A stretch of DNA of 64,000 bases from Terriglobia bacterium. Its GTDB lineage: Bacteria > Acidobacteriota > Terriglobia > Terriglobales > Acidobacteriaceae. Under the pieces are notes generated by a model. It had not been told where the DNA came from. It saw nothing but the letters and a program-made list of their open reading frames with translations, and did not search any database. Numbering within the stretch: position 1 is the stretch's first letter; the number at the start of each line of letters is the position of its first letter. Of this stretch, positions 1-64,000 are shown in pieces. A program made the position numbers and the translations under genes. Where the stretch lies: the NCBI GenBank assembly GCA_020072815.1, contig JAIQGE010000009.1, positions 62,001 through 126,000 on the forward strand, in the 5' to 3' direction.

Positions 1-392
1 CTGATCAGCCAGTGGAGGAGCCACGAAGTTGAAACGTCCTCATGGTACGGGTCGAAACCATCCGCGGGGTCAAAAACCAACGATCCGATGGGCGTGAGCG
101 CCCACCCTTTCTCGGTTTTCTTTGCGATCTGAAACGCTTCCATCCAGCATCGCAGCGCCTCAACCATATTTTTGCCAAGCCCGAGTTGAGTGATTCCTTC
201 GTCGATATCGGTCAACGGATCGTGACCGGCAGTTATTTCCGCGACGGCTTTAGGAATCCAGGTGATCCGTAACGGAAACGTTTGGTGACCTGAAAATCGG
301 AACGGCGGCTCAGCCTGCGCGGGAGGCGGGAGGGCAGCGGAAGACCCCGGTCTGTCTACGTTCAGCTCTTTGACCGTGCTCGCTTTAGCCAT
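1..392 (-). CDS. DUF4007 family protein, 3' end cut by window edge
   Basis: The reading frame opens at ATG 392-390 and is still open at base 1, giving the first 130 residues. After a Pro/Ala-rich linker it shows the family pattern: FSGHQTFPLR near residue 37, then a GLGKNMVEALRCW helix, an LTPIGSLVF strand and the FDPYHEDVSTSWLLHWLI block at the cut. DUF4007 proteins are known near PAPS-reductase-like and phosphorothioation-type DNA modification genes; from memory SspB of the Ssp system belongs here. The partner genes are not in view, so a defence role is inferred. The frame stays open upstream of the ATG back to 564 and encodes a Cys cluster, so the real start may lie further upstream. Confidence 0.8.
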   Translation of the reverse strand, partial: MAKASTVKELNVDRPGSSAALPPPAQAEPPFRFSGHQTFPLRITWIPKAVAEITAGHDPLTDIDEGITQLGLGKNMVEALRCWMEAFQIAKKTEKGWALTPIGSLVFDPADGFDPYHEDVSTSWLLHWLI

Positions 393-563
393 GTTCTTAA
401 CGCCAATAATTTTCAACAGTTTGTAGCCACATTCGCCGCAAGCCCCACAGGACTGACAGCTCAGAAAACTGTCGCAAACTACCGGACAGTAGACCAGGAG
501 AAGTGAAGCGTCCAGCCTACATTTTTTTCGCAGTCCTGTGCCAAGCGCACGATGTGGACGATC
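393..563 (-). other. Open frame with Cys-x2-Cys cluster upstream of DUF4007
   Basis: This stretch has no in-frame stop in the frame of the DUF4007 gene and would encode four cysteines spaced exactly three apart (CQSCGACGEC), preceded by two more cysteines. There is no ATG in frame. It may be a non-standard extension of the DUF4007 protein, or the tail of a lost Fe-S or zinc protein joined at a recombination scar. Evidence is limited to the open frame and the cysteine spacing. Confidence 0.35.
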
Positions 564-950
564 TTAGCAGGTTGCAGAAGCGCTGTCGCGAGCGGTGACC
601 CGTTCGCGAATCTTGAATTCGAAATCCTGCCGGTAAACCGCAAGCATCTCACGATCCTGAAACGGCCCGCTCACCGGCTTGCGCCGCTCGGGTGGCTGGA
701 TGTACTTGCCGACCGCTTCGTCGAAGCTCTTGAGGTCCTTCCAGATTCCTATGTTGATATACGTCGTGTATGCGTTGTCGGTGATGCTGAACGTGTTGAA
801 CTTCGGGTCTTCCGCCTCGACCGGCCGCGTGAGAACCTCTCGATACAACCCCGTATTGGGCTGGATCGTCATTTTCCTCCATGTCGCCTCGAATGCCTCC
901 TCGTTCTCGATTCATTTTTTGATTAGCCAGTGGACCATGATCACAATCAT
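564..950 (-). pseudogene. Small monooxygenase-like protein interrupted by in-frame TGA
   Basis: An AGGAG ribosome site sits 8 bases before ATG 950. The frame reads MIVIMVHWLIKK and then TGA at 914-912. It continues without a shift as a coherent protein (ENEEAFEATWRKM, then SITDNAYTTYINIGIWKDLKSF) to TAA at 566-564. Length (about 128 codons) and pattern resemble small antibiotic-biosynthesis-monooxygenase-like dimeric alpha/beta barrels, a tentative family call. The stop falls where such proteins carry a Gly or similar residue, so a GGA to TGA change is likely. A downstream ATG at 872 could still yield 102 residues but would lack the first strand. A sequencing error is the other explanation. 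Confidence 0.6.
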
Positions 951-966
951 CTGTTTTCTCCTGTGC

Positions 967-994
967 TTGATACGTAAGTCCAGTTATCAGTACT
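967..994. other. Degenerate dif-like site D
   Basis: Read on the minus strand the site has left arm AGTACTGATAA, spacer CTGGAC and right arm TTACGTATCAA. The left half carries the same TGATAA inner sequence as the three clear sites at 1414, 4333 and 7352. The right arm keeps only TTA at the junction. It overlaps the stop codon of the recombinase fragment (989-987), so it may be a diverged attachment site. Confidence 0.35.
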
Positions 995-1235
995 TCACAT
1001 GAAACGTGGGGCTGTCCTCCTGCCGCGTCTTGCGCCGGTCGCAGAGGCGGGTGGTGGAGACATTGGCGTGGCCCAGCCATTCCTGCACCTTCGCGATGTC
1101 CGCCCCGTTGGCGAGCGCGTTGGTCGCGGCCGTTGCCCGCATGGAATGCACGCATAACCCGTAGACTTCGGCATTGACGCCGGTTTGCCTGGCATACTTG
1201 CTCACGACGTTACGGTACACCGAGCCAGGCTCCAA
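987..1235 (-). pseudogene. Tyrosine recombinase C-terminal fragment, catalytic Tyr replaced by Cys
   Basis: These 82 codons match the last quarter of a phage-type tyrosine recombinase. The HSMRATAATNAL segment supplies His-x2-Arg and LGHANVSTTRL supplies the second His. The nucleophile position, expected as RLYDRR, reads RLCDRR through a TGC codon, so the residue that attacks DNA is missing. The N-terminal core-binding domain and first catalytic Arg are absent, and the frame closes at a TGA about 40 bases upstream of the TTG at 1235. It belongs to the same subfamily as the complete enzyme at 3234-4304. This is a dead remnant. Confidence 0.85.
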
Positions 1236-1413
1236 GTGTTTCTCCAGCGTGCCTGTAATCTTGATCGCTATTTGTCACTCTTCGTCGCCGGTATCTGTCA
1301 TCCAGGACATCTGATTCTCGCGGGATAATGCCGAAGGTGACAAATAGCTCGCAAGAAATGGTGACATTTATCGATCAAGATGACATATTTCAGCTCTTCT
1401 TGCCGACCGTTCA

Positions 1414-1441
1414 GCGCGTGATAATCCGGTTTATCACGCAG
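1414..1441. other. dif-like recombination site A
   Basis: Left arm GCGCGTGATAA, spacer TCCGGT, right arm TTATCACGCAG. The arms are inverted repeats matching at 9 of 11 positions. The 11-6-11 layout and inner ATAA/TTAT borders are those of Xer/dif sites. It shares TGATAA-N6-TTATCA with sites B (4333) and C (7352). It lies just outside the 3' end of the Fic operon and upstream of the recombinase fragment. Confidence 0.65.
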
Positions 1442-1464
1442 CCAGCTCAGGACACGCACCGCAT

Positions 1465-2013
1465 CTACTCGAAGCGCATGCCGCTTTCTTCGGCAAATTG
1501 CAGGAAATAACCAAACGCATCGTCGTAAGAAAGCCCTTTGAAGAACCGAACCGTAGTTCCATAGGATTCCGGTACTTCGAAAAGTTCGTGCTGATACAGG
1601 TGCCCTATGCCCCATTTCGATACCACTCTCCCATTTGCACCAAGCAGGCCGGCGTGTTTGAACCGTTCTTCCTCATTGAAATACAACACAATGTCGCCCT
1701 CGCGTGCATCATCTTGCTTTACTTCGACAACGAGGCCTTTATTCAAGAGCCAATGCGCGAACGCTCCCGCCGCAAAAATTTCACCTCTACCGTGCGTGGC
1801 TATCGTCGCGTAATCGGGTTTTTCTGCGAAATCCAGTACGTGCATCATGCACGTATACCGTCTGATGGGGTGAGGCGAGTCGAGCAACACAATCGTGTTC
1901 GGATATTCCCGAGTTAGAGCGGCGAGGAGGGCAGGGTGCCTCGACACGTCATCTACGCGCGTCATTTCCTCCAATCTTTTCCTCAGCGCCAAAATGCCCC
2001 TCCTTCCACCCAT
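1465..2013 (-). CDS. DUF7689-like papain-fold protein, third gene of Fic operon
   Basis: A 182-residue protein. Its centre has a Cys-containing helix (RRYTCMMHVLDFAEK, Cys near residue 55), followed by GDIVLYFNEEERFKHAGLLG, a strand with a His that resembles the NlpC/P60-C40 Cys-His arrangement of DUF7689-type proteins. That family link is tentative and catalysis is unproven. The ATG at 2013 comes one base after the Fic stop codon (2017-2015), so translation is coupled and the protein is expressed with the toxin-antitoxin pair. It could be an accessory factor or a second effector. Confidence 0.6.
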   Translation of the reverse strand: MGGRRGILALRKRLEEMTRVDDVSRHPALLAALTREYPNTIVLLDSPHPIRRYTCMMHVLDFAEKPDYATIATHGRGEIFAAGAFAHWLLNKGLVVEVKQDDAREGDIVLYFNEEERFKHAGLLGANGRVVSKWGIGHLYQHELFEVPESYGTTVRFFKGLSYDDAFGYFLQFAEESGMRFE

Positions 2014-2014
2014 C

Positions 2015-2599
2015 CTATGACCGGGCGAATCTCAGTAGAGGTGCATAGTCGTGATTGTCCGCGGCGCGCAGCGCGTCGATGTATTGCCTGCGAAGGTCGC
2101 CGGCCTGCTGCAGGTTTGCGCTTCCCCACGTGAAGCGCTCACCGCCCAGGCTCATGACCAGCAGGTCCGCGATTAGGCGGGAGTGCCGGCCGTTGCCGTT
2201 CGGGAAGGGGTGAATCTGCACCAGGCGATGATGGAACCGGACGGCAATCTCATCGGGAGGATAGGTCTTATATTGAACCCATGCCTTTGCGTCTTCCAGC
2301 AACTGGCGCACCGCCATCGGTATTTCAAAGTAGTGGATGCCGAGATTTCGCTCCGTTATCCTGAATTTCCCCGCCCAGCGCCATACGTCCCCGAGCATGC
2401 GCGCATGGAGATCCATGATGAACTTTTCGCTGAGCAGATCGCGCCTGCGGCCAAGCGCCCAGTCCTGTCCCCTGGCGATGTTCGCCTGCTCGGCCTCGTT
2501 CAGCTCGGCGCGGTAGGCGATATGCGCCGGAATCAGTTCGGCCCTTTCTTCAGGCGTAAGCGGCGTTGCGTTGTCAGGCTCCTGGAAAAGATCGTCCAT
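2015..2599 (-). CDS. Fic family protein, mobile mystery protein B
   Basis: A 194-residue Fic-domain protein. The Fic motif HPFPNGNGR starts at residue 130 with the catalytic His, and ahead of it is the family helix RWAGKFRITERNLGIHYFEIP. Fic enzymes move AMP or related groups from nucleotides to protein targets in the cytoplasm. This version is the one that recurs next to mobile mystery protein A (TIGR02612/TIGR02613 pair) on mobile elements. Its ATG lies three bases after the stop of the HTH gene and its stop one base before the next gene, forming a tight operon. A toxin or addiction role is inferred from the family and context. The N-terminal segment could hold an inhibitory helix, but no clear S/TxxxE(G/N) motif is visible. 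Confidence 0.9.
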   Translation of the reverse strand: MDDLFQEPDNATPLTPEERAELIPAHIAYRAELNEAEQANIARGQDWALGRRRDLLSEKFIMDLHARMLGDVWRWAGKFRITERNLGIHYFEIPMAVRQLLEDAKAWVQYKTYPPDEIAVRFHHRLVQIHPFPNGNGRHSRLIADLLVMSLGGERFTWGSANLQQAGDLRRQYIDALRAADNHDYAPLLRFARS

Positions 2600-2602
2600 G
2601 GT

Positions 2603-3058
2603 CTATTCCCAGAACCGGCTGGGGCTGGTATCCCGCAGCGCCTCTTCCAGACGCGCCTCTTCCGCCTTCCCCTGTACCTTCTGATCTTCGAGCAGCATGG
2701 AGTGCTCCACCGGCGCTTGGCGGCGGCGGATGAAGTTGCGCGCGCGCGCGCGCACCGTCTCTTCCAGGGGCTTCTTTGGGACAAAGGCGTAAACGAGAGT
2801 GCAGTCAAGCGCATCGGCGACGCGCCGCAGTGTTCCTAACTCGATGCTGCCCTTCGCCTCCGATTGCTCCATCTGGATTACGGACGGTTGTTTCACCCCA
2901 AGACGGCGCGCCAATTGTTCCGCCGTCATGCCGAGCGCCTCGCGGATGGCCCTGATCCATCCCTTCACAGGCGGAGTGTAACCCGCGACCGGGCCGAGAT
3001 CCTTCAGGCGTTCATCAAGATGCGCACGGGACAACGCTGCTGATCGTGATTTTTTCAT
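2603..3058 (-). CDS. Helix-turn-helix regulator, mobile mystery protein A
   Basis: A 151-residue protein with an XRE-type helix-turn-helix at about residues 35-95 (LGMTAEQLARRLGVKQPSVIQMEQSEAKGSIELGTLRRVADALDC). The C-terminal tail is charged (EETVRARARNFIRRRQAPVEHSM). This is the usual partner of the Fic protein encoded 3 bases downstream. It likely represses the operon through the four palindromes at 3056-3170, the first of which covers its own start codon. An antitoxin function by direct binding to Fic is possible but not shown. Confidence 0.88.
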   Translation of the reverse strand: MKKSRSAALSRAHLDERLKDLGPVAGYTPPVKGWIRAIREALGMTAEQLARRLGVKQPSVIQMEQSEAKGSIELGTLRRVADALDCTLVYAFVPKKPLEETVRARARNFIRRRQAPVEHSMLLEDQKVQGKAEEARLEEALRDTSPSRFWE

Positions 3059-3170
3059 AAGTTATGGCCTATTTTTTATTGTTAAATAATAAGCTTTGGC
3101 TTATTATAACGCAACAAAATAATAAGTTGTAGCCTATTTTTTAGGTAATAATAATAGGCTATGGCCTATT
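3056..3170. promoter_or_regulatory. Array of four 18-bp palindromic operators
   Basis: Four related palindromes occur at 3056-3073, 3088-3105, 3121-3138 and 3153-3170. The last two halves are AATAGGC and GCCTATT around TATG; the second site has AATAAGC and GCTTATT around TTTG. Their starts are 32, 33 and 32 bases apart, about three helical turns. The array covers the start codon and the upstream AT-rich promoter region of the HTH-Fic operon. Cooperative binding by the HTH protein on one DNA face is inferred. Confidence 0.8.
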
Positions 3171-3233
3171 ATCATCCCCCTTCGTGAGGGAGGCGGAGGA
3201 CAACAGGCGGAAGCCGGGCAGGGGAGGCCATCG

Positions 3234-4304
3234 TCAAATCGGCACCTTGTGCGAGGCGGAATCCCGCACCGACCGCCGCCGCTTATCATAAATCTGCGTC
3301 GTGGTGATGTGCTTGTGGTCGAGGAGGTCCTGGACGGACTCGATGGCGACGCTGGAATCCAGCAGCAGGGTCGCGGTCGTCGCCCGCAGCGAATGCGGCG
3401 AGTAGAGGCACACCTGGGCTTTCTCGCCGGAGGACAGTTCTATTTCCCGCATTGCGCCGGGCAGCCGCTCCAGATAGCTCATCAATATGCGGTACATGCT
3501 GCGCTGGGTCATGCGGCGCGGGGCGAGGGCGTCGCTGTATGCGGAGAGGCGAGGGCGGAAGAGGGGTCCGCTTTCGATGCCGGCAGCCTTGATGTACTCG
3601 GCGATGGACTCCGCCGCGCTGAAATGAATCCCCTTGGTCTTGGCGCGCGCGCCCTTGAGCTGAAAGCGCAGCGTCGCCTCGTCGCCGTCCTGGTGGAAGT
3701 CCGAGACATTGAGTTTGCAGCCGGTTTCGATGCGGGCGCCGGTATAGACATAGAACTTGAGGATGGCGCGATCCCGCAGATCGAGAAGCGAGTCGCCCGT
3801 CACCATGGCCACGAGCTGGCGCGCCCGTGTTTCCGAGAGGGCGCGGGTTTCATCGACCGGGTCGGAGGATTCGCGCGAGATGAACTGCGCATGGGCGGGA
3901 TTGGGGACGGTGATCGGCAGCCGCAGCTCGGCCGCGGCCCCGCTTAAGAACTTGTAAAACGATGACAGCGAGGAAATCCGCCGGTTGATGGTCTTGGGCG
4001 CGCCGCCGTGCTTGCCCATGGCGTCCTTGAAAGCCTGCACATCGAGGATGGAAACGCGCAGCAGCCGCGCGGCATCCTGCGGCCAGGCAAAGCGGCAAAA
4101 CTCGACAAAGGCCATGACATCGCCACGATATGCGCGGCGCGTGTGATCCGATTTGCGCCGGTTGACCCAGGCCTCGAAGATGGCGGCAACGGAATGAAAG
4201 AAGTTTTCGACGCGCCGTTTGATCTCAGGAGTGTCCGCTCCGGCGATCACCGGCGGCAACACCGGAAGATTTTCTGAGCCTGTTACGGTAACCGCATCCT
4301 GCAT
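3234..4304 (-). CDS. Complete tyrosine recombinase (phage-integrase family)
   Basis: A 356-residue enzyme with all catalytic residues: Arg191 (YTGARIETG), His304 and Arg307 (SPHSLRATT), His330/His332 (LLDHKHITTTQ) and nucleophile Tyr339 (QIYDKRR). The N-terminal SAM-like core-binding domain spans about residues 35-135. It should cut and rejoin DNA at short inverted-arm sites through a 3'-phosphotyrosine. The gene starts 29 bases from the dif-like site B (4333-4360), its most likely substrate and possibly its operator. It is transcribed leftward, as are the four preceding cassette genes. Its close relative at 987-1235 is a dead fragment. Confidence 0.92.
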   Translation of the reverse strand: MQDAVTVTGSENLPVLPPVIAGADTPEIKRRVENFFHSVAAIFEAWVNRRKSDHTRRAYRGDVMAFVEFCRFAWPQDAARLLRVSILDVQAFKDAMGKHGGAPKTINRRISSLSSFYKFLSGAAAELRLPITVPNPAHAQFISRESSDPVDETRALSETRARQLVAMVTGDSLLDLRDRAILKFYVYTGARIETGCKLNVSDFHQDGDEATLRFQLKGARAKTKGIHFSAAESIAEYIKAAGIESGPLFRPRLSAYSDALAPRRMTQRSMYRILMSYLERLPGAMREIELSSGEKAQVCLYSPHSLRATTATLLLDSSVAIESVQDLLDHKHITTTQIYDKRRRSVRDSASHKVPI

Positions 4305-4332
4305 CCGCCCGCCCGTGTTTTGACTCGTTAAT

Positions 4333-4360
4333 CTGTCTGATAACAGAATTTATCAGACAG
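4333..4360. other. dif-like recombination site B, perfect inverted arms
   Basis: Left arm CTGTCTGATAA, spacer CAGAAT, right arm TTATCAGACAG. The 11-bp arms are exact reverse complements. Size and inner ATAA/TTAT borders are those of Xer dif sites. It lies between the recombinase start (4304) and the nuclease gene (4481), at the junction of two cassettes. It could also act as an operator for the recombinase promoter. Confidence 0.75.
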
Positions 4361-4480
4361 AACAATCCGAAAAGAGCAGGGTGAACAGAAACCCCGTAAC
4401 CTTATATATAGATGAGCTGGCGTCGCGTAAGTCCGAATGCTCTAAATACACCAAAGCTGGTTCAGTAAGGAGCGAAGAAA

Positions 4481-5374
4481 GTGGCCAACTGGAAAATCAA
4501 CTGCATGGAAAACGAATATCCGGGTTTGTGGCACACATGGTTTAAAGAGCAGATCGTCGCTGTCGGATGGCCCCCGGACGACTATGGTCTTCGGACGCCA
4601 ACAAAAGTGCGGGCGTGGTCGGATGCCCGCAGGTATCTCATGCAGATTGAGCCTGACGACAAGGTTGTAGTCCAGCTCAAGAATTGGCGCGTGGGGCGCA
4701 TCGGCACAGTGCTCAGCAAGCAAATCGAAGATAAAGAGTGGAATCCCAGCGTTCCGCGTCAAGCAGGAGACTCAGGCGAAATGGGCCGCCGAGTACAAGT
4801 AAGGTGGGATTTGACCACGGGTCCCCTTGCCCCAAGCTTCGTAGTAGAACTTCCACCAGAAGCACGGCCTAATCCGCGCATCTGGCGCCCTACGCTGAGC
4901 CAGGTGCCCGATTCTGCATTTCGCGCCATGGAAATTGCCATTAACGAGGACGCCAACTGGGTCAGCCTGATTCCGGGATTTGCCAGCGAGCGGGCGCTAT
5001 CTGAGTACATCAGCGCCTCACCTCACCTGCTCGAAGACGGTCTCGTTCCCTATCCTTCCGAATCTGCCCGCGAGCTGGTTTTTGCCGACCGAACGCGCCT
5101 TGACGTTCTACTGCTTGATCGCGACGGAAACATCGTGATCGTCGAGTGCAAGCAGGGAACGCCATCGCTCCAACACATAGAGCAACTCCGTGGATATATG
5201 CGGAACGCGGAAAAACTCAGGACTGGGTTGAAAATAGGCAAAAACATTCGGGGAATTCTGGTGCATGGAGGAGCACGGAAACTCAGCTCAGAAGTCCGCA
5301 AGGAGAGCAGGCACGCGCCTCACATTGAACTGGTGCAGTTTTCTGTTTCGGTGGGGTTCACTCCGTCACTGTAA
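4481..5374 (+). CDS. NucS/DUF91-like nuclease domain protein
   Basis: A 297-residue protein starting at GTG 4481, chosen because an AAGGAG ribosome site lies 9 bases upstream. The C-terminal third is a NucS-type (DUF91) PD-(D/E)xK nuclease: Asp208 in RTRLDVLLLD, then Glu222-x-Lys224 in IVIVECKQG, preceded by the SERALSEYISASPHLLEDGL helix typical of the family. The N-terminal 130 residues form a separate alpha/beta domain (WHTWFKEQIVAVGW, DKVVVQLKNWRVGRIGTV) that may recognise nucleic acid or a base; it resembles EVE/PUA-like folds only loosely. NucS enzymes cut mismatched or branched DNA. The CHAT protease gene follows 69 bases downstream, and the pair lies between two dif-like sites, so a defence role is inferred. 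Confidence 0.8.
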   Translation: MANWKINCMENEYPGLWHTWFKEQIVAVGWPPDDYGLRTPTKVRAWSDARRYLMQIEPDDKVVVQLKNWRVGRIGTVLSKQIEDKEWNPSVPRQAGDSGEMGRRVQVRWDLTTGPLAPSFVVELPPEARPNPRIWRPTLSQVPDSAFRAMEIAINEDANWVSLIPGFASERALSEYISASPHLLEDGLVPYPSESARELVFADRTRLDVLLLDRDGNIVIVECKQGTPSLQHIEQLRGYMRNAEKLRTGLKIGKNIRGILVHGGARKLSSEVRKESRHAPHIELVQFSVSVGFTPSL

Positions 5375-5443
5375 GGGACCCTGGTTCAAAAAGAAGCAGC
5401 CGCCGACTTGCAGAACCGCCACCTTTTCACTATCGTGACGGCG

Positions 5444-6040
5444 ATGGCGAAACTAAAGGTATTTGTTGCGGAATCCGTGTCCCCTGATGAGTTCTACGAC
5501 CGTCACTGGGAGGGGCACGTGGTGGAAGAAATCGTCCGCCTGCTTAGCGGGAAAACAGCCTACAGAATTGTCATGAACGCAAGTCTGCTTGATAGGGCAA
5601 TCAAGAGCGCGTCAGAAAATGCGTACGACATCTTTCACCTGTCGTGTCATGGCGACGAAAAAGGAATCCAACTGAGCGATAGGACAAATATTTCCTGGGA
5701 GGATCTGGCTGAGTCCTTTCAGGAGGCTGACCAAATGCCAAGAGCTCTCATCCTCTCCAGCTGCGTTGGGGGTCATCGTGGCATTGCGGGGGCCTTTACA
5801 GGGCGGAAGCGGAGGCCCGAAGTGATCTTCGGTGCCGAGGCAAAGGAAGACAAAAATCTTCTCACTTTCCCTGGTGCCTGCATTAGCTGGCCGATCCTTT
5901 ACACCGCACTGGCCACGGGCGGCATGAATCCTAAAGCCTTCAAAGATGCCGTGAAGAAGATGAATCTCATCACGCCGCATCAGTTTGTTTATCGCCGCTG
6001 GGACGAAGAACAGTACCGCCGTTACCCAGGCCGAAACTAG
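5444..6040 (+). CDS. CHAT/caspase-like peptidase
   Basis: A 198-residue protein numbered from ATG 5444; in-frame TTG 5408 and GTG 5435 starts cannot be excluded. It shows a caspase-clan His-Cys pair: His69 in DIFHLSCHG and Cys107 in ALILSSCVGG. Family-like blocks follow (SWEDLAESF, PEVIFGAEAK, SWPILYTALATGG). CHAT peptidases are cytoplasmic cysteine proteases, several of which are effectors in bacterial immunity. It consists almost only of the protease domain, without the large repeat regions of many CHAT proteins. It follows the NucS-like nuclease on the same strand, suggesting joint expression. Which protein senses and which kills is not visible. Confidence 0.8.
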   Translation: MAKLKVFVAESVSPDEFYDRHWEGHVVEEIVRLLSGKTAYRIVMNASLLDRAIKSASENAYDIFHLSCHGDEKGIQLSDRTNISWEDLAESFQEADQMPRALILSSCVGGHRGIAGAFTGRKRRPEVIFGAEAKEDKNLLTFPGACISWPILYTALATGGMNPKAFKDAVKKMNLITPHQFVYRRWDEEQYRRYPGRN

Positions 6041-6124
6041 CAATCGTTGAGGACCAACTGTGTCGCAGAATGCCTGCTGCGATTTTAAACACGTTAATGC
6101 TTTTTATCGAGTTTAAGTCAAGCA

Positions 6125-6937
6125 TTAATCAGGTTTAATCGGAGTCCAGGATATACCTTCCTGCTCAGCTCTTCCACGAGCTAGATTTTGCTTAAGAGGG
6201 GTCCAATGATCCTCAAGTCGACCATAGAGTGCATCGCACGCTGCACAAATTCCACGTTGATCGTCTTCTAGATCTAAGAAAAACCACGGTGCACCGCAGA
6301 CCGGGCAAGGAGAAGCTGATCCAAATCCAATTTCAAGCCACTCCTTTTGGTCAAATAGACTTGCCATGATTCCAGCATAAACCTCCGCGAAGTCCTCTTC
6401 CGGCGATATCGCACTGTATGGAGTAAAAAACATCCCATGCCCCTTCCAGAACTTGCGCAGACGCAATGGCCCTATCCGAAACCATGAAGCTTTCGTGAAC
6501 TTCTTTATTGTGGTCTCCGTCGCCACCTCAAAATGAACGAGATGACCCATCTCATGCAAGAAGGCGATAGGGAACGCTGAAGGATGCACTCCTGCATTCA
6601 AGTAGATGCTTGATGAATACGCTCGGTAATAACCTCCGACTGTCCGATCACCCTTGAAAAAGAACAACCCGCCCTTCTTGAGTGGGGTGACATGGTCAAC
6701 CGGGATTTTCTTCAGGAGACCGGCGCTCGCTGAAAGGAAATGCCTTTTTCTAGCGTCGTCCTGCTTGGACGGTGGGATACGCCAGTGCACTGGAATTCCC
6801 AACTCCAGAATCGACTCAGCTTGAGACTCCAGATCCGGTTGGTCAGCCTTTTCTTCAGAAGACACTTCGCACCCAGGCTTTTGGCTCAGCCGGAATTCGA
6901 ACACGCGGCTTTCACCGGACAGCCTAATGTTACGCAT
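6125..6937 (-). CDS. Zinc metallopeptidase with C-terminal zinc ribbon
   Basis: A 270-residue protein. Residues 128-132 are HEMGH, the HExxH zinc and catalytic motif, inside LHEMGHLVHFE. Glu185 in PEEDFAEVYAG is the likely third ligand, as in gluzincin-type enzymes with anthrax-lethal-factor-like domains. The C-terminus carries a zinc ribbon with CPVC (211-214) and CAAC (231-234). No signal peptide is visible, so it is probably cytoplasmic. It is convergent with the CHAT gene and follows a small membrane protein gene by 9 bases, so those two form an operon. The substrate is unknown. Confidence 0.75.
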   Translation of the reverse strand: MRNIRLSGESRVFEFRLSQKPGCEVSSEEKADQPDLESQAESILELGIPVHWRIPPSKQDDARKRHFLSASAGLLKKIPVDHVTPLKKGGLFFFKGDRTVGGYYRAYSSSIYLNAGVHPSAFPIAFLHEMGHLVHFEVATETTIKKFTKASWFRIGPLRLRKFWKGHGMFFTPYSAISPEEDFAEVYAGIMASLFDQKEWLEIGFGSASPCPVCGAPWFFLDLEDDQRGICAACDALYGRLEDHWTPLKQNLARGRAEQEGISWTPIKPD

Positions 6938-6946
6938 GTCTGTACA

Positions 6947-7279
6947 TTACTTGATCTTCGTCTTTATCTTGTATCGAGTTGCCCAGATCACAAAGAAGCC
7001 GAGTACTCCAAATATTACTCCAGGGGCGGCATCAGAAAGCTGGCTCTTGGCACCTAAGACACTGGTTGTCCAGCTTGTAGTACCCCCGACGCCATGAAAG
7101 AAGAGTACTACGCCCGAAAGCACACAGATAGTGCCAATGATCAGGCCCACAGTTGAATACCAGAACTGGTACGTGGTCGCCCTATTCCAATAGTTTTCTG
7201 AAAGTCGCCCAGGAACTTCCAGGCGATGTGTATCACGTGCTTCCGACTCGTCACGTATTGCATCATTCGGCTTGAGCAT
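6947..7279 (-). CDS. Small two-span membrane protein
   Basis: A 110-residue protein with a charged N-terminal 30 residues, a first membrane span near residues 44-64 (VGLIIGTICVLSGVVLFF), a polar loop, a second span near 84-102 (APGVIFGVLGFFVIWAT) and a basic tail (RYKIKTKIK). It precedes the metallopeptidase gene by 9 bases and is likely co-transcribed. No family is recognised. Its promoter side faces dif-like site C, 73 bases upstream. Confidence 0.6.
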   Translation of the reverse strand: MLKPNDAIRDESEARDTHRLEVPGRLSENYWNRATTYQFWYSTVGLIIGTICVLSGVVLFFHGVGGTTSWTTSVLGAKSQLSDAAPGVIFGVLGFFVIWATRYKIKTKIK

Positions 7280-7351
7280 AGGCTTGAATTCTATATTGTC
7301 TTACAAACACCGCTTTGCATCCGTTCCCTTCGAGAGAATATCACTAAGATT

Positions 7352-7379
7352 GAGTATGATAACGTCCTTTATCATTCAC
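7352..7379. other. dif-like recombination site C
   Basis: Left arm GAGTATGATAA, spacer CGTCCT, right arm TTATCATTCAC. The arms match at 9 of 11 positions as inverted repeats. It shares TGATAA-N6-TTATCA with sites A and B. It separates the nuclease/protease/metallopeptidase cassette from the RHS locus. It begins 3019 bases after site B, which itself begins 2919 bases after site A. Confidence 0.7.
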
Positions 7380-7574
7380 TATCCTGACCCCGAATCCAGA
7401 GCAAGAAAAATCACTCCTATATATAAGGAGTGCGGTCCCATGCACGCCATCCCCCCGCCGTGTTTTGTTCCAGTTCTGGTTCACATCAGAAACCGTTTGA
7501 CCCGTGCTCGTATCGGACTAATGTAGCGCGCGGTGTGTCTGTTTCATACGCAGACGCTCCCCGTGGATACAGCT

Positions 7575-7609
7575 AAAGCCAGATGCACTCGTGTCTGGCT
7601 TTCTTTTTA
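7575..7609 (+). terminator. Intrinsic terminator upstream of RHS gene
   Basis: Nine-base arms AAAGCCAGA (7575-7583) and TCTGGCTTT (7594-7602) with a 10-base loop, then a T-rich run (CTTTTTAT). On the plus strand no complete gene precedes it within 1.5 kb, so it may end an unseen short RNA or be left from a lost gene. It insulates the RHS gene from upstream transcription. Confidence 0.75.
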
Positions 7610-7728
7610 TCTTTTTCCCGCCGCTTCGAAATTCCAGGTGACTTTCTAAACCAGAGGTGTATGGATCGGTGCAATTAAGAAGCGTTAACGCTTCGATGAC
7701 TCAGGGAAACAAAAACACGGGGGCACGT

Positions 7729-10700
7729 ATGAATTTGAAACATCAGGGCCGCGATAGCGGCCGGCCTTATTCCCTTTCACGCTTTGCCCTCTTCGCGGCC
7801 CCCGCGCTGATTGGCGCCGCGCTGCTGATCAACGCCGCGCTTCCAACAGCGGCGCAGTCGCAAATCAACGGGCGGGTGATTGGCGCGCCTCAGGTTTCAG
7901 CGGCGCAGGTTTCCGTATCGCACCCGGCGCAGACGCAACCCTCTAAGCTTCCCCAGGCCCCTGTCCAAGTGGCGATGCCCGCGCCGCCGCCGATTGAGTA
8001 TCTGCCGGGAATGGAAGAGGCGTTGGTGGCGACCGGCCCCGTCGATGAAGGGGAAACCAAGGCGCTGCGCATCGCACTGAAGGAATTCCACGACGCGCCC
8101 TTGAACGCGGGGCCACAGGCCGATTATGCGGATTACGCCCAGCCACTGCTCGCCTTCGTCAGGGCGCATCCGAAATCGAACTGGAATTCGGCGCTGCAGC
8201 TCAACCTGGGGCTGGGGTACTACCATGCGGGCTACTGGAGCCGCGCCTTCGCGTCGTTCGAGAAGGCCTGGGCGCTTGGCCGCAACGCCGACTCCTCCCC
8301 GCAGGCCCGCCTGATGGTGGACCGCGCGGTGGGCGAGCTGGCCAAGATGCACGCCCGCGTTGGACATGACAAGGAACTCGATGCTCTGCTGCGCGAAGTC
8401 GTGGGCAAGCGGCCCATCGGCGGGCCGGGCACCGAGCTGATCCAGGGCGCGCGCGAGGGCCTGTGGGCCTTCCGCAACAACCCCGGCATAGCCTATCTCT
8501 GCGGGCCGAGGGCGCTGAAAAATGTGCTGACCGCACTCAAAGCCCCTGCCAAGCAAATCCAGGTGGCGGAAGAGGCGCGCTCCGGCACGCACGGCTTCTC
8601 GCTCGCCCAACTCGCGGCGCTGGCCGACAAGGCGAAGCTCAAATACACCCTCGTTCAGCGCAAGCCAGGCCAGCCCATTCCGGTGCCCTCCGTCGTCAAC
8701 TGGAGCATCCACCATTACGCCGCCATCGTCGGGAAACAGGGCGATCTCTACCAGGTCATGGACCCCACGTTCGGCGACGCGAGCGGATTACTGCTGACCG
8801 CGCGCGCGATTGACGAAGGAAGCAGCGGGTACTTCCTCGTGCCCGCGAAAGCCATGCGCGCGGGAACCGGCTGGCGCGCGGTGTCCGCCAAGAGCGACGA
8901 GGCGCAGGCGGTTTACGGCATGGGCACGACCTCCAACAGCACGCTGGGCGCATCGGGGGTTCCCAACGGTTGCCCCGTCGTGGCGCAACAGGCCAGCGCG
9001 AATGGCGCTTCCTCTCCTGTTCCGAACCGGACGCCGATGACGCAGCAGCAGGAGAAGCAGCCACTTGGCGGCATGACCGTTTCCGGCTGCACGCCGATGA
9101 TTGTGGGACTGAGCCTCGGCGACACGCCCATCGGCTACAAGCCGCAGAAGGGCGTGCCTTCCATAACGGGCATCAGCTATAACTCACGCGAGGCCGAGCA
9201 GCCCGCGACGCTCGCCTTCGGCAATGTCAGCCCCAAGTGGACGCACAGCTGGATCGGCTGGGTATGGGACGATCCCGGCGTCAACCGCGAGGGCTGGAAC
9301 GTGCGGCGCTACGCCTCCGGCGGCGGCGGCTACGATTACCAGAACAGCTACAACCGCACCACCGGCACCTGGCCCGCCGAGACGACGGACAATTCGCAGC
9401 TCTGGCGCACGCCGGTGCTGGGCGTGGCGACGAACTACGAGCACCGCCTGCCCGACGGCAGCAAGGAGAACTTCACCCTCTCCGACGGCGCGACGACCTG
9501 GCCGCGCAAGCTGTTCCTCACCTCCGTCACCGACGCGCAGGGCAACGTCACGACGCTTAACTACGACGGCACTTTCCGCCTGACCTCGGTGGTGGACGCG
9601 ATGGGAAGAAGCACGACCTTCACCTACGGGCTTGCCGGCTTCCCGCTGCTGGTGACGCAAATCACCGATCCGTTCGGGCGCACGACGCAGCTTACCTACG
9701 ACACGAGCCAGCGGCTTGCCTCGATCACCGACCCGGCGGGCATCACCTCGACCTTCACCTATTCGGCGACCGAGCCCACCTTCGTCAACACGCTCACCAC
9801 GCCCTACGGCACGACGAACTTCTCCGACACGGCCAATTCGCACGACACGCCGGAGACGAACACGCGCAGCCTCACCATCAAGGACCCGCTGGGCTTCACC
9901 GACTACACCTACTTCTACCAGAACCCGGCGATCACGCCCTCCACCGACAATACCTGCATCGTCCCGGTGGGGCTCTCCAGCAATGACGACGGCCTGCTGC
10001 AGTGGCGCAACACCTATCACTGGGACCCGCACGCCTTCGCGCTCGGGGTGACGGTGGACGGCTCGGGCAACCTGCTCACGGAGGACTTCAGCAAGGCGTA
10101 TCTCACGCACTGGTACCACGACCAGATCACCAACTTCACTTCGACCGCCGTGGCGAGCGTCAAGCCGCCCCTGGAGCGGCGCACCTGGTTCAACCATCCT
10201 AACCAGACCACAAACTATAACAGCGGCATACTGGACCGCCCCACCTTCGTCGGCCGCGTGCTGGACGACGGCACGACGCAGCTCACCGGGGCGACGTACA
10301 ACGCGTTCGGCCTGCCGCTCACCTATACCGACCCCATGGGGCGGCAGACGCAGTATACGTATGCCGCGAACAACCAGGATCTGCTCACCGTGAAGCAGCG
10401 CACCGCGCTGCCCTCGACCTTCACGACGATTGCGACACTGGGCTCCTACAACGCGCTGCACGAGCCGCAGACCTACACCGATGCGGCGGGGAAAGTGTGG
10501 AACTTCACCTGGAACGCGGCGGGCCAGCCCGCCACCGTCACCGACCCGAACTCGGGCGTCACCACCCGCAATTACGACGCCTCGGGCAGGCTATCGACCA
10601 TCGTGAACGCGAATTCGCAGACGGTGCTCACGCTGACCTACGACGCCGCCGACCGCATCGCCACGCGCACGGACTCGCAGGGCTATGTCCTTACTTATGC

Positions 10701-12864
10701 GTATGACGCTCTGGACAGGATCACGTCCATCACCTACCCGGACGGCACGGCGGATCTGTACGACTACAACTTCCAGTCCGGGCCGTTCGTCGGCACGCCC
10801 AGCCTGGAGCTGAGGAAGCACACCGACCGGCTCGGACGCGCGACGACCTACGGCTTTGACGCCGACCGGCGGCTCACTTCCGTCACCGAACCCACGAGCG
10901 GCACGGCCACGCGCACGACCTCCTATCACTATTACGAGAACGGGACCCTGAAGGAGATCACGGACGCGAACGGCAACGTCACGCACTGGGACATCGACAT
11001 CGAGTCGCGCCCGGTGGCCAAGACCTATGGGTTCGGCACGTCTTCCGCGCAGACGGAGACCTATACCTACGAGGCGAGCACCTCGCGGCTCAAGGCCGTC
11101 ACCGATACGTTCAACCAGATGAAAAGCTACGCGTACGCGCTCGACGACCGGCCGCTCTCCGTCAGCTATATCGGCGCGTTCGGCACCCCGAACGTCTCCT
11201 TCGCCTGGGACGGCTTCTTTCCGCGCCTCACCTCGATGACCGACGGGCTGGGCACGACGAACTACAGCTATACGGCCATCGGCACCAACGGCGCATTGAA
11301 ACTGGCATCGATAGACGGGCCGTTCGCTAACGACGTGATAGGGCTGACCTACGATGCTTTGGGAAGGATTGCGGGGAGAAACATCACAGGCGGCAACGAG
11401 ACCTTCGGCTATGACGCCATCTCGCGCCTGACCTCCCACGGCACGCCGCTCGGCAGCTTCACCAACACCTACCTTGGGCAAACGGATCAGACGGCATCGC
11501 GCTCCGTCACCAACGGCGCTGTCACCGTATCCACGAACTGGGGTTATGACACCAATGCGAATGACAGGAGGCTGATCTCGATTACGAACAGCGGAGTGAC
11601 GAGAAGCTTCACGCTCGGCTACGGAAGCGGCCCTGTAAATCCCTACGACATCATGTCCGTCACGGATACCGCCGCGACAGGGCATCCGTTTGCAACGCAG
11701 ACGCATGCGTATGGGTATGACCTGATAGATAGGTTATTGACCGCAACGGCGACAACACCGGGCAACAATACGTATGTTTATGATCCCCTCGACAATGCGA
11801 CGACGCTAACGGACAGCACCGGAACGACGAACCCCACCTATAACGGCCTCAACCAGATCGCCACCTGGGGAGCCACCAACTACACCTACGACGTCAAAGG
11901 CAACCTCCTCTCCGACGGCACCCGCTCCTACAAATGGGACATCGAAAACAGGCTCATAGAGATTGATTACGTGGGCAGCACTGCAAAGTCACAGTTTAGC
12001 TACGACGGCATGGGCCGCAGAACGGTTGACGTAGAAACCGCCTCCGGCGGCGGAACGACGACAACGAGATATTTGTGGTGCGGTTCAAGAATCTGTCAGG
12101 TGAGAGACGGAACCGACACGGTGCAATCGCGCATCCTCCCCGAAGGCGAATACAACGCCGTCAGCACGCAAAAAGCCGTCTACATGCCCGATCAGCTCGG
12201 AAGCGTAAGGGATGTGCTGGATGCTACGAGCGGCTCGCTCATCTCCTCCATCGACTACAGCCCCTACGGAGCGCCGGTGCAAACCTCCGGCACCTTCACT
12301 CCCGCCTACCAGTACGCCGGACTCTTCGCACATGCACCAAGCGGATTATTGCTCTCCTTCACCCGCGCCTACGACCCCGTACACCCCCACTGGCTGAACA
12401 GGGATTTGCTTCGAGAGTGGGCTGGACCAAATCTCTATGCCTACTCGTTAGCAAACCCCGTGAACTGGGTAGACGTTCTTGGGCTTACCGTCAAAGAATA
12501 CCAACGACCGATCAATCTTAATGGACCGCTTTCCCCCTTGAATTGGACAGGCATTGATCATCGCTGGATCAAGACGGACAAATATGAAGCTGGCATGGGT
12601 CCAACCGGCGGTGATGTTCCTGGACAAGGGCGAGCAGATTTCCCTCTTGCTCCTGTAAGCACCATTGATCACACAGGGCAATCAAAGAGTCCGGATGCTA
12701 CAGAAGTACCAATTCCTTTTCCTGTGAACGAGGAGTGCGTCAATGCGTTGATCGCGCCGGGACGCCCTCTTGGTTTATTCGTGCCTAGTTCAAATGATTG
12801 TCACACGTTCGATGCTCGTGTGCTCGATCTTTGTCGTGCGAAGTCCTATCCGAATAGTCGCTAG
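7729..12864 (+). CDS. RHS-repeat polymorphic toxin protein with C39-like domain
   Basis: A 1711-residue secreted protein. ATG 7729 is preferred over 7657 because GGGGG lies just upstream and a signal peptide follows (basic start, then LFAAPALIGAALLINAALPTAAQ). The N-terminal part has a helical repeat region and a C39-peptidase-like domain: Cys258 in YLCGPRAL, His328/329 in SIHHYAAIVG, Asp345 in VMDPTFG. The main body is RHS/YD repeats, ending with the standard RHS core (DQLGSVRDVLD, RAYDPVHPHWLNRD, LYAYSLANPVNWVDVLGL). The last about 125 residues are the variable tip with HRWIKTDKYEAGMGP and NDCHTFDARVLDLC, possibly a papain-like amidase but unproven. Codon use becomes less GC-biased after about 11,280, suggesting a mosaic. 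The gene just downstream is the likely immunity gene. Confidence 0.88.
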   Translation: MNLKHQGRDSGRPYSLSRFALFAAPALIGAALLINAALPTAAQSQINGRVIGAPQVSAAQVSVSHPAQTQPSKLPQAPVQVAMPAPPPIEYLPGMEEALVATGPVDEGETKALRIALKEFHDAPLNAGPQADYADYAQPLLAFVRAHPKSNWNSALQLNLGLGYYHAGYWSRAFASFEKAWALGRNADSSPQARLMVDRAVGELAKMHARVGHDKELDALLREVVGKRPIGGPGTELIQGAREGLWAFRNNPGIAYLCGPRALKNVLTALKAPAKQIQVAEEARSGTHGFSLAQLAALADKAKLKYTLVQRKPGQPIPVPSVVNWSIHHYAAIVGKQGDLYQVMDPTFGDASGLLLTARAIDEGSSGYFLVPAKAMRAGTGWRAVSAKSDEAQAVYGMGTTSNSTLGASGVPNGCPVVAQQASANGASSPVPNRTPMTQQQEKQPLGGMTVSGCTPMIVGLSLGDTPIGYKPQKGVPSITGISYNSREAEQPATLAFGNVSPKWTHSWIGWVWDDPGVNREGWNVRRYASGGGGYDYQNSYNRTTGTWPAETTDNSQLWRTPVLGVATNYEHRLPDGSKENFTLSDGATTWPRKLFLTSVTDAQGNVTTLNYDGTFRLTSVVDAMGRSTTFTYGLAGFPLLVTQITDPFGRTTQLTYDTSQRLASITDPAGITSTFTYSATEPTFVNTLTTPYGTTNFSDTANSHDTPETNTRSLTIKDPLGFTDYTYFYQNPAITPSTDNTCIVPVGLSSNDDGLLQWRNTYHWDPHAFALGVTVDGSGNLLTEDFSKAYLTHWYHDQITNFTSTAVASVKPPLERRTWFNHPNQTTNYNSGILDRPTFVGRVLDDGTTQLTGATYNAFGLPLTYTDPMGRQTQYTYAANNQDLLTVKQRTALPSTFTTIATLGSYNALHEPQTYTDAAGKVWNFTWNAAGQPATVTDPNSGVTTRNYDASGRLSTIVNANSQTVLTLTYDAADRIATRTDSQGYVLTYAYDALDRITSITYPDGTADLYDYNFQSGPFVGTPSLELRKHTDRLGRATTYGFDADRRLTSVTEPTSGTATRTTSYHYYENGTLKEITDANGNVTHWDIDIESRPVAKTYGFGTSSAQTETYTYEASTSRLKAVTDTFNQMKSYAYALDDRPLSVSYIGAFGTPNVSFAWDGFFPRLTSMTDGLGTTNYSYTAIGTNGALKLASIDGPFANDVIGLTYDALGRIAGRNITGGNETFGYDAISRLTSHGTPLGSFTNTYLGQTDQTASRSVTNGAVTVSTNWGYDTNANDRRLISITNSGVTRSFTLGYGSGPVNPYDIMSVTDTAATGHPFATQTHAYGYDLIDRLLTATATTPGNNTYVYDPLDNATTLTDSTGTTNPTYNGLNQIATWGATNYTYDVKGNLLSDGTRSYKWDIENRLIEIDYVGSTAKSQFSYDGMGRRTVDVETASGGGTTTTRYLWCGSRICQVRDGTDTVQSRILPEGEYNAVSTQKAVYMPDQLGSVRDVLDATSGSLISSIDYSPYGAPVQTSGTFTPAYQYAGLFAHAPSGLLLSFTRAYDPVHPHWLNRDLLREWAGPNLYAYSLANPVNWVDVLGLTVKEYQRPINLNGPLSPLNWTGIDHRWIKTDKYEAGMGPTGGDVPGQGRADFPLAPVSTIDHTGQSKSPDATEVPIPFPVNEECVNALIAPGRPLGLFVPSSNDCHTFDARVLDLCRAKSYPNSR

Positions 12865-12906
12865 TGCTTTGTTGTCATGCTCAAGTGGTTTGAAAGGATA
12901 CAGTCC

Positions 12907-13140
12907 ATGAAAAAATCAGGTATCTGGTGCTCTGCAGTGATCGCTCTGCTATTGCTCGTATTATTCATTGATTGGACAATTCAAACTGCTTGGACCAGTT
13001 CGTTTTGCAAGGATCAAGCGTGTATAGATTCTGTGTCCCGACACGCGGCCATCCAAGGATTATTGGCTCTCCTCTCTTTTGTTAGTTTCGCAGTGTTGGT
13101 ATATCGGGGATTGCGTGGCAAGCCTCAGTCACCCTCCTGA
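12907..13140 (+). CDS. Two-span membrane protein, candidate immunity protein
   Basis: A 77-residue protein from ATG 12907; an in-frame ATG at 12877 would add 10 residues. It has spans at about residues 4-24 (IWCSAVIALLLLVLFIDW) and 47-65 (IQGLLALLSFVSFAVLVYRGL), with two cysteines in the loop between. It lies 42 bases after the RHS stop codon, the usual place for the cognate immunity gene. Membrane immunity proteins fit toxins that act in the periplasm or membrane. Assignment rests on position only. Confidence 0.5.
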   Translation: MKKSGIWCSAVIALLLLVLFIDWTIQTAWTSSFCKDQACIDSVSRHAAIQGLLALLSFVSFAVLVYRGLRGKPQSPS

Positions 13141-13257
13141 TGTGCGATACAACGCGCCTGCGGTTCATTGTGATCGCTTCCACCGAAGTGCCGTGGCGGC
13201 GCGGAAAACACGGGCGCGGGGGAATTCCGGGGACACAATATTTAATAGGTTGGCTTT

Positions 13258-14724
13258 ATGAATCGTCTCGCTAAAGCCCTCGCCTCAACCACGGTGCTGA
13301 CTGCGGCGAATGACAATTTCCATCTTCGGTTAGTGCGCGACAATCGGGCCTCAGCCACGCACGACACCCTCCTATGCCAAGGCTTCGGAGGGCAGGCCAA
13401 CGCCAACGACCGCCGCCTCATCTCGATAACGAACTCCGGCACCACCCGCAGCTTCACCCTCGGCTACGGCACCACCCCGGTCAACCCCTACGACATCCTG
13501 TCCGTTACCGACACCGCCGCGACCGGCCACCCTTTCGCAACGCAGAGCCATTCCTACGGCTACGACCTCATCGACCGCCTATTGACGGCGACGGCCACCA
13601 CGCCGGGAAACAACACCTACGCCTACGATAACCTCGATAACGCCACGACCGTCATGGACGCCACGGGCACCACGACTCCGACCTACAACGGCTTCAACCA
13701 GATCAGCACGTGGGGAGCCGCGAACTACACCTACGACACCAAGGGCAACCTCCTGAGCGACGCCACCCGCACCTACAAATGGGACATCGAAAATCGCCTG
13801 CTGGAAATCGACTACGCCTCGGGAGCAAAGAGCAACTTCAGTTACGACGGACTCGGAAGAAGAACCGTTGATGTCGAAACCGCCTCAGGAGGGGGAACCA
13901 CCACCACCCGGTATCTGTGGTGTGGTTCAAGAATATGCCAAACAAGGGACGGCAGCGATACGGTGCAGTCGCGCATCCTCCCTGAAGGCGCATATAACGC
14001 CGTCAGCACGCAAAAGGCCGTCTACATGCCCGATCAGTTGGGAAGCGTCAGGGATGTATTGGACGCCACAACCGGCAGTCGCCTGTCGTCCATCGACTAC
14101 AGTCCCTACGGAGCACCCGTCCAGACAAACGGCTCCTTCACCCCTGTCTACCAATACGCCGGACTCTTCAATCATCCGCAGAGCGCGCTCCTCCTCTCAT
14201 TTACCCGCGCCTACGACCCGGTGCATCCGCATTGGCTAAATAGGGATTGGATTAGGGAGGCTGGCGGCATCAATCTTTACGCATATGTTCTAGCGAATCC
14301 AGTCAGGCTCATTGATGCAGAGGGGTTATGTGCGTCAGATCCTAATAAATGTGGAAAACTGGCGTCACAAATCGAGCAGGTAAGGGATGAACTGGCTCAG
14401 CGATCCGACGAGTTAAAGCAGGATAAGCTAAACTTGCCTCCAACAGGCCCCATGTCTGTTGCAGGGCACCAGCAGCAATTTCAAGACAAACAGACGCAGC
14501 TCAGAAATCTATTGAACGATTATGACTCAAATGGATGTGGCCCAGGCGATCCGATTCCTACGGATGCATGGAAGTATGCTACGATGCCCACACCCACCAA
14601 AACTCAACATCCAATCGATCAGATGCCAAGCGCTCCGATCATACCTCCGCTTCCCTGGTGGGCTCCATTGGCACCACTAGCACCCTTGATAATTAGGGGA
14701 ACAGGATCGCTTATCCTCTTATAA
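13258..14724 (+). CDS. Orphan RHS C-terminal module with alternative toxin tip
   Basis: A 488-codon frame. The first about 44 residues are unrelated to RHS; from about 13,390 it parallels the end of the large RHS protein (matching 11,550-12,440) through LYAYVLANPVRLIDAEGL. At DNA level the copies differ at many silent sites, so this is not a recent duplication. The last about 132 residues are a new tip: a charged coiled-coil-like helix (SQIEQVRDELAQRSDELKQDK) and a Pro/Trp-rich hydrophobic end (IPPLPWWAPLAPLAPLIIRG). It has no secretion signal of its own. It fits the orphan tips kept downstream of RHS genes as recombination donors. A DUF6869 gene follows. Confidence 0.8.
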   Translation: MNRLAKALASTTVLTAANDNFHLRLVRDNRASATHDTLLCQGFGGQANANDRRLISITNSGTTRSFTLGYGTTPVNPYDILSVTDTAATGHPFATQSHSYGYDLIDRLLTATATTPGNNTYAYDNLDNATTVMDATGTTTPTYNGFNQISTWGAANYTYDTKGNLLSDATRTYKWDIENRLLEIDYASGAKSNFSYDGLGRRTVDVETASGGGTTTTRYLWCGSRICQTRDGSDTVQSRILPEGAYNAVSTQKAVYMPDQLGSVRDVLDATTGSRLSSIDYSPYGAPVQTNGSFTPVYQYAGLFNHPQSALLLSFTRAYDPVHPHWLNRDWIREAGGINLYAYVLANPVRLIDAEGLCASDPNKCGKLASQIEQVRDELAQRSDELKQDKLNLPPTGPMSVAGHQQQFQDKQTQLRNLLNDYDSNGCGPGDPIPTDAWKYATMPTPTKTQHPIDQMPSAPIIPPLPWWAPLAPLAPLIIRGTGSLILL

Positions 14725-14742
14725 CAGGAATCCAGAGGCAAA

Positions 14743-15123
14743 ATGACAGCGGAATCAGGACGTCTGGTTGATGCTTGGATTAACCGATACGAAATCATCG
14801 AGCAAAAAGGAGATGAAGCTCCTGAAGCAAAGGCCCTGTTCTGGTCATATATGGAAGTGGATGAACTCTGCGGAGAAGATCCAGATCGCGCGCTACACCT
14901 TATTACAAATATCCTGGCTTCGACACAGAACGAATATGTGTTGGCGAATCTTGCGGCTGGCCCTCTTGAAACTCTCCTCACTCGACATGGCAAGAAGCTC
15001 ATTGGAAAAGTGGAGTACCTTGCTAAGGCCGATCCTCGATTCCAACACTTGCTCCAGAACGTTTGGCAGAATCGCATTGACGATCAAACGTGGGGTAGAG
15101 TTCTGAGAGCGGCTAAGGGGTAG
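14743..15123 (+). CDS. DUF6869-like protein, candidate immunity to the orphan tip
   Basis: A 126-residue acidic cytoplasmic protein with a GAGG ribosome site before the ATG. The block VLANLAAGPLETLLTRHGKKLI followed by ADPRFQHLLQNVWQNRIDDQTWGRV matches the DUF6869 pattern as I know it. It begins 18 bases after the orphan RHS tip, the position of an immunity gene. Members of this family recur next to polymorphic toxins; a direct toxin-binding role is inferred. Confidence 0.65.
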   Translation: MTAESGRLVDAWINRYEIIEQKGDEAPEAKALFWSYMEVDELCGEDPDRALHLITNILASTQNEYVLANLAAGPLETLLTRHGKKLIGKVEYLAKADPRFQHLLQNVWQNRIDDQTWGRVLRAAKG

Positions 15124-15291
15124 CAAAACCCTCCCTGGTCTATCTATGAGCCTTTTTTCGCGCGCCGCGCCGTTGAGGCGCGGCGAAACACGGCTGGAGG
15201 ACTATGTCCCCTGCCTTTCCTCTGGATGTGGCTTTGCGTTGGTCGCATAACTGGCGTTACGGAAAATCGCTCGCGCGAGTTAGCGCCGCCC

Positions 15292-15531
15292 TCACTTCTT
15301 CTTGCGCAGCCGCAAGCCCGGACTTTCGCTATTAAGAAACTCAATCCCGGCTTTTTCAAGGACGGCGACGACCTTGCCGAGGGTTTCCGTTCTCGACCCG
15401 ACGGGGCCGTCGAACTTTTCCATCCGCTGGACGGTGCCGAATGCGACTTTCGATTTCCTGGACAGCTCCCGCTGCGACCAGCTAAGGAGCGCGCGCGCGG
15501 CCCTGATCTGCCTTCCACTGATGATGATCAC
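15292..15531 (-). CDS. Small XRE-type regulator
   Basis: A 79-residue helix-turn-helix protein (RQIRAARALLSWSQRELSRKSKVAFGTVQRMEKFDGPVGSRTETLGKVVAVLEKAGIEF). This is the phage-repressor-like form common on mobile elements, ending in a basic tail. It is divergent from the gene at 15660. The AT-rich spacer between them repeats ACTTGAG/CATAGT-like words that could be its operator. Its target is unknown. Confidence 0.8.
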   Translation of the reverse strand: MIIISGRQIRAARALLSWSQRELSRKSKVAFGTVQRMEKFDGPVGSRTETLGKVVAVLEKAGIEFLNSESPGLRLRKKK

Positions 15532-15659
15532 GGTGCGACGCTACCACGGGCATGCGCCTAAGCCCAAATAACTGAGTCATTTACATAACTACTTGAGTAT
15601 TTGACATAGTTTATGCGATCATTTCTCCAGTCGGGCAGGCACCCGCTGGAGAGCCCTCA

Positions 15660-16085
15660 ATGGCTGATCTGGACGTTACCCGGAAACTGCGCATTTATCA
15701 CACGATCTACCGCCTCAATCTCTCATTTGCCAACATCGTCGCGAATTGCGGCGCGCTGCGGGAATGCGGGATTTTAGGGCCGAAGGATACAAGGCTTTAC
15801 CAGTCCTTCGCGCAGGAACTGCAGGCGGACATTAATGAGCGCCTGGCGGGCATCATGGAAACGACCGAATCCGACGACCACGCCCGGTTCGGCAAGGTGA
15901 GAGACGCATACGAAAAGGAACTGCGCGACCCGGACGACGTTTTCATCCATGCCGAGGAGCGGCGCAGGGAGCTGGCCAGGCTACGCAAGAAGCGCCGCCC
16001 TGCAAAAGGCGGGAAAGCAATCGGCGCTCCGTCGGGGACCACGGCCCGCAAACCAAAGCGGCCCCCCGCCGGATCGCCGTCATGA
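15660..16085 (+). CDS. Hypothetical island protein with basic C-terminus
   Basis: A 141-residue protein, helical in its first 110 residues (KLRIYHTIYRLNLSFANIVANCGALRECG, then QELQADINERLAGIMETTESDDHARFG) and ending in a Lys/Arg/Pro-rich tail that may bind nucleic acid. The ATG follows GGAGAGCCCTCA. It is divergent from the XRE gene and convergent with the next XRE gene (12 bases apart). No family is recognised. Confidence 0.55.
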   Translation: MADLDVTRKLRIYHTIYRLNLSFANIVANCGALRECGILGPKDTRLYQSFAQELQADINERLAGIMETTESDDHARFGKVRDAYEKELRDPDDVFIHAEERRRELARLRKKRRPAKGGKAIGAPSGTTARKPKRPPAGSPS

Positions 16086-16096
16086 CCGGCTTCTTC

Positions 16097-16354
16097 CTAC
16101 CGCTTGCGCAGATGACGGCCCAGGCCCGCCACAAGCTGCTCCGGAGTGACGCCGAAGGCGTCGCATACCCGAAGCAGCGTGAAGAGGGTGCTGGGCCTGC
16201 CGGCCTCGATCATCTGCCAGTGGCGGACGGAAAACCCGTAGCCGATCATGTCCTCCTGGCTCAGCCTGCGCTCTGTCCTCAACGACCGGATTTTATGGCC
16301 CAGGGCGCGGAAGAACCGCGCGTAACGGGCCGGAAGCTTTCTGGTGGCGCCCAC
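16097..16354 (-). CDS. Second small XRE-type regulator
   Basis: An 85-residue protein with a helix-turn-helix (FFRALGHKIRSLRTERRLSQEDMIGYGFSVRHWQMIEAGRPSTLFTLLRVCDAFGVTPEQLV) and a basic tail. The HTH form is the classical SinR/Cro type with aromatic changes in the recognition helix. A long frame on the opposite strand (16082-16477) is open here but is explained by this gene. It is divergent from the gene at 16478 and may regulate it. Confidence 0.78.
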   Translation of the reverse strand: MGATRKLPARYARFFRALGHKIRSLRTERRLSQEDMIGYGFSVRHWQMIEAGRPSTLFTLLRVCDAFGVTPEQLVAGLGRHLRKR

Positions 16355-16477
16355 CCCTCTATGATTCGGCAGACACGAGCAAAACTACCACGAACAAAAC
16401 TACGTGTTGTATGGTACATTTGTGCCCCGCCGCTCTGGGCTGGAGACGCCCGGCGGCGGCGGTTAAGGGAGAATCCC

Positions 16478-17674
16478 ATGAAGCAAGCCCCCTGGCGCGA
16501 ACGCCCCGCTTCGCTGCCCGCCCTTCTCGTATGGATTTGCGCCGCTAACGCCTCACGCGGCACGGACGGGCGCCCCGGCGCGGGCATTTTGCAGCGCCCC
16601 CGCCTATCCTTGTCTTCCGTCCCTCGCCTTCGCGCCGTCAAGGCCGGACTCCTCAATCTGCTCATCGACCTGCTTCTCGGCTGCATCGGCCTTCTGATTC
16701 GCGATGACAGTCCCGGCACTACCGTCTCCACCTTCTCCGAGCTTGCCGCAGCCCTCGCGCAGGGCGACGGCATTCCCGCACGCGCTGAGCCCCTGGTATC
16801 CCCTCCTGCTCGCAGCGTGGCCCGCGCCGCCCATGCCGCCTCGCGTTGCGCGGTGATGCTCTTTGCCTTTTCCCTGATTGCCGGCCAAGGTTTGAATGCG
16901 CAGGCCGCTCCGGAACGCAATCAGGCAAATTCGTGCCAGGACAGGAGCGTTCCGAACCAGGCTGAAACCCCCGTAGGGCCTGCGTTCATTGAGACGCCCG
17001 ATCCTTTCATGCGTTACCTGCCTGCGGCGCACCCGGAGACGCCGGTTCCCGCAGCACAGTACATCGCCATCATCGAATCGAATGCTCCCGGTTTCCGGCC
17101 GCTCGGCAATGAGCCACCGAGAAAGGAAAGGTTTGAATGGGTAAGTTTGCTCCTCACTATTGAGTATCTGAGGATAAACGAACCCGCCGCCGCCCTTCGG
17201 CCCGGCTGGTACGAGTTCGTTGCCGCGAAGGCTCCCGCGCTTTCGCAACCGGAGATGGACGCCATCGCAGAGGACTGGTGGAGCGCCATGGGCAATAGAG
17301 CCATTGCCAGCGAGCCTCACGGCGTTTGGCGCGACGCGACCTGGGAGGAGGTGCGCGGGCATTTCCAGACGCTGCGAACCGGGACCGCGGAACAGGCCTC
17401 CGCCGCAAAATACTGGCTGATATACGCGGAGAACGCAGACTTCGGAAACAACCTGACCCTTGCGCCGGAAGTGCAAGGCGTAAGTCCCCTGGCCGTGCTG
17501 CTGGCCCGCGACATCGAGGTGGAGGCGCGGATCTACGCGAAGCCCGGATCGGAACGGCTCCGCAAGGTCGTGGGATGCCTCATCGCGGGAAAATTCGCCG
17601 CTGCCGCCGACGGGAGCACGGGCATTGCGCGGACTATTCGCTTCCGAAGCAGAAGCGATTGCTTTTGCTCTTGA
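16478..17674 (+). CDS. Hypothetical protein of the island, possibly exported
   Basis: A 398-residue protein; ATG 16478 is chosen for the AAGGGAG ribosome site 6 bases ahead, although the frame is open further upstream. Residues 50-75 hold a hydrophobic segment (LLNLLIDLLLGCIGLLI) and residues 125-140 another (RCAVMLFAFSLIAGQGLNAQA) that ends like a signal-peptide cleavage site. This may mean the true mature start lies there. The rest is a globular region with many Trp and Ala (AIAEDWWSAMGNRAIASEPHGVWRDATWEEVRGHF). No family is recognised. Confidence 0.5.
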   Translation: MKQAPWRERPASLPALLVWICAANASRGTDGRPGAGILQRPRLSLSSVPRLRAVKAGLLNLLIDLLLGCIGLLIRDDSPGTTVSTFSELAAALAQGDGIPARAEPLVSPPARSVARAAHAASRCAVMLFAFSLIAGQGLNAQAAPERNQANSCQDRSVPNQAETPVGPAFIETPDPFMRYLPAAHPETPVPAAQYIAIIESNAPGFRPLGNEPPRKERFEWVSLLLTIEYLRINEPAAALRPGWYEFVAAKAPALSQPEMDAIAEDWWSAMGNRAIASEPHGVWRDATWEEVRGHFQTLRTGTAEQASAAKYWLIYAENADFGNNLTLAPEVQGVSPLAVLLARDIEVEARIYAKPGSERLRKVVGCLIAGKFAAAADGSTGIARTIRFRSRSDCFCS

Positions 17675-17836
17675 AAACTGAGGCAAGATTCACATGTTTT
17701 GGAAAGGCTGTAGAGTTAAGGGACGTTAAGGGCAGCGTCGCAGCGGTCGTTCATCCCACCAGAAATCCCTTGAATTCCATGGTTTGTCCGGGTAGCGGTG
17801 TAGTCGAACCTTTCGTTAACAAACGCGGGGAATGCC

Positions 17837-18175
17837 GTGCCGGATCACAGACACAAGGCAACAGAACTGGACGCCAGGGGGATTGAAGTCCACTTTTCGC
17901 CGAAAGTGACACAGGCGTTTCGCGACCTCGCGGCGGCGGTGCATTTCAGCGAGCACTTCGACGACGGCATGCTAAGGACAGTTCAGGAATGGGCCGCGGG
18001 GAAACCAAAGAGCCTCCACGGCGTACTGATCTCGCTGCCTCTCATCGCATCGGAGACGTTCCGGCACATAGCCGCAACCGGCGATCAGCGCGCCCGCGAA
18101 GCGTGGGACGAAATAAGCGCTCAGATAAACGAGAAGGGATTCAGCCTTACGAAGGTTCGGACGAGGGAGAAATAG
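17837..18175 (+). CDS. Hypothetical 112-residue protein
   Basis: A small, probably cytoplasmic protein with helices such as VTQAFRDLAAAVHFSEHFDDGMLRTVQEWAAGKP and HIAATGDQRAREAWDEISAQINEKGFSL. It overlaps the 3' end of the convergent TPR gene by 29 bases. No family is recognised and no clear ribosome site precedes it, though codon use is coding-like. Confidence 0.45.
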   Translation: MPDHRHKATELDARGIEVHFSPKVTQAFRDLAAAVHFSEHFDDGMLRTVQEWAAGKPKSLHGVLISLPLIASETFRHIAATGDQRAREAWDEISAQINEKGFSLTKVRTREK

Positions 18176-19343
18176 ACCGCATTTGACTCTCCCACAGCCT
18201 GGCAAACTGCTCTTTCAGTTCCTGCGGCCACCCCTCGACGATTTGCATACACCATCTGAAGGCCATGCGGTACGTGAAATCGTCCGCCAGTAGCTTCACT
18301 CCCAGGATATGCCCCAGCACTTCCTCAGGCTGTTTTCGGGCCAAGCTCAATAAAGCGAGAAAGAGGTGCACCGCATAGTTGCCTTTGTCAATCGCGAGGG
18401 CGTTTTCCAGAACCGCCTGGGCATCCGAAAATTGCTCCGTTCGTATGAAGACCTTGGCAAGGGCGATGTGCGCCGCCATATTGTCCGGATGTGTTTCCAG
18501 GTGCTGCTTGGCCAGGCGCACGGCTTCCGACTTTTCGCCCACCTGGATTAAAAAATAGAAATACGGCGGATAATCCTCCGTGCTGGCGCGGTCGAGCCTG
18601 AGCGCCTCGCCAAAGGCGATCTTGGCCTTCTCTAAATTGTCTTTCTCCCATTCCTTCACGGCGGCGCCGGTTATGAGCATGTAACCACCCGCGGCATGCA
18701 ATCGCCAGAACCCGCGAGCGCGCGTGTCCACCCGGTCCAGGAATCCTGCGGCTTGTATCGCCAATTCATCCACGTCTGCCGCGCTGCTAAACTCCCGGTC
18801 CCAATAGAGAGTGCTGCAATACGTCTCGCAAAGTCCGATGGAAGCCCCTATGTGCTCGGGGGCCATCTTCAGCACGGCCACGAAATGCTTAATGGCCTGG
18901 CTGTAGTCCTCGTACATTCCTCGGGACAGATAGTACATTCCGAGCTTGAACTCCTTGCCCACGGGGTGAGTTGAGTTATACGAAAAGGTTGGAGTGTACG
19001 CCTCGCCTTCCGGCAGCTTGATGCTTTTATCTTTCGGTGGGTCCGGCAGAGCGATGCGGACGAGGTCTGCACGTCCTTCCCCGGCGTAATACTTCTTCAT
19101 TGAGGCACGGAGATTCAGAGCGGTCGTCCGGACATCCAATGATTCATCTTTCTTGAATTTGCCTTTGAACAGCGTCTTCGCCACGATGTGGCCGGGCGTC
19201 TTCTTGCCCTCAAGCGCCCGCCGCACAACAAGCTCCAGGAATTCGGCTTGGCTCCACGCAGTCCTGAAACGCTTGCCGCCTAGCATGCGCTCAAGCTGCG
19301 CTTTGATCTCAGCCGAAGTCGGACTTTCCGCGCCTATCGTCAT
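18147..19343 (-). CDS. TPR protein with acidobacterial regulator-type N-terminal domain
   Basis: A 398-residue protein. Residues 1-120 follow a domain often found at the start of acidobacterial TPR regulators: AEFLELVVRRALEG, then DVRTTALNLRASMKKYYAGEG, then a basic VRIALP strand and YTPTF. In those proteins the domain looks like a winged-helix DNA or effector module. Residues 130-390 are tetratricopeptide-like helices (KLGMYYLSRGMYEDYSQAIKHF, AHIALAKVFIRTEQFSDAQAVLENALAIDKGNYAVHLFLALL). Such proteins serve as protein-interaction scaffolds or regulators. Its presence in the island suggests it was picked up from a related host. Confidence 0.7.
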   Translation of the reverse strand: MTIGAESPTSAEIKAQLERMLGGKRFRTAWSQAEFLELVVRRALEGKKTPGHIVAKTLFKGKFKKDESLDVRTTALNLRASMKKYYAGEGRADLVRIALPDPPKDKSIKLPEGEAYTPTFSYNSTHPVGKEFKLGMYYLSRGMYEDYSQAIKHFVAVLKMAPEHIGASIGLCETYCSTLYWDREFSSAADVDELAIQAAGFLDRVDTRARGFWRLHAAGGYMLITGAAVKEWEKDNLEKAKIAFGEALRLDRASTEDYPPYFYFLIQVGEKSEAVRLAKQHLETHPDNMAAHIALAKVFIRTEQFSDAQAVLENALAIDKGNYAVHLFLALLSLARKQPEEVLGHILGVKLLADDFTYRMAFRWCMQIVEGWPQELKEQFARLWESQMRSISPSSEPS

Positions 19344-19538
19344 CGGGCAAATCTATGGACAAGCCCCGATTGTACAAGGTTGAATATCATATTGTTTCCG
19401 TTGATGAATCCTCTTGTCTGCCTATCTTGTACCGTGACCGTAATAAAACCTTCACTTGATATGCCCCTTACACCCGCCTAAGTTGGCGTTAGATAGTGGT
19501 AAACGTGCCTGCCGCTGTTTAACCCAACGGTGATTCTT

Positions 19539-19853
19539 ATGGCTGGAACTTCTGTCGTTTTCACGGAGAGCGAAGCGCTCAAGTACTTGGCGAAAGAGCA
19601 ATGGAATCGTGAGGGTAATCTGCTCGTATCGCAGAACTTCTATGGTCCCGCAGCGGTCAATCAATATCGAGAGCCGTTAAGTGCGAAAACACGTGACACA
19701 ATCGGCTTTGATACCCGAGAGGATAGTTTTAGGGGGATTGGGCCAGATTCGCGGAGGCTGGTGCTCAAGGCGGACGCTGCAGAGCGCTTCTTTCCCAAAG
19801 GCACGCTCAATATCATCAACGATTCCCCCAAGGGCAAGGGTCGGCCCCGCTGA
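19539..19853 (+). CDS. Hypothetical 104-residue protein
   Basis: The frame starts at ATG 19539; an in-frame GTG at 19530 is also possible. It begins MAGTSVVFTESEALKYLAKEQWNREG and ends in a basic GKGRPR tail. No signal peptide, membrane span or known motif is visible. It is convergent with the Cys-repeat gene, 43 bases apart. Confidence 0.4.
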   Translation: MAGTSVVFTESEALKYLAKEQWNREGNLLVSQNFYGPAAVNQYREPLSAKTRDTIGFDTREDSFRGIGPDSRRLVLKADAAERFFPKGTLNIINDSPKGKGRPR

Positions 19854-19895
19854 CGCGGCCCGTTCTTACGTCCAGCATTGTCGTCTTCGGCAGGC

Positions 19896-20555
19896 TTACC
19901 CTCGATTTCCTTCCAGCCTTTGCCATTCCACGTGATGACAATGCCGGCATCTTTTTTTGCGGCGTGTCGGCGAAATGTACTCCCAGTCCGAATAGTCATG
20001 ATTCGGTATGACCAACCGCGTCTGCTTCTCGCCGCACCTGAGGCAAAATCGCGCTTGCGCGCTGCAACTGCGCAGATCGGGATCGTAGCCCCACTCGCCC
20101 CACTGAGCGTGATCCTCGCGCTTTTTAACGGCCCGGACTTTTTTGTGACTACACCTGACACAGATGAAGATTTGCGTGCAGCTTTTCGGCGCGGCATACC
20201 GCCAATCGCCCACGTGCTGGGTCCTCTTCTCATCAGCCCGGCAACGTGGGCAGCTTCGCACTTGCAGGCAAGAGCCCTTTTTCCGGTACTTCCAGGCAGT
20301 CCACGGATGTAAGGTTCGTTTCTCGGTCTCACGGCACCGCCTGCATGTGCAGGTCTGTCCACAGGACTTGGCCTTCCGATAACGCCACTTGCCGAAATCG
20401 TGAACTATCTGCGTGTCGTCTTTGATCTTTACGCAAAGCGGACGCACGCATTGTTTGACCTGGGTACAGTCGCCCTTCTTTAGATACAACCAGTCACCCC
20501 AGCTGTGAAAACCCATATCACAGGCGACTTCTTTGAGGAAATCGAGGAGACCCAT
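19896..20555 (-). CDS. Tandem zinc-ribbon-like repeat protein
   Basis: A 219-residue protein made of about five copies of a roughly 35-residue unit. The unit reads His-x-Trp-x2-Trp-x-Tyr, then x5-Ser-Cys-x-Gln, then Cys-x-(Arg)-Cys before the next His; examples are KWRYRKAKSCGQTCTCRRC and AWKYRKKGSCLQVRSCPRC. The last unit keeps CRHC. The repeated Cys-x2-Cys pairs and His suggest a string of small zinc modules. No catalytic motif is present. The protein is basic, so binding to nucleic acid or another protein is a guess. I do not recognise the family. Confidence 0.7.
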   Translation of the reverse strand: MGLLDFLKEVACDMGFHSWGDWLYLKKGDCTQVKQCVRPLCVKIKDDTQIVHDFGKWRYRKAKSCGQTCTCRRCRETEKRTLHPWTAWKYRKKGSCLQVRSCPRCRADEKRTQHVGDWRYAAPKSCTQIFICVRCSHKKVRAVKKREDHAQWGEWGYDPDLRSCSAQARFCLRCGEKQTRLVIPNHDYSDWEYISPTRRKKRCRHCHHVEWQRLEGNRG

Positions 20556-20695
20556 CTTCTGACCCCCTGGAAACGTTAACTTGAGAGGCTGGAGGAAAGG
20601 TGGACATTATACCGTCCTATCTTGTACGCCGGGCGCACAGCGGCTTTAACGTCCTTTGACTCTACAGATTCCTTAAATTACCCGACCATGGGCGC

Positions 20696-20956
20696 ATGAC
20701 CTCATCGTCTGCCGAAGAACCCTTTGTATCCGCTAAAGAAGCAGCCGCATTTTTATCTCTCAAGCGCCGCTATCTGCTGGCGCTCGCCCGCAGGGGCATC
20801 GCCGGAGCCTATGCGCTTGGCACGGGAACGAAGCGCAAAGTTTGGGTATTCCGGCTGTCGGAACTCGCGGCGGCGATTGTTGAGAAAAAACAGCCAGAAA
20901 GGGTGATCCCAAACGGGGCAGATCGCGGTATGATCCGATCCGGCAGTCCCCGCTGA
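20696..20956 (+). CDS. Excisionase-like helix-turn-helix protein
   Basis: An 86-residue protein with the excisionase/MerR-like helix pattern FVSAKEAAAFLSLKRRYLLALARRGIAGAYALGTGTKRKVWVFRLSELAAAI. It ends 9 bases before the integrase start, the usual operon order. Such proteins bend DNA at attachment sites to direct excision. A general regulatory HTH role is the alternative. Confidence 0.75.
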   Translation: MTSSSAEEPFVSAKEAAAFLSLKRRYLLALARRGIAGAYALGTGTKRKVWVFRLSELAAAIVEKKQPERVIPNGADRGMIRSGSPR

Positions 20957-20965
20957 AGGAGCGAT

Positions 20966-22144
20966 ATGGCTTATCAGCGAGGATCATTGAAGAAAGTTTC
21001 GCGCAAGGAAGGAGCAACCTGGGTGCTGCGCTATCGGGTAGCCAACGCGGAAGGCCGGAGGGTGGAGAACATTCTGCCGGTCGGCCTCGTGCGCGATTTC
21101 CCGAAGGCGCAGGATGCGTGGCGCGAAGTGGACCGGCTGGGGCTTCTGGCTCGCGTCAACAGCGACACCCCCTGCCCCGGCCGCACCCGGTTCGACGTTC
21201 TTGCCGAACATTACCTGAAGGCCGATTTCGGAGCGGACGCCGTGCGCCCGAAGTCGGTAAACACCATCTCCGCCGTCGAGCGTTACGTCCGCAACTATCT
21301 CATCCCCCGCTGGGGCAGGGAGATTGCGGACGACATCAAGCCGCTCGACCTGCAGCGCTGGCTCAAATCGCTGCGCACGGATGACGGGCTCGCCTGGACG
21401 ACGATTGCGAAGCTGCGCGGCATCATGCTGCGCATCTACAAGATCGGCGTCCGGCATGAGCTGGTCACGAAGAACCCCGTGCAGCACGTGGAGACGCGCT
21501 CCAAAACCAACTATAAGCCCATCGTCCTCACCCCGCAGCAGACGCTGGCCATCATCCAGGCCCTGCCCTCTTCTCTTCACTCGACGCTGATTCTCACCTG
21601 TGCGGCAACGGCGCTGCGCGCATCCGAGATTCTCTCGCTGCGCTGGGCCGACATTCTCTGGAATGAAGACCGCATCCGGGTGAGCAAGCGCTGGGCACAG
21701 GGCAACGACGGAGAGACGAAGACGGAAACGTCGGACGGATACGTGCCGATGCATCCCCTGCTCGCCTATAGCCTCCGCCATTGGCATCGGCAGACGCCCT
21801 ACGCAAAGGAAACGGACTTTGTCTTTCCCTCGCTGAGAGCGGAAGGCAAGGTGCCCGTCTCCGCGTCGATCTTTTGCAGCGACCATCTGAGACCGGCTGC
21901 AATTGCCGCTGGAGTACAGATCGAGGAAGGGCACCGCTTCGGACTTCACAATCTTCGCCATTCACTCAGCAATTGGCTCGTGAACAAGGCGAAGATCGAG
22001 CCTAAGACGGTGCAGGCGATTCTGCGTCACTCGAAAATACAGACGACGCTGGATCTCTACACGCAGAAAGATGCCGATGAAGCACGGGCGGCGCAGGGAG
22101 TATTCCTTGCGGCGGTCGGCTTCAAATCAGGGGCAATCCAGTGA
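20966..22144 (+). CDS. Integrase of the tRNA-Phe island (tyrosine recombinase)
   Basis: A 392-residue enzyme with an AAGGAG ribosome site before the ATG. An N-terminal arm-binding region (KKVSRKEGATWVLRYRVANAEG) is followed by a SAM-like core domain at about 75-175. The catalytic set is complete: Arg218 (TALRASE), His328-x2-Arg331 (HNLRHS), His355 (LRHSKIQTT) and Tyr365 (DLYTQ). It ends 63 bases from the 3' end of tRNA-Phe, the classic target for such enzymes, so it most likely integrated the island here. It is distinct in length and sequence from the recombinase at 3234. Confidence 0.92.
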   Translation: MAYQRGSLKKVSRKEGATWVLRYRVANAEGRRVENILPVGLVRDFPKAQDAWREVDRLGLLARVNSDTPCPGRTRFDVLAEHYLKADFGADAVRPKSVNTISAVERYVRNYLIPRWGREIADDIKPLDLQRWLKSLRTDDGLAWTTIAKLRGIMLRIYKIGVRHELVTKNPVQHVETRSKTNYKPIVLTPQQTLAIIQALPSSLHSTLILTCAATALRASEILSLRWADILWNEDRIRVSKRWAQGNDGETKTETSDGYVPMHPLLAYSLRHWHRQTPYAKETDFVFPSLRAEGKVPVSASIFCSDHLRPAAIAAGVQIEEGHRFGLHNLRHSLSNWLVNKAKIEPKTVQAILRHSKIQTTLDLYTQKDADEARAAQGVFLAAVGFKSGAIQ

Positions 22145-22207
22145 GGTGTGGGTTGAATTGTGGGTCGGAGTTCCGGGCGCCGCTCCCGTTAACTCCTTGA
22201 AATGAAA

Positions 22208-22283
22208 TGGTGGCCAGGGACGGAATCGAACCGCCGACGCCAGCCTTTTCAGGGCTGCGCTCTACCAACTGAGCTACCTGGCC
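22208..22283 (-). tRNA. tRNA-Phe (GAA), CCA encoded
   Basis: The 76-nt cloverleaf folds cleanly: acceptor stem GGCCAGG/CCTGGCC, D-arm GCTC/GAGC, anticodon stem CAGCC/GGCTG around the loop CTGAAAA (anticodon GAA), T-arm with TTCGATT loop, discriminator A and encoded CCA. Its 3' half lies against the integrase gene and is the likely attB half of the island. Confidence 0.97.
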
Positions 22284-22655
22284 AGGATTGTCTGCTGCCC
22301 ACGCAAGTTTGGGCGGGCGTGGAGGAAGACGCGTAGCTGTGTGAAGCTGGTAAATTATAGCAATCTTGCGGGATTCCCTCAAACTCCGCGCTGTGAGCCT
22401 GGCAAAACGGTAAGTCTTTACACTTCGTCATGACGCGGAAAAGCCTTAACCACAAAGGACACAAAGGAACACGAAGGGTGAGGAAGTTATGCCTGCAACT
22501 CTTCCTGTTGTCCGACCTTCGCCGCGACGTTTGGCTCTTCTGCCACTTGGATGACCAACTGCTCCAGCACCAGGCGCTTGCTCGGAGGATTGGACCGCGG
22601 CGCCAGTCCGCACGCGGTCCGTCCCCAGTAGATGCTCCCGCGCGCCGACCTCCAT
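22284..22655. other. Intergenic region between tRNA-Phe and the oxidoreductase gene
   Basis: No convincing gene. It should contain the tRNA-Phe promoter near 22,290-22,340. At 22447-22480 is a purine-rich direct-repeat stretch (ACCACAAAGGACACAAAGG followed by AACACGAAGG) of the same style as the dispersed repeats near 62.6 kb. A minus frame at 22487-22726 is open but overlaps the oxidoreductase end and looks like chance. Confidence 0.5.
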
Positions 22656-23810
22656 TTAGTACACGGCGCGCTTGCGCGTGGAATGTTTGCCAGCCAGGGA
22701 GAAGCGGGGCTCAGCCGGCGAATCATGCAAGATGCGCGCGCTCACGTACTCGCCTACCGCCGGACCATGTTTGAAGCCGTGTCCTGAACCGCCGCCCGCG
22801 ATCCAAACATTGTCGAAGCCGGGATGGCGGTCAATCAGGAAGTCGCCGTTCCATGTGTTTTCGTACTGGCAGACGCGCGATTCCACCACGGGCGCGTCAG
22901 CCAAAGCGGGAATGTGCTGGCGCAAGTACGTCCGCAACAAATCGAGTGACGCAGGGCCAACCACGCGTGACCCGCTGTCGGGATCAAACTCTTCGCCGTG
23001 ACGATCAAAAGCGATCTTGAAGCCGCGATTCTCGATATCGGGGAGCGCATAAGGACGCTCAGCATGGGTGTGGTGCAGCCATACCGGCATGGCGGGAGGC
23101 TGGAAGGCGGCACTACCCGCGGGCGGTCCAAGAAAAAAGACTTCCTGCCGGGTGGGGAAGATGCGATCGCCCAGAAGTTCCGGGAACAGCTTGGGAAGCC
23201 ACGGTCCGCACGCATATATAAAGATGCCGGCAGAGATGTTCTGGCCGGAAGTGGTCTTGATCTGCGTCAGCTTGCCCGCGCCGGGCGGAGCGGCAGCGGC
23301 GGTCTGGAAACAGTCAAGTCCATTTTGGCGCAAGTCTTCAACCAGCCGTTGCACGGACTGTCGGGCCATGAGCACGCCGCTCTCCGGTTCCAGTACACCC
23401 CAGGTAATGTCAGGAAAAGTCATTCGCGGATAACGCCGGCTGATTTCCGCGGCGGCCAGCTTCTCGCAGGCGACGCCGTTTCTGTTCAGAACGTCCCAGA
23501 GTCCCTGGGTGTAAGGATCAGCATCATGACTCAACCAAAGCACACCGGTGCGACGAAAAAGATTCAAGCCCACGCGCGCCGCGAGCTCCTGCCAGACTGG
23601 CAGCGAACGGATGGACCAGCGGGTGTACAGTTCGTCCGGCCCGTAGCCCATGCGGATCACGCGCGTCTCGCCACCGGAGCTGGCGCGGCTGTTGGCGGCG
23701 CCGTAAGCATCTATGAGCGCGACGGAAGCGCCGCTGCGGCGCAGGTAGTGCGCCGTCCACGCGCCGAAAACTCCGGCGCCGATGACCGCGAAATCGTAGG
23801 TTTTGCTCAT
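22656..23810 (-). CDS. FAD-dependent amine oxidase, sarcosine oxidase-like
   Basis: A 384-residue cytoplasmic flavoenzyme of the DAO/MSOX superfamily. The N-terminal dinucleotide fold is FAVIGAGVFGAWTAHYLRRSGASVALID. The SSGGETRVIRMGY segment matches the flavin-contact loop of monomeric sarcosine and N-methyltryptophan oxidases, and a C-terminal GGGSGHGFKHGPAVGE loop closes the FAD site. It oxidises a secondary or N-methyl amino acid to an imine with release of peroxide. The gene overlaps the upstream ketimine-reductase-like gene by 4 bases (ATGA), so they are translationally coupled. A pipecolate or proline-type cyclic substrate is inferred from that partner. Confidence 0.85.
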   Translation of the reverse strand: MSKTYDFAVIGAGVFGAWTAHYLRRSGASVALIDAYGAANSRASSGGETRVIRMGYGPDELYTRWSIRSLPVWQELAARVGLNLFRRTGVLWLSHDADPYTQGLWDVLNRNGVACEKLAAAEISRRYPRMTFPDITWGVLEPESGVLMARQSVQRLVEDLRQNGLDCFQTAAAAPPGAGKLTQIKTTSGQNISAGIFIYACGPWLPKLFPELLGDRIFPTRQEVFFLGPPAGSAAFQPPAMPVWLHHTHAERPYALPDIENRGFKIAFDRHGEEFDPDSGSRVVGPASLDLLRTYLRQHIPALADAPVVESRVCQYENTWNGDFLIDRHPGFDNVWIAGGGSGHGFKHGPAVGEYVSARILHDSPAEPRFSLAGKHSTRKRAVY

Positions 23811-24763
23811 TGCTTTGCTTGTCCTTGCGCTTGTGCGCCATGCTCTTGTGCACGACTAAAGACCAGCTGCGCCGTAACCAGGTCTTCCAGGGCACAGCCG
23901 ACGCTTTTGAACAGAGTGATGTCGTCCGCGTGCGCCCTTCCCCGCTTCTGGCCGGAAGCAATTTCGTGCAGATCGGCGATGATATTGTCGCGGCCGATGA
24001 CGCCCGCGCTGAGGGGAATCAGCAGATCCCCGGCTTCGATCATGGCGCCGTCATAGGTATCAACTACCAGGCGGGAGCGGCGCGCCGTTTCGTCGTCCAC
24101 TTCTCGTGTCTCCGGTTGAAAGGCGCCCACCAGATTCAGATGGGCTCCCGGCCGAAGCCAACGGCCGTCGAACAGCGGGGTGCGGGAACTGGTACAAGTG
24201 CAAATCACATCCGACTCACGCGCGCAGGTCTCGGCGCTTACGGGTTGAAGCTCAATTCCCAGGTCTTGATGAATCTTGCGGCAAAATTCTTTTAGGTCAC
24301 TTCGACCGGAGCCACTGACAAGGAATCTCCGGAATTTTCGCACGCGCGGGATGGCGGTCAGGTGCGCGACAGCCTGGCGTCCACTGCCAAAGATACCTAG
24401 GGTCTCAACATCGGACCGCGCCAGCAAGCCTGTAGCGACGGCGGACGTTGCGGCAGTACGGAGATCGGTGAGCCAGTTGGCTTCCATGCGAGCCAGCGGT
24501 ATACCTGTGGCAGGATCAAGCAACTCATAAAACGCATGCACGCCCGCGCGGGCGCTGACACTTACGATTTTGACTCCCGCAGCATGCAGGGCCGAGTCAT
24601 ACCCAGGCATCACCAGCATGATGGCGCCGTCAAGTTCCAGCGAAGTGCGCACGGGCATGCGCAACGTGGAAGCGAAGTCGCGGGCAAAGGCGGCGCGGAG
24701 CGCGCGAATGACCTCATCAACGTTGGCCAGCGAGCGGACTTGTTGTTCAGAAAAGAATTGCAT
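23807..24763 (-). CDS. Ornithine cyclodeaminase/mu-crystallin family protein
   Basis: A 318-residue NAD(P)-dependent enzyme. Substrate-side motifs include KIVSVS and MEANWLTDLRTAATSAVATGLLAR; the dinucleotide fold is LGIFGSGRQAVAHLTAI. The family covers ornithine cyclodeaminase, alanine dehydrogenase and ketimine reductase. Pairing with an imine-forming oxidase fits ketimine reductase (Delta1-piperideine-2-carboxylate or pyrroline-2-carboxylate) at least as well as ornithine cyclodeaminase. It is the first gene of the two-gene unit. Confidence 0.85.
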   Translation of the reverse strand: MQFFSEQQVRSLANVDEVIRALRAAFARDFASTLRMPVRTSLELDGAIMLVMPGYDSALHAAGVKIVSVSARAGVHAFYELLDPATGIPLARMEANWLTDLRTAATSAVATGLLARSDVETLGIFGSGRQAVAHLTAIPRVRKFRRFLVSGSGRSDLKEFCRKIHQDLGIELQPVSAETCARESDVICTCTSSRTPLFDGRWLRPGAHLNLVGAFQPETREVDDETARRSRLVVDTYDGAMIEAGDLLIPLSAGVIGRDNIIADLHEIASGQKRGRAHADDITLFKSVGCALEDLVTAQLVFSRAQEHGAQAQGQAKQ

Positions 24764-24814
24764 TTTTCAGCAGGCGGCAAAAGCAAACGCCGAACAAGAG
24801 GGCTTCACCCGAGG

Positions 24815-25789
24815 TTATACAGTGGCCCAGGCTGATCCCGTGTTGCGAACAAATTCCCGCTTGTACCACTCCACGGTGCGGCGCAAGCCCTCTTCAAACT
24901 CCACCAGGGTTCTGTAGCCCATGGCTTTCTCAGCGCGCGAAATATCGGCCAGGGAATCGCGCACGTCACCGCTGCGAGGCGCGGCGTACAGCGCGCCGCG
25001 ACGGAAGCCGGTCAGCCCCTGGAGCAGCGCGTACAGATCATTCACGCTGAAGTTTTTCCCGGCAGCAACATTGAAGACTCCGCCCACAACTTTTTCCGCA
25101 GGCGCGCTACATGCCAGCAGGTTGGCGGACACAACGTTGTCCACGTAGGTAAAGTCGCGGCTCTGCTTGCCGTCGCCATAAATGGTGGGCTGTTCTCCTG
25201 CCAGAATGGCGCGGATGAACTTGGGAATCACCGCGGCATAGGGCGACGTGGGATGCTGACGCGGGCCAAACACATTGAAGTAACGCAGACCCACCGTCTC
25301 CAGGGACATCAAACGGAAGAAGCTCCGGGCGTAAAGCTCGCCGGCGTATTTGGAAACCGCGTACGGCGAAATCGGGTCGCAGATCATGTCTTCGCGCTTG
25401 GGCAGAACGGAGGTATCGCCGTAAACCGAGGAAGAACTGGCGTAAATGACGCGCTTCACCCGGGCAGCGCGCGCCGCCTGCAGGACTTGAAGCGTGCCTA
25501 CCACGTTGGCCTGGTTGCTGGCCACTGGATCTTCCAACGATCGCGGGACTGATCCCAGCGCGGCCTGATGCAGCACGTAATCTATGTTGCGGCAAGCGGC
25601 GTCGATGGCGGCCGCGTCGGTGACGTCAGCTTCGCGCAGGTCAATCTTGTCCAGGATGCCGGCCAGGTTCTCCGGGCGGCCGTGGCGGAAGTCGTCAATG
25701 CCGCGGACTTCTTCGCCCCGCGCCACCAGCGCGTGCGCAATGTTCGATCCGATGAACCCGGCAATGCCGGTGATCAGATACCTAGCCAT
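24815..25789 (-). CDS. NAD-dependent epimerase/dehydratase, UDP-sugar 4-epimerase-like
   Basis: An extended short-chain dehydrogenase of about 324 residues. TGIAGFIGSNIAHAL is the NAD-binding glycine motif, YASSSSVYGD contains the catalytic Ser/Thr region, and SPYAVSKYAGE is the YxxxK pair. The C-terminal part has the sugar-nucleotide motifs RYFNVFGPRQHP and GDGKQSRDFTYVDN. It most resembles UDP-glucose/GlcNAc 4-epimerases of cell-surface polysaccharide pathways. ATG 25789 is chosen (MARYLITG); in-frame ATG 25795 and GTG 25807 also exist. Confidence 0.87.
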   Translation of the reverse strand: MARYLITGIAGFIGSNIAHALVARGEEVRGIDDFRHGRPENLAGILDKIDLREADVTDAAAIDAACRNIDYVLHQAALGSVPRSLEDPVASNQANVVGTLQVLQAARAARVKRVIYASSSSVYGDTSVLPKREDMICDPISPYAVSKYAGELYARSFFRLMSLETVGLRYFNVFGPRQHPTSPYAAVIPKFIRAILAGEQPTIYGDGKQSRDFTYVDNVVSANLLACSAPAEKVVGGVFNVAAGKNFSVNDLYALLQGLTGFRRGALYAAPRSGDVRDSLADISRAEKAMGYRTLVEFEEGLRRTVEWYKREFVRNTGSAWATV

Positions 25790-25888
25790 TGCCATCGAGA
25801 ATATCACGGTGCGCGCGAAGAGATGGTGCGACCGCGGCCTGGAGAACCATCGGCGGCAAATGGCAAACGTGCATTGGACTGCTGACGG

Positions 25889-27652
25889 CTATTTATTCTT
25901 GCCGGTCTTCTTTCCGGCGCGACCAAGAATTCTCCGCACTTTTTTGGGAGAAACTTTCAAGACCGTGGCCACGCGCTGCACCTTCTTGCCTTCTTTTTCC
26001 CAGACGCGGGGGATCACCAGCTCAGCGAACTCTTCCGCCAGCTTCTGGAAACTCTTGCCATCGGTGACGCCTTGCGACCAGGCGCGCAATTTCTGGTCAA
26101 TGTTGCCGCGGGACGTCAGCTTCTGGCGCAATAGCTGCATTTCGTGGCTGACGTCCTCATCCTGGGCCGATCTCATCAGCGACGCGGCCTGGTCCAGGCA
26201 ATGGCGGGCATCGTCCGGATCATGGGTGGCCGGGTTGCACGCGGTCAAACCGCGCCAAATGTAAGCGCGCGCCCGCAGGCGCTGGTTCTGGGTGTGCATG
26301 GCGGATTCCACGGCTTCGCGCGCGTAGTCGCGCGCCGCCTGGACGTGCTCCCAGGTGCGCGTGCTGTCTTCAATCTGCTCGTCCAACTGCGCTTGCTCCA
26401 CCTTACACTGCAGCAGCCGGGCCCGGGCTATGGCGATATAGTCATGATGCTCTTTGGCCACAGCCAAGGACTGCGCACCCTGCTGGGCAGCCAGGTCAAG
26501 TTCGCCGGTATCGAGGTAAAGCAGCCCGCGGCCTTCGAAAACGTTGGCGATTCCGTGATGATGGTTGTGATGGCGGTAGATCTTCTCAGCCTGGTCCAGG
26601 TTGGCAAAAGCCTGGCTGCGCAGTTCTTCATACTGGGCGCGGTCGCCCGATGTGCTGCCGGTTTGCGCCGGAGTCTTAGAGGCGCCTTTGGATTTGCCGC
26701 TGCGGCGGTGCCTGGTCTCCGCGTCCATTTTGTGCATGATCTGCTGGGCGATGAGCCGCTGCACGTATGCCACGTTGGCGAGCGAGCGAGCCAGGTTGCG
26801 ATGCTGGGGATTGCGCCGGCGAAAATGCTCGATCGCGCGATTGAAGAACTGCAGCGCCTGCTTGTGCTGTCCCTGGCGGCGGATCATCCGCCCGTGCGCT
26901 GAATAAATGTTGCCCAGGGTGATGTCATCGTCCGTGGAGCGCAGCACGGTTTCCGCCTGGTCCAGGATACCGGCTGCCTCGCGCCAGTGCCCTTTCTGAA
27001 AAAACAGCCAGCTTTCCAACACGCGCATGACCGCGGCCATGCGGGGAAATCCCAAGGCCATGGCCAGCTCGCGGCCCGCTGCGGCGCGCCTCAGCGCTTC
27101 ATCATATTCACCTTTTTTGCGATGGCAGCGCGCATTCCAGAAGTTGGCGATGGCGATGACTTCCTTGTCCTCAATCTCGCCTTGCAGGGAAAGCACCAGG
27201 TCAAAATGGCCTAGCGCATCGTCAGGCTGGTCGCGCAGCAGGGCGAGAAGACCTTCCGCCATGCGCAGGTGGACGTAATCGCTCACCGCGAGCCGTCCGC
27301 GCTGCTCCTTGGGAAAACGCGCGAGCAGTTGCTCCACCAGCTCCGGGTCGCGATAGCCAACATCCACCCATTGGGCCACCGCTCCTACCAGGGCCGCGGC
27401 GTTACGCTGGCCAGGAACCAATTCTTCGAAGAGACACGCGTGGGCGCCGAGCAGCGCGATGCCGCTGGAAACCTGCCGAGCGACCAGGTTCTCGCGCAAC
27501 TGATGCAGGAGCGAGTCCGGAATGTCCGCAAGTTGCTTGACGTTGCTGAAGGCGCCGGCCACGAAGGAATCATAGCTGGGAGACGGAGAAGCGGACAAGG
27601 CGATGTCAGGCGATGCCGGCAACCTCCCGCGCCGCCGCACGGAAAGCCGCAC
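25889..27652 (-). CDS. TPR protein with C-terminal HTH-like domain
   Basis: A protein of about 587 residues made mostly of tetratricopeptide-type helices (HLRMAEGLLALLRDQPDDALGHFDLVLSL, GNIYSAHGRMIRRQGQHKQALQFFNRAIEHF). An internal basic linker (RRSGKSKGASKTPAQ) interrupts them. The last 50 residues, VIPRVWEKEGKKVQRVATVLKVSPKKVRRILGRAGKK, look like a small Fis-type helix-turn-helix. Together this suggests a transcription regulator with a TPR sensor. It is divergent from isocitrate lyase across 170 bases, so it may control aceA. The start is uncertain: a GTG at 27652 is used. Confidence 0.65.
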   Translation of the reverse strand: MRLSVRRRGRLPASPDIALSASPSPSYDSFVAGAFSNVKQLADIPDSLLHQLRENLVARQVSSGIALLGAHACLFEELVPGQRNAAALVGAVAQWVDVGYRDPELVEQLLARFPKEQRGRLAVSDYVHLRMAEGLLALLRDQPDDALGHFDLVLSLQGEIEDKEVIAIANFWNARCHRKKGEYDEALRRAAAGRELAMALGFPRMAAVMRVLESWLFFQKGHWREAAGILDQAETVLRSTDDDITLGNIYSAHGRMIRRQGQHKQALQFFNRAIEHFRRRNPQHRNLARSLANVAYVQRLIAQQIMHKMDAETRHRRSGKSKGASKTPAQTGSTSGDRAQYEELRSQAFANLDQAEKIYRHHNHHHGIANVFEGRGLLYLDTGELDLAAQQGAQSLAVAKEHHDYIAIARARLLQCKVEQAQLDEQIEDSTRTWEHVQAARDYAREAVESAMHTQNQRLRARAYIWRGLTACNPATHDPDDARHCLDQAASLMRSAQDEDVSHEMQLLRQKLTSRGNIDQKLRAWSQGVTDGKSFQKLAEEFAELVIPRVWEKEGKKVQRVATVLKVSPKKVRRILGRAGKKTGKNK

Positions 27653-27822
27653 CCCTAGCGGGTTTCCGCGCTTTCGCCAAACGGCGCATTAGCGGTACGC
27701 AGAGGCCAGAATGTCCGCTTTGGCCGACTCGTCCGAATCGGACGAGCCGGTTTTGCCTCCGCCCAAATCTGCTGCAACATAGCTCACGCACCCAAGTCTG
27801 ACTACTAGCAGGAGACGGAAGA

Positions 27823-29118
<1,296 letters not shown>

Positions 29119-29144
29119 GCCTGCTGCAAGTTGTCTCCTTGGGT

Positions 29145-29184
29145 AAAGGCCCTTTTGCCTCCGGGCAGGAGGGCCTTTTTGTTT
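29145..29184 (+). terminator. Intrinsic terminator after aceA
   Basis: Arms AAAGGCCCT (29145-29153) and AGGGCCTTT (29170-29178), with an inner GCCTCCGGGC mini-stem in the loop, followed by TTTTTGTTT. Confidence 0.9.
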
Positions 29185-29255
29185 AGGGTTGCCTCCGCGG
29201 GTTTTTGAACCCGGGATTTTGCTGATCCGGGCAATGCCTGTGTACACTTCGAGTC

Positions 29256-30200
29256 ATGTTCAAACGAGCTGTCATGTTGCGAGCATCTCTCATGATCGCT
29301 TCGGTGCTGCTGAGTTCCACCGCGGCCCTGGCGCAATGCTGTCCGGAAAAGCCGTCAGCGGAGAAGCGCCAGGCGCTATGGCAGAAGCTGCAGGCCGACC
29401 TTCGCCATGTGGACCAGAACCTGGACGGCGTAATGGGCCTGGCGGTCAAAGATCTGTCGTCGGGCGAAGAGTTCTTCCTCCACGGCGACGAGATCATGCC
29501 GCAGGCCAGTTCCATCAAGATCGCCGTCTTGGCCAACCTGTACGTGCAGGCGCAGCGGGGCAAGCTCAAGCTGACGGACGAATATCTTGTCCGCAAAGAA
29601 GACCTGGTCGCGGGCAGCGATATTATGATGGGCCTTACACCCGGGGTGACGCGGCTGACCCTGCGCGATCTGGCCACCATGATGGTAGCGGTGAGTGACA
29701 ACAGCGCCACCAACGTGTTGATCGAGAGGCTGGGCATGGAGAACGTGAATGCCATGCTGGAAAATTCCGGACTGCATGCCACGCGACTGCGCCGCAAGAT
29801 GATGGACTTGAAGGCCGCCGCCGAAGGCCGGGAGAATGTCTCCACGCCGCGCGAGATGATGACCTTGCTGGAATTGCTGCATGGCGGCAAGCTGCTGAAC
29901 AAGGAGATGACCGAGGATTTCTTCCGCATGCTGACTACGCACAAAGAGAGCTCCATGCTGCAAGGCCTGCCGGATGATACCGTGGCCGCCAACAAGCCGG
30001 GCGAACTGGAAGCGGTGCGCAACGACTCGGGGATCGTCTTCATCAAGAACCGTCCTTATATTCTGTGCGTGATGACCACTTACCTCAAAGACGAACGGGA
30101 AGGCGCGGCGGCCATCCGCAAGATTGCATCGCTGACCTTTAGTTATTTTGACCGCGTGGCCCGCGCGTCCGACTATGGCCGCGTGGTATCGCCAAAGTAG
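29256..30200 (+). CDS. Class A beta-lactamase-fold serine hydrolase without Glu166 motif
   Basis: A 314-residue exported protein with a signal peptide (MLRASLMIASVLLSSTAALA). Ser85-x2-Lys88 (SSIK), Ser147-Asp-Asn (SDN) and Lys247-Pro-Gly (KPG, in place of KTG) give the penicilloyl-serine active site. In place of the omega-loop ExxLN of true class A enzymes the sequence reads RRKMMDLKAAAEG, so the deacylating Glu is absent at the expected spot. It may therefore be a poor beta-lactamase, a penicillin-binding-like hydrolase, or use another base. Antibiotic resistance should not be assumed. The thioredoxin-like gene starts 2 bases after its stop. Confidence 0.8.
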   Translation: MFKRAVMLRASLMIASVLLSSTAALAQCCPEKPSAEKRQALWQKLQADLRHVDQNLDGVMGLAVKDLSSGEEFFLHGDEIMPQASSIKIAVLANLYVQAQRGKLKLTDEYLVRKEDLVAGSDIMMGLTPGVTRLTLRDLATMMVAVSDNSATNVLIERLGMENVNAMLENSGLHATRLRRKMMDLKAAAEGRENVSTPREMMTLLELLHGGKLLNKEMTEDFFRMLTTHKESSMLQGLPDDTVAANKPGELEAVRNDSGIVFIKNRPYILCVMTTYLKDEREGAAAIRKIASLTFSYFDRVARASDYGRVVSPK

Positions 30201-30201
30201 A

Positions 30202-30729
30202 ATGACTCAAATGAGCATGCAGCAGGCAATCCTGGCGCGAAAAGCAATCCTATTTCTGATGATGGTCGTCTCCATCTGCGGCCTGGCGCAGTGGAAGAAG
30301 ACGCCGCTCGAACGGCCGACGTGGATCAACCCGAATCTGTACCGCGCGGACGCCGACGCGCCCAAGGAAATCCGGGCGGCCGTGGCCGCAGCGGCGAAGA
30401 GCAACAAGCGCATCCTGCTGGTCTTTGGCGCCAACTGGTGCCTGGACTGCCACGTGCTGGACCGAGCTTTTCACCAGCCTCGAGTCGCGCCCTTGCTGGA
30501 AGGCAACTTTGTGGTGGTCCACGTGGACGTGGGTGAATACAACAAGAACCTGGACCTGGCCAGGAAGTACCGCGTCAACCTGAATAAGGGCGTCCCCTCC
30601 CTGGCGGTGCTGGGACCTCACGGCGCCATGCTTTTCTCCACCACCGAATTTGAAAAAGCGCGGGCCATGAATGAAGAGGATGTCATCGCGTTTCTCAACA
30701 CGTGGAAGCCGAAAGCAGCGGGGCATTGA
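30202..30729 (+). CDS. Exported thioredoxin-like protein
   Basis: A 175-residue protein with an N-terminal hydrophobic segment (ILFLMMVVSICGLA) for export or anchoring. It has a thioredoxin fold with Cys80-x2-Cys83 in FGANWCLDCHVLD and a cis-Pro segment GVPSLAVLGPHG. This WCxDC type resembles DUF899/thioredoxin_7-like periplasmic reductases and thiol-disulfide helpers. The start overlaps the end of the beta-lactamase-fold gene (2-base gap), suggesting one operon. ATG 30211 is an alternative start. Confidence 0.8.
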   Translation: MTQMSMQQAILARKAILFLMMVVSICGLAQWKKTPLERPTWINPNLYRADADAPKEIRAAVAAAAKSNKRILLVFGANWCLDCHVLDRAFHQPRVAPLLEGNFVVVHVDVGEYNKNLDLARKYRVNLNKGVPSLAVLGPHGAMLFSTTEFEKARAMNEEDVIAFLNTWKPKAAGH

Positions 30730-30812
30730 AGTAATCCCATTCGAAACTTACGCTCCATGGCGCTGGTTGGAAAAACGGGTGATGCACGGACTGTGATATT
30801 CTCCTACCTCAT

Positions 30813-31634
30813 ATGCCTCTGAAATCAAGTTTGATCGCGGTGCTGCTGGCGCTGTGCGTCGCTGCATTGGCGCAGCAGCCCACGGCAACTCCTCGGCCCA
30901 GTACAACAGCGCAAACGCCGACCCTACAGCCGGCGGATGACGCAAAGACGGAAGCTGAAGCCATCAAGACCGGGCGGGCCACCATCCAATGGGACAAGTC
31001 GAGCACGCCGGGAACGAAAGCGCGGCTGGAATTGATCAAGACCGGCACGATCCAAGGCAAGCCGGTTGTGGATTACCGGCTGAAAGTGGACGGCGCGCCC
31101 CATGACAAGCGGTACAAATTGTTCGTGTGGCCGGTGACCGTCCTCAGTCCGATTCAAATGATGGACGGGCTGGCGGTGGGGAATGACGGCACGGTCATGT
31201 GTCCGGCTGATTCCACGCGCAGTTGCGCGCAGCGCTTCAAGGGAACCGAAGTGCACCTTACCTACCGTCCGGAGATTGGAGAAATCTACCGCCAGGCTCT
31301 GATTTCCGAAGACGACCAGTCGCGGATATTCTTCTCGATTGTTCCTGCGCCTATTACTCACAGCGACAAAGCCTGCACGCTGGAGGCGGTCCGCCTGAGC
31401 CCTTCTTTTGAACTGGCGCTGATTCGGGGAAAAGGATTCAAGCCGGGAGAGGACATCAGCGTACACACGCAGTCTTACCAGGACGCCCACAACGTGCCGG
31501 CGAAAGCCGACGATCAGGGCGAATTCTTTCTTTCCATCACGCCCGCGGTGAAAGGCAGGACCACCGGAGTGATTGAGGTCTCAGCCAAGAGCGCGAGTTG
31601 CTCTCCCTTGATCTCTTTCAACTGGGGACTGTAA
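30813..31634 (+). CDS. Secreted hypothetical protein
   Basis: A 273-residue protein with a clear signal peptide (MPLKSSLIAVLLALCVAALAQ), then a Thr/Pro-rich linker and a beta-rich body. The C-terminal part (FELALIRGKGFKPGEDISVHTQSYQ, GEFFLSITPAVKGRTTGVIEVSAKSASC) looks like an IPT/TIG- or Ig-like sandwich. Cysteine pairs (MCPADSTRSC, ACTLEA/SCSPL) may form disulfides. No enzymatic motif. It is convergent with the next gene, 6 bases apart. Confidence 0.6.
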   Translation: MPLKSSLIAVLLALCVAALAQQPTATPRPSTTAQTPTLQPADDAKTEAEAIKTGRATIQWDKSSTPGTKARLELIKTGTIQGKPVVDYRLKVDGAPHDKRYKLFVWPVTVLSPIQMMDGLAVGNDGTVMCPADSTRSCAQRFKGTEVHLTYRPEIGEIYRQALISEDDQSRIFFSIVPAPITHSDKACTLEAVRLSPSFELALIRGKGFKPGEDISVHTQSYQDAHNVPAKADDQGEFFLSITPAVKGRTTGVIEVSAKSASCSPLISFNWGL

Positions 31635-31640
31635 CGGCGT

Positions 31641-32024
31641 TCACGCCTTCGGCTTGGGTTTGTCCTTTGCCGGTTCGCTCCTGGTAGCGGTGAAAGTGCC
31701 GCTAGCCTGGCCGCCGTAGTCTACGGTGCCTTCCATCTTCTTGCCGTCAGCGTCAATCTTCCCGGCGTAATGAATCGTTGCGCCCGAGACCTCAAAGTCG
31801 AAGACAATTTCATCGCCCTTGACCGTACCGTGCACCGTCGCTTCGCCCAGCGCACCCGAGTACGTGCCACTCAGCTTTTCACCGTCCTGTTTCAGGACGA
31901 AAGTAGGCGTCCCGCCCTGGCCACCCAGGTCCACTTTCGCGTTCCAGGTTCCGGTCACGTCGGCGGCGAGCAACGCCGTCGTCAGGAAAATCAACATCGT
32001 CAAGATCGCAGAAGCTCTCTTCAT
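31641..32024 (-). CDS. Secreted small beta-barrel-like protein
   Basis: A 127-residue protein. ATG 32024 is preferred because a signal peptide starts there (MKRASAILTMLIFLTTALLAADVTGTW). The body, GTWNAKVDLGGQGGTPTFVLKQDGEKLSGTYSG and repeated TGTW/GTV strands, resembles a small lipocalin- or avidin-like barrel seen in many acidobacterial secreted proteins. It ends in a Lys/Pro tail. No ligand can be named. Confidence 0.65.
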   Translation of the reverse strand: MKRASAILTMLIFLTTALLAADVTGTWNAKVDLGGQGGTPTFVLKQDGEKLSGTYSGALGEATVHGTVKGDEIVFDFEVSGATIHYAGKIDADGKKMEGTVDYGGQASGTFTATRSEPAKDKPKPKA

Positions 32025-32091
32025 AGGCGCGAACCATATCATCCGGTGGCTGAACAAGGCAAGCAGCTGACGCGGCTGCTTCCCTAGCATG

Positions 32092-34356
32092 TCAATGCGG
32101 TGCTTTCTCGAGGGCCGCGGCGGCAGCATCAATCGCGGCGGCATAGTCCTGCAGCGCCTGGGCCACGCGCACGACTTCTTTCTCGGCTTCCGCGTAGCGT
32201 TTCTCCTCGATGCCTTCACGCACGCCGGGGAGCGTCTTGGCGCCGTAGCCGGTGTAGAAACCGGGCGCGTAAATCAAGTGCTGGTACCAGGAACGCCGCG
32301 GCAGCCCTCCGGGATTTGTAAGCCGGCGCTCAGTCTGGATCAATTGGTCATTGATGGCCCGCAGCGCAGGGCCTGGAGCGCCGCTTCCGGCGTGGAACGC
32401 TTTGAGGGCCTTCGCAAAGCGTTCCGAGCTGTGGTCCAGCGCGGACTGGGCGTTATCCAGCGGCGCAAAATTGATGAACGGCGGGACCGGTTCTTTGGGC
32501 GGCGCGACGGTGGGGCGACGTGGGTCCGAAGTCGCGTTGTAGATGCCGTCGTCCACGTTTTGATTGCGGTCGTGGACCTCTTCCTGCTTGTTCTTGAGCA
32601 GAGTCTTCAATTCGTCTGAATATTTGTGGATGGTGTCAGCAAAGTCGCCGAATTCGTAAGGAAGCACGTCAGCATCGGCAAAGCGCAGCACCATGGAGCC
32701 GACAGTCTGCGACAGCGCGCGACCGTACACAAAGTCGGTGTCAGAAAAATGGGTGAACCAGTAAAAGTCATCGTAGATGGAGTGATAGATGCCGCCGTCA
32801 TCTTCACCGCCAAATCCGATGTTGAGCGAAGCCACGCCCAGGTGGTCAAGGAACGCGGTGTAATCGCTGCCTGATCCCAGCGCGCCGATGCGCAGATCAG
32901 GCCGCGTGCGCGCTTCTTTGCGGTCTTCCGGACGGCCGCGAACCAGGCGCCCTGCCTGCCCGCGCTTCCAGACGGAGATATTCTTCTCCGGATCGGTGAT
33001 GTCGCGCGCCACGCCGTTGACAAACTTTTCCAGCGAATGCGAGCCTTCCGCGAACAGGTAGCCGCGACCGTTGCCGTCCGTGTTGATGTAGATAGCGGCG
33101 TGCTTCTTGAGTTCGTCGCCGTGGTATTCAGCCCATTCGGTGGAACCCAGCAGCATGGGCTCTTCTCCATCCCACGCGCAATAAACGATGGTGCGCTTGG
33201 GCTTCCAGCCTTGCTTGAGCAGTTCGCTCAGGGCGCGCGCTTCTTCCAGCAAAGCAATTTGCCCGGAGATGGGATCTTCCGCGCCGTTGACCCAGGCATC
33301 ATGGTGGTTGCCGCGGACAATCCACTGGTCGGGCGATTCCGATCCGGGAATTTTGAATACCACGTCATACACCGGTTTGATGTCCCAGTTGAACTGGACT
33401 TTCAAATGTACTTTGGCCGGACCCGGGCCGATGTGGTAAGGCTGTCCCAGGCCGCCGCGAAAACTTTCCGGGGCCATGGGGCCTTTGAGAGCCGCCAGCA
33501 GCGGGCGCGCGTCACCGTAGGAAATTGGCAGAGTGGGAATTTTGGTGAGGGTAGTGATGTCCTTGAGCGCCAGCCGCTTTACGTCGCCTTTGGCGCCGAC
33601 GCCGGGCGTGGTGGGATCGCCGGGGTACAAGGGCATGTCCATGACGCTGCCGCGCTGCACGCCGTTCTCGTTGCGCATGGGGCCTTCAGGGAAGACGTCG
33701 TCTTCATAGTAGCCGTCGTCGCGCGGATCAGAGTAGATGATGCAGCCGATAGCGCCGTGCTCGGCGGCGACTTTGGGCTTGATGCCGCGCCAGGAGTTGC
33801 CGTAGCGGGCAATCACGATGGCCCCTTTCACCGAAACGCCGAGGCGGTCGAGCTCTTCGTAGTCGCGGGGCAGGCCGTAATTCACGTAGACCAGAGGCGC
33901 AGTCACATCGCCGTCAATCGAGTAAGCGTTGTAGGTGGGAAGCTGCTCGCTCTGCTGATTGGACGTTGGGTCAGCAGCGATGGGCGGCTCCTGCAATTTG
34001 GCGACGAACTTGGCTGGGGCGATCAGCTCCAGCACTCGCTCTTTGGGTGTGGGAAAGAGCACGTCAAAGGTCTCTATCTGGGCGTCAAGTCCCCAGGACT
34101 TGAACTGCGCCAGGATCCACTCGGCGTTCTGCTTGTCGTAAGGCGAACCCACGTGGTGCGGCCGCGCGCTGAGACGCTGCATGGCGTCACGCATGATCTG
34201 CGGACTGGGAATAGCGCGGAACTTGCTCTCCCAGTCGCGTTCCGTCTTGCTGCTGGAGGCGGTGAAGCCGCAGAGCTGGTCGTCTTGGGTGTTGGCGGCG
34301 GCAAGCGGCAGCAGGGCGATCAAGGTGAGCAGACTGGCGAAAAAGGCGCGTCTCAT
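32092..34356 (-). CDS. M28 family metallopeptidase, glutamate carboxypeptidase II-like
   Basis: A 754-residue exported enzyme; ATG 34356 follows GAGGAG and begins a signal peptide (MRRAFFASLLTLIALLPLAAA). It has the three-part layout of the human PSMA/transferrin-receptor family. A protease-associated domain comes first (VKGAIVIARYGNSWRGIKPKVAAEHGAIGCIIYSD). The M28 catalytic domain has zinc ligands in NHHDAWVNGAEDP, the acidic pair in CAWDGEEPMLLGSTEW, Asp in INTDGNG and His in GGIYHSIYDDF. A helical dimerisation domain follows at the C-terminus. It probably trims peptides in the periplasm or outside the cell. Confidence 0.92.
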   Translation of the reverse strand: MRRAFFASLLTLIALLPLAAANTQDDQLCGFTASSSKTERDWESKFRAIPSPQIMRDAMQRLSARPHHVGSPYDKQNAEWILAQFKSWGLDAQIETFDVLFPTPKERVLELIAPAKFVAKLQEPPIAADPTSNQQSEQLPTYNAYSIDGDVTAPLVYVNYGLPRDYEELDRLGVSVKGAIVIARYGNSWRGIKPKVAAEHGAIGCIIYSDPRDDGYYEDDVFPEGPMRNENGVQRGSVMDMPLYPGDPTTPGVGAKGDVKRLALKDITTLTKIPTLPISYGDARPLLAALKGPMAPESFRGGLGQPYHIGPGPAKVHLKVQFNWDIKPVYDVVFKIPGSESPDQWIVRGNHHDAWVNGAEDPISGQIALLEEARALSELLKQGWKPKRTIVYCAWDGEEPMLLGSTEWAEYHGDELKKHAAIYINTDGNGRGYLFAEGSHSLEKFVNGVARDITDPEKNISVWKRGQAGRLVRGRPEDRKEARTRPDLRIGALGSGSDYTAFLDHLGVASLNIGFGGEDDGGIYHSIYDDFYWFTHFSDTDFVYGRALSQTVGSMVLRFADADVLPYEFGDFADTIHKYSDELKTLLKNKQEEVHDRNQNVDDGIYNATSDPRRPTVAPPKEPVPPFINFAPLDNAQSALDHSSERFAKALKAFHAGSGAPGPALRAINDQLIQTERRLTNPGGLPRRSWYQHLIYAPGFYTGYGAKTLPGVREGIEEKRYAEAEKEVVRVAQALQDYAAAIDAAAAALEKAPH

Positions 34357-34394
34357 GAGCAGGGCTCCTCGGGTGAATGCAGCAGGGATTGTAA

Positions 34395-34421
34395 ATGAGA
34401 AAAGGCGCGAAGCCGCGCCTT
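34395..34421 (-). terminator. Intrinsic terminator after the DUF6526 gene
   Basis: On the minus strand the arms AAGGCGCG and CGCGCCTT enclose a GCTT tetraloop and are followed by TTCTCATTT. It lies 48 bases after the stop at 34469 and separates that gene from the M28 peptidase. Confidence 0.75.
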
Positions 34422-34468
34422 GACTGCAAGCCGTTTCGATTTCGCGCTGAAAAACCTTCCCGCGCGTT

Positions 34469-34903
34469 TTACACGCGTGAATGATCGGGACGCCAGTCGG
34501 TGACGGCTTTCTTGATGTCAGTGCGGCTGAGCTTTTCGTCCAAGGCGCGCTGGACCAGAGCGGGCAGCTCCGCGTCACCGGCAAAACGCAGGCCGACAAA
34601 CTGCGTGTCCGTGAGTTCGCCGATGCGCGAACACAACGGTTCCGGCAGCACGGATTGCAGCCGGACGCGTTCTTCCACCCGGATGATGCGGTCCTGGAGA
34701 TGGGTGGCGTAATTGCGCATGCGGGCGGCCCCAACCAGCAGCGCCACGGACAGGACAAGCAGCCACGTGCCGCCCAGTCCGGGGAACCGGAACAAATAGT
34801 AGGCGACCACGATCACATTGATCAACAACATGGGAAATACAAAGAAGTGAAACGACGGGTCCCACTTGGTGTGCTTGGCAAAGCTCTGCGGCGGTTGGTC
34901 CAT
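34469..34903 (-). CDS. DUF6526-like membrane protein
   Basis: A 144-residue protein; ATG 34903 has GAGGA 5 bases upstream. Two membrane spans lie at about 21-40 (FFVFPMLLINVIVVAYYLF) and 45-62 (GGTWLLVLSVALLVGAA). A cytoplasmic tail follows with RNYATHLQDRIIRVEERVRL and an acidic/basic end. Pattern and length fit the DUF6526 family seen in Acidobacteriota and Bacteroidota. Function unknown. It is divergent from glpK. Confidence 0.75.
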   Translation of the reverse strand: MDQPPQSFAKHTKWDPSFHFFVFPMLLINVIVVAYYLFRFPGLGGTWLLVLSVALLVGAARMRNYATHLQDRIIRVEERVRLQSVLPEPLCSRIGELTDTQFVGLRFAGDAELPALVQRALDEKLSRTDIKKAVTDWRPDHSRV

Positions 34904-35085
34904 AATGTCCTCACTTGGGTTTCCCCGGAGTAGATGTAAGACGAGCTTACTGGATTCAAGAAAATAACAGAGACAGCCCCTCACCACAATGGACGCAACG
35001 GGCGCACCGGAATGACAGGGCCGCCGGCCATCGGCCGCATCGAACCCGCGGTAGAATGTCACGGCAGAAGATTGCATCCATCCTC

Positions 35086-36573
35086 ATGGCGAACTACATC
35101 GCAGCTCTGGATCAGGGCACCAGCAGCACGCGCTTCATGGTGTTTGACCGCGCCGGCAAAATCGTGGGCAGCGCGCAGCGCGAACATCAGCAGATCTATC
35201 CCCAGCCGGGATGGGTGGAGCACGACGCCGAAGAAATCTGGCTGCGCACGCAGCAGGTGATGGCCGACGCGATACAGCAAAGCGGCTTGCGCGCAGCGGA
35301 CGTGGCAGCCATCGGCATCACCAACCAGCGCGAGACCACCGTGCTGTGGGACCGCAAGACGGGCGAACCTTTCGCCAACGCAATTGTCTGGCAGGACATG
35401 CGCGTGGCCGCGGACGTTGCCCGCTTGCAGCGCGATCCCGGCGAAGATTTCTTTCGCAGCCGCACCGGCCTGCCGCTTTCAACCTACTTCAGCGCGCTCA
35501 AAATCCGCTGGCTGCTGGAAAATGTTCCTGGACTTCGCGCCCGGGCGGAAGCCGGGGAAGCGCTCTTCGGCAACGTGGACACATTTCTTGTGTGGCATCT
35601 GACCGGCGGCGAGCACGTAACCGATGTTACCAACGCCAGTCGCACGCAACTGATGAACCTGCAAACCCTCGACTGGGACCCCGAGTTGCTTCGCGCGTTT
35701 CAGGTGCCGGAGAAAATTCTGCCGCGCATCGCTTCCAGCAGTGAAATTTATGGACGCGTGGCGGAAGGCCCGCTGGCTGGCGTCGCTGTGGCGGGAATTT
35801 TGGGCGACCAGCAGGCAGCGCTGGTCGGCCAAACATGTTTTGCTCGCGGCGAAGCCAAGAACACTTACGGTACCGGTTGCTTCCTGCTGATGAACACCGG
35901 CGAGCGTCCTGTGGTTTCGCGCCATGGGCTGCTCACCACCGTGGCCTACAAACTGGGCGCCCAGCCCGCGGTGTACGCGCTGGAAGGCAGCGTGGCCATC
36001 GCCGGCGCCCTGGTGCAATGGCTGCGCGACAACCTAGACATGTTCGAGAGCAGCGCGGAAATTGAAGTTCTGGCGCGGGCCGTCAGCGATAACGGCGGCG
36101 TTTACTTTGTACCCGCGTTCTCCGGCCTGTACGCGCCGTACTGGAACAGTAACGCGCGCGGCATCATCGCCGGGCTTACGCGCTACGTGAACAAGGCGCA
36201 CATCGCCCGCGCCGCGCTGGAAGCCACCGCCTTCCAGACGCGCGACGTGGTCCAGGCCATGGAAAATGATTCCGGCATCCCCCTGGAAGTGCTGCGCGTG
36301 GACGGAGGCATGGTGGTGAACGATCTGCTCATGCAGTTCCAGGCCGACATGCTCAACCGTCCCGTGGTGCGGCCAGCGGTGAAAGAGACCACGGCGCTCG
36401 GCGCCGCCTACGCTGCCGGACTCGCCGTGGGACTCTTCAAGAGCACTGACGAACTCCGCGCGGCGTGGGCAGCCGACCACACCTGGCATCCCGCGCTGCC
36501 GGCCGACCGCCGCGAGCACATGTACCAGATGTGGAAGAAGGCGGTGAGCCGGGCGGTGGATTGGGCGGAGTAA
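35086..36573 (+). CDS. glpK: Glycerol kinase
   Basis: A 495-residue FGGY-family kinase. The N-terminal phosphate loop is [17 protein letters not shown]; substrate motifs include [10 protein letters not shown] and [11 protein letters not shown]; the family signatures are [11 protein letters not shown] and the C-terminal [21 protein letters not shown]. It phosphorylates glycerol to glycerol-3-phosphate in the cytoplasm. ATG 35086 ([11 protein letters not shown]) matches the usual N-terminus; ATG 35056 in frame would add ten residues. No glpF or glpD is adjacent. Confidence 0.96.
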
Positions 36574-36615
36574 GCTGAGTTCAGGTCAGCGTCATCTTCA
36601 AATCTGCGTCAAGCT

Positions 36616-37272
36616 TTACCTCACCGCCCGCATCAGCAACTGGCTGCTGGTGCATTCATGCACGCTCTGCGTGCACGCCTGGTACTGTAGGTCTTTGCTC
36701 ATGCAGACTTCCATGTTCACCAACGCTCCAGAAAAGCAGGAGACACGGAACGCGTTGGCCGGGGCGTGGTTGGCATCAGCAAATGCTCTCTCGATCTGCT
36801 TGCTGGGAACTTTTTGCTCGTGGTCGAGTGTTCGGTATGGGTCGGGCACCTTCACAGCTTTAAAAGCCTGTTCCATTTTGCCGAAATAGTCTTGGGCGGA
36901 AAGGCCGCTGCACGAGCCGTGGGTCGTCCACTCGTGCTGAATCAGGCCGCGATCAGGAAAGTATTCCAGCATGTGGCGGACGGTTTCGGCGGCGACCGGG
37001 CTCACTGGGCCGCAGCTGAGCGGCGGACGGCCGGCGTTGAACTGCGGCCACAACCCATGCAACACGAACCCCACATGCCCGCCGGGCTTGCATTCGCTGG
37101 ATTTGTCCGCGGGATGGCCAGCGCAATAGTTGGGCGCCCAGGAGAGCGACAGTACGTAGTAATCAAATTTGCCGGCCTCCGGCGACGCGGCCTTTTTGCG
37201 CCGGCCTGAGCCTGCGGCTGCCGCCAGAAGAAATAAGACAAGCAAAAAAAGAAGATAAGTCCGTTTGGTCAT
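36616..37272 (-). CDS. Ribonuclease T2 family protein
   Basis: A 218-residue exported nuclease. ATG 37272 has GGAGGGG upstream and starts a signal peptide (MTKRTYLLFLLVLFLLAAAAG). Both catalytic segments of RNase T2 are present: CAS-I FVLHGLWPQ and CAS-II HEWTTHGSCSG, each with the catalytic His, plus several cysteine pairs for disulfides. It cleaves RNA outside the cytoplasm with no strong base preference in the family. It is convergent with glpK (42 bases between stops). Confidence 0.93.
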   Translation of the reverse strand: MTKRTYLLFLLVLFLLAAAAGSGRRKKAASPEAGKFDYYVLSLSWAPNYCAGHPADKSSECKPGGHVGFVLHGLWPQFNAGRPPLSCGPVSPVAAETVRHMLEYFPDRGLIQHEWTTHGSCSGLSAQDYFGKMEQAFKAVKVPDPYRTLDHEQKVPSKQIERAFADANHAPANAFRVSCFSGALVNMEVCMSKDLQYQACTQSVHECTSSQLLMRAVR

Positions 37273-37435
37273 TCGTCCCCTCCAAGATGGCAACAAAAGC
37301 CGGAACCCAAGCGCCAAGCGGCGCGTATTACTCTACGGGGCCAGCCTGGGAAATACTATAGCCTATGCGGACGCTAACCCTTCGCGCGGGCAGACGATCT
37401 AAAAACCACAGGCAGGGATGAGGGAGGAAGCCTTC

Positions 37436-39931
37436 ATGTTGACATCCGCTTTGCAGGTTTTCTTGCAGGACCTTCGCTACAGCCTGCGCCAGCTTCGCCG
37501 CACGCCGGGATTCGCCGCCGTGGCGATATTGACCCTGGCGCTGGGCATCGGCGCGAACACCGCGGTCTTCAGCGCGATGAACGCCGTCCTGCTGCGCTTC
37601 CAGCCGGTGCCTGATCCGCAGCAACTGGTCTACTTGCACACCGACGACCTTCCCCGCCACGCGTCGCAAACCGGAGAATGGACCAGCTCCTTTACCGAAT
37701 ACAGCTTTGAGCAGCTGCGCACCCGGCATGACGCGTTCTCTGACCTGATGGCGTTTGTTCCGCTGGGCATTCCGAAAGTTGCGGTGCGCTACGGCTCCGA
37801 TCCGGAAGAAGCCCAGGGCGACATGGTGAGCGGAAACTTCTTCTCCGGGTTGGGTGTGACCATGGCCCGCGGCCGCGGGTTCACGGTGGACGACGAGAAG
37901 CAGCACAGCCAGGTCGCGGTGCTGAGTGATGGCTACTGGACGCGGCGCTTCGGGCGGAATCCCTCCGTCCTGGGGCAGACGCTGTACGTGAAAGGCGTGG
38001 CCTTCACCATTGTCGGCGTCACGGGAGAGAGCTTCACCGGAGTGGAAATGACGCCAACGGACTTTTGGGTCCCGCTGCAGAACCGTCCCGACATCACGGC
38101 CTGGGGCCAGTCGACGCAGGACGGAGCCAGCCTTTACGGCGCGCCCACCTGGTGGGCCCTGATGATGATCGGCCGCCTGAAAAACGGCGTCACGGAGAAG
38201 CAGGCGGTGGCGCAACTGAATCCAGCGTTCCAGCAGATCGCCTACAACGGCATTGGGGAGCGCGATCCCAATGAAAAGGCGCCCAACCTGTATTTTTCGC
38301 CCGCGCGCGGCATCGGCAGCCGGAGTGAGCAACTGCAACGTCCGTTTGCCATGTTGATGGCCATGGTCGGCCTGGTGTTGTTGATCGCGTGCGGCAACGT
38401 GGCCATGCTTCTGCTCGCCCGGAACACCATGCGCGACCGCGAGTTCAGCCTGCGCATGTCATTGGGCGCGGGAAGAGGCCGCTTATTTCGCCAGTTGCTT
38501 ACCGAAAGCCTGATTCTGGTGGTGGCGGGCGCCGCTCTGGGATGGGGCTTTGCCCTGTGGATTGTCCGCGCGCTGGCAAGCTGGTCCACGCTGGAAGTGA
38601 GCTTTGCGCCGGACACGCGGGTGCTACTGTTTACGCTGCTGATCTCCGCGCTGGCTGCGGTGGTCTTTGGCTTGGCGCCGTTGCGGAAAGCCACCAGCCT
38701 GGGAGCCGGTATGGCTTTGAAAACCTCCGCGAGCGCATCGTCGCAAGACAGCGGAAAATCGCGCACCGCGCGCCTGGTGGTCGCCATGCAGATGGCGCTG
38801 GCGTTGGTCCTGCTGGTGGCGGCGGCGCTTTTAGTCCGCACCATGCACAATCTGGAGAACGCTGACCTGGGCATCCGCACGTCCGGCCTGCTGGTGTTCG
38901 GAGTGACGCCGCCGCAGTCGGCCAAGTCTAATGCCGAGGTCGTGCAGTTTTACCAGAGGCTGACCGAGCGCATGCGCGCGCTCCCCGGCGTGGATTCGCT
39001 CACACTGATGCAAAACCGCATCGGCTCCGGATGGGCGAACAACACCACGGCGTATATTGACGGCGCGAAGCCGGCCAGCGAAACCACCTCCATGCGCTGG
39101 AACGCCATTGGCCCTGACTACTTCCACGTGCTGGGTGCAAGCCTGGTATTGGGGCGCGATTTTACTGACGCGGATTCGGCCAGCGCGCCGAAAGTGGCCA
39201 TCATCAACCAGACGTTTGCGCAAAAGTATCTTCCCCGCGGCAATCCGCTTGGCCACATCGTCAGCCCTAACGAGGGGCCCCATGCCTTGCGCTTCACCAT
39301 CGTCGGCGTGGCCGCTGACACCAAGTACACCGGCGTGCGCGAGAGCAGCCGGCCCATGGCTTACTTCCCTTACACGCAAGTTCCCGGGATCGCGACCATG
39401 CACTTTGAGTTGCGCACGCGCAACACTCCTCTGGCCGTTCTGCCGGACGCCCAGCGCGCGGTCCACGAGTTTGGGCCTGACTTGCCTCTGCTGCAGCCCA
39501 CCACGCAACAGCAGCAGTTCCGCGAATCATTCACGGCGGAGCGTCTGTTCGCTCAGCTCTCAGTGTTCTTCGGCGTGCTGGCAGCCGTGCTGGTGGCCAC
39601 CGGCTTGTTCGGTACTCTGGCTTACCGGGTGAACCGGCGGACAGCGGAGATCGGCGTGCGCATGGCGCTGGGCGCGCAGCGCGGCCAGGTGCTGTGGATG
39701 GTCTTGCGGGAAAGCCTGGTGCTTTGCGCGATCGGCGCCGCGGTAGGACTGCCGGTGGCCTTCACCGGCGCGCGCCTGCTGCGCTCCATCCTCTTTGGCG
39801 TTGGCCCGGCGGACGCCTGGTCATTTACGGCGGCCATCGCCGGCATTGCGCTGGTGGCGCTGGTGGCCAGCTGGGTCCCGGCGCGTCGCGCATCATCCGT
39901 GGATCCCATCGTGGCCCTGCGCTACGAATAG
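37436..39931 (+). CDS. ADOP-type ABC transporter permease
   Basis: An 831-residue membrane protein. ATG 37436 has GGGAGGAAG 6 bases ahead and is preferred to ATG 37418. It is a duplicated MacB/FtsX-type permease: the N-terminal LRYSLRQLRRTPGFAAVAILTLALGIGANTAVFS span, a large periplasmic MacB core domain, an FtsX triple-span block near 310-420, then a second span, core domain and FtsX block ending in VPARRASSVDPIVALRYE. This matches the acidobacterial duplicated orphan permease family (TIGR03434), which usually lacks an adjacent ATPase, as here. The exported substrate is unknown. It is a good phylum marker. Confidence 0.95.
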   Translation: MLTSALQVFLQDLRYSLRQLRRTPGFAAVAILTLALGIGANTAVFSAMNAVLLRFQPVPDPQQLVYLHTDDLPRHASQTGEWTSSFTEYSFEQLRTRHDAFSDLMAFVPLGIPKVAVRYGSDPEEAQGDMVSGNFFSGLGVTMARGRGFTVDDEKQHSQVAVLSDGYWTRRFGRNPSVLGQTLYVKGVAFTIVGVTGESFTGVEMTPTDFWVPLQNRPDITAWGQSTQDGASLYGAPTWWALMMIGRLKNGVTEKQAVAQLNPAFQQIAYNGIGERDPNEKAPNLYFSPARGIGSRSEQLQRPFAMLMAMVGLVLLIACGNVAMLLLARNTMRDREFSLRMSLGAGRGRLFRQLLTESLILVVAGAALGWGFALWIVRALASWSTLEVSFAPDTRVLLFTLLISALAAVVFGLAPLRKATSLGAGMALKTSASASSQDSGKSRTARLVVAMQMALALVLLVAAALLVRTMHNLENADLGIRTSGLLVFGVTPPQSAKSNAEVVQFYQRLTERMRALPGVDSLTLMQNRIGSGWANNTTAYIDGAKPASETTSMRWNAIGPDYFHVLGASLVLGRDFTDADSASAPKVAIINQTFAQKYLPRGNPLGHIVSPNEGPHALRFTIVGVAADTKYTGVRESSRPMAYFPYTQVPGIATMHFELRTRNTPLAVLPDAQRAVHEFGPDLPLLQPTTQQQQFRESFTAERLFAQLSVFFGVLAAVLVATGLFGTLAYRVNRRTAEIGVRMALGAQRGQVLWMVLRESLVLCAIGAAVGLPVAFTGARLLRSILFGVGPADAWSFTAAIAGIALVALVASWVPARRASSVDPIVALRYE

Positions 39932-40078
39932 CCGGCCGCGACAGCGGCCACAGCCAAACGGGAACCTTCCCGCGCTGAGCGGTGTCCACATGTGGTTACC
40001 GCCATCATTTGCCGCATCAAAAGACCAAGAACGTTGATCCGGCGATGATACCAGGACTACCATACTCAACGGAGCCCC

Positions 40079-41581
40079 ATGAAGAGCCTCTCGCTGCTCG
40101 CTTTACTGTTGCTGGCCCAGCGCTGGAGCGCCACGGCTTCCGGCAAGATTCTGGACCGCGAAGGCAAGCCTCTGGTCAATGCGCAGGTCACCTACACCAA
40201 CATCGGCACCTATACCAACAGCCCCGGCGACGCGAAAGTACCCAGCGAGCAAAGCATAAAAATGGATGGCGGCACGGGCAAAGTGTACAAGTTCAAGACG
40301 GACAAGAAGGGCGAGTACATCGGCATAGGCGTGGGCTTCGGCGTATATCAGGTGGACATCGTAACTGCTTCCGGCGAACGAGTGTACACGGGAAGAAAAA
40401 TCATCGCTGACGCCGGGGACAAGAACGGCACCGATTTTCTCAAGATTGATCTGTCCACGGTGGCTTCCCCCGGCGCGCTGCCCGCCGGGTCAGAGACCAA
40501 TCTGGCCGCGGGCAAGAAAAGCAAGACGCAACTGGACTTGATCCGCAAAGAGAACTCCAACGCGGCCCAGATCAACCGGCTTCTATCCGCGCTGCAGACT
40601 GCGCTGGAGATCAGAGACTTCAAGAACGGCGCTGATCTTTTGCACCAGCTCATCGCGCTGGACCCCAACCGCTGGGAGTTCTACCAGAACCTGGGGACCA
40701 TCCAAGCCAACCAGATGCAATACCAGGACGCGGCGCAGACCTTCGGTACGGGCATTGAGATAGCGGAAAAAGTTTTGGCCAACGCTCCTGACGCCGCCAA
40801 GGCGCGCGCCGACATTGCCGGAATGCTGATCTACCAGGGCGATGCTTACAACCGTCTGGAGCGCGTAGACGAAGCAGTGGCGGCGTACAACAAAGCCGCG
40901 GCGATTTCGCCCGACCCGGCAACTCCTCTCTACCGCGCATGCAGCGCGCAAGCCAACCGCGGCAATCCCGAGGCGGCCATCGAGGCCTGCCAGAAGGCGA
41001 TTGCCGCCGATCCCGCACAGTGGCAGCCGTACCAGACGCTGGCCGGCATCCAGAACACCGCGGGCAAGTCGCAAGATGCGCTGGAGACATTCGATAAAGG
41101 AGTGCAGGCGGCGCGAAAAGCCCTGGCAGCCAAGCCGGATTCTGCCCGGGAAAAGAACGGGATTGGCCAGATGCTCAACGGAGAAGGCAACATCTACTCC
41201 CAGTTGAAACAATATGACCGCGCGATTGCCGCCTTCAACGAGTCGGCGAGCATGTCCGCGTACGCTGCGCTGCCCTACTTCAACCTCTGCGCCACGTATT
41301 ACAACATCAATCGCATGGAAGAGGCCGCCGCGGCCTGCGACAAGGCCACCGCATCCGACCCTTCCATGGCGGAAGCGTATTACCTCAAAGCGTCCGCCTT
41401 GTTCGGCAAAGGCGGCTTGGAAAAAGGCCGCTACTCGCCCCCGCCGGAAACTCGCGAGGCCCTGACCAAGTATCTGGCCATGTCTCCCAATGGCCTGCAC
41501 TCGGCCACCGCCAGGGAGATGCTGGAGAAAATGGACTCGGAGATGGAAACCAGCACCACCAGCCGGCCGGCGAAGAAATAG
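40079..41581 (+). CDS. Secreted TPR protein with carboxypeptidase-regulatory-like start
   Basis: A 500-residue protein with a signal peptide (MKSLSLLALLLLAQRWSATA). It is followed by a small beta domain with GKILDREGKPLVNAQVTYTNIGTY, which resembles a carboxypeptidase regulatory-like (CarboxypepD_reg) fold. From residue 190 onward there are TPR units (WEFYQNLGTIQANQMQYQDAAQTF, GDAYNRLERVDEAVAAYNKAAAISP, and two or three more). It probably serves as a scaffold in the periplasm or at the outer membrane. Such fusions are common in Acidobacteriota. Confidence 0.75.
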   Translation: MKSLSLLALLLLAQRWSATASGKILDREGKPLVNAQVTYTNIGTYTNSPGDAKVPSEQSIKMDGGTGKVYKFKTDKKGEYIGIGVGFGVYQVDIVTASGERVYTGRKIIADAGDKNGTDFLKIDLSTVASPGALPAGSETNLAAGKKSKTQLDLIRKENSNAAQINRLLSALQTALEIRDFKNGADLLHQLIALDPNRWEFYQNLGTIQANQMQYQDAAQTFGTGIEIAEKVLANAPDAAKARADIAGMLIYQGDAYNRLERVDEAVAAYNKAAAISPDPATPLYRACSAQANRGNPEAAIEACQKAIAADPAQWQPYQTLAGIQNTAGKSQDALETFDKGVQAARKALAAKPDSAREKNGIGQMLNGEGNIYSQLKQYDRAIAAFNESASMSAYAALPYFNLCATYYNINRMEEAAAACDKATASDPSMAEAYYLKASALFGKGGLEKGRYSPPPETREALTKYLAMSPNGLHSATAREMLEKMDSEMETSTTSRPAKK

Positions 41582-41700
41582 TCGCTTGACTAAGGCGCGG
41601 GCGAAACCGCCACAGTTGTCAGAACAGAGCTGCAGAATCTAGACTTGGGGCGCGTTGCTGAGGGCCCGGAACTTATGTGCCTTCCAAGCATCTAACCCTT

Positions 41701-42240
41701 ATGCCAAATTCTGAAACTGCAATCCTGGGTGGAGGCTGCTTCTGGTGTGTGGAAGCCGTCTATGACCGCCTTAAGGGAGTAAAGTCCGTGGAGTCCGGCT
41801 ACATGGGCGGCCACGTGGACAAGCCCACGTATCGCCAGGTATGCGGCGGAGACACCGGCCACGTGGAAGTAGTCCGCGTGACTTTTGATCCTCAGGAAAT
41901 CTCTTTCCCGGATGTGCTGGAAGTTTTTTTCGAAGTCCACGATCCCACCACGCTGAACCGCCAGGGCAACGACGTGGGCGCGCAATATCGCTCCGTGATT
42001 TTTTACACCTCTGACGAACAGAAGCGCCAAGCGGAGAAGGCCATTGCCGATCTGAACGCCGCGCACACATGGTCCAATCCAGTGGTCACGGCGGTCGAGC
42101 CGGCCAAAGAATTCTTTATGGCCGAGGACTATCACCAGGAATACTTCGCCAACAACGCTTACCAACCGTATTGCCAAATGGTCGTCTCGCCCAAGGTCAA
42201 GAAGTTTGAAAAGAAGTTTGCGGCGAAGATGAAAGCCTGA
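41701..42240 (+). CDS. msrA: Peptide methionine-S-sulfoxide reductase
   Basis: A 179-residue protein with the MsrA active site GGGCFWCVEAVYDRLKGV; the first Cys of CFWC is the nucleophile. It also shows SGYMGGHVDKPTYRQVCGGDTGHVEVVRVTFDP and the C-terminal EDYHQEYFANN. It reduces methionine-S-sulfoxide in proteins, with electrons from thioredoxin. ATG 41701 is preferred; a GTG at 41677 would add eight residues. The C-terminal tail is Lys-rich. No MsrB is fused or adjacent. Confidence 0.95.
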   Translation: MPNSETAILGGGCFWCVEAVYDRLKGVKSVESGYMGGHVDKPTYRQVCGGDTGHVEVVRVTFDPQEISFPDVLEVFFEVHDPTTLNRQGNDVGAQYRSVIFYTSDEQKRQAEKAIADLNAAHTWSNPVVTAVEPAKEFFMAEDYHQEYFANNAYQPYCQMVVSPKVKKFEKKFAAKMKA

Positions 42241-42325
42241 GTTCTTTCGCAAATCTTAACCCATAAAAACCACATCAGAATGGCTAAGCACGCGCAGCAT
42301 GGTGGAGATGAGCTATGCTTCCACC

Positions 42326-42940
42326 ATGCGGCCTATGCTTCCCCGCGGTGACCAGCAACTCGTACAAATCGTGGATGCCGCGCTAGCGGAAGCCGCGCGC
42401 AAGAGTGGGCCGTGGCTGGTTTGCCGCGCTGGGTGCACACAGTGCTGCGTGGGTCCGTTCCCTATCAGCCAGCTAGACGCTGCTCGGTTGCAGCGCGGAC
42501 TGGCTGATCTCAAGAAAACTGATCCGCAGCGAGCTGGTGAAGTCCGCCGTCGCGCGCGGGAGTCGGTCGCGCGGCTGGCGAAAGATTTTCCCGGCGATCC
42601 CCGCACCGGCGTTCTGAGCGACGACGAAGACGCCGAGGCCCACTTTGCTGAGTTCGCCGACGACGAAGTTTGTCCTGCGCTCGATCGGACAACCGGCATG
42701 TGCGACCTGTACGCTGCCCGTCCGATGACCTGCCGGACGTTCGGGCCTCCGGTGCGCTCCGGCCCCGAAGGAGGGCTGGGGGTCTGCGAACTCTGCTATC
42801 ACGGCGCCAGCGACGAGCAGATCGCCGCGTGTGAAATGGTCCCAGACCCGGAAGATCTGGAGTCGAAACTGCTGAAACAGTTTGAGAAGAAGACCGGCCG
42901 GCGCGGCGACACGATTGTGGCGTATTGTCTGGCCGAGTAA
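42326..42940 (+). CDS. YkgJ-type cysteine cluster protein
   Basis: A 204-residue cytoplasmic protein. The cluster CRAGCTQCCVGPFPIS near residue 32 and the later CDLYAARPMTCRTFGPP and CELCYH segments are the conserved cysteines of the YkgJ/UPF0153 family, thought to chelate zinc or iron. ATG 42326 is chosen; it lies inside a 10-bp inverted repeat (arms 42297-42306 and 42320-42329). Function is unknown. Confidence 0.82.
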   Translation: MRPMLPRGDQQLVQIVDAALAEAARKSGPWLVCRAGCTQCCVGPFPISQLDAARLQRGLADLKKTDPQRAGEVRRRARESVARLAKDFPGDPRTGVLSDDEDAEAHFAEFADDEVCPALDRTTGMCDLYAARPMTCRTFGPPVRSGPEGGLGVCELCYHGASDEQIAACEMVPDPEDLESKLLKQFEKKTGRRGDTIVAYCLAE

Positions 42941-43090
42941 GCCCGCACGGCGATTCGGCACGTCCGGCGTGAGCATTTTCGCGGTGCATCAGAGCAACTC
43001 CGCTGCCGCCCTGGCCCATCCAATGCTCACGCAACTTTTTGTTGATTTTGAGGTTAATATTATTTGGGTACCACCCATCGAGGGAGAACC

Positions 43091-43657
43091 TTGAGCACAC
43101 CGCAATTATTTTCACGTCACCGTCCACCGTTTCTGCTGAAGTCCGCGCTTGCGTCTTGCCTCTTGCTCTGCGCGATGGCTGTGCCCAGCGGCGCTCAAAG
43201 CGGCGGGAGCAGCGCCGGAGGCAATTGGAAGCAGTACGACTATGAGGACAAAATGACCGCGGCGCGCAAAGTGCGTTTTGAACTTTTTGCCGACGTGGCC
43301 GAACGCGACCGCCCTTTTCAGGCCCGGGTGGACCTGCTGTGCGAAAACGGCAAGCTGAAAGCCAGCACGTTTAGTCCCGGCGTCCGACTGGGACCGCCCG
43401 CCCATCCCGGCTTCTTTTGGCAGCCGAAGATGGAAGTGGTGGTCCGCGTGAACCAAAGCCACAGCAACCATGGCTGGAACTGGGCGCGCAACTACCTGGC
43501 GATGGACAAAGGCACCACGCGCGAACTGATCGGCGCGGAGATATTCAAGATCGAGTTTTATGGGCAAAATGGCCCGCGCATCGCCGAATTCTCGCCCGCC
43601 GGTCTCGACCTGGACCGGGTGAGGAAGGCCTGCGGCATCACGCCGAAGAAGCCGTGA
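43091..43657 (+). CDS. Secreted hypothetical protein
   Basis: A 188-residue protein. A TTG start at 43091 is chosen because AGGGAGAACC lies directly upstream; an ATG at 43064 would add nine residues. A signal peptide follows (LLKSALASCLLLCAMAVPSGAQ). The mature part has alternating beta strands (KVRFELFADVAERDRPFQARVDLLCENGKL, PKMEVVVRVNQSHSNHGWNWARNYLAMD). No family is recognised. A bidirectional terminator follows at 43766-43796. Confidence 0.65.
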   Translation: MSTPQLFSRHRPPFLLKSALASCLLLCAMAVPSGAQSGGSSAGGNWKQYDYEDKMTAARKVRFELFADVAERDRPFQARVDLLCENGKLKASTFSPGVRLGPPAHPGFFWQPKMEVVVRVNQSHSNHGWNWARNYLAMDKGTTRELIGAEIFKIEFYGQNGPRIAEFSPAGLDLDRVRKACGITPKKP

Positions 43658-43765
43658 ACGGCCGCGCAGGTGTCGCCGCCTATGGGGCTCGCATCCTTTC
43701 TTCGCACGCTGATTCCCTGGCCGTAAAGGCCAGACCTTCCACCGGATAATTCCTCGGTCAAAGGC

Positions 43766-43796
43766 AAAAACCCTGCCGGCTAGGCAGGGTTTTTTG
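43766..43796. terminator. Bidirectional intrinsic terminator
   Basis: Arms CCCTGCC (43771-43777) and GGCAGGG (43783-43789) with a GGCTA loop, flanked by AAAAA on the left and TTTTTT on the right, so it can end transcription from both sides. It sits between two convergent genes. Confidence 0.9.
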
Positions 43797-43852
43797 CATT
43801 CAGCAATCAACGGCAAAGAAGGAAGTGCAGAGCGATCCGGAGTTTTCCATCT

Positions 43853-44083
43853 TTATGCTGCTTGTTTGATTCTTCGTGCAATGGAGCTGGTGATTTCTTC
43901 CAGTTCCCGCAAAGTGCCTTCCGCCAAGTCGAGATGGGCGGCGCGGATGGCCGCGATGGGGTCGCGGGCAAAGAGTTGGGCGTTGCTTTCAGATCCAGCC
44001 AGCCAATCGGTCAACTGGCCTTCGCAACGTGAAAGTTCCTGCAAAAGGGTGTCTGGGCTTGCAAATGAGGAATTCAGGCTCAT
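43853..44083 (-). CDS. Small helical protein with DPxxAxRxAxL motif
   Basis: A 76-residue protein from ATG 44083 (MSLNSSFASPDTLLQELSRCEGQ). Its second half, FARDPIAAIRAAHLDLAEGTLRELEEI, shares the pattern DP-x2-A-x-R-x-A-x-L-(x)4-L-x2-LE with the small protein at 60246-60494. The pattern recalls leader-peptide-like helices (NHLP or Nif11 style), which is only a resemblance. No core peptide or modifying enzyme is adjacent. Confidence 0.55.
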   Translation of the reverse strand: MSLNSSFASPDTLLQELSRCEGQLTDWLAGSESNAQLFARDPIAAIRAAHLDLAEGTLRELEEITSSIARRIKQAA

Positions 44084-44289
44084 CTGTACTTCTCCGTCGG
44101 AATGCGCCCACCGTCGAAATGGGCTTTTGTGCTTAGATGCGCAATGCAAGGCAAACGGTGGGTAATCTCTCCGAAAAAATTAAGACAGATTTGTGCAGAT
44201 TATTGCGCACAGACCTGGATGACCCGGCCAGGGGCCGGAAATGCCGTTGATTCAGGACATTAGCAAGGGACGCGCCTGCGATTCGCGCT

Positions 44290-45009
44290 TCAGGCGCCAG
44301 CGGAAACTTCCACGTCAGATATTGTGCCTTTGGGGACGTGATAGCGGTGGGTCCGAGGGAGCCTGCCCATGAGTCCCAAAACCAGGAATACTCCGGCGAC
44401 GATCAGGAAGGTTGCCAGGCGCAAGACGCCCAGGTTGCTGGGGGAGAGATCAAGGAATCGTCCCAACCGCCACATGGCGAGTCCGGCAATCTGCGTGGGC
44501 ACCACCACCCAGACGGCAACGTAAAACCAGCCCTTTTCTGCGCCTTCTCCGCGGGTGGAACGGCGGGCGCGCGGGGTGAAATCCAGCACAGTCGCGGCGA
44601 CCACCGCGCCGGCCAGCAGGTAATACATCTTGGTGTACATCTGATTGATGTTCCACTTGCCGGTGAAGAAGTAAATGACCAGGCCGGCCAGATTGATGGT
44701 GAAAGGCACCAGCAGATCAATCCACGCCGTGGTGTAGCAGATCACGCGATACCAGAGGTTCGGCTTCTCCTCACCGTAGTGCGTAATGTAGGGCTGGGGC
44801 TCGGCGCCGGGCAAGCGTCCGGCGAACGCGCGCCACGCGCAGACAGCGGCAACAATCGCCAGCCAGATCCAGTGGCGACGGTCAGGGCCGTGCGCGTAAA
44901 AGTCGCCGGTCAGGTGGCCGGGGAGTATCCAAAACGCCCAAATCCAAATGGGCACATGCAGGACGCGGTAATAGTTCTTGTTGTGGGTGCGCTCGACGAC
45001 CTTCTTCAT
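44290..45009 (-). CDS. Multi-span membrane protein
   Basis: A 239-residue protein with about six hydrophobic segments (VPIWIWAFWILPGHLTG, WIWLAIVAAVCAWRAF, LLVPFTINLAGLVIYFF, YLLAGAVVAATVLDF, FYVAVWVVVPTQIAGLAMW, ATFLIVAGVFLVLGLMG). A conserved-looking PHI loop (PQPYITHYGEEKPNLWYRV) lies between spans two and three. No known family is recognised. It lies 75 bases downstream of the minus-strand hydrolase gene. Confidence 0.6.
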   Translation of the reverse strand: MKKVVERTHNKNYYRVLHVPIWIWAFWILPGHLTGDFYAHGPDRRHWIWLAIVAAVCAWRAFAGRLPGAEPQPYITHYGEEKPNLWYRVICYTTAWIDLLVPFTINLAGLVIYFFTGKWNINQMYTKMYYLLAGAVVAATVLDFTPRARRSTRGEGAEKGWFYVAVWVVVPTQIAGLAMWRLGRFLDLSPSNLGVLRLATFLIVAGVFLVLGLMGRLPRTHRYHVPKGTISDVEVSAGA

Positions 45010-45084
45010 GTCTGGGGATTTCTCCGCACAGCATTGTAAATGGTTGGCAGGGTACGGTCATGCCGACAAGGATGGCTTGCGGGC

Positions 45085-46119
45085 CTATCCGGCAAGAACC
45101 TTGGTTTTTGCCGCGTTCGCCAATTCTCGCACGGCCTCCGTGACCAGTTCAGGCTGGTCGAGATGGATCCAGTGGGCGCTCTTGTCGGCGATGATATGTT
45201 TGCCGCGCACAGAATGGCGGGCGATGGCCGCGTGCTCCTGCAGGCGCTCTTCCGGGTTATGCGCGCCGGAGAGCACGGTAACTGGCAGCTCCGCGGGGAA
45301 GGCGGTGGCGTCCAATTCCTTCGCGGCACGGGGCAGCGACTGGAGATAGCCGGCCAAGGTCCAGTAAAACTTTGGCGTGCTCCACAGCGCGCGGATGACC
45401 CGCGTGACGTCCGGCGGAAGCTTGGTGAGTTCGCGCACCAGTCCGGTAATCCTCTGCGTGGCCCTGGGGCCAAAGGCGCCGAGAAGTCCGCGGGGGACGT
45501 CGCGGTTGCCGCGCTGCAGCAACCAGAGAGGTCCGCGTATCAGCCCGATCGCAGCAAAGACGCCGCCAATCCTCGCAAACCATACGCCACGGTGCAGCAT
45601 GGAGAGTTTCTCCCGGCTGGCTTGCACCCATTCTTCCGGCGTAAGCGGGTCCACCAGGACCAGTCCAGCGATTTCGCCGGAGAATTTCTGCGCGTAGGCA
45701 CGGACAATGTATCCGCCAAAGGAGTGGGCCACCAGGATGTAAGGGCGCGGCACGTCCATCGCATCCAGCATGGCATGCAGGTTTTCCGTGATCTGGTGCA
45801 GGGTGCAGGCAGCAGCACGATCGCGGGTGGTGCTCCAGCCGAAGCCCGCGCGATCATAACTGCAGGTGGCGGAGAACTCCGCCAGCTGCGGCTGCAGCAT
45901 GCACCAGTTGAGGGTTGACGCCGCAATGCCCGACTCGAACACTACGGCCGGACCATCGTCAGCTTGGCCCATGCGGCGCACGTGCATTTTTGCGCCGGGG
46001 ATGGTTATCAGTTCTCCGGGTGCGGTGAATTTGCGGGCATCAATGCGGGCGCAGACAAACTGAGCCAGCGCCATCGCGGCCAGAACTCCAACAGGCAAGA
46101 TCAGAAAAGTAGCAAGCAC
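45085..46119 (-). CDS. Alpha/beta hydrolase
   Basis: A 344-residue protein beginning at GTG 46119 with a membrane anchor or signal segment (LATFLILPVGVLAAMALAQFVC). It shows the alpha/beta-hydrolase fold: oxyanion region VVFESGIAAST, nucleophile elbow AHSFGGY with Ser, the acid in VLVDPLTPEE and the likely catalytic His in KSAHWIHLDQPE. The substrate is unknown; lipase/esterase or haloalkane-dehalogenase-like enzymes are the nearest types. Confidence 0.85.
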   Translation of the reverse strand: MLATFLILPVGVLAAMALAQFVCARIDARKFTAPGELITIPGAKMHVRRMGQADDGPAVVFESGIAASTLNWCMLQPQLAEFSATCSYDRAGFGWSTTRDRAAACTLHQITENLHAMLDAMDVPRPYILVAHSFGGYIVRAYAQKFSGEIAGLVLVDPLTPEEWVQASREKLSMLHRGVWFARIGGVFAAIGLIRGPLWLLQRGNRDVPRGLLGAFGPRATQRITGLVRELTKLPPDVTRVIRALWSTPKFYWTLAGYLQSLPRAAKELDATAFPAELPVTVLSGAHNPEERLQEHAAIARHSVRGKHIIADKSAHWIHLDQPELVTEAVRELANAAKTKVLAG

Positions 46120-46244
46120 GGGATTCGCTCCAGTGCAGATTGTAACGAGCTACGGACCAATTGACGCCACGGCGGTACGCGGCATGGAACGAAAATGTGC
46201 GACAAAAGAAGACCGCGGCCTGCAAACATTCTGCAAAACCGGGC

Positions 46245-46844
46245 TCACTTGCCCGATGGCACCGGTGTCTGCGGCTGCGCGGAGCCGGCGGAAACGCTGT
46301 CAATCACTTTGAGCAATCGTTCGGGCGAGGACCACGAGCTGGCCCGCATCCATCCGTTGGTCTGGTTGCCGATGATCAGCGCCGACTGGTGTCTCTGCGG
46401 AATATCAACGTACAACCCCAACGACTTCAGCAGCGTGTCCACGTCAGATTTGTTGCCGCTGGCCAGGGTCCAGCCCTGGCCTACGTGAAATTTTTCGCCC
46501 CAGGCTTTCATGCGCGGCGCCGTGTCATGGGCGGCGTCAGTACTGAGCGAGACGAACACCACATCGCGGCCCATGCGGTCGCCCAGCAGCCGGGCCAGCC
46601 TGGCCATGTTTTCCTGCGTGATGGGGCACATGGAAGTGCAGGTGGTAAAAAATCCGGCAATCACCGCGACGCGGCCTTTGACCACGCCGGAATTGAACTT
46701 CACGCGCTCGCCGAACTGGTTGACGACTTCAACATCAGGAACGGTAAGCGACACCGGCTCAGGTGGCAGCGGCGCCGCTTGCTGGCCGGAAACAGTGAGT
46801 ACAGATGTAAGGAATACAGAAAGGCAAAGGGCCGTGAACTTCAT
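46245..46844 (-). CDS. SCO1/SenC-family protein
   Basis: A 199-residue exported protein with a signal peptide (MKFTALCLSVFLTSVLTVSG). The copper-binding Cys69-x3-Cys73 lies in FFTTCTSMCP and His152 in DIPQRHQSALII. SCO proteins deliver copper to cytochrome oxidase or act as thiol reductases in the periplasm. The C-terminus is Gln/Pro-rich. No oxidase genes are adjacent in the window. Confidence 0.9.
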   Translation of the reverse strand: MKFTALCLSVFLTSVLTVSGQQAAPLPPEPVSLTVPDVEVVNQFGERVKFNSGVVKGRVAVIAGFFTTCTSMCPITQENMARLARLLGDRMGRDVVFVSLSTDAAHDTAPRMKAWGEKFHVGQGWTLASGNKSDVDTLLKSLGLYVDIPQRHQSALIIGNQTNGWMRASSWSSPERLLKVIDSVSAGSAQPQTPVPSGK

Positions 46845-46981
46845 ATCCGTCTAGTTAGTCCTGTCTGGGGGCTAGAAGGATGTTGCCATAGATTACGCGC
46901 CAAATGAAAGCAAAAAAGGCGCGCCCTTGCACGAACAAAGACGCGCCAGAAATTCTGAAGAGACAGCTAGGTTTGGCTTTA

Positions 46982-48007
46982 CTAAACCAGCTCAAACTTC
47001 AGCTCGCCCAGCTTTTCCAGACTGCAGGCAATCTTGTCGCCGGGCTTGAGCCAGACTTGTTTGTCCTTGGGCTTGCCCTGGATCACGCCCTCAGGCGTGC
47101 CGGTAAAGATGATGTCCCCCGGCTTGAGCAGGATGTAACGCGAAATGTAGCTGATCATGTGCCGGCAGTTGGCGATCATGTCGCTGGTGTTCGACGACTG
47201 CCGCGTCTCGCCGTTGACGCGGCATTCCAGCTTGAGATTGTCAGGATCAATCAGGTCGGCGGTGACCATGTAGGGACCCAGCGGCGCGAACTGGTCCAGG
47301 GCTTTGCCGATCATCCACTGCTTGCCGTCGAGTTCGTATTGCAGGTCGCGTGCGGTGAAATCGTTGCCGGTGCAGTAACCGGCGGCGTAGGAGAGCGCGT
47401 CGGCTTCAGCGACGTTGCTGGCTTCTTTGCCGATCACGATCACCAGCTCGACCTCATAGTCGAACTTCTTGGCCAAGTTCACCGGCAACTTGACGGTGCC
47501 GTTGTGCCGGTTCAGCGACGTGGGAAACTTGTTGAACAGGACCGGCTCTTTGGGGACGGCAGCACCGGTTTCCTGCGCGTGCTTGCGATAGTTCAAGCCC
47601 ACGCAGACGACCTTCTCTGGATGGGAAAGCAGCGGCCCGTACTCGATGCTGTCTTCCTTGACGAACGCGTTCTTGGCAGCCGGCGACTTGAGGGCGGCGT
47701 CCACCAGCGCGTTGAGGCTGGGGCCGTCTTCATTCTGCAGCAGCTCGTCCACGGTTTGCGGAGCATGCATCTTGAGCAGCTTTGCGGCCTCGGGAACGTC
47801 CAGGATGCCTTTGTCGGTCTTAACGCCGAGGCGATAGCCGCCGGACGCGCCGCGACGCATGCTCAACAGGGTGAGGCCGCGGGCCATGCCGCGGGCCGGC
47901 TTGGCTTCAGCCTTGGCTGCGGCGGGTATGGCCGGAAATGCGCCGGTTGCGGCCGCGGCAGCAAGTGCGGCCGTGCTCTTCAAAATATTACGGCGAGTAG
48001 TTTTCAT
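46982..48007 (-). CDS. Fumarylacetoacetate hydrolase-family protein with Tat signal
   Basis: A 341-residue protein. The N-terminus TTRRNILKSTAALAAAAATGAFPAIPAAA is a twin-arginine signal, unusual for this mostly cytoplasmic family. The catalytic part has VGLNYRKHAQE, the metal ligands in YEVELVIVIGK, GYCTGNDFTARDLQ, and FTGTPEGV, as in FAH-like dienelactone/decarboxylase enzymes. It may break C-C bonds of aromatic breakdown products. It follows the HbpS-like gene on the same strand. Confidence 0.88.
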   Translation of the reverse strand: MKTTRRNILKSTAALAAAAATGAFPAIPAAAKAEAKPARGMARGLTLLSMRRGASGGYRLGVKTDKGILDVPEAAKLLKMHAPQTVDELLQNEDGPSLNALVDAALKSPAAKNAFVKEDSIEYGPLLSHPEKVVCVGLNYRKHAQETGAAVPKEPVLFNKFPTSLNRHNGTVKLPVNLAKKFDYEVELVIVIGKEASNVAEADALSYAAGYCTGNDFTARDLQYELDGKQWMIGKALDQFAPLGPYMVTADLIDPDNLKLECRVNGETRQSSNTSDMIANCRHMISYISRYILLKPGDIIFTGTPEGVIQGKPKDKQVWLKPGDKIACSLEKLGELKFELV

Positions 48008-48118
48008 CGCGAAACCCTCCTGTCTTTCAGGGGCTTAAGCCCGAATCGTCTTAAGGACGGCGGAATGCAAGCATAAATGCTTGCTCCACCCGCGCTGGCG
48101 AGCAGCATTATTCCTGGA

Positions 48119-48610
48119 TTACTTGATCACCGCGGCGCCGGCGTTGGCGCATTGGCCATCCTGGTCGCTGTTGGCGCCGGAAACTCCAATGGCGCCGATA
48201 ATCTTGCCGTCGGCGACGATGGGCACTCCACCTTCCACGGGAATCGCTGCGCGCAGGCTCATCACGCGCAAGCCTGCTCCGCCGGAAGCCAGCGCGTCCT
48301 GAAAAGCCTTGGTGGGGCGTTTATACAGCGCGGCGGAACGAGCTTTGTCAACGGCCACGTCAGCGCTGCCCAGTTGGGTGTTGTCCATTTTCTCGTAATA
48401 CACCAGCGTGCCGTTGGGGTCCACCACGGCCACGGCCATGTTCCATTTGTTTTTCACCGCTTCAGCCAGCGCGGCAGCGGCAGCTTTCTTGGCGTTTTCA
48501 TTGCTGATCGGCGGACCGTACGGATTGGGCATCATCTGCGCTACTCCTCCCAGGCAGAACATAGTCAAAAGCAAGGCGCTAAGTAGTTTGATTGAACGTG
48601 AGGACATCAT
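48119..48610 (-). CDS. HbpS/GlcG-like protein
   Basis: A 163-residue exported protein; ATG 48610 has GGAGG 8 bases upstream and begins a signal peptide (RSIKLLSALLLTMFCLGGVA). The body has the family pattern AVAVVDPNGTLVYYEKMDNTQLGSADVAVDKARSAA and ends GGVPIVADGKIIGAIGVSG. HbpS binds heme in Streptomyces, and GlcG is of unknown function in glycolate loci. It precedes the FAH-family gene on the same strand and may share its pathway. Confidence 0.85.
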   Translation of the reverse strand: MMSSRSIKLLSALLLTMFCLGGVAQMMPNPYGPPISNENAKKAAAAALAEAVKNKWNMAVAVVDPNGTLVYYEKMDNTQLGSADVAVDKARSAALYKRPTKAFQDALASGGAGLRVMSLRAAIPVEGGVPIVADGKIIGAIGVSGANSDQDGQCANAGAAVIK

Positions 48611-48777
48611 TGGGTATTCCTCCCCGGATGGATTGTCTGCTGCGACGCAAAAAGACGTATGCGAATGAGGAGTCGGAGTCTAAGGCGGCGGGGCGCTGGT
48701 GTCAAGCGCTGGGCGTGCGCGATTCGCGCCGCGCGCCATCATACGAACATGTGCTCCACGATAGAATGATGGCAGCT

Positions 48778-49635
48778 ATGGAACCGATCTCGCACTTCTT
48801 CTACTCTGACCGCTTGAAACTCCAGCTTTGGGACTACGGGCAGGATGGCAAACCTTCTCTGGTGCTGGTGCACGGCGGCCTGGACCACGCGCGCAACTGG
48901 GACTGGGTGGCGCGTTCGCTGCGCGAACACTACCACGTCTACGCGCTGGACCTGCGCGGACACGGCAACAGCGCATGGGCGCCGGGCGCGATGTACGGCG
49001 TGGCGGAGCACGTGCTGGACCTTTCCGCGCTGTTGGACATCATTGATGAATTCCCTATCCGCCTGGTGGGCCATTCGCTGGGCGGCATGATCGTGCTGCA
49101 CTACGCGGGCATCTATCCGGAGCGAGTGTCGAAAGCCGTGTCGGTGGAAGGCGTGGGCTTCCCCGCCAGCCATCGCGTGCATGGTCCGGCCAGCCAACGC
49201 CTGCGGACGTGGATTGAAAACGTCCGCGACATGGAAAAACGCACGCAGCGCGCTTACCCCAACCTGGACGCCGCCATGGCGCGCATGAAAGAAGCCAACC
49301 CGCATCTCTCTGATGAAGTGGCCCAACACCTCACTCTGCACGGCACCAACTGGGATTCTGACGGCTCCATGGTGTGGAAGTTCGACAACTACGTGCGCGC
49401 CATCTCTCCCTACGGCCATCATCTGCAGGACGCGGTGGAACTCTTCGGACAGATCACCGCGCCTACGCTCATCTTTTGGGGGATGGAAAGCTTTGCGCCC
49501 GTGCCGGAGAACGACCCGCGGGTGAAGGCCATCCGCAACGGACGGCTGATCAAAGTCCCCAAAGCCGGACACTGGGTGCACCATGATCAACTGGAATTGT
49601 TTTTGAAAGAGACGACGGAGTTTTTGCGGGACTAA
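48778..49635 (+). CDS. Alpha/beta hydrolase, cytoplasmic
   Basis: A 285-residue hydrolase from ATG 48778; in-frame ATGs at 48766 and 48769 are alternatives. Oxyanion motif LVHGGLDH, nucleophile elbow VGHSLGGM with Ser, acid likely in TLIFWGMESFAP, catalytic His in KAGHWVHHDQ. It has no signal peptide. It resembles proline iminopeptidase/esterase-type members; substrate unknown. Confidence 0.88.
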   Translation: MEPISHFFYSDRLKLQLWDYGQDGKPSLVLVHGGLDHARNWDWVARSLREHYHVYALDLRGHGNSAWAPGAMYGVAEHVLDLSALLDIIDEFPIRLVGHSLGGMIVLHYAGIYPERVSKAVSVEGVGFPASHRVHGPASQRLRTWIENVRDMEKRTQRAYPNLDAAMARMKEANPHLSDEVAQHLTLHGTNWDSDGSMVWKFDNYVRAISPYGHHLQDAVELFGQITAPTLIFWGMESFAPVPENDPRVKAIRNGRLIKVPKAGHWVHHDQLELFLKETTEFLRD

Positions 49636-49836
49636 ACGAACTGGATCCACCGGCAATTGCCAGGATCGCCGGAATTGCCGAAATTGAAGATCGTAAACGC
49701 GAGCGGGTAGTTTCCACCGCTCGTCGTCGTGGCCGGCGCGAGCGCGGCAAAGACATCACGCAAGCCAAGGCCAGCCAACTTTGCCACTCCGCTATAATTT
49801 CGGCTTCGCTCTTCATTCTTGTTCGCTGGGACCGCA

Positions 49837-51237
49837 ATGAAAAATACTCTTGTCTTGACGTTGCTCGCGGCTGTGGCTACAACAGCCTTTGCGCAGCAGC
49901 CTTCGCTCACGCCTACGCAGCAACTGGCGCGCGGCATCTACAAAGAACTGATCGAAATCAACACCACGGACACGCCCATCGGCAACGTGACCACCGCTGC
50001 AGAAGCGATGGCAGCTCGTCTGCGCGCCGGCGGCTTCCCTAATGAAGACGTGCACGTGCTCGGCCCGGTCGCCAACAAGCACAACCTGGTCGCGCGGCTG
50101 CATGGACGCGGGGGCGGCAAGCCAATCCTGTTTCTGGCGCACCTGGACGTGGTGGAAGCATTGGCCAAAGACTGGTCGCCCAACCTGGACCCCTTCAAGT
50201 TCAATGAAGTGGACGGGTACTTCTACGGCCGCGGCACCTCGGACGTCAAGGAAGGCGCCGCGCTGCTGGTGACCACGTTCATCCGGCTCAAGCAGGAAGG
50301 TTATGTGCCGGCGCGCGACTTGGTGCTGGCGCTCACCGCCGACGAAGAAGGCGGCGACCACAACGGAGTGCAGTGGCTGCTCAAGGAACATCGCGACCTG
50401 ATTGATGCCGAGTATTGCGTCAACACCGACGCCGGCGACTTCGAGTGGCAAAAAGGCAAACGGCTGCTTCTGGGCATGGAGACCAGCGAGAAGAATTACG
50501 TGGACTTTACGCTGGAAGTGAAGAGCAACGGCGGGCACAGTTCGCGTCCGGCGAAGGACAACGCGATCTACCATCTGGCGGCCGGGCTGGCGCGCATGGA
50601 GAAATTCGATTTTCCGGTCACGCTGAATGAAACCACGCGGACCTTTTTTGCGCGCACGGCCAAATTGCAGGATGCGGCCACCGCCGCCGACTTCCGCGCC
50701 CTGGTGAAAAAGCCCAGCGACCCGGCCGCTGTCGCGCGGCTTTCGCGCTCCACGTATTTCAACGCCCTGATGCGCACCACCTGCGTGGCCACGCGACTGG
50801 AAGGCGGCCATGCCAACAACGCCCTGCCGCAAACCGCCAAAGCCAACGTGAACTGCCGCATGCTGCCCGGCGATACCCTGCAGCATGTGCAGGCCACGCT
50901 GAAGCGCGTGCTGGCCGATGAGCGCATCAGCGTGACGGTGGTTGGCGACCCAGGCGCGGCGCCGGCTTCGCCCTTGCATCCGGTCATCATGCAAAAGCTG
51001 GAAGAGCTGAGCAAACGGCTCTATGGAGGCATCCCGGTGGTGCCGGTGATGGACACTGGCGCCAGCGACGGGAAGTACCTGCGCATCGGTGGCATTCCCA
51101 CCTACGGCGTCCCCGGCGTGTTTATGGACGTGGATGACGAGCGTGCCCACGGCAAAGACGAGCGCCTGGGAGTGAAAGATTTCTACGACGGCGTGGAGTT
51201 CTACTACCTGTTTGTGAAGAGCCTGACGACGCAGTAA
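49837..51237 (+). CDS. M20 family metallopeptidase, exported
   Basis: A 466-residue protein from ATG 49837 with a signal peptide (MKNTLVLTLLAAVATTAFA). The M20 metal-site motifs are FLAHLDVVEA, GRGTSDVKEG, LTADEEGGD and NTDAGD, with a lid/dimer domain starting near VDFTLEVKSNGGHSSRP. It most resembles ArgE/DapE/CPG2-type aminoacylases and peptidases. Its export suggests peptide or acyl-amino-acid breakdown in the periplasm. Confidence 0.92.
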   Translation: MKNTLVLTLLAAVATTAFAQQPSLTPTQQLARGIYKELIEINTTDTPIGNVTTAAEAMAARLRAGGFPNEDVHVLGPVANKHNLVARLHGRGGGKPILFLAHLDVVEALAKDWSPNLDPFKFNEVDGYFYGRGTSDVKEGAALLVTTFIRLKQEGYVPARDLVLALTADEEGGDHNGVQWLLKEHRDLIDAEYCVNTDAGDFEWQKGKRLLLGMETSEKNYVDFTLEVKSNGGHSSRPAKDNAIYHLAAGLARMEKFDFPVTLNETTRTFFARTAKLQDAATAADFRALVKKPSDPAAVARLSRSTYFNALMRTTCVATRLEGGHANNALPQTAKANVNCRMLPGDTLQHVQATLKRVLADERISVTVVGDPGAAPASPLHPVIMQKLEELSKRLYGGIPVVPVMDTGASDGKYLRIGGIPTYGVPGVFMDVDDERAHGKDERLGVKDFYDGVEFYYLFVKSLTTQ

Positions 51238-51249
51238 CCGGGGTAGAGA

Positions 51250-51420
51250 TCAGTAGAAGTCGCTGCAGCCCAAAAAGAACCCGCAGGTTTTGCAAACCAG
51301 TTTGCAGCGCGATTCCTTCATCTTTGATCCGCACGTGGGGCAATAGGCGCCGGCATCGGCGGGCGCGGTTTTCTGCGGATCGCGCAGGGGAACGATAGGA
51401 TCAAATTGTTGTTTGATCAT
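51250..51420 (-). CDS. 56-residue zinc-ribbon protein
   Basis: A short gene from ATG 51420 to TGA 51252-51250. It has CPTCGSKMKESRCKLVCKTCGFFLGC: two Cys-x2-Cys knuckles spaced as in a rubredoxin-like zinc ribbon, plus two more cysteines. The start lies 3 bases after the stop of the upstream small gene, so the two are coupled. Function unknown; it may modulate the DHp-like protein. Confidence 0.75.
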   Translation of the reverse strand: MIKQQFDPIVPLRDPQKTAPADAGAYCPTCGSKMKESRCKLVCKTCGFFLGCSDFY

Positions 51421-51423
51421 GGC

Positions 51424-51672
51424 TCACGACTCCCGGCTGGCGCGCAGGATGTCGCGAATCTCGCGGTTGATCCGGGCGCAATCGCGGCTGCCTTTGTCAA
51501 TCAGCGCATTCCACTTGCGGGCGTTCTCGTCCAACTGCATCTGGCCGAGCAGATACGAGGCCTGCAAGATGGTTTCAATGGAATTGCTGAGGTCGTGTGC
51601 CAGGGCGCGCAACTTGGCGTTGATTTCGGCGGGAATTTTCGCCGTTGGGCCGGTATTTGGCTGGCCATCCAT
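51424..51672 (-). CDS. Orphan DHp-like (HisKA) helical protein
   Basis: An 82-residue protein from ATG 51672 with GGAGAA upstream. It contains LRALAHDLSNSIETILQASYLL, close to the phospho-acceptor H-box of histidine kinases (HDLxN, His26), followed by a second helix DENARKWNALIDKGSRDCARINREIRDIL. There is no ATPase domain. It may be a phosphotransfer or dimerisation partner, or a degenerate kinase piece. It is upstream of the zinc-ribbon gene and downstream of the GNAT gene. Confidence 0.6.
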   Translation of the reverse strand: MDGQPNTGPTAKIPAEINAKLRALAHDLSNSIETILQASYLLGQMQLDENARKWNALIDKGSRDCARINREIRDILRASRES

Positions 51673-51753
51673 ATAGGACTTCTCCCCGGTCGGCATTCAA
51701 ACGGAACCAGCCAATCTTATGTCGCTGGGCGAACAGAAGCAACTCGGTTGGCG

Positions 51754-52746
51754 TCAGCCTTCCCAAACAAAGGCGTCAAAACGCCGCTTGGTGTCAAAAC
51801 CCAGCTTGCGGTAGAGTTCCACGGCTTTGGCGTTGGCCTCAGTCACGGTGAGGCTCAAAGCGAAGAAGTTGCGGGCGCGGAGGTCCTGGGCGCAAAGGCC
51901 GATGAGCGACTCGCCGATCTTGCGTCCGCGATACTCCGGCAGCACGCAAACCTGGGTCACGTGGCCCACGTCGTCGCGCACACGGGAGCAGAGCAGTAGC
52001 CCGGCAATGGACCGCGTAGGCTTGTGGATGGCGACGAACGAGCCGCCGCCGTCAAACGTCCCGCAGCCGGGAAAACGCACAACGTTGTTGAGGAAGCGCA
52101 GCGACCCGTTCAGGCTGCGGTACTGGTCGTTGATCTCCGAGTCAATATGCCCGCGGTAGGACGTGGTGATGACCGCGGCCGAGGGTTGGAAGTCGGCTTC
52201 CGACCAGCGGCGGTATTCAATGTCCGGAACCGGCGTGACAGGCGGACGAAATCCGTTGTTCAGCAGCAGCATCATGAACAGCCGGGGATATTGCTGGAAG
52301 CCTTCCGCCAGAAACGGCGCGCTGATCACGCCGGATTCGTGGGGCAGAAGCTGGGCTTCAATGCGGCGCACGCCGGGCGAGCGCTGCAAGGTAGCGATCA
52401 CGTGCTCGGCCAGGCGGCGCTCCACGGTGTCGCCTTCGATCTGGAGAGAGCCGTCAGCGTACAAATCGCCGATGACGCCCTTGCTGCCTTCATACACAAA
52501 AAAAGCGTAGCCGCCGATGTGGTCGTTCTCCACGGCCGCGTAGCCGGGCAGGATCTTTGAATCAATGTAGCGCAGGATCATCTCCGCCGACGGGCGGTAG
52601 TCCCAGGACATCATCTGCGCCCACAGCATGGTCTCATGCTCCAGGAGCGGACGCAGGTGGTGGGAGCTGAAGTGTCTTAAGTCCAGAATTTCCACGCCGA
52701 AAGAGTGATGAGTCCCGTGATTTTCAATTGGGGTATGAAGGCCCAT
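51754..52746 (-). CDS. GNAT-family acetyltransferase
   Basis: A 330-residue protein. The C-terminal half has the GNAT acetyl-CoA site VTQVCVLPEYRGRKIGESLIGLCAQDL and the end motif VTEANAKAVELYRKLGFDTKRRF. The N-terminal half (LWAQMMSWDYRPSAEMILRYIDSKILPGYAAVENDHIGGYAFF) looks like a second, diverged GNAT domain, so this may be a tandem-GNAT protein. Substrate unknown. Confidence 0.87.
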   Translation of the reverse strand: MGLHTPIENHGTHHSFGVEILDLRHFSSHHLRPLLEHETMLWAQMMSWDYRPSAEMILRYIDSKILPGYAAVENDHIGGYAFFVYEGSKGVIGDLYADGSLQIEGDTVERRLAEHVIATLQRSPGVRRIEAQLLPHESGVISAPFLAEGFQQYPRLFMMLLLNNGFRPPVTPVPDIEYRRWSEADFQPSAAVITTSYRGHIDSEINDQYRSLNGSLRFLNNVVRFPGCGTFDGGGSFVAIHKPTRSIAGLLLCSRVRDDVGHVTQVCVLPEYRGRKIGESLIGLCAQDLRARNFFALSLTVTEANAKAVELYRKLGFDTKRRFDAFVWEG

Positions 52747-52909
52747 GAGAAATTCCCTGCCGGGGCGCCGCCTGGAGGCAAAAACCGCAGCGAATGAAAA
52801 GTCTAGCCCGGTTCATACCCAATCCGCAATTACTGTATCTGCTTAGGAACCAAGGCAGTAGGAACCACCGGCATAACCTATTTATTTTGCGTTCGGGTTC
52901 TCACGGGGT

Positions 52910-54595
52910 TCATTTTGAAGTAGCGATCGCAAAGAACTCCAACTGCTGCGGAGCAAAGACGCCGAGCGAGGTCACCTGGCGGTCGCCAACCAGGGCGCGG
53001 ACGGCGTCGCCGTTGCCTTGCTTGGTCACGACCACGTGAGGCTCCGCGGGTATGCCATCCTTGTCATAGTGCAGAGGGCGCTGGTTGCGATAAAAGTTCA
53101 GGCCGTATTCCACGTCGCGCTTGACTTCCAGGACCACCAGCGGCTCGCCGGCAACGCCCAACGATCGCAAGCGGGCGTCCACCGGACGCGCGGACAGCTT
53201 CTGGTCCAGCAGCGGCGAAACGGCAGGATGCAAGACGAAAGTCATCCCAAGGACCAGCGGCAAAAGAGTTGCGAAGTGCAGCACTTGGAGTCCCCGCCAG
53301 CGGACCAGCAGGAGCACGGTAACGGCGATCAGGCCGGCGGAGAACGCGACGATGTTCACCGTGGCCTGCGGAATATTTTGATTCAGCAGCCGCAGGGTGC
53401 ACAGGAATCCACAATGAGCAGGCGGACGGACAATCAATATCCACGGAGCCAGCAACGCCGCGGCCATGACAGCGCCGCAGACCAGCGAATGCAGCATCTG
53501 CATGATCCGGGGAATCTTCTGCAGGCGATGCAGGTACACCGCCGCGAGCAACGCGGCCGGAGGGATGGACGGCAAGATGTAACCCGGCAGCTTGGAGCGT
53601 GAAATACTGAAAAAGACAATCGGGATGAGGACCCACAGAAGCAGGAAGGAAGCCATGCGGTCTTCTTCCGGCTGGGGACCAACGTCTTCGCCGGCGGCGC
53701 GAAGCTTCTTGATCCAATCACGCACTCCGCTGACCACAGCGGGCAGAGCAAACACCGTCCAGGGCATCACGGCTAGCACAAACACCGGGATGTAATACCA
53801 GAACGGCTGCGAGTGACGGTACAAGTCACTGCCAAAGCGTTCCAGATTATGCTCGATGAAGAAAACGTGGAAGAACTGCGGGACCTTATTCTGCACCGCT
53901 ACATACCAGGGCAAGGCGATGGCAAGGAACAATGCAAAGCCCGGCCACCACAGGGTGCGAACGAAGATTTTTCCATCGCGGCGCAGCACGGCGTAGGCGC
54001 CGACGATCAGCACGGCAAACGCCGGCGCCACCGGTCCTTTGGCCAACGCGCCCAGCGCCAGCAGCGCATAGAACGCCGCCAGCCAGAGCTTTTTCTCGGT
54101 CTCATTCCAGGCCCACCAGGCCAGCATGGCCACGCAAAGCGGAGCTGAGATCGCCATGTCGGTGGACGCGCCGCGGGCAAAGGCCAGCACGCCCACCATG
54201 GAGGCGGCGATCAGTGCTGCGTCCAGTTCGGCGCCCGGGCGGAAACGGCGCATGAAGAAGAAGATCGCCAGCACCATCCCGGCGGCAAAAACCCCAGAAG
54301 GCAGTCGCGCCACCCAGTCCTGGACGCCATAAGTGCGGTAGGCGATCATCTCCATCCAGTAGAGCAGCACGGGCTTTTCCAGCCAGGGTGAGCCGTTCAG
54401 CGTGGGGACGATCCAGTCATGGCGGGCAAACATCTCGCGGCCAATCTGGGCGTAGCGCGGCTCGTCAGCGCCCAGCAGGCCGAACGCGCCCAGGTTGAAG
54501 AAGAACAGGAACGCGCAGATGCCGGCGACCACGATCAGCTGCAGCACCATCAGCTTGGCGCTGACGGGCAGAAGTCCGTCTTCTCTTATAGGCAT
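52910..54595 (-). CDS. ArnT-like membrane glycosyltransferase (GT83/PMT-like)
   Basis: A 561-residue protein from ATG 54595. A first span (LMVLQLIVVAGICAFLFFFNLG) is followed by the periplasmic catalytic loop GLLGADEPRYAQIGREMFARHDWIVPTLNGSPWLEKPVLLYWMEM, with Asp-Glu as in ArnT/PMT enzymes, and about ten further spans. A periplasmic C-terminal domain ends the protein. The family moves sugars from polyprenyl carriers to lipid A or proteins. Which acceptor is used is not visible. Confidence 0.88.
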   Translation of the reverse strand: MPIREDGLLPVSAKLMVLQLIVVAGICAFLFFFNLGAFGLLGADEPRYAQIGREMFARHDWIVPTLNGSPWLEKPVLLYWMEMIAYRTYGVQDWVARLPSGVFAAGMVLAIFFFMRRFRPGAELDAALIAASMVGVLAFARGASTDMAISAPLCVAMLAWWAWNETEKKLWLAAFYALLALGALAKGPVAPAFAVLIVGAYAVLRRDGKIFVRTLWWPGFALFLAIALPWYVAVQNKVPQFFHVFFIEHNLERFGSDLYRHSQPFWYYIPVFVLAVMPWTVFALPAVVSGVRDWIKKLRAAGEDVGPQPEEDRMASFLLLWVLIPIVFFSISRSKLPGYILPSIPPAALLAAVYLHRLQKIPRIMQMLHSLVCGAVMAAALLAPWILIVRPPAHCGFLCTLRLLNQNIPQATVNIVAFSAGLIAVTVLLLVRWRGLQVLHFATLLPLVLGMTFVLHPAVSPLLDQKLSARPVDARLRSLGVAGEPLVVLEVKRDVEYGLNFYRNQRPLHYDKDGIPAEPHVVVTKQGNGDAVRALVGDRQVTSLGVFAPQQLEFFAIATSK

Positions 54596-54683
54596 GGCCC
54601 ACCACAAAATAAGGTCAGATTTCTTGCCTTGAACGGCGATCAGCGAACAGTGATCAGCGCCCCGCGACGAACGATCAAAACGA

Positions 54684-55652
54684 TCAGCTCGGCTTTGTAT
54701 TGGTTGCGGGCATTCTACTCCGCAGCTCAGCCAGGACGCGAACCACGGCATCGGACAAGGGGCCTTCCGTGGAAAATCCGCTGGCGCATTCGTGACCGCC
54801 GCCGCCAAATTTTTCCGCCAGCTCAGCCACGTTGACCGCGCCTTTGCTGCGGATGCTGACGCGCACCCGGGTCTGCGCCACTTCGCGGAAGAACACCGCG
54901 ACTTCAATTCCGGCGATACCCAGGGCGTAATTCACCAGGCCTTCTGTGTCTTCGTCGAGCGCGCCGCAGTCGAGCATGTCCTGGCGGGTCACGGACATCC
55001 AGGTCACCGCGCCTTCCTGATGCAGGCCCCGCAGGGCCGCGCCGAGCAAGCGAATCTTGGAAATGGGACTGGCGAAGTAAACGCTCTGTGCGATGTGCGA
55101 GGGATCAGCGCCATGTTCCACCAGGCAGCGCGCCAGCTCAAAAGTGTGCGCGTTGGTGGCCGAGTAACTGAACGCGCCAGTGTCCGTGAGCACCGCCGTG
55201 TACAGGCAGGTGGCGATCTCCGGAGTCACGCAGACGCGGGCGGCCAGGGCCAACCGGAACACCATTTCGGCGACGGCGCAGGCGCGCGGGTCAATCCAGT
55301 TGATGTCGGCGAAGGCCTTGGAACTGGTGTGGTGATCTATGTTGATCTGAAAATACTTCTCCAGGCCATGGAGACGCGTGCGCTGGACGCTGTCACATTC
55401 CAGGATGATGGCGGCGTCAAAGTTCCCGGTGACCTCCGGCGAATGCGTGATGGTTTGCGAAAAAGGCAAAGGCTGATAGATGACGGGAACGCTGTCGCGG
55501 AGCACCACCTCCGCGGTCTTTCCCATCTTGCGCAGGACCTGGCCCATCGCCAGCGCCGAGCCGACGGCGTCGCCGTCAGGCCGGGCGTGCGAAGTCACCA
55601 GAAAATGACTGCCTTGCTCTATCCTTTGTAAGACCTGTTCGAACTGGTCCAT
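54684..55652 (-). CDS. nrnA: DHH-family oligoribonuclease/PAP phosphatase
   Basis: A 322-residue DHH/DHHA1 protein. It has SHARPDGDAVGSALAMG (DxDxxGS metal site), DAAIILECDS, the DHH motif NIDHHTSSKAF, LYTAVLTDTGAFSYS and the C-terminal DHHA1 end FGGGGHECASGFS. NrnA degrades short oligoribonucleotides and 3',5'-bisphosphates. It lies next to rbfA and DUF503 as in the Firmicute and acidobacterial infB-rbfA cluster, supporting the assignment. Confidence 0.93.
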   Translation of the reverse strand: MDQFEQVLQRIEQGSHFLVTSHARPDGDAVGSALAMGQVLRKMGKTAEVVLRDSVPVIYQPLPFSQTITHSPEVTGNFDAAIILECDSVQRTRLHGLEKYFQINIDHHTSSKAFADINWIDPRACAVAEMVFRLALAARVCVTPEIATCLYTAVLTDTGAFSYSATNAHTFELARCLVEHGADPSHIAQSVYFASPISKIRLLGAALRGLHQEGAVTWMSVTRQDMLDCGALDEDTEGLVNYALGIAGIEVAVFFREVAQTRVRVSIRSKGAVNVAELAEKFGGGGHECASGFSTEGPLSDAVVRVLAELRSRMPATNTKPS

Positions 55653-55775
55653 TGCTCCCTTGTGGTTCGCTCTAATGTTTTGCCTTCTTGATGTCGTGCT
55701 TTCTAATGTCTTGCGTTCTGAAGTCGTGCTTTGTGATGTGTGGTGCGCTCTGGCGCCGTGCTGTTTTGCGATCTG

Positions 55776-56141
55776 CTATTTCTTGCGCTTCTTGATTCTG
55801 CCCAGCAGTTCATCAATCCGGCCGCCGTAAACCTGCGAGCGGTCCAGCATGAAGACCAAATCCGGCACATGCCGCTTCCCCAGGCGTTCCATCAACTCGT
55901 GGCGGATATACCCCTTGGCCGCCGTGATGGCCTGGAGGGTCTCTTCGCTCTCCTGCTCGTCGCCTTCCACCTGGAGAAAAATACGCGCGCTTTTCCCGCC
56001 AGGCATCATAACCACTTCGCTCACGGTGCACAGGGCGATGCGCGGGTCGCCCAGGTCGCCTTCAATGATGACGCCAATCTCATCCTTGAGCGCCTCAACC
56101 ATCCGCCCGCGATGATATTGTCTAGCCCTTTGCTCCGGCAT
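55776..56141 (-). CDS. rbfA: Ribosome-binding factor A
   Basis: A 121-residue protein from ATG 56141. It begins QRARQYHRGRMVEALKDEIGVIIEGDLGDPRIALCTVSEVVMMPGGKSARIFLQVEGDEQ and continues with TLQAITAAKGYIRHELMERLGKRHVPDLVFMLD, the KH-like RbfA pattern. RbfA binds the 30S subunit and helps mature 16S rRNA. Upstream is the DUF503 gene and downstream nrnA. Confidence 0.95.
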   Translation of the reverse strand: MPEQRARQYHRGRMVEALKDEIGVIIEGDLGDPRIALCTVSEVVMMPGGKSARIFLQVEGDEQESEETLQAITAAKGYIRHELMERLGKRHVPDLVFMLDRSQVYGGRIDELLGRIKKRKK

Positions 56142-56546
56142 TTTTTGGCCTGCGAAAAACCTATGAGGATAGCAGGAAACATGCACGGAAGGAATAGGGT
56201 GTTCTGAGATCGGGTGATCCGGCGATCGCGCGTGATCGGGTGATCTGAGAGCTGGCCTAGCCCACGGGTGGCCCTATGGAGAGACTCCTGTGTGTGTGTT
56301 TTGGAAACGCTGTTCCGCTTTTGCTGCTCCCACAACCAAATTCCGCGTGTCCCTTGATTCGAAGTTTATGGTGAGAACTCCTTGCCGCAGCATGGTCAGG
56401 GACAGATTCTCGGGGTCCTTCGACTGCGCGACGCCATGCAGCGTCGCTCCGCTCAGGATGACAAATCTTGGAGTGGGTCGTGTCCCCGTGCGCCGGGTTC
56501 TCGACGTTCTGATCACGCGATCACCCGATCACCAGATCACGTGCGA
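56142..56546. repeat. Intergenic region with GATCACCCGATC-type repeats
   Basis: No gene is evident between rbfA and the DUF503 gene. At 56203-56255 and 56513-56560 are clusters of the palindromic words GATCGGGTGATC and GATCACCCGATC (exact reverse complements of each other) mixed with GATCGCGCGTGATC. The same words recur at 57057-57105 and 62340-62460. The remainder (about 56,390-56,490) resembles chromosome-wide dispersed text with no clear features. Confidence 0.6.
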
Positions 56547-56864
56547 TCACCCGATCTCCGTGCTCTCCCCGATTTCGACATAGTCCAGGAAAGAGTCCAC
56601 CACCTCCGCACCATTGTTGTTGGCCAGGCGGACGGCCATTTGCTCCACGTTGCGCATGAGGCCTTCCAGGTAATCGCGCGATCCGGAGATGCTGACCACA
56701 CCCAGAGTGGCGCGCTGCCACAGGTCGGTGACGTCTATCTCCGCGACCGAGACGTTGAACGCGTTGCGCAGACGGTCTTTCAAGCTGCGCACCACCTGGC
56801 GCTTGTCCTTGAGCGAGTGCGCGGCTTCAATGCGGATTTCCAGCGTGAGGTAGGCGATGGGCAT
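56547..56864 (-). CDS. DUF503 (YlxP-like) protein
   Basis: A 105-residue protein from ATG 56864. It matches DUF503: MPIAYLTLEIRIEAAHSLKDKRQVVRSLKDRLRNAFNVSVAEIDVTDLWQRATLGVVSISG. YlxP in Bacillus is encoded between infB and rbfA, and here it precedes rbfA by 400 bases. Its function is unclear; a link to ribosome or RNA metabolism is inferred from the context. Confidence 0.92.
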   Translation of the reverse strand: MPIAYLTLEIRIEAAHSLKDKRQVVRSLKDRLRNAFNVSVAEIDVTDLWQRATLGVVSISGSRDYLEGLMRNVEQMAVRLANNNGAEVVDSFLDYVEIGESTEIG

Positions 56865-57080
56865 GGAAAAGCAGCTAGCAAATAGCAATTAGCAACCAGC
56901 GAACAAAAATCTTACCGCGGATTCGCGCGGATGAACGCGGATTTCGAAGGCCAGCACTCAGCATTCAGCAGTCAGCATTCAGTCCGGGAACAACATAGCG
57001 TCACGGGCCAACGAATGACCGCCGAGGGACAACCTAGGCGATCTCCAGATATCTAGATCCGATCACCCGATCACGCGCGA

Positions 57081-57629
57081 TCACCCGATCACCCGATCTG
57101 CAACGCTTCGCTCCCTTACTTCTTCTGACGTCAGTCCGTAGATCGGTGGGGTGGGAATGCCGAGCAGACCAAGATATGTGTAAATCTGCGCGCGATGATG
57201 CACCTCATGCTCCACCATAGCGCGCAACCACTTCCATACAGTGATGGCCGTTCCGCCGGGGGTAACGCATCTCTGGTTGAGGTCGTCTGCGGTGAGGCGG
57301 CTGAAGATTTCCACTGACTCGCCGTGCAGGCGGTCAAAATAAGCCAGCACGTTCTGGGGCCCGTCGGCCAGTTCCCTGCCGTGGCCGGGATAGCGGCTGG
57401 GCTTGAGCTGTACGTTCTCCGCGTACATGAAGCGTTCAATCGCAGCCAGGTGGCGGATGATGTCGGCAAAGCTGAACTTGCCCGGACGAGGCGTCCAGTT
57501 AAACTGGGCGTCGTCCAGTGGGATGCAGGCGATGACTCGGTTCGTGCGCTGGCGTACTTTCTGCCAGTAGTCGTTGTCCCATAACGCTTTGTTCAAAGAG
57601 CCGGGCGATTCGCGGGTGTTGATCTCCAT
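57081..57629 (-). CDS. DinB-family metalloprotein
   Basis: A 182-residue four-helix protein. It has NRVIACIPLDDAQFNWTPRPGKFSFADIIRHLAAIERF with the first metal His, and MVEHEVHHRAQIYTYLGLLGI with the second and third, as in DinB/YfiT-type thiol-dependent S-transferases. The C-terminus reads TPPIYGLTSEEV, common in this subgroup. Its substrate is unknown; such proteins often use bacillithiol or similar thiols. Confidence 0.9.
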   Translation of the reverse strand: MEINTRESPGSLNKALWDNDYWQKVRQRTNRVIACIPLDDAQFNWTPRPGKFSFADIIRHLAAIERFMYAENVQLKPSRYPGHGRELADGPQNVLAYFDRLHGESVEIFSRLTADDLNQRCVTPGGTAITVWKWLRAMVEHEVHHRAQIYTYLGLLGIPTPPIYGLTSEEVRERSVADRVIG

Positions 57630-57654
57630 AAGTGCTCTCGCGATATTGGATTCA

Positions 57655-58074
57655 TCACAGATACTTCAGGCTCTTAAATTTCTCGTAACCGGCTTTGGTC
57701 AGCCGCGCCAGCTCACCGAACAACCGTTCGTCCACGGCGGTGAAGTTGAAGCAGGCTTTACCTTGCATGCGCTTCATGAGTTCAGGGGACACGCCGTTGA
57801 GCAGGTCGCGGCAGCCGTAAACCGGCATCAGGTGATAGCTCACATAGTTCTTGCCCGCACGCACGGCGGCAAAGAACATGGGACGGCCTTTATATCTGGG
57901 CTCGTGGGATTCAAGGCAATAGTACTTTGGGTTGGGAGTCTTTGCGGCCAACTTCCCTTCATAGGGCGTGAGCAGTTCGCGCAGAGCAGTGAAGACGGCG
58001 GCGTGGTCGGTGGATTTTGCGGGAGGTTTCTTCCCTGAGGGCTTCTTGGTGGCAGGCTTCGTCTTGGCGACCAT
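57655..58074 (-). CDS. DUF1801-like protein, first of a tandem pair
   Basis: A 139-residue protein with a Lys/Pro-rich N-terminal tail (KPATKKPSGKKPPAKS). Its body, VFTALRELLTPYEGKLAAKT ... GRPMFFAAVRAGKNYVSYHLMPVYGCRDLLNGVSPELMKRMQGKACFNFT, resembles YdhG/DUF1801-type folds. It is paralogous to the next gene, 15 bases upstream of it in transcription order. Cytoplasmic; function unknown. Confidence 0.7.
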   Translation of the reverse strand: MVAKTKPATKKPSGKKPPAKSTDHAAVFTALRELLTPYEGKLAAKTPNPKYYCLESHEPRYKGRPMFFAAVRAGKNYVSYHLMPVYGCRDLLNGVSPELMKRMQGKACFNFTAVDERLFGELARLTKAGYEKFKSLKYL

Positions 58075-58089
58075 GTGATAAGAGTAGGC

Positions 58090-58494
58090 CTACAGCAGTG
58101 ACTGGCTCCCAAATCGTTCAAATCCCGCAGCCGCCAGTCGGCCCAGCTCGTCGAAACACTCCTGCTCCATGACGGTGAAGTTGAAGCAGGATTGTCCCTG
58201 TAGATGTTTTTTCAGCGTGGGCGAAACGCTCAGCGCCAAATCAGGAAACATGTACAGCGGCGTGAGATAAAAGCTGACGTAATTCTTTTTGGTTTTGGCG
58301 GCGGCAAACAGCAGGCGGCGGCCGTTCATGCTGGCTGAGCGCGTTTCCAAATAGCAGTTGCCCGGTTTGTCGGTCTTGATGGCCAACTTGCCTTCATAGG
58401 TCTTCAGGATGCTGCGCAGCGCGGCGAAGATCGGCCCATAGTTGCCGGCGCCGTTGGAGGACGCGGGCTTGTCGAGTTTATTGTCGGTTGCCAC
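58090..58494 (-). CDS. DUF1801-like protein, second of a tandem pair
   Basis: A 134-residue paralogue of the protein at 57655, sharing FAALRSILKTYEGKLAIKT, KKNYVSFYLTPLY and LQGQSCFNFTVMEQECFDELGRLAAAGFERF. The two arose by local duplication and have diverged considerably. It is the first gene of the pair. Confidence 0.7.
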   Translation of the reverse strand: MATDNKLDKPASSNGAGNYGPIFAALRSILKTYEGKLAIKTDKPGNCYLETRSASMNGRRLLFAAAKTKKNYVSFYLTPLYMFPDLALSVSPTLKKHLQGQSCFNFTVMEQECFDELGRLAAAGFERFGSQSLL

Positions 58495-58607
58495 GCTGTT
58501 TTAAGTATAGTCCTTTTAACAGCACATTCCCGGGCAATCGTCTCGCTAAGGTTACCCACCCCTTCCGGGGTGGGCCAGGTTGTTACGCGCCTTGGGGCGC
58601 TTCGATC

Positions 58608-59954
58608 TCATTCATCTTCTCGAGCGTCGTTCGGCAGAGACATCATGTACTGGACAAGATCCGTCTTGTCCTGGCCGCTTAACCCCAAGTTGAAACAGCT
58701 GTCATAGTGGTTGACCACGTCCAGCAGCGTGGGAAAACGGCCGTCGTGGTAGAAGCCGCCTTGAGTGTGTGTCCACAGACCGTTGAGCGGCGTTGTGCGA
58801 TAGCGCCGGTCAGGGGCGCGATTGGCCTGGAAGTCGTCGGTGCAGACTTCGGCAGGCGTGTGCATGTTCCATCCAGGCTCGGTCATGACGGGTTCCACGT
58901 GGCAGGTGCTGCACGTGGCCTTGCCGTCGAACAAAGCCTTGCCGCGCTGGGCCGCTGCTGCGTCAAAGCTGCCGCGCGGAGGCGCCGGCGCCGGAATCGC
59001 CAACTGGTAGAAGTGCAAGGCCGGCAGCTTGGCGGTGATCAGATCAGTCGAGTTGCGGACGTTGTCAAATCCCGCCCTGGCCGCCACCGGAAACTGCGTA
59101 GCGTCTTTGAGGCGAGGATCATAGAACGTGCCTTTGCCGTGCATCTCCAAGTTGGCAACGAACGCGTTCCAGTGCGTGACCGATCCCCATCCGGTCGAGG
59201 TATGCAGGTTGACGCCGGCCAGACCAAACGCCGGCGGGATGAGCACCGAGCCGCTCTTGCCGTCGGGACGGAAGGCTTTGCCGTCCAGTGCGAGCGCGGC
59301 ATCGAAGCGTCCTGGCCCCCAACTGTTGAGAACTTTGCGGACAGTGTCCTGATCGGTGCCTAGCAGGTCAGCGAACGGCTGCACGCTGGGAGAAAGCGCG
59401 ACGATGGCGCCAACGTTCAAGTCGCGGTTGGCCCAGCCGTCCAAACGGTGGCCGATCCCCGGCGCGAACGCGTTGTCCACGGTGGAATGGCACAGCGCGC
59501 ACTGGATTCCAACCGATTTGAGCGAACCATCGGGATTGAAGAAGCCGGTCACGCCCAGCACGGCGTTAAGCTTGAGCAAAGCCAGAGTGGTGGCGGGATC
59601 ATTCAGGTCCACTTTGCCGGCTTTGATCAGAGCGACCAGCGCCGGAGGAAGCGCGTCCTGGTCCACTTTGAGTCCCACGGCCAGCGCGGTTGCCGGAGAA
59701 ACGCCGGGGCCCACGCCGCCAAATTTGGCGCCTTCAATGGCTTTGTGCAGGCCCAGCGCGCCGCCCCAGAAATCCTGGTCACCGAACGTGTCATAGCGAA
59801 ACACCTGGCGGCCTTGTTCCAGCAGCCGGTGGCTGTTCTGGCTGACGGTGGCATCAAACGGAGCGGGAGAGGGTTTGGATTTTTGCTGCGCGTACAACGG
59901 GGCAGCTAAGAGAGCGCTGACAGCAAACGCAAGAAAGATTTTAAGTTTGATCAC
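58608..59954 (-). CDS. Exported di-heme cytochrome c protein
   Basis: A 448-residue protein. GTG 59954 is chosen because AAGGGG lies upstream and a signal peptide starts there (IKLKIFLAFAVSALLAAPLYAQQ). It has two heme c sites, CALCH and CSTCH, and resembles MauG/cytochrome c peroxidase-like or RoxA-like proteins in overall layout (GFYHDGRFPTLLDVVNHYDSCFNLGLSGQDKTDLVQYMMSL near the C-terminus is typical). It likely works in the periplasm with peroxide or an organic donor. Confidence 0.87.
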   Translation of the reverse strand: MIKLKIFLAFAVSALLAAPLYAQQKSKPSPAPFDATVSQNSHRLLEQGRQVFRYDTFGDQDFWGGALGLHKAIEGAKFGGVGPGVSPATALAVGLKVDQDALPPALVALIKAGKVDLNDPATTLALLKLNAVLGVTGFFNPDGSLKSVGIQCALCHSTVDNAFAPGIGHRLDGWANRDLNVGAIVALSPSVQPFADLLGTDQDTVRKVLNSWGPGRFDAALALDGKAFRPDGKSGSVLIPPAFGLAGVNLHTSTGWGSVTHWNAFVANLEMHGKGTFYDPRLKDATQFPVAARAGFDNVRNSTDLITAKLPALHFYQLAIPAPAPPRGSFDAAAAQRGKALFDGKATCSTCHVEPVMTEPGWNMHTPAEVCTDDFQANRAPDRRYRTTPLNGLWTHTQGGFYHDGRFPTLLDVVNHYDSCFNLGLSGQDKTDLVQYMMSLPNDAREDE

Positions 59955-60245
59955 GGACTGCACCCCTTGAGTGAATTGGTAGTGTGGGGGACTCCGGAAA
60001 GCTCCCTTGCTACATGGAGTGTCGAGATCAAGTTTGGTTTCACCGGTCGCAGGCAAATATTTCGTAATACGATATATATGGGCCGGAAAGGTCCCGTCTT
60101 CGGCATTGATGCTTTCCTAGCTTCAGGAAACTCGTAAATGAGCGCTTCAACGAATGGCCCTTGTCCGGAACCTCAGGAAGACGCAGAACATGCCTGTCTT
60201 TAAAACAAAAAAGCGCTGAGACAAGCGTAACCAGGCTCCGATCGA

Positions 60246-60494
60246 TTACGACGCTTGCCGTCTGGTTCGCAGCAATCTAGTCAATTCGCGCCTGGGGACG
60301 CATTCCAACCGCGCCAGCAAGGCTTCATCAATGCCGAGATTGGCTTCGCGCAGGGCGCTGGCCGGGTCGCTGACAAACCAGATCGCATTGACTCTGCAGC
60401 GGGTGACCCACTCGTGCACTGCGTACTCGTACTTGGCAAGGTCCTTGAGCACGGCATTCTCTCGCTTTGATCTTCGATCAGAGTTGTGGGGCAT
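60246..60494 (-). CDS. Small helical protein with DPxxAxRxAxL motif
   Basis: An 82-residue protein from ATG 60494 (MPHNSDRRSKRENAV). The segment WFVSDPASALREANLGIDEALLARLE parallels FARDPIAAIRAAHLDLAEGTLRELEE of the small protein at 43853-44083. The C-terminus is Arg-rich. No partner enzyme is adjacent. The pair may be a lineage-specific small protein family. Confidence 0.55.
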   Translation of the reverse strand: MPHNSDRRSKRENAVLKDLAKYEYAVHEWVTRCRVNAIWFVSDPASALREANLGIDEALLARLECVPRRELTRLLRTRRQAS

Positions 60495-60945
60495 GGTCCC
60501 CCGCTCTTTCTTCCGTCTGTCAAAGATTAGGACACGCGCTCCGAGTCGCGCGGAACGAATTTTTGTGCCGCTGCACGCGACACCGCCAAAGAGTCTTGGA
60601 CGCGCCGAGCCCCGCCCGCTACAGAAGCGCGCAAATCGCGGAGCGAAGCAACAGCCGCCAGCGGTTTGTTGCGAAGCGACCAGAAAAACAAAAAGGCCGC
60701 CCGGCAACGGGACGGCCTTTTCTTTCAAGGGAGAATAGTTCAGACGGATCTTCAAAAAACCATCAGAACTTTCTGGCAAAAATCTTATTGGCCCTTGAAT
60801 GGCAGTGTCAAGGAATTTTTCGGGATTAAATGCCTTTGTTTTCAACATTTTATCTAATTCGTCAACAGGCTGCATCAAAGTGCCAAAAAATGTCATTTTG
60901 CGGTTACGCTAGCAGATATAGCAATTGTTTTCAGCGGCTTAGGGC
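60495..60945. other. Intergenic region with bidirectional terminator-like hairpin
   Basis: No convincing gene. A hairpin at 60690-60726 looks like an intrinsic terminator. AT-rich DNA at 60,760-60,940 (with long T/A runs) may contain promoters for flanking genes. A minus frame extends upstream of the small gene to 60896 but has no coding character. Confidence 0.5.
60690..60726. terminator. Intrinsic terminator-like hairpin
   Basis: Arms AAAAGGCCG and CGGCCTTTT around an inner CCCGG/CGGG-like loop, with TCTTTC after it and AAAACA before it. It may act in both directions. Confidence 0.7.
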
Positions 60946-62187
60946 TTACTTCAGATTCAGGCGGATGACCTCAACGTCTTCCGGACGGTCAAAAACCCTA
61001 TCGGGAAAGAACTTCTTGGCCACGATGCGGACTCCGCCAAAAGCCAGCCCGAAAATCACTGACACCAACAGAATGAACCCGATCAACACGAAGATGCCGA
61101 TGATGAGATTGCCGATGTTGTCGCGCGCATCGCGCTTGGTGGGTTGGTTCCAGGTTACGTCGGCGTCGTAGGCGACGCTCGCCATCAAGTCGCGCGCTTC
61201 GTTTTCGTCAACCCCGCCATTCACCGCGGCCAGCAGCGGACCTGAGCGCTTGAAGTAGAACGGTCCGCCGGGCAAGCCGGCCGTTTGCATGGCTTTCATG
61301 CGTTCGGCGGCAATCTGCGGCGTGGGATATTCAATCAGCGTGAAGTTGGCGACGCCGCCCAGGTGGTTCACATACTGCGCAAACTCCACCTCCGGGCCCA
61401 TCTGGAAGTTCACCAGGCTCGCCGGCAGCGGAACGCCCAGGCGTTCCAGGGCGATGGGGCCGACAATGTAATGCTCAGAGTTGGCAATGCTGTTCTTGGG
61501 CAAATGCCCGGGCAGCGTGGGCAGCGCGGAAAGATTGCCGTGAGGCCGGGGCAGCGCGTCCGCCAGGGCCCGCAGGTCAGCGGCGGACATCGCCGACACG
61601 TGCTCCAGGCGAGCGTCCACCAGAATGTTGCCGCGGTAGAACAGTATGCGCGAGGTGTTGGAGCCCGCGCGGTCGCCAATGGTCTCCGGCAGCATCTGCG
61701 GCTGCAGGAAGTAAGTAAACGCGCCGTAAGCCCCGCTGGCGTCCGCGAAGCGTGCCGCTTTGATCTGCATGTTGCGGCCGTTGCGCGAGTACGTGGCCAG
61801 CGCATAGTCGGCAAATCCGTACTCTTTGAGCACGGCGTAGTCGGTGGGATCGGCGGCAGCAGGGTCCGAACCGGTCTTGAGCGTGGGTTTCTCCAGTTCC
61901 CAGCCATTGAACACCGGCGGCAACAGGCCCGCGCTCGCGCCGGATTTTGGGCTGGAGCTGGGCTTGGCGCTAGCGCTAGTTTCGGGGTTGGCCTTGGTTT
62001 TCGGACTGGTGCTGGACTTTGAGTTCGTGCTGGATTTTGGGTTAGCGCTGGAGTTTGGGTTGGCGCCGGACGTTGAACTGGCCCCGGACTTTGGGTTGGA
62101 GCTGGGTTGCGCAGCCTGGCCCTGGCCCGCGATGACGAACATCGCCGCCGAACCCGCCAGCAGCACCGTGATCAGACGCTTCATCAT
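60946..62187 (-). CDS. DUF6599-like exported membrane protein
   Basis: A 413-residue protein from ATG 62187 (signal peptide MKRLITVLLAGSAAMFVIAGQGQAA). A low-complexity Ser/Asn/Pro/Lys tract at about 25-80 (SSNPKSGASS repeats) is followed by a globular domain (LPPVFNGWELEKPTLKTGSDPAAADPTDYAVLKEYGFADYA). One C-terminal span follows (IGNLIIGIFVLIGFILLVSVIFGLAFGGV). Pattern and topology fit the DUF6599 family typical of Acidobacteriota. Function unknown. Confidence 0.75.
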   Translation of the reverse strand: MMKRLITVLLAGSAAMFVIAGQGQAAQPSSNPKSGASSTSGANPNSSANPKSSTNSKSSTSPKTKANPETSASAKPSSSPKSGASAGLLPPVFNGWELEKPTLKTGSDPAAADPTDYAVLKEYGFADYALATYSRNGRNMQIKAARFADASGAYGAFTYFLQPQMLPETIGDRAGSNTSRILFYRGNILVDARLEHVSAMSAADLRALADALPRPHGNLSALPTLPGHLPKNSIANSEHYIVGPIALERLGVPLPASLVNFQMGPEVEFAQYVNHLGGVANFTLIEYPTPQIAAERMKAMQTAGLPGGPFYFKRSGPLLAAVNGGVDENEARDLMASVAYDADVTWNQPTKRDARDNIGNLIIGIFVLIGFILLVSVIFGLAFGGVRIVAKKFFPDRVFDRPEDVEVIRLNLK

Positions 62188-62517
62188 AGTTACAGGATAA
62201 CTCTCAATATTAGACACCGGCGGGCGGTGTAAGGATTCCTGGCAGCCTGGATGCTTTTAGGACCTGTTTTCGCGACGATTAGCGACACAGAAGCCGGCAG
62301 AAATCGCTACACCAGCCGCCAGCGGAGAGGTTTCGGCCTTCCCGATCACCGCATCATCCGATTTTCCGGTCACCCGATTCTTCGCATCAGTGTCATCAGC
62401 GAATAAGCGTTATGCCGGTTACCCGATTTCGGCGATGGCGGCGATCACGCGCGATCCCGGCGATTCTTCCCCCCTGCCCCTCCCTCTCCATCCCAAGGTC
62501 TAAAGCACTTACACGAC
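62188..62517. other. Intergenic region with dispersed repeats
   Basis: No gene. It contains degenerate GATCACC/CCGATT repeats from about 62,340 to 62,470 and a pyrimidine-rich stretch near 62,465-62,500. It should include the promoter of the DUF6599 gene, which I could not place. Confidence 0.5.
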
Positions 62518-63324
62518 TCATCCCAAGCGATGCTCGTGTGGCACAGCCGCCCTCGGCTGTGCTTCTTCTCCGTGCCTCCGTGTCTCCGTGGTGAGATTTG
62601 CTTCCTCTGCGCTCATCGGCGGCAATCTGCGGCCGGCCTCTTCTCCGTGCCTCCGTGTCTCCGTGGTGAGCTCTTCCTCTTCGACCTGATCTTCCTCGTA
62701 CTTTGAACTCGCCACCAGTCGCCCCCGCACCGTCCGCGCCCCTATCTCCGACTCGCTCGGCATCTCTTCCGTCAGATACTCATCGTCTTCCTCGCCAAAC
62801 GTGGTGTTCTTCACGTTGCTGGCTGCAATCTGCAGCGAATACAGCAGCAACCCGGCTTTCTTCTCGCTGATCTCTTCGTCAATCAGCGCCCGCTGCACCA
62901 GCATCACTGCCATTTGTATGCTGTTCGCGTCCTCCAAAGCCGGCAACTCCAGCTTCCGCGCCCGCGCTTGCAGCATACGCTCGTGCGCGTAGCAGTAGTT
63001 GTGCCCCTTCACCCGCGGTGACCCGCACAACGTCCCGTCTTCCCGGATCTTCCCGCAGCGCGGCGCCTCGTCCGCCTTCCGCAGGTTCTGCTTCAGTTTT
63101 TCGTAGAGCTCGTGTTCCCTGGCTTCGGCGTCGCCCACCCGCTGGCACAGCTCCGGATTCTGTTCCATGAACCTGGAGCAGGCGCTGTACGCCTCTCCCA
63201 ACTCGCGTACCAGCCGGGCCGCTTCATTCCGGGTTTTCTCTTTGGCTGCTTGTTGTTGCCGTTGATATTCCTTGTATTCCTCTTCCGTCAGCTTCTTTCC
63301 GTCTACCATCCAGTAAAAACTCAC
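62518..63324 (-). CDS. Zinc-cluster protein with repeat-derived C-terminus
   Basis: A 268-residue protein. A charged coiled-coil (EEEYKEYQRQQQAAKEKTRNEAARLVREL) is followed by a zinc site CGKIREDGTLCGSPRVKGHNYCYAHERM (Cys-x8-Cys-x8-Cys-x2-His). The C-terminal 55 residues contain two copies of LTTETRRHGEEA, encoded by the dispersed repeat CACCACGGAGACACGGAGG in this frame (62567-62594 and 62640-62671). The original protein probably ended before them near residue 215. Function unknown. Confidence 0.65.
   Translation of the reverse strand: MSFYWMVDGKKLTEEEYKEYQRQQQAAKEKTRNEAARLVRELGEAYSACSRFMEQNPELCQRVGDAEAREHELYEKLKQNLRKADEAPRCGKIREDGTLCGSPRVKGHNYCYAHERMLQARARKLELPALEDANSIQMAVMLVQRALIDEEISEKKAGLLLYSLQIAASNVKNTTFGEEDDEYLTEEMPSESEIGARTVRGRLVASSKYEEDQVEEEELTTETRRHGEEAGRRLPPMSAEEANLTTETRRHGEEAQPRAAVPHEHRLG
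62567..62671. repeat. Two copies of a dispersed CTCCGTG repeat
   Basis: CTCCGTGCCTCCGTGTCTCC followed by GTGGTGAG occurs at 62567-62594 and again at 62644-62671. Both copies are in the same phase with respect to the minus-strand gene and extend its reading frame. Confidence 0.8.
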
Positions 63325-63794
63325 GTGTCACATTTCTCTTTCCCTCGCCCGGATAGATGAATTGTCATGCAGCGGCCAAACTTCGCCGCCGCCCGGGGTG
63401 CCTATTGAAGACTGCCGTATTGAAGACTGCCATCGAAGACTGTCATTCTTGACGACTGTCCCCTCCGGTTCCTGCGCCTGACCGGACGCGGGAATCCACC
63501 CCTGCTTCTGCTTGCTGTTTCTGGTTTGGTTTGCTTGGGTTGTGCCCTTTAGCGCAATTATTATAGCGAACATTAAGCGAATTGTCAAGCAAAATCGCAC
63601 GTCAGGGCTTCGAAATTTCCCCGGCTGCTTCAATAATCCCTAAGTAGAGACGTAGCACTGCTACGTCTCCCACCCTCAGGCTAAGCGCCAATCCAAACTG
63701 CATCGTGGACCTCAGAATCTGACGTGTGGCACAGCCGCCCCCGGCTGTGCGGATCTTCACCAGACGGCGGCTGGTATCCTGAGACCACAGCAAC
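63325..63794. other. Intergenic region with palindromic dispersed repeats
   Basis: No gene. It holds a GACGTAGCA-C-TGCTACGTC palindrome near 63650-63669. It also has a TGGCACAGCCGCCC/GGCTGTGC hairpin near 63726-63750, whose near copy sits at 62537-62562 inside the zinc-cluster gene. The AT-rich part around 63,540-63,600 may be the promoter of the zinc-cluster gene. Confidence 0.55.
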
Positions 63795-64000
63795 ATGGCC
63801 ACCCTCTTTACACACGCGCTGGTGGGCGCGGCCCTGGGACAGGCCGCCAGCCCCGGCTTGCAGAAGCAACCCAGCTTCTGGGCTACTACCATCGTTTGCT
63901 CCATGCTGCCGGACGTGGACGTCATCGGCTTCTCTTTCGGCATCCATTACGGCGACCTCTGGGGCCACCGCGGCATGACCCACTCGCTGCTGTTCGCCGC
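63795..64000 (+). CDS. YdjM/DUF457-like membrane hydrolase, cut by window edge
   Basis: The frame begins at ATG 63795 and is open at the last base (68 residues). MATLFTHALVGAALG, then CSMLPDVDVIGFSFGI and WGHRGMTHSLLFA, are the metal-binding His and Asp motifs of the DUF457 (YdjM-like, LexA-regulated membrane hydrolase) family. The 3' part is outside the window. Confidence 0.9.
   Translation, partial: MATLFTHALVGAALGQAASPGLQKQPSFWATTIVCSMLPDVDVIGFSFGIHYGDLWGHRGMTHSLLFA

What the first reader, a model, noticed from the sequence alone, without database searches (positions are those of the whole stretch)
3056..3170. Helically phased array of four operators in front of the Fic operon
The palindromes recur at 32, 33 and 32 bases, close to three turns of B-DNA, so a dimeric regulator would bind all four on one face and could multimerise. 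The first site covers the start codon of the regulator itself.
Basis: partly seen in the sequence, partly recalled or inferred. Interest (0 to 1): 0.55.

Follow-up and report, generated by a model that had tools for sequence, protein, structure and literature searches.

The report
Three-turn operator array controlling Fic pair
Four evenly spaced DNA landing sites in front of a little-studied bacterial gene pair follow a rule that distant bacteria share: the letters of the sites change but their spacing of three DNA turns does not, which suggests that the pair's regulator, probably also the brake on its partner enzyme, lines up on the DNA in a fixed geometry.

Summary
The array is real. Four 18-bp imperfect palindromes start at 3056, 3088, 3121 and 3153 (spacing 32/33/32); the first contains the start codon of mobile mystery protein A (MMP-A, TIGR02612), which precedes MMP-B (Fic, TIGR02613). 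It is a family trait. In 97 of 99 distinct MMP-A genes from several phyla a three-site array at 31-34 bp beats five other spacings, against 17 of 99 low-GC flanks and 13 of 99 shuffles. Operator letters diverge between clades and covary best with the MMP-A recognition-helix region, so MMP-A is very probably the binder. Twenty homologues, all from one genus, without the C-terminal motif or a Fic motif downstream show no array. MMP-A carries a conserved [S/T]MxLE motif; in one of two AlphaFold models it lies in register with the inhibitory helix of known Fic proteins. I read MMP-A/B as an autorepressed toxin-antitoxin-like pair in which MMP-A is repressor and Fic inhibitor, stacked at three-turn intervals. 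Binding, stacking and toxicity are untested. MMP-B has Asn where AMPylating Fic enzymes have Asp/Glu (81 of 81).

The parts
3056..3073 (.). operator site 1 (CATAAGTTATGGCCTATT), contains the MMP-A start codon
3088..3105 (.). operator site 2 (AATAAGCTTTGGCTTATT)
3121..3138 (.). operator site 3 (AATAAGTTGTAGCCTATT)
3153..3170 (.). operator site 4 (AATAGGCTATGGCCTATT), best palindrome (8 of 9 pairs)
2603..3058 (-). mobile mystery protein A (MMP-A), HTH protein, 151 aa
   Evidence: TIGR02612 162.5 bits over cut-off 122.6; HTH_3
2861..2923 (-). MMP-A residues 46-66 (HTH); the stretch whose divergence best tracks operator divergence
2684..2704 (-). MMP-A residues 119-125 (HSMLLED), proposed Fic-inhibitory motif
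   Evidence: register on known Fic inhibitory helices in the L029 model; low confidence and out of register in this protein's own model
2015..2599 (-). mobile mystery protein B (MMP-B), Fic protein, 194 aa
   Evidence: TIGR02613 271.1 bits over cut-off 124.4; Fic
2177..2212 (-). Fic loop HPFPNGNGRHSR, Asn where AMPylating Fic proteins have Asp/Glu
2597..2605 (-). MMP-A stop, one codon, MMP-B start (TAG ACC ATG): same frame, tightly coupled

Best explanation
The four sites are the autoregulatory operators of MMP-A. An MMP-A dimer reads one 18-bp palindrome with its HTH domain. Three or four dimers sit 32-33 bp (three turns) apart over the promoter region and the start of the gene, and so shut off the A-B operon. 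MMP-A is at the same time the antitoxin-like partner: its C-terminal motif H[S/T]MxLE enters the MMP-B active site like the inhibitory helix of class I Fic antitoxins. The strict three-turn ruler most likely reflects contacts between neighbouring A dimers or A-B complexes, possibly with MMP-B bridging them, which would make repression sensitive to the A:B ratio. Shown by computation: the array, its conservation, covariation with the HTH region, gene order, motif conservation. Inferred: dimer, binding, repression, inhibition of MMP-B, bridging and toxicity.
For: Array in the window. Family-wide spacing: pairs of similar palindromes above a strict threshold (42 of 99 loci have one) lie only at lags 30-34, 63-66 and 96-97, null near zero; best three-site window is 31-34 in 97 of 99 loci against 17 of 99 flanks and 13 of 99 shuffles, and 97 of 99 score above every control. 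Within the 31-35 allowed when arrays were called, spacings are 31:2, 32:59, 33:147, 34:3, mean 32.7, sd 0.5. Operator-HTH covariation: partial Mantel r 0.54, 0 of 999 permutations; the ten best of 137 twelve-residue blocks all lie in residues 46-66 (92 loci). The four sites are the best matches in the own genome. Twenty homologues lacking motif and downstream Fic motif lack the array. MMP-B found in 93 of 99 loci by tblastn; A stop and B start overlap by 4 bases in 61 of 85. Motif residue is S or T in 99 of 99 proteins whose selection also allowed A or G there. In the L029 model the first aligned pairs put S120/E124 on S31/E35 of C. difficile Fic (3 of 3 rows), E124 on E274 of C. elegans Fic-1 (2 of 2), E73 of SoFic (1 of 1) and E234 of FICD (7 of 14 rows exactly, 5 more off by one) (residue numbers from entry titles, SoFic, FICD from PMC6408439).
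Against: No binding or repression data. The model of the window's own A-B read-through has the motif at pLDDT below 50 and, by the first aligned pair, seven residues out of register. Only first and last aligned pairs are reported, so register assumes an ungapped helix; AlphaFold may have copied the layout of class II Fic proteins because A and B were given as one chain. The residue after the motif Glu is mostly D or A (47 and 36 of 99), not G/N; S/T becomes N or H in 6 of 18 further loci. MMP-B itself has [S/T]xxxE, followed by L in those I looked at, near its N-terminus in 44 of 81, not in the window's, so a motif as loose as that of MMP-A is not unique to MMP-A. Two of 99 loci (L044, L060) do not exceed the control maximum. 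The 20 array-less homologues come from one genus. Promoter matches in the window are weak. The permutation test corrects for relatedness only through the rest of the protein.
Confidence: 0.7

Rival explanations
1. Same operators, but each A dimer binds independently; the spacing is held only by promoter and start-codon geometry.
For: Candidate promoters place the -10 in or beside a site in many loci, e.g. TTGACA-18-TATGAT with the -10 at the centre of the middle site in L003 and L034; the last site reaches within 8 bases of the start codon in 68 of 99 loci.
Against: All successive pairs have the same 32/33 distribution while the last site starts anywhere from -13 to -85 relative to the start codon; candidate -10 offsets to the sites are scattered (+1, +8, -3, -6, -9 the commonest).
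Confidence: 0.25
2. The palindromes are binding or crossover sites of the tyrosine recombinase encoded next door (3234-4304).
For: The array lies between the recombinase stop and MMP-A; tyrosine recombinases use short inverted repeats (general knowledge).
Against: Arrays lie upstream of MMP-A in 97 of 99 loci, but tblastn finds a relative of this recombinase in 0 of the 98 other loci, although 91 of 99 hold at least 1200 upstream bases; operator letters covary with the MMP-A HTH.
Confidence: 0.02
3. Chance or AT-richness: an AT-rich intergenic stretch produces repeat-like palindromes.
For: The stretch is 26% G+C.
Against: Shuffles and low-GC flanks do not reproduce it.
Confidence: 0.01
4. MMP-A is only the repressor; MMP-B is not inhibited by it, and the C-terminal motif serves dimerisation or another task.
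For: The window's own model leaves the motif disordered and out of register; the G/N position is not kept; 44 of 81 MMP-B have an N-terminal [S/T]xxxE of their own; no VbhA-type Pfam match listed for 30 members and no significant PDB sequence match for one C-terminal peptide.
Against: Register match on four Fic proteins in the L029 model; the 20 homologues without a downstream Fic motif also lack the A motif.
Confidence: 0.3

Closest known systems
E. coli hipBA (HipB, HTH antitoxin-repressor with an operator array)
   Same: Small HTH protein encoded first, 18-bp palindromic operators, four sites in front of the operon, partner gene overlapping downstream (the operator consensus TATCCN8GGATA was recalled and then found four times).
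   Different: Spacings in K-12 are 28/39/28, not uniform; HipA is a kinase, not Fic; HipB binds far from the HipA active site (PMC4803016, passage), whereas MMP-A is proposed to enter that of MMP-B.
Legionella HipBST operators (PMC10653801, passages read)
   Same: Three evenly spaced 18-nt operators bound by an HTH antitoxin.
   Different: 53-bp gaps; conservation reported across 28 species of one genus; different toxin.
Class I FicTA pairs: VbhTA, EcFicTA (PMC3667792, PMC5033356, passages read)
   Same: Small upstream gene supplies an [S/T]xxxE helix end to a Fic protein; gene order antitoxin-toxin; the L029 MMP-B model matches VbhT with Z 16.4-16.7, rmsd 3.0-3.2 over 171-173 residues.
   Different: MMP-A adds an HTH domain and an operator array; its motif mostly lacks the [G/N]; MMP-B has Asn in place of the [D/E] of HPFx[D/E]GN[G/K]R.
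Phd-Doc (PMC13034048, abstract; PMC2686095, passages)
   Same: Fic-fold toxin whose antitoxin also represses the operon; cooperative dual-operator recognition is stated for the E. coli version.
   Different: Phd is not an Xre-type HTH protein (recalled); one or two operators, not three or four.

Membership tests
mobile mystery protein A (TIGR02612) | score over the curated cut-off | tested here: met
   162.5 against 122.6 bits
mobile mystery protein B (TIGR02613) | score over the curated cut-off | tested here: met
   271.1 against 124.4 bits
class I FicTA | Fic protein without its own inhibitory motif, small upstream partner gene | tested here: inconclusive
   upstream partner present; the full [S/T]xxxE[G/N] is in 12 of 81 MMP-B, in no column more than 6 times, but [S/T]xxxE without G/N is in one N-terminal column of 44 of 81
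class I FicTA | [S/T]xxxE[G/N] in the partner | tested here: not met
   S and E present, but D after E in the window; over 99 proteins D 47, A 36, N 10, G 3, others 3
AMPylating Fic enzymes | HPFx[D/E]GN[G/K]R | tested here: not met
   Asn at the D/E position in 81 of 81 full-length MMP-B
type II toxin-antitoxin system | antitoxin-repressor binds its own promoter | tested here: inconclusive
   operators and covariation found; no binding data
type II toxin-antitoxin system | partner is toxic and neutralised by direct contact | not testable with these tools
   needs expression in a laboratory strain
hipBA-type operator array | 28-bp operator pairs with TATCCN8GGATA | tested here: not met
   uniform 32/33 spacing and other letters

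The most novel reading that the evidence does not exclude
The MMP-A/MMP-B complex is a DNA-templated, modular repressor chain: MMP-B held by the C-terminal helix of one A dimer bridges to the next, and this bridge is a ruler that has kept 32-33 bp through divergence across phyla while operator and recognition helix drifted together. The number of occupied steps (three or four) would read the A:B ratio. MMP-B, with Asn in the catalytic loop, would be a Fic enzyme with a reaction other than canonical AMPylation.
Probability: 0.3. Interest if true: 0.75.

Novelty: new variant of a known kind. Interest (0 to 1): 0.6.

Why it matters
'Mobile mystery' genes sit on many plasmids (239 plasmid records with an MMP-A match), yet in the held library the phrase occurs in 4 papers, once each; I read the passage in one, which gives no function study. 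The array offers a concrete, testable regulator-operator system, a large natural series of co-drifting HTH/operator pairs at fixed geometry, and a lead to MMP-A as a Fic inhibitor. If a protein bridge sets the ruler, it is an unusually clean case of spacing conserved over sequence.

Tried and rejected
Recombinase sites: rejected. Chance: rejected. A wider regulon: no other convincing site in the own genome. PDB sequence search with the MMP-A profile gave only weak matches, best E 3.6e-4 to a multiprotein bridging factor. One C-terminal peptide found nothing significant in the PDB. Pfam at loose thresholds listed no VbhA-type match in 30 members; one of the 30 hit YhfG (the EcFicA family by PMC5033356) at E 0.096; I scanned ten members one by one, found no YhfG match among them, and so did not locate it. 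The first mixed A/B alignment (A2) misaligned most MMP-B rows and was dropped; A3 and A4 were checked and folded. Promoter scans were not decisive. A paper search on operator spacing and bridging listed one unrelated paper.

Rows dropped before counts: of 118 loci, L002 (a sub-cut-off match, not counted as MMP-A) and ten others failed my protein pattern, L091 had no start codon by my rule, and seven were duplicates, leaving 99; the ten and L091 were tested apart, 11 of 11 (for L102 and L091 the start used was not a start codon). My pattern required H[STAG]MxLE, and one of the two search patterns contained VEH[ST]M[AL]LE, so motif counts are biased towards the motif; the array was not used in choosing loci. 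The covariation test used 92 of the 99 loci, those with array score at least 90 and a protein of 140-175 residues. The 99 loci are not phylogenetically independent. Of 36 listed sub-cut-off homologues between about 59 and 87 bits I fetched 20.

Full report
Observation. Four related 18-bp imperfect palindromes start at 3056, 3088, 3121 and 3153 on the + strand, spaced 32, 33 and 32 bases. Chance does not give them: in 500 dinucleotide shuffles of the stretch at most two related copies appear, and in the own genome (5.29 Mb) the matches with at most one mismatch are these four plus one elsewhere. The first site contains the start codon of the gene at 2603-3058 (-). That gene scores as mobile mystery protein A (TIGR02612); the next, 2015-2599 (-), as mobile mystery protein B, a Fic protein (TIGR02613). 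The two are in the same frame, separated by a stop and one codon. The nearest of 29 relatives first aligned, 87% identical (L004), lies in a genome of the same genus; a contig of the same length is held as L032, titled Terriglobia, so the window is probably from an acidobacterium (inference).

Is the spacing a family trait? I collected 118 loci: own genome, order and phylum relatives and 80 named contigs, and kept 99 distinct MMP-A genes. Record titles name, among others, Acidobacteria, Desulfuromonadales and Desulfobulbaceae, alpha- and gammaproteobacteria, Nitrospira, Calditrichia, Fibrobacteres and Cyanobacteria. With no assumption on letters, pairs of similar palindromes above a strict threshold occur in 42 of 99 loci, at lags 30-34 (45 pairs, 42 of them at 32-33), 63-66 (20) and 96-97 (2) and at no other lag listed from 16 to 109; the shuffled expectation is 0.2 or less at every lag. 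Scanning three-site chains over spacings 20-61, the windows 31-33 and 32-34 are best, ties included, in 96 and 97 of 99 loci; windows of about two turns are best in at most one locus each, of four turns in none. Against controls, 31-34 beats five other windows in 97 of 99 MMP-A upstreams, 17 of 99 lowest-GC flanks and 13 of 99 shuffles; the two others are L022 (tie) and L060. 97 of 99 exceed the highest control score of 84; L044 and L060 do not. Eleven loci that my protein pattern had missed gave 11 of 11, L079 by one point. Seven named plasmid loci (Rhodovastum, Bradyrhizobium, Rhizobium, Euzebya, Shewanella, Bosea, Megaera) gave 7 of 7. Called arrays have three sites in 86 loci and four in 13. 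Within the 31-35 that I allowed, spacings are 31 (2), 32 (59), 33 (147), 34 (3); mean 32.7, sd 0.5, three times 10.9 bp.

Who binds? The operator letters differ by clade (half-sites such as AATAGGC, GACAATNT, GTTCANTT, AATAAC, ATTAGG, TATCAC and GATGCT, by eye). In 92 loci the operator distance correlates with the distance of residues 54-65 of MMP-A after removal of the rest of the protein (partial Mantel r 0.54, 0 of 999 permutations; the rest given this segment, 0.20); of 137 twelve-residue blocks, the ten best all lie within residues 46-66, in the HTH. This is what direct readout by the MMP-A HTH predicts. The array does not travel with the adjacent recombinase, which has a relative in 0 of the 98 other loci.

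What else is MMP-A? In 30 aligned members the invariant columns outside the HTH include V-x-H-x-M-x-L-E-x-Q near the C-terminus. Among 99 proteins the position after H is S in 59 and T in 40; the residue after E is D 47, A 36, N 10, G 3 and others 3. In 18 further loci N or H stands there in six (L079, L080, L084, L095, L098, L126), while M-x-[L/I]-E is kept in all 18. Class I Fic antitoxins inhibit through [S/T]xxxE[G/N]; in EcFicA it lies at the C-terminal end of a helix (PMC5033356 and PMC3667792, passages). I folded two A-B read-throughs. In the window's own (mean pLDDT 79.0, pTM 0.57) the motif is at pLDDT below 50 and, by the first aligned pair, seven residues out of register with FICD. 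In L029 (pLDDT 79.2, pTM 0.65; blocks around the motif at 62-73) helix 98-122 runs into the motif, and the first aligned pairs put S120/E124 on S31/E35 of C. difficile Fic (3 of 3 rows), E124 on E274 of C. elegans Fic-1 (2 of 2), E73 of SoFic (1 of 1) and E234 of FICD (7 of 14 rows exactly, 5 off by one, 2 by more) (E234 from PMC6408439). Five further rows whose alignment starts before residue 103 (3cuc, 4rgl, 7xux, 7cb8, 8cil) I could not judge, not knowing their inhibitory residue. The two models disagree, the confidence there is moderate, and the one-chain layout may favour a class II-like pose. A second caution: 44 of 81 MMP-B proteins have [S/T]xxxE, without G/N, in one N-terminal column, though not the window's; the full [S/T]xxxE[G/N] is in 12 of 81 and in no column more than six times. 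I treat inhibition by MMP-A as likely, not shown.

A discriminating control. In order relatives, some MMP-A-like proteins match mainly the first 100 or so residues of the profile. I took 20 of the 36 listed between about 59 and 87 bits; all 20 are from genomes of one genus. None has the motif, none a Fic motif in the up to 1.5 kb held downstream, and none an array: 31-34 is best in 5 of 20 (one a tie), highest score 77, below the control maximum of 84. So the array goes with the motif and the Fic partner, as expected if A-B complexes set the ruler, but one genus may represent a single loss.

Mechanism. MMP-A would repress its own operon from three or four phased sites; the last site reaches within 8 bases of the start codon in 68 of 99 loci and ends on it in 19. 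Candidate promoters overlap the sites, but without one fixed offset, and the window's own promoter matches are weak, so promoter geometry alone does not explain the ruler well. The constancy (sd 0.5 bp, always three turns) suggests protein contacts rather than mere same-face preference; bridging by MMP-B is my most novel reading (probability 0.3). E. coli hipBA has four operators at 28/39/28 and Legionella HipBST three with 53-bp gaps (PMC10653801, passages), so operator arrays in toxin-antitoxin promoters are known; a uniform 32-33-bp ruler held across phyla is what seems new. The listings (one search showed 12 of 14, 10 of 255, 12 of 24) named no paper on it; subscription journals are mostly not held.

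MMP-B chemistry. All 81 full-length MMP-B have Asn where AMPylating Fic enzymes have Asp/Glu; mutating that acid abolished deAMPylation in an Enterococcus Fic (PMC6408439, passage). MMP-B may therefore not be a canonical AMPylator, and I do not file the pair as a FicTA member, only as probably working like one.

Noticed in passing
2015-2599 (-) and 81 MMP-B relatives: Fic loop of the type HPFxNGNGRHxR (P and F vary in some) with Asn in place of the metal-binding Asp/Glu in 81 of 81; MMP-B also hits the PADLOC defence candidate PDC-S04 (6e-24).
   Followed up: partly
987-1235 (-): C-terminal fragment of a tyrosine recombinase (PF00589); with the complete recombinase at 3234-4304 it may mark the ends of an island that holds the A-B pair and a DUF7689 gene (1465-2013).
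   Followed up: no
4481-6040 (+): NucS C-terminal domain protein followed by a protein with a CHAT match below the curated cut-off.
   Followed up: no
7657-12864 (+): 1735-aa open frame that by eye looks like an RHS/YD-repeat protein with a peptidase-like N-terminal part; not searched against any library.
   Followed up: no
L078: MMP-A and the first part of MMP-B lie in one 298-aa open frame that leaves the Fic frame near the Fic loop; natural fusion or assembly error.
   Followed up: no
G190, G274; L129-L148: Up to eight MMP-A-like matches per genome in one genus; the 20 that I fetched have neither motif nor downstream Fic motif: a multiplied sub-family of unknown role.
   Followed up: partly
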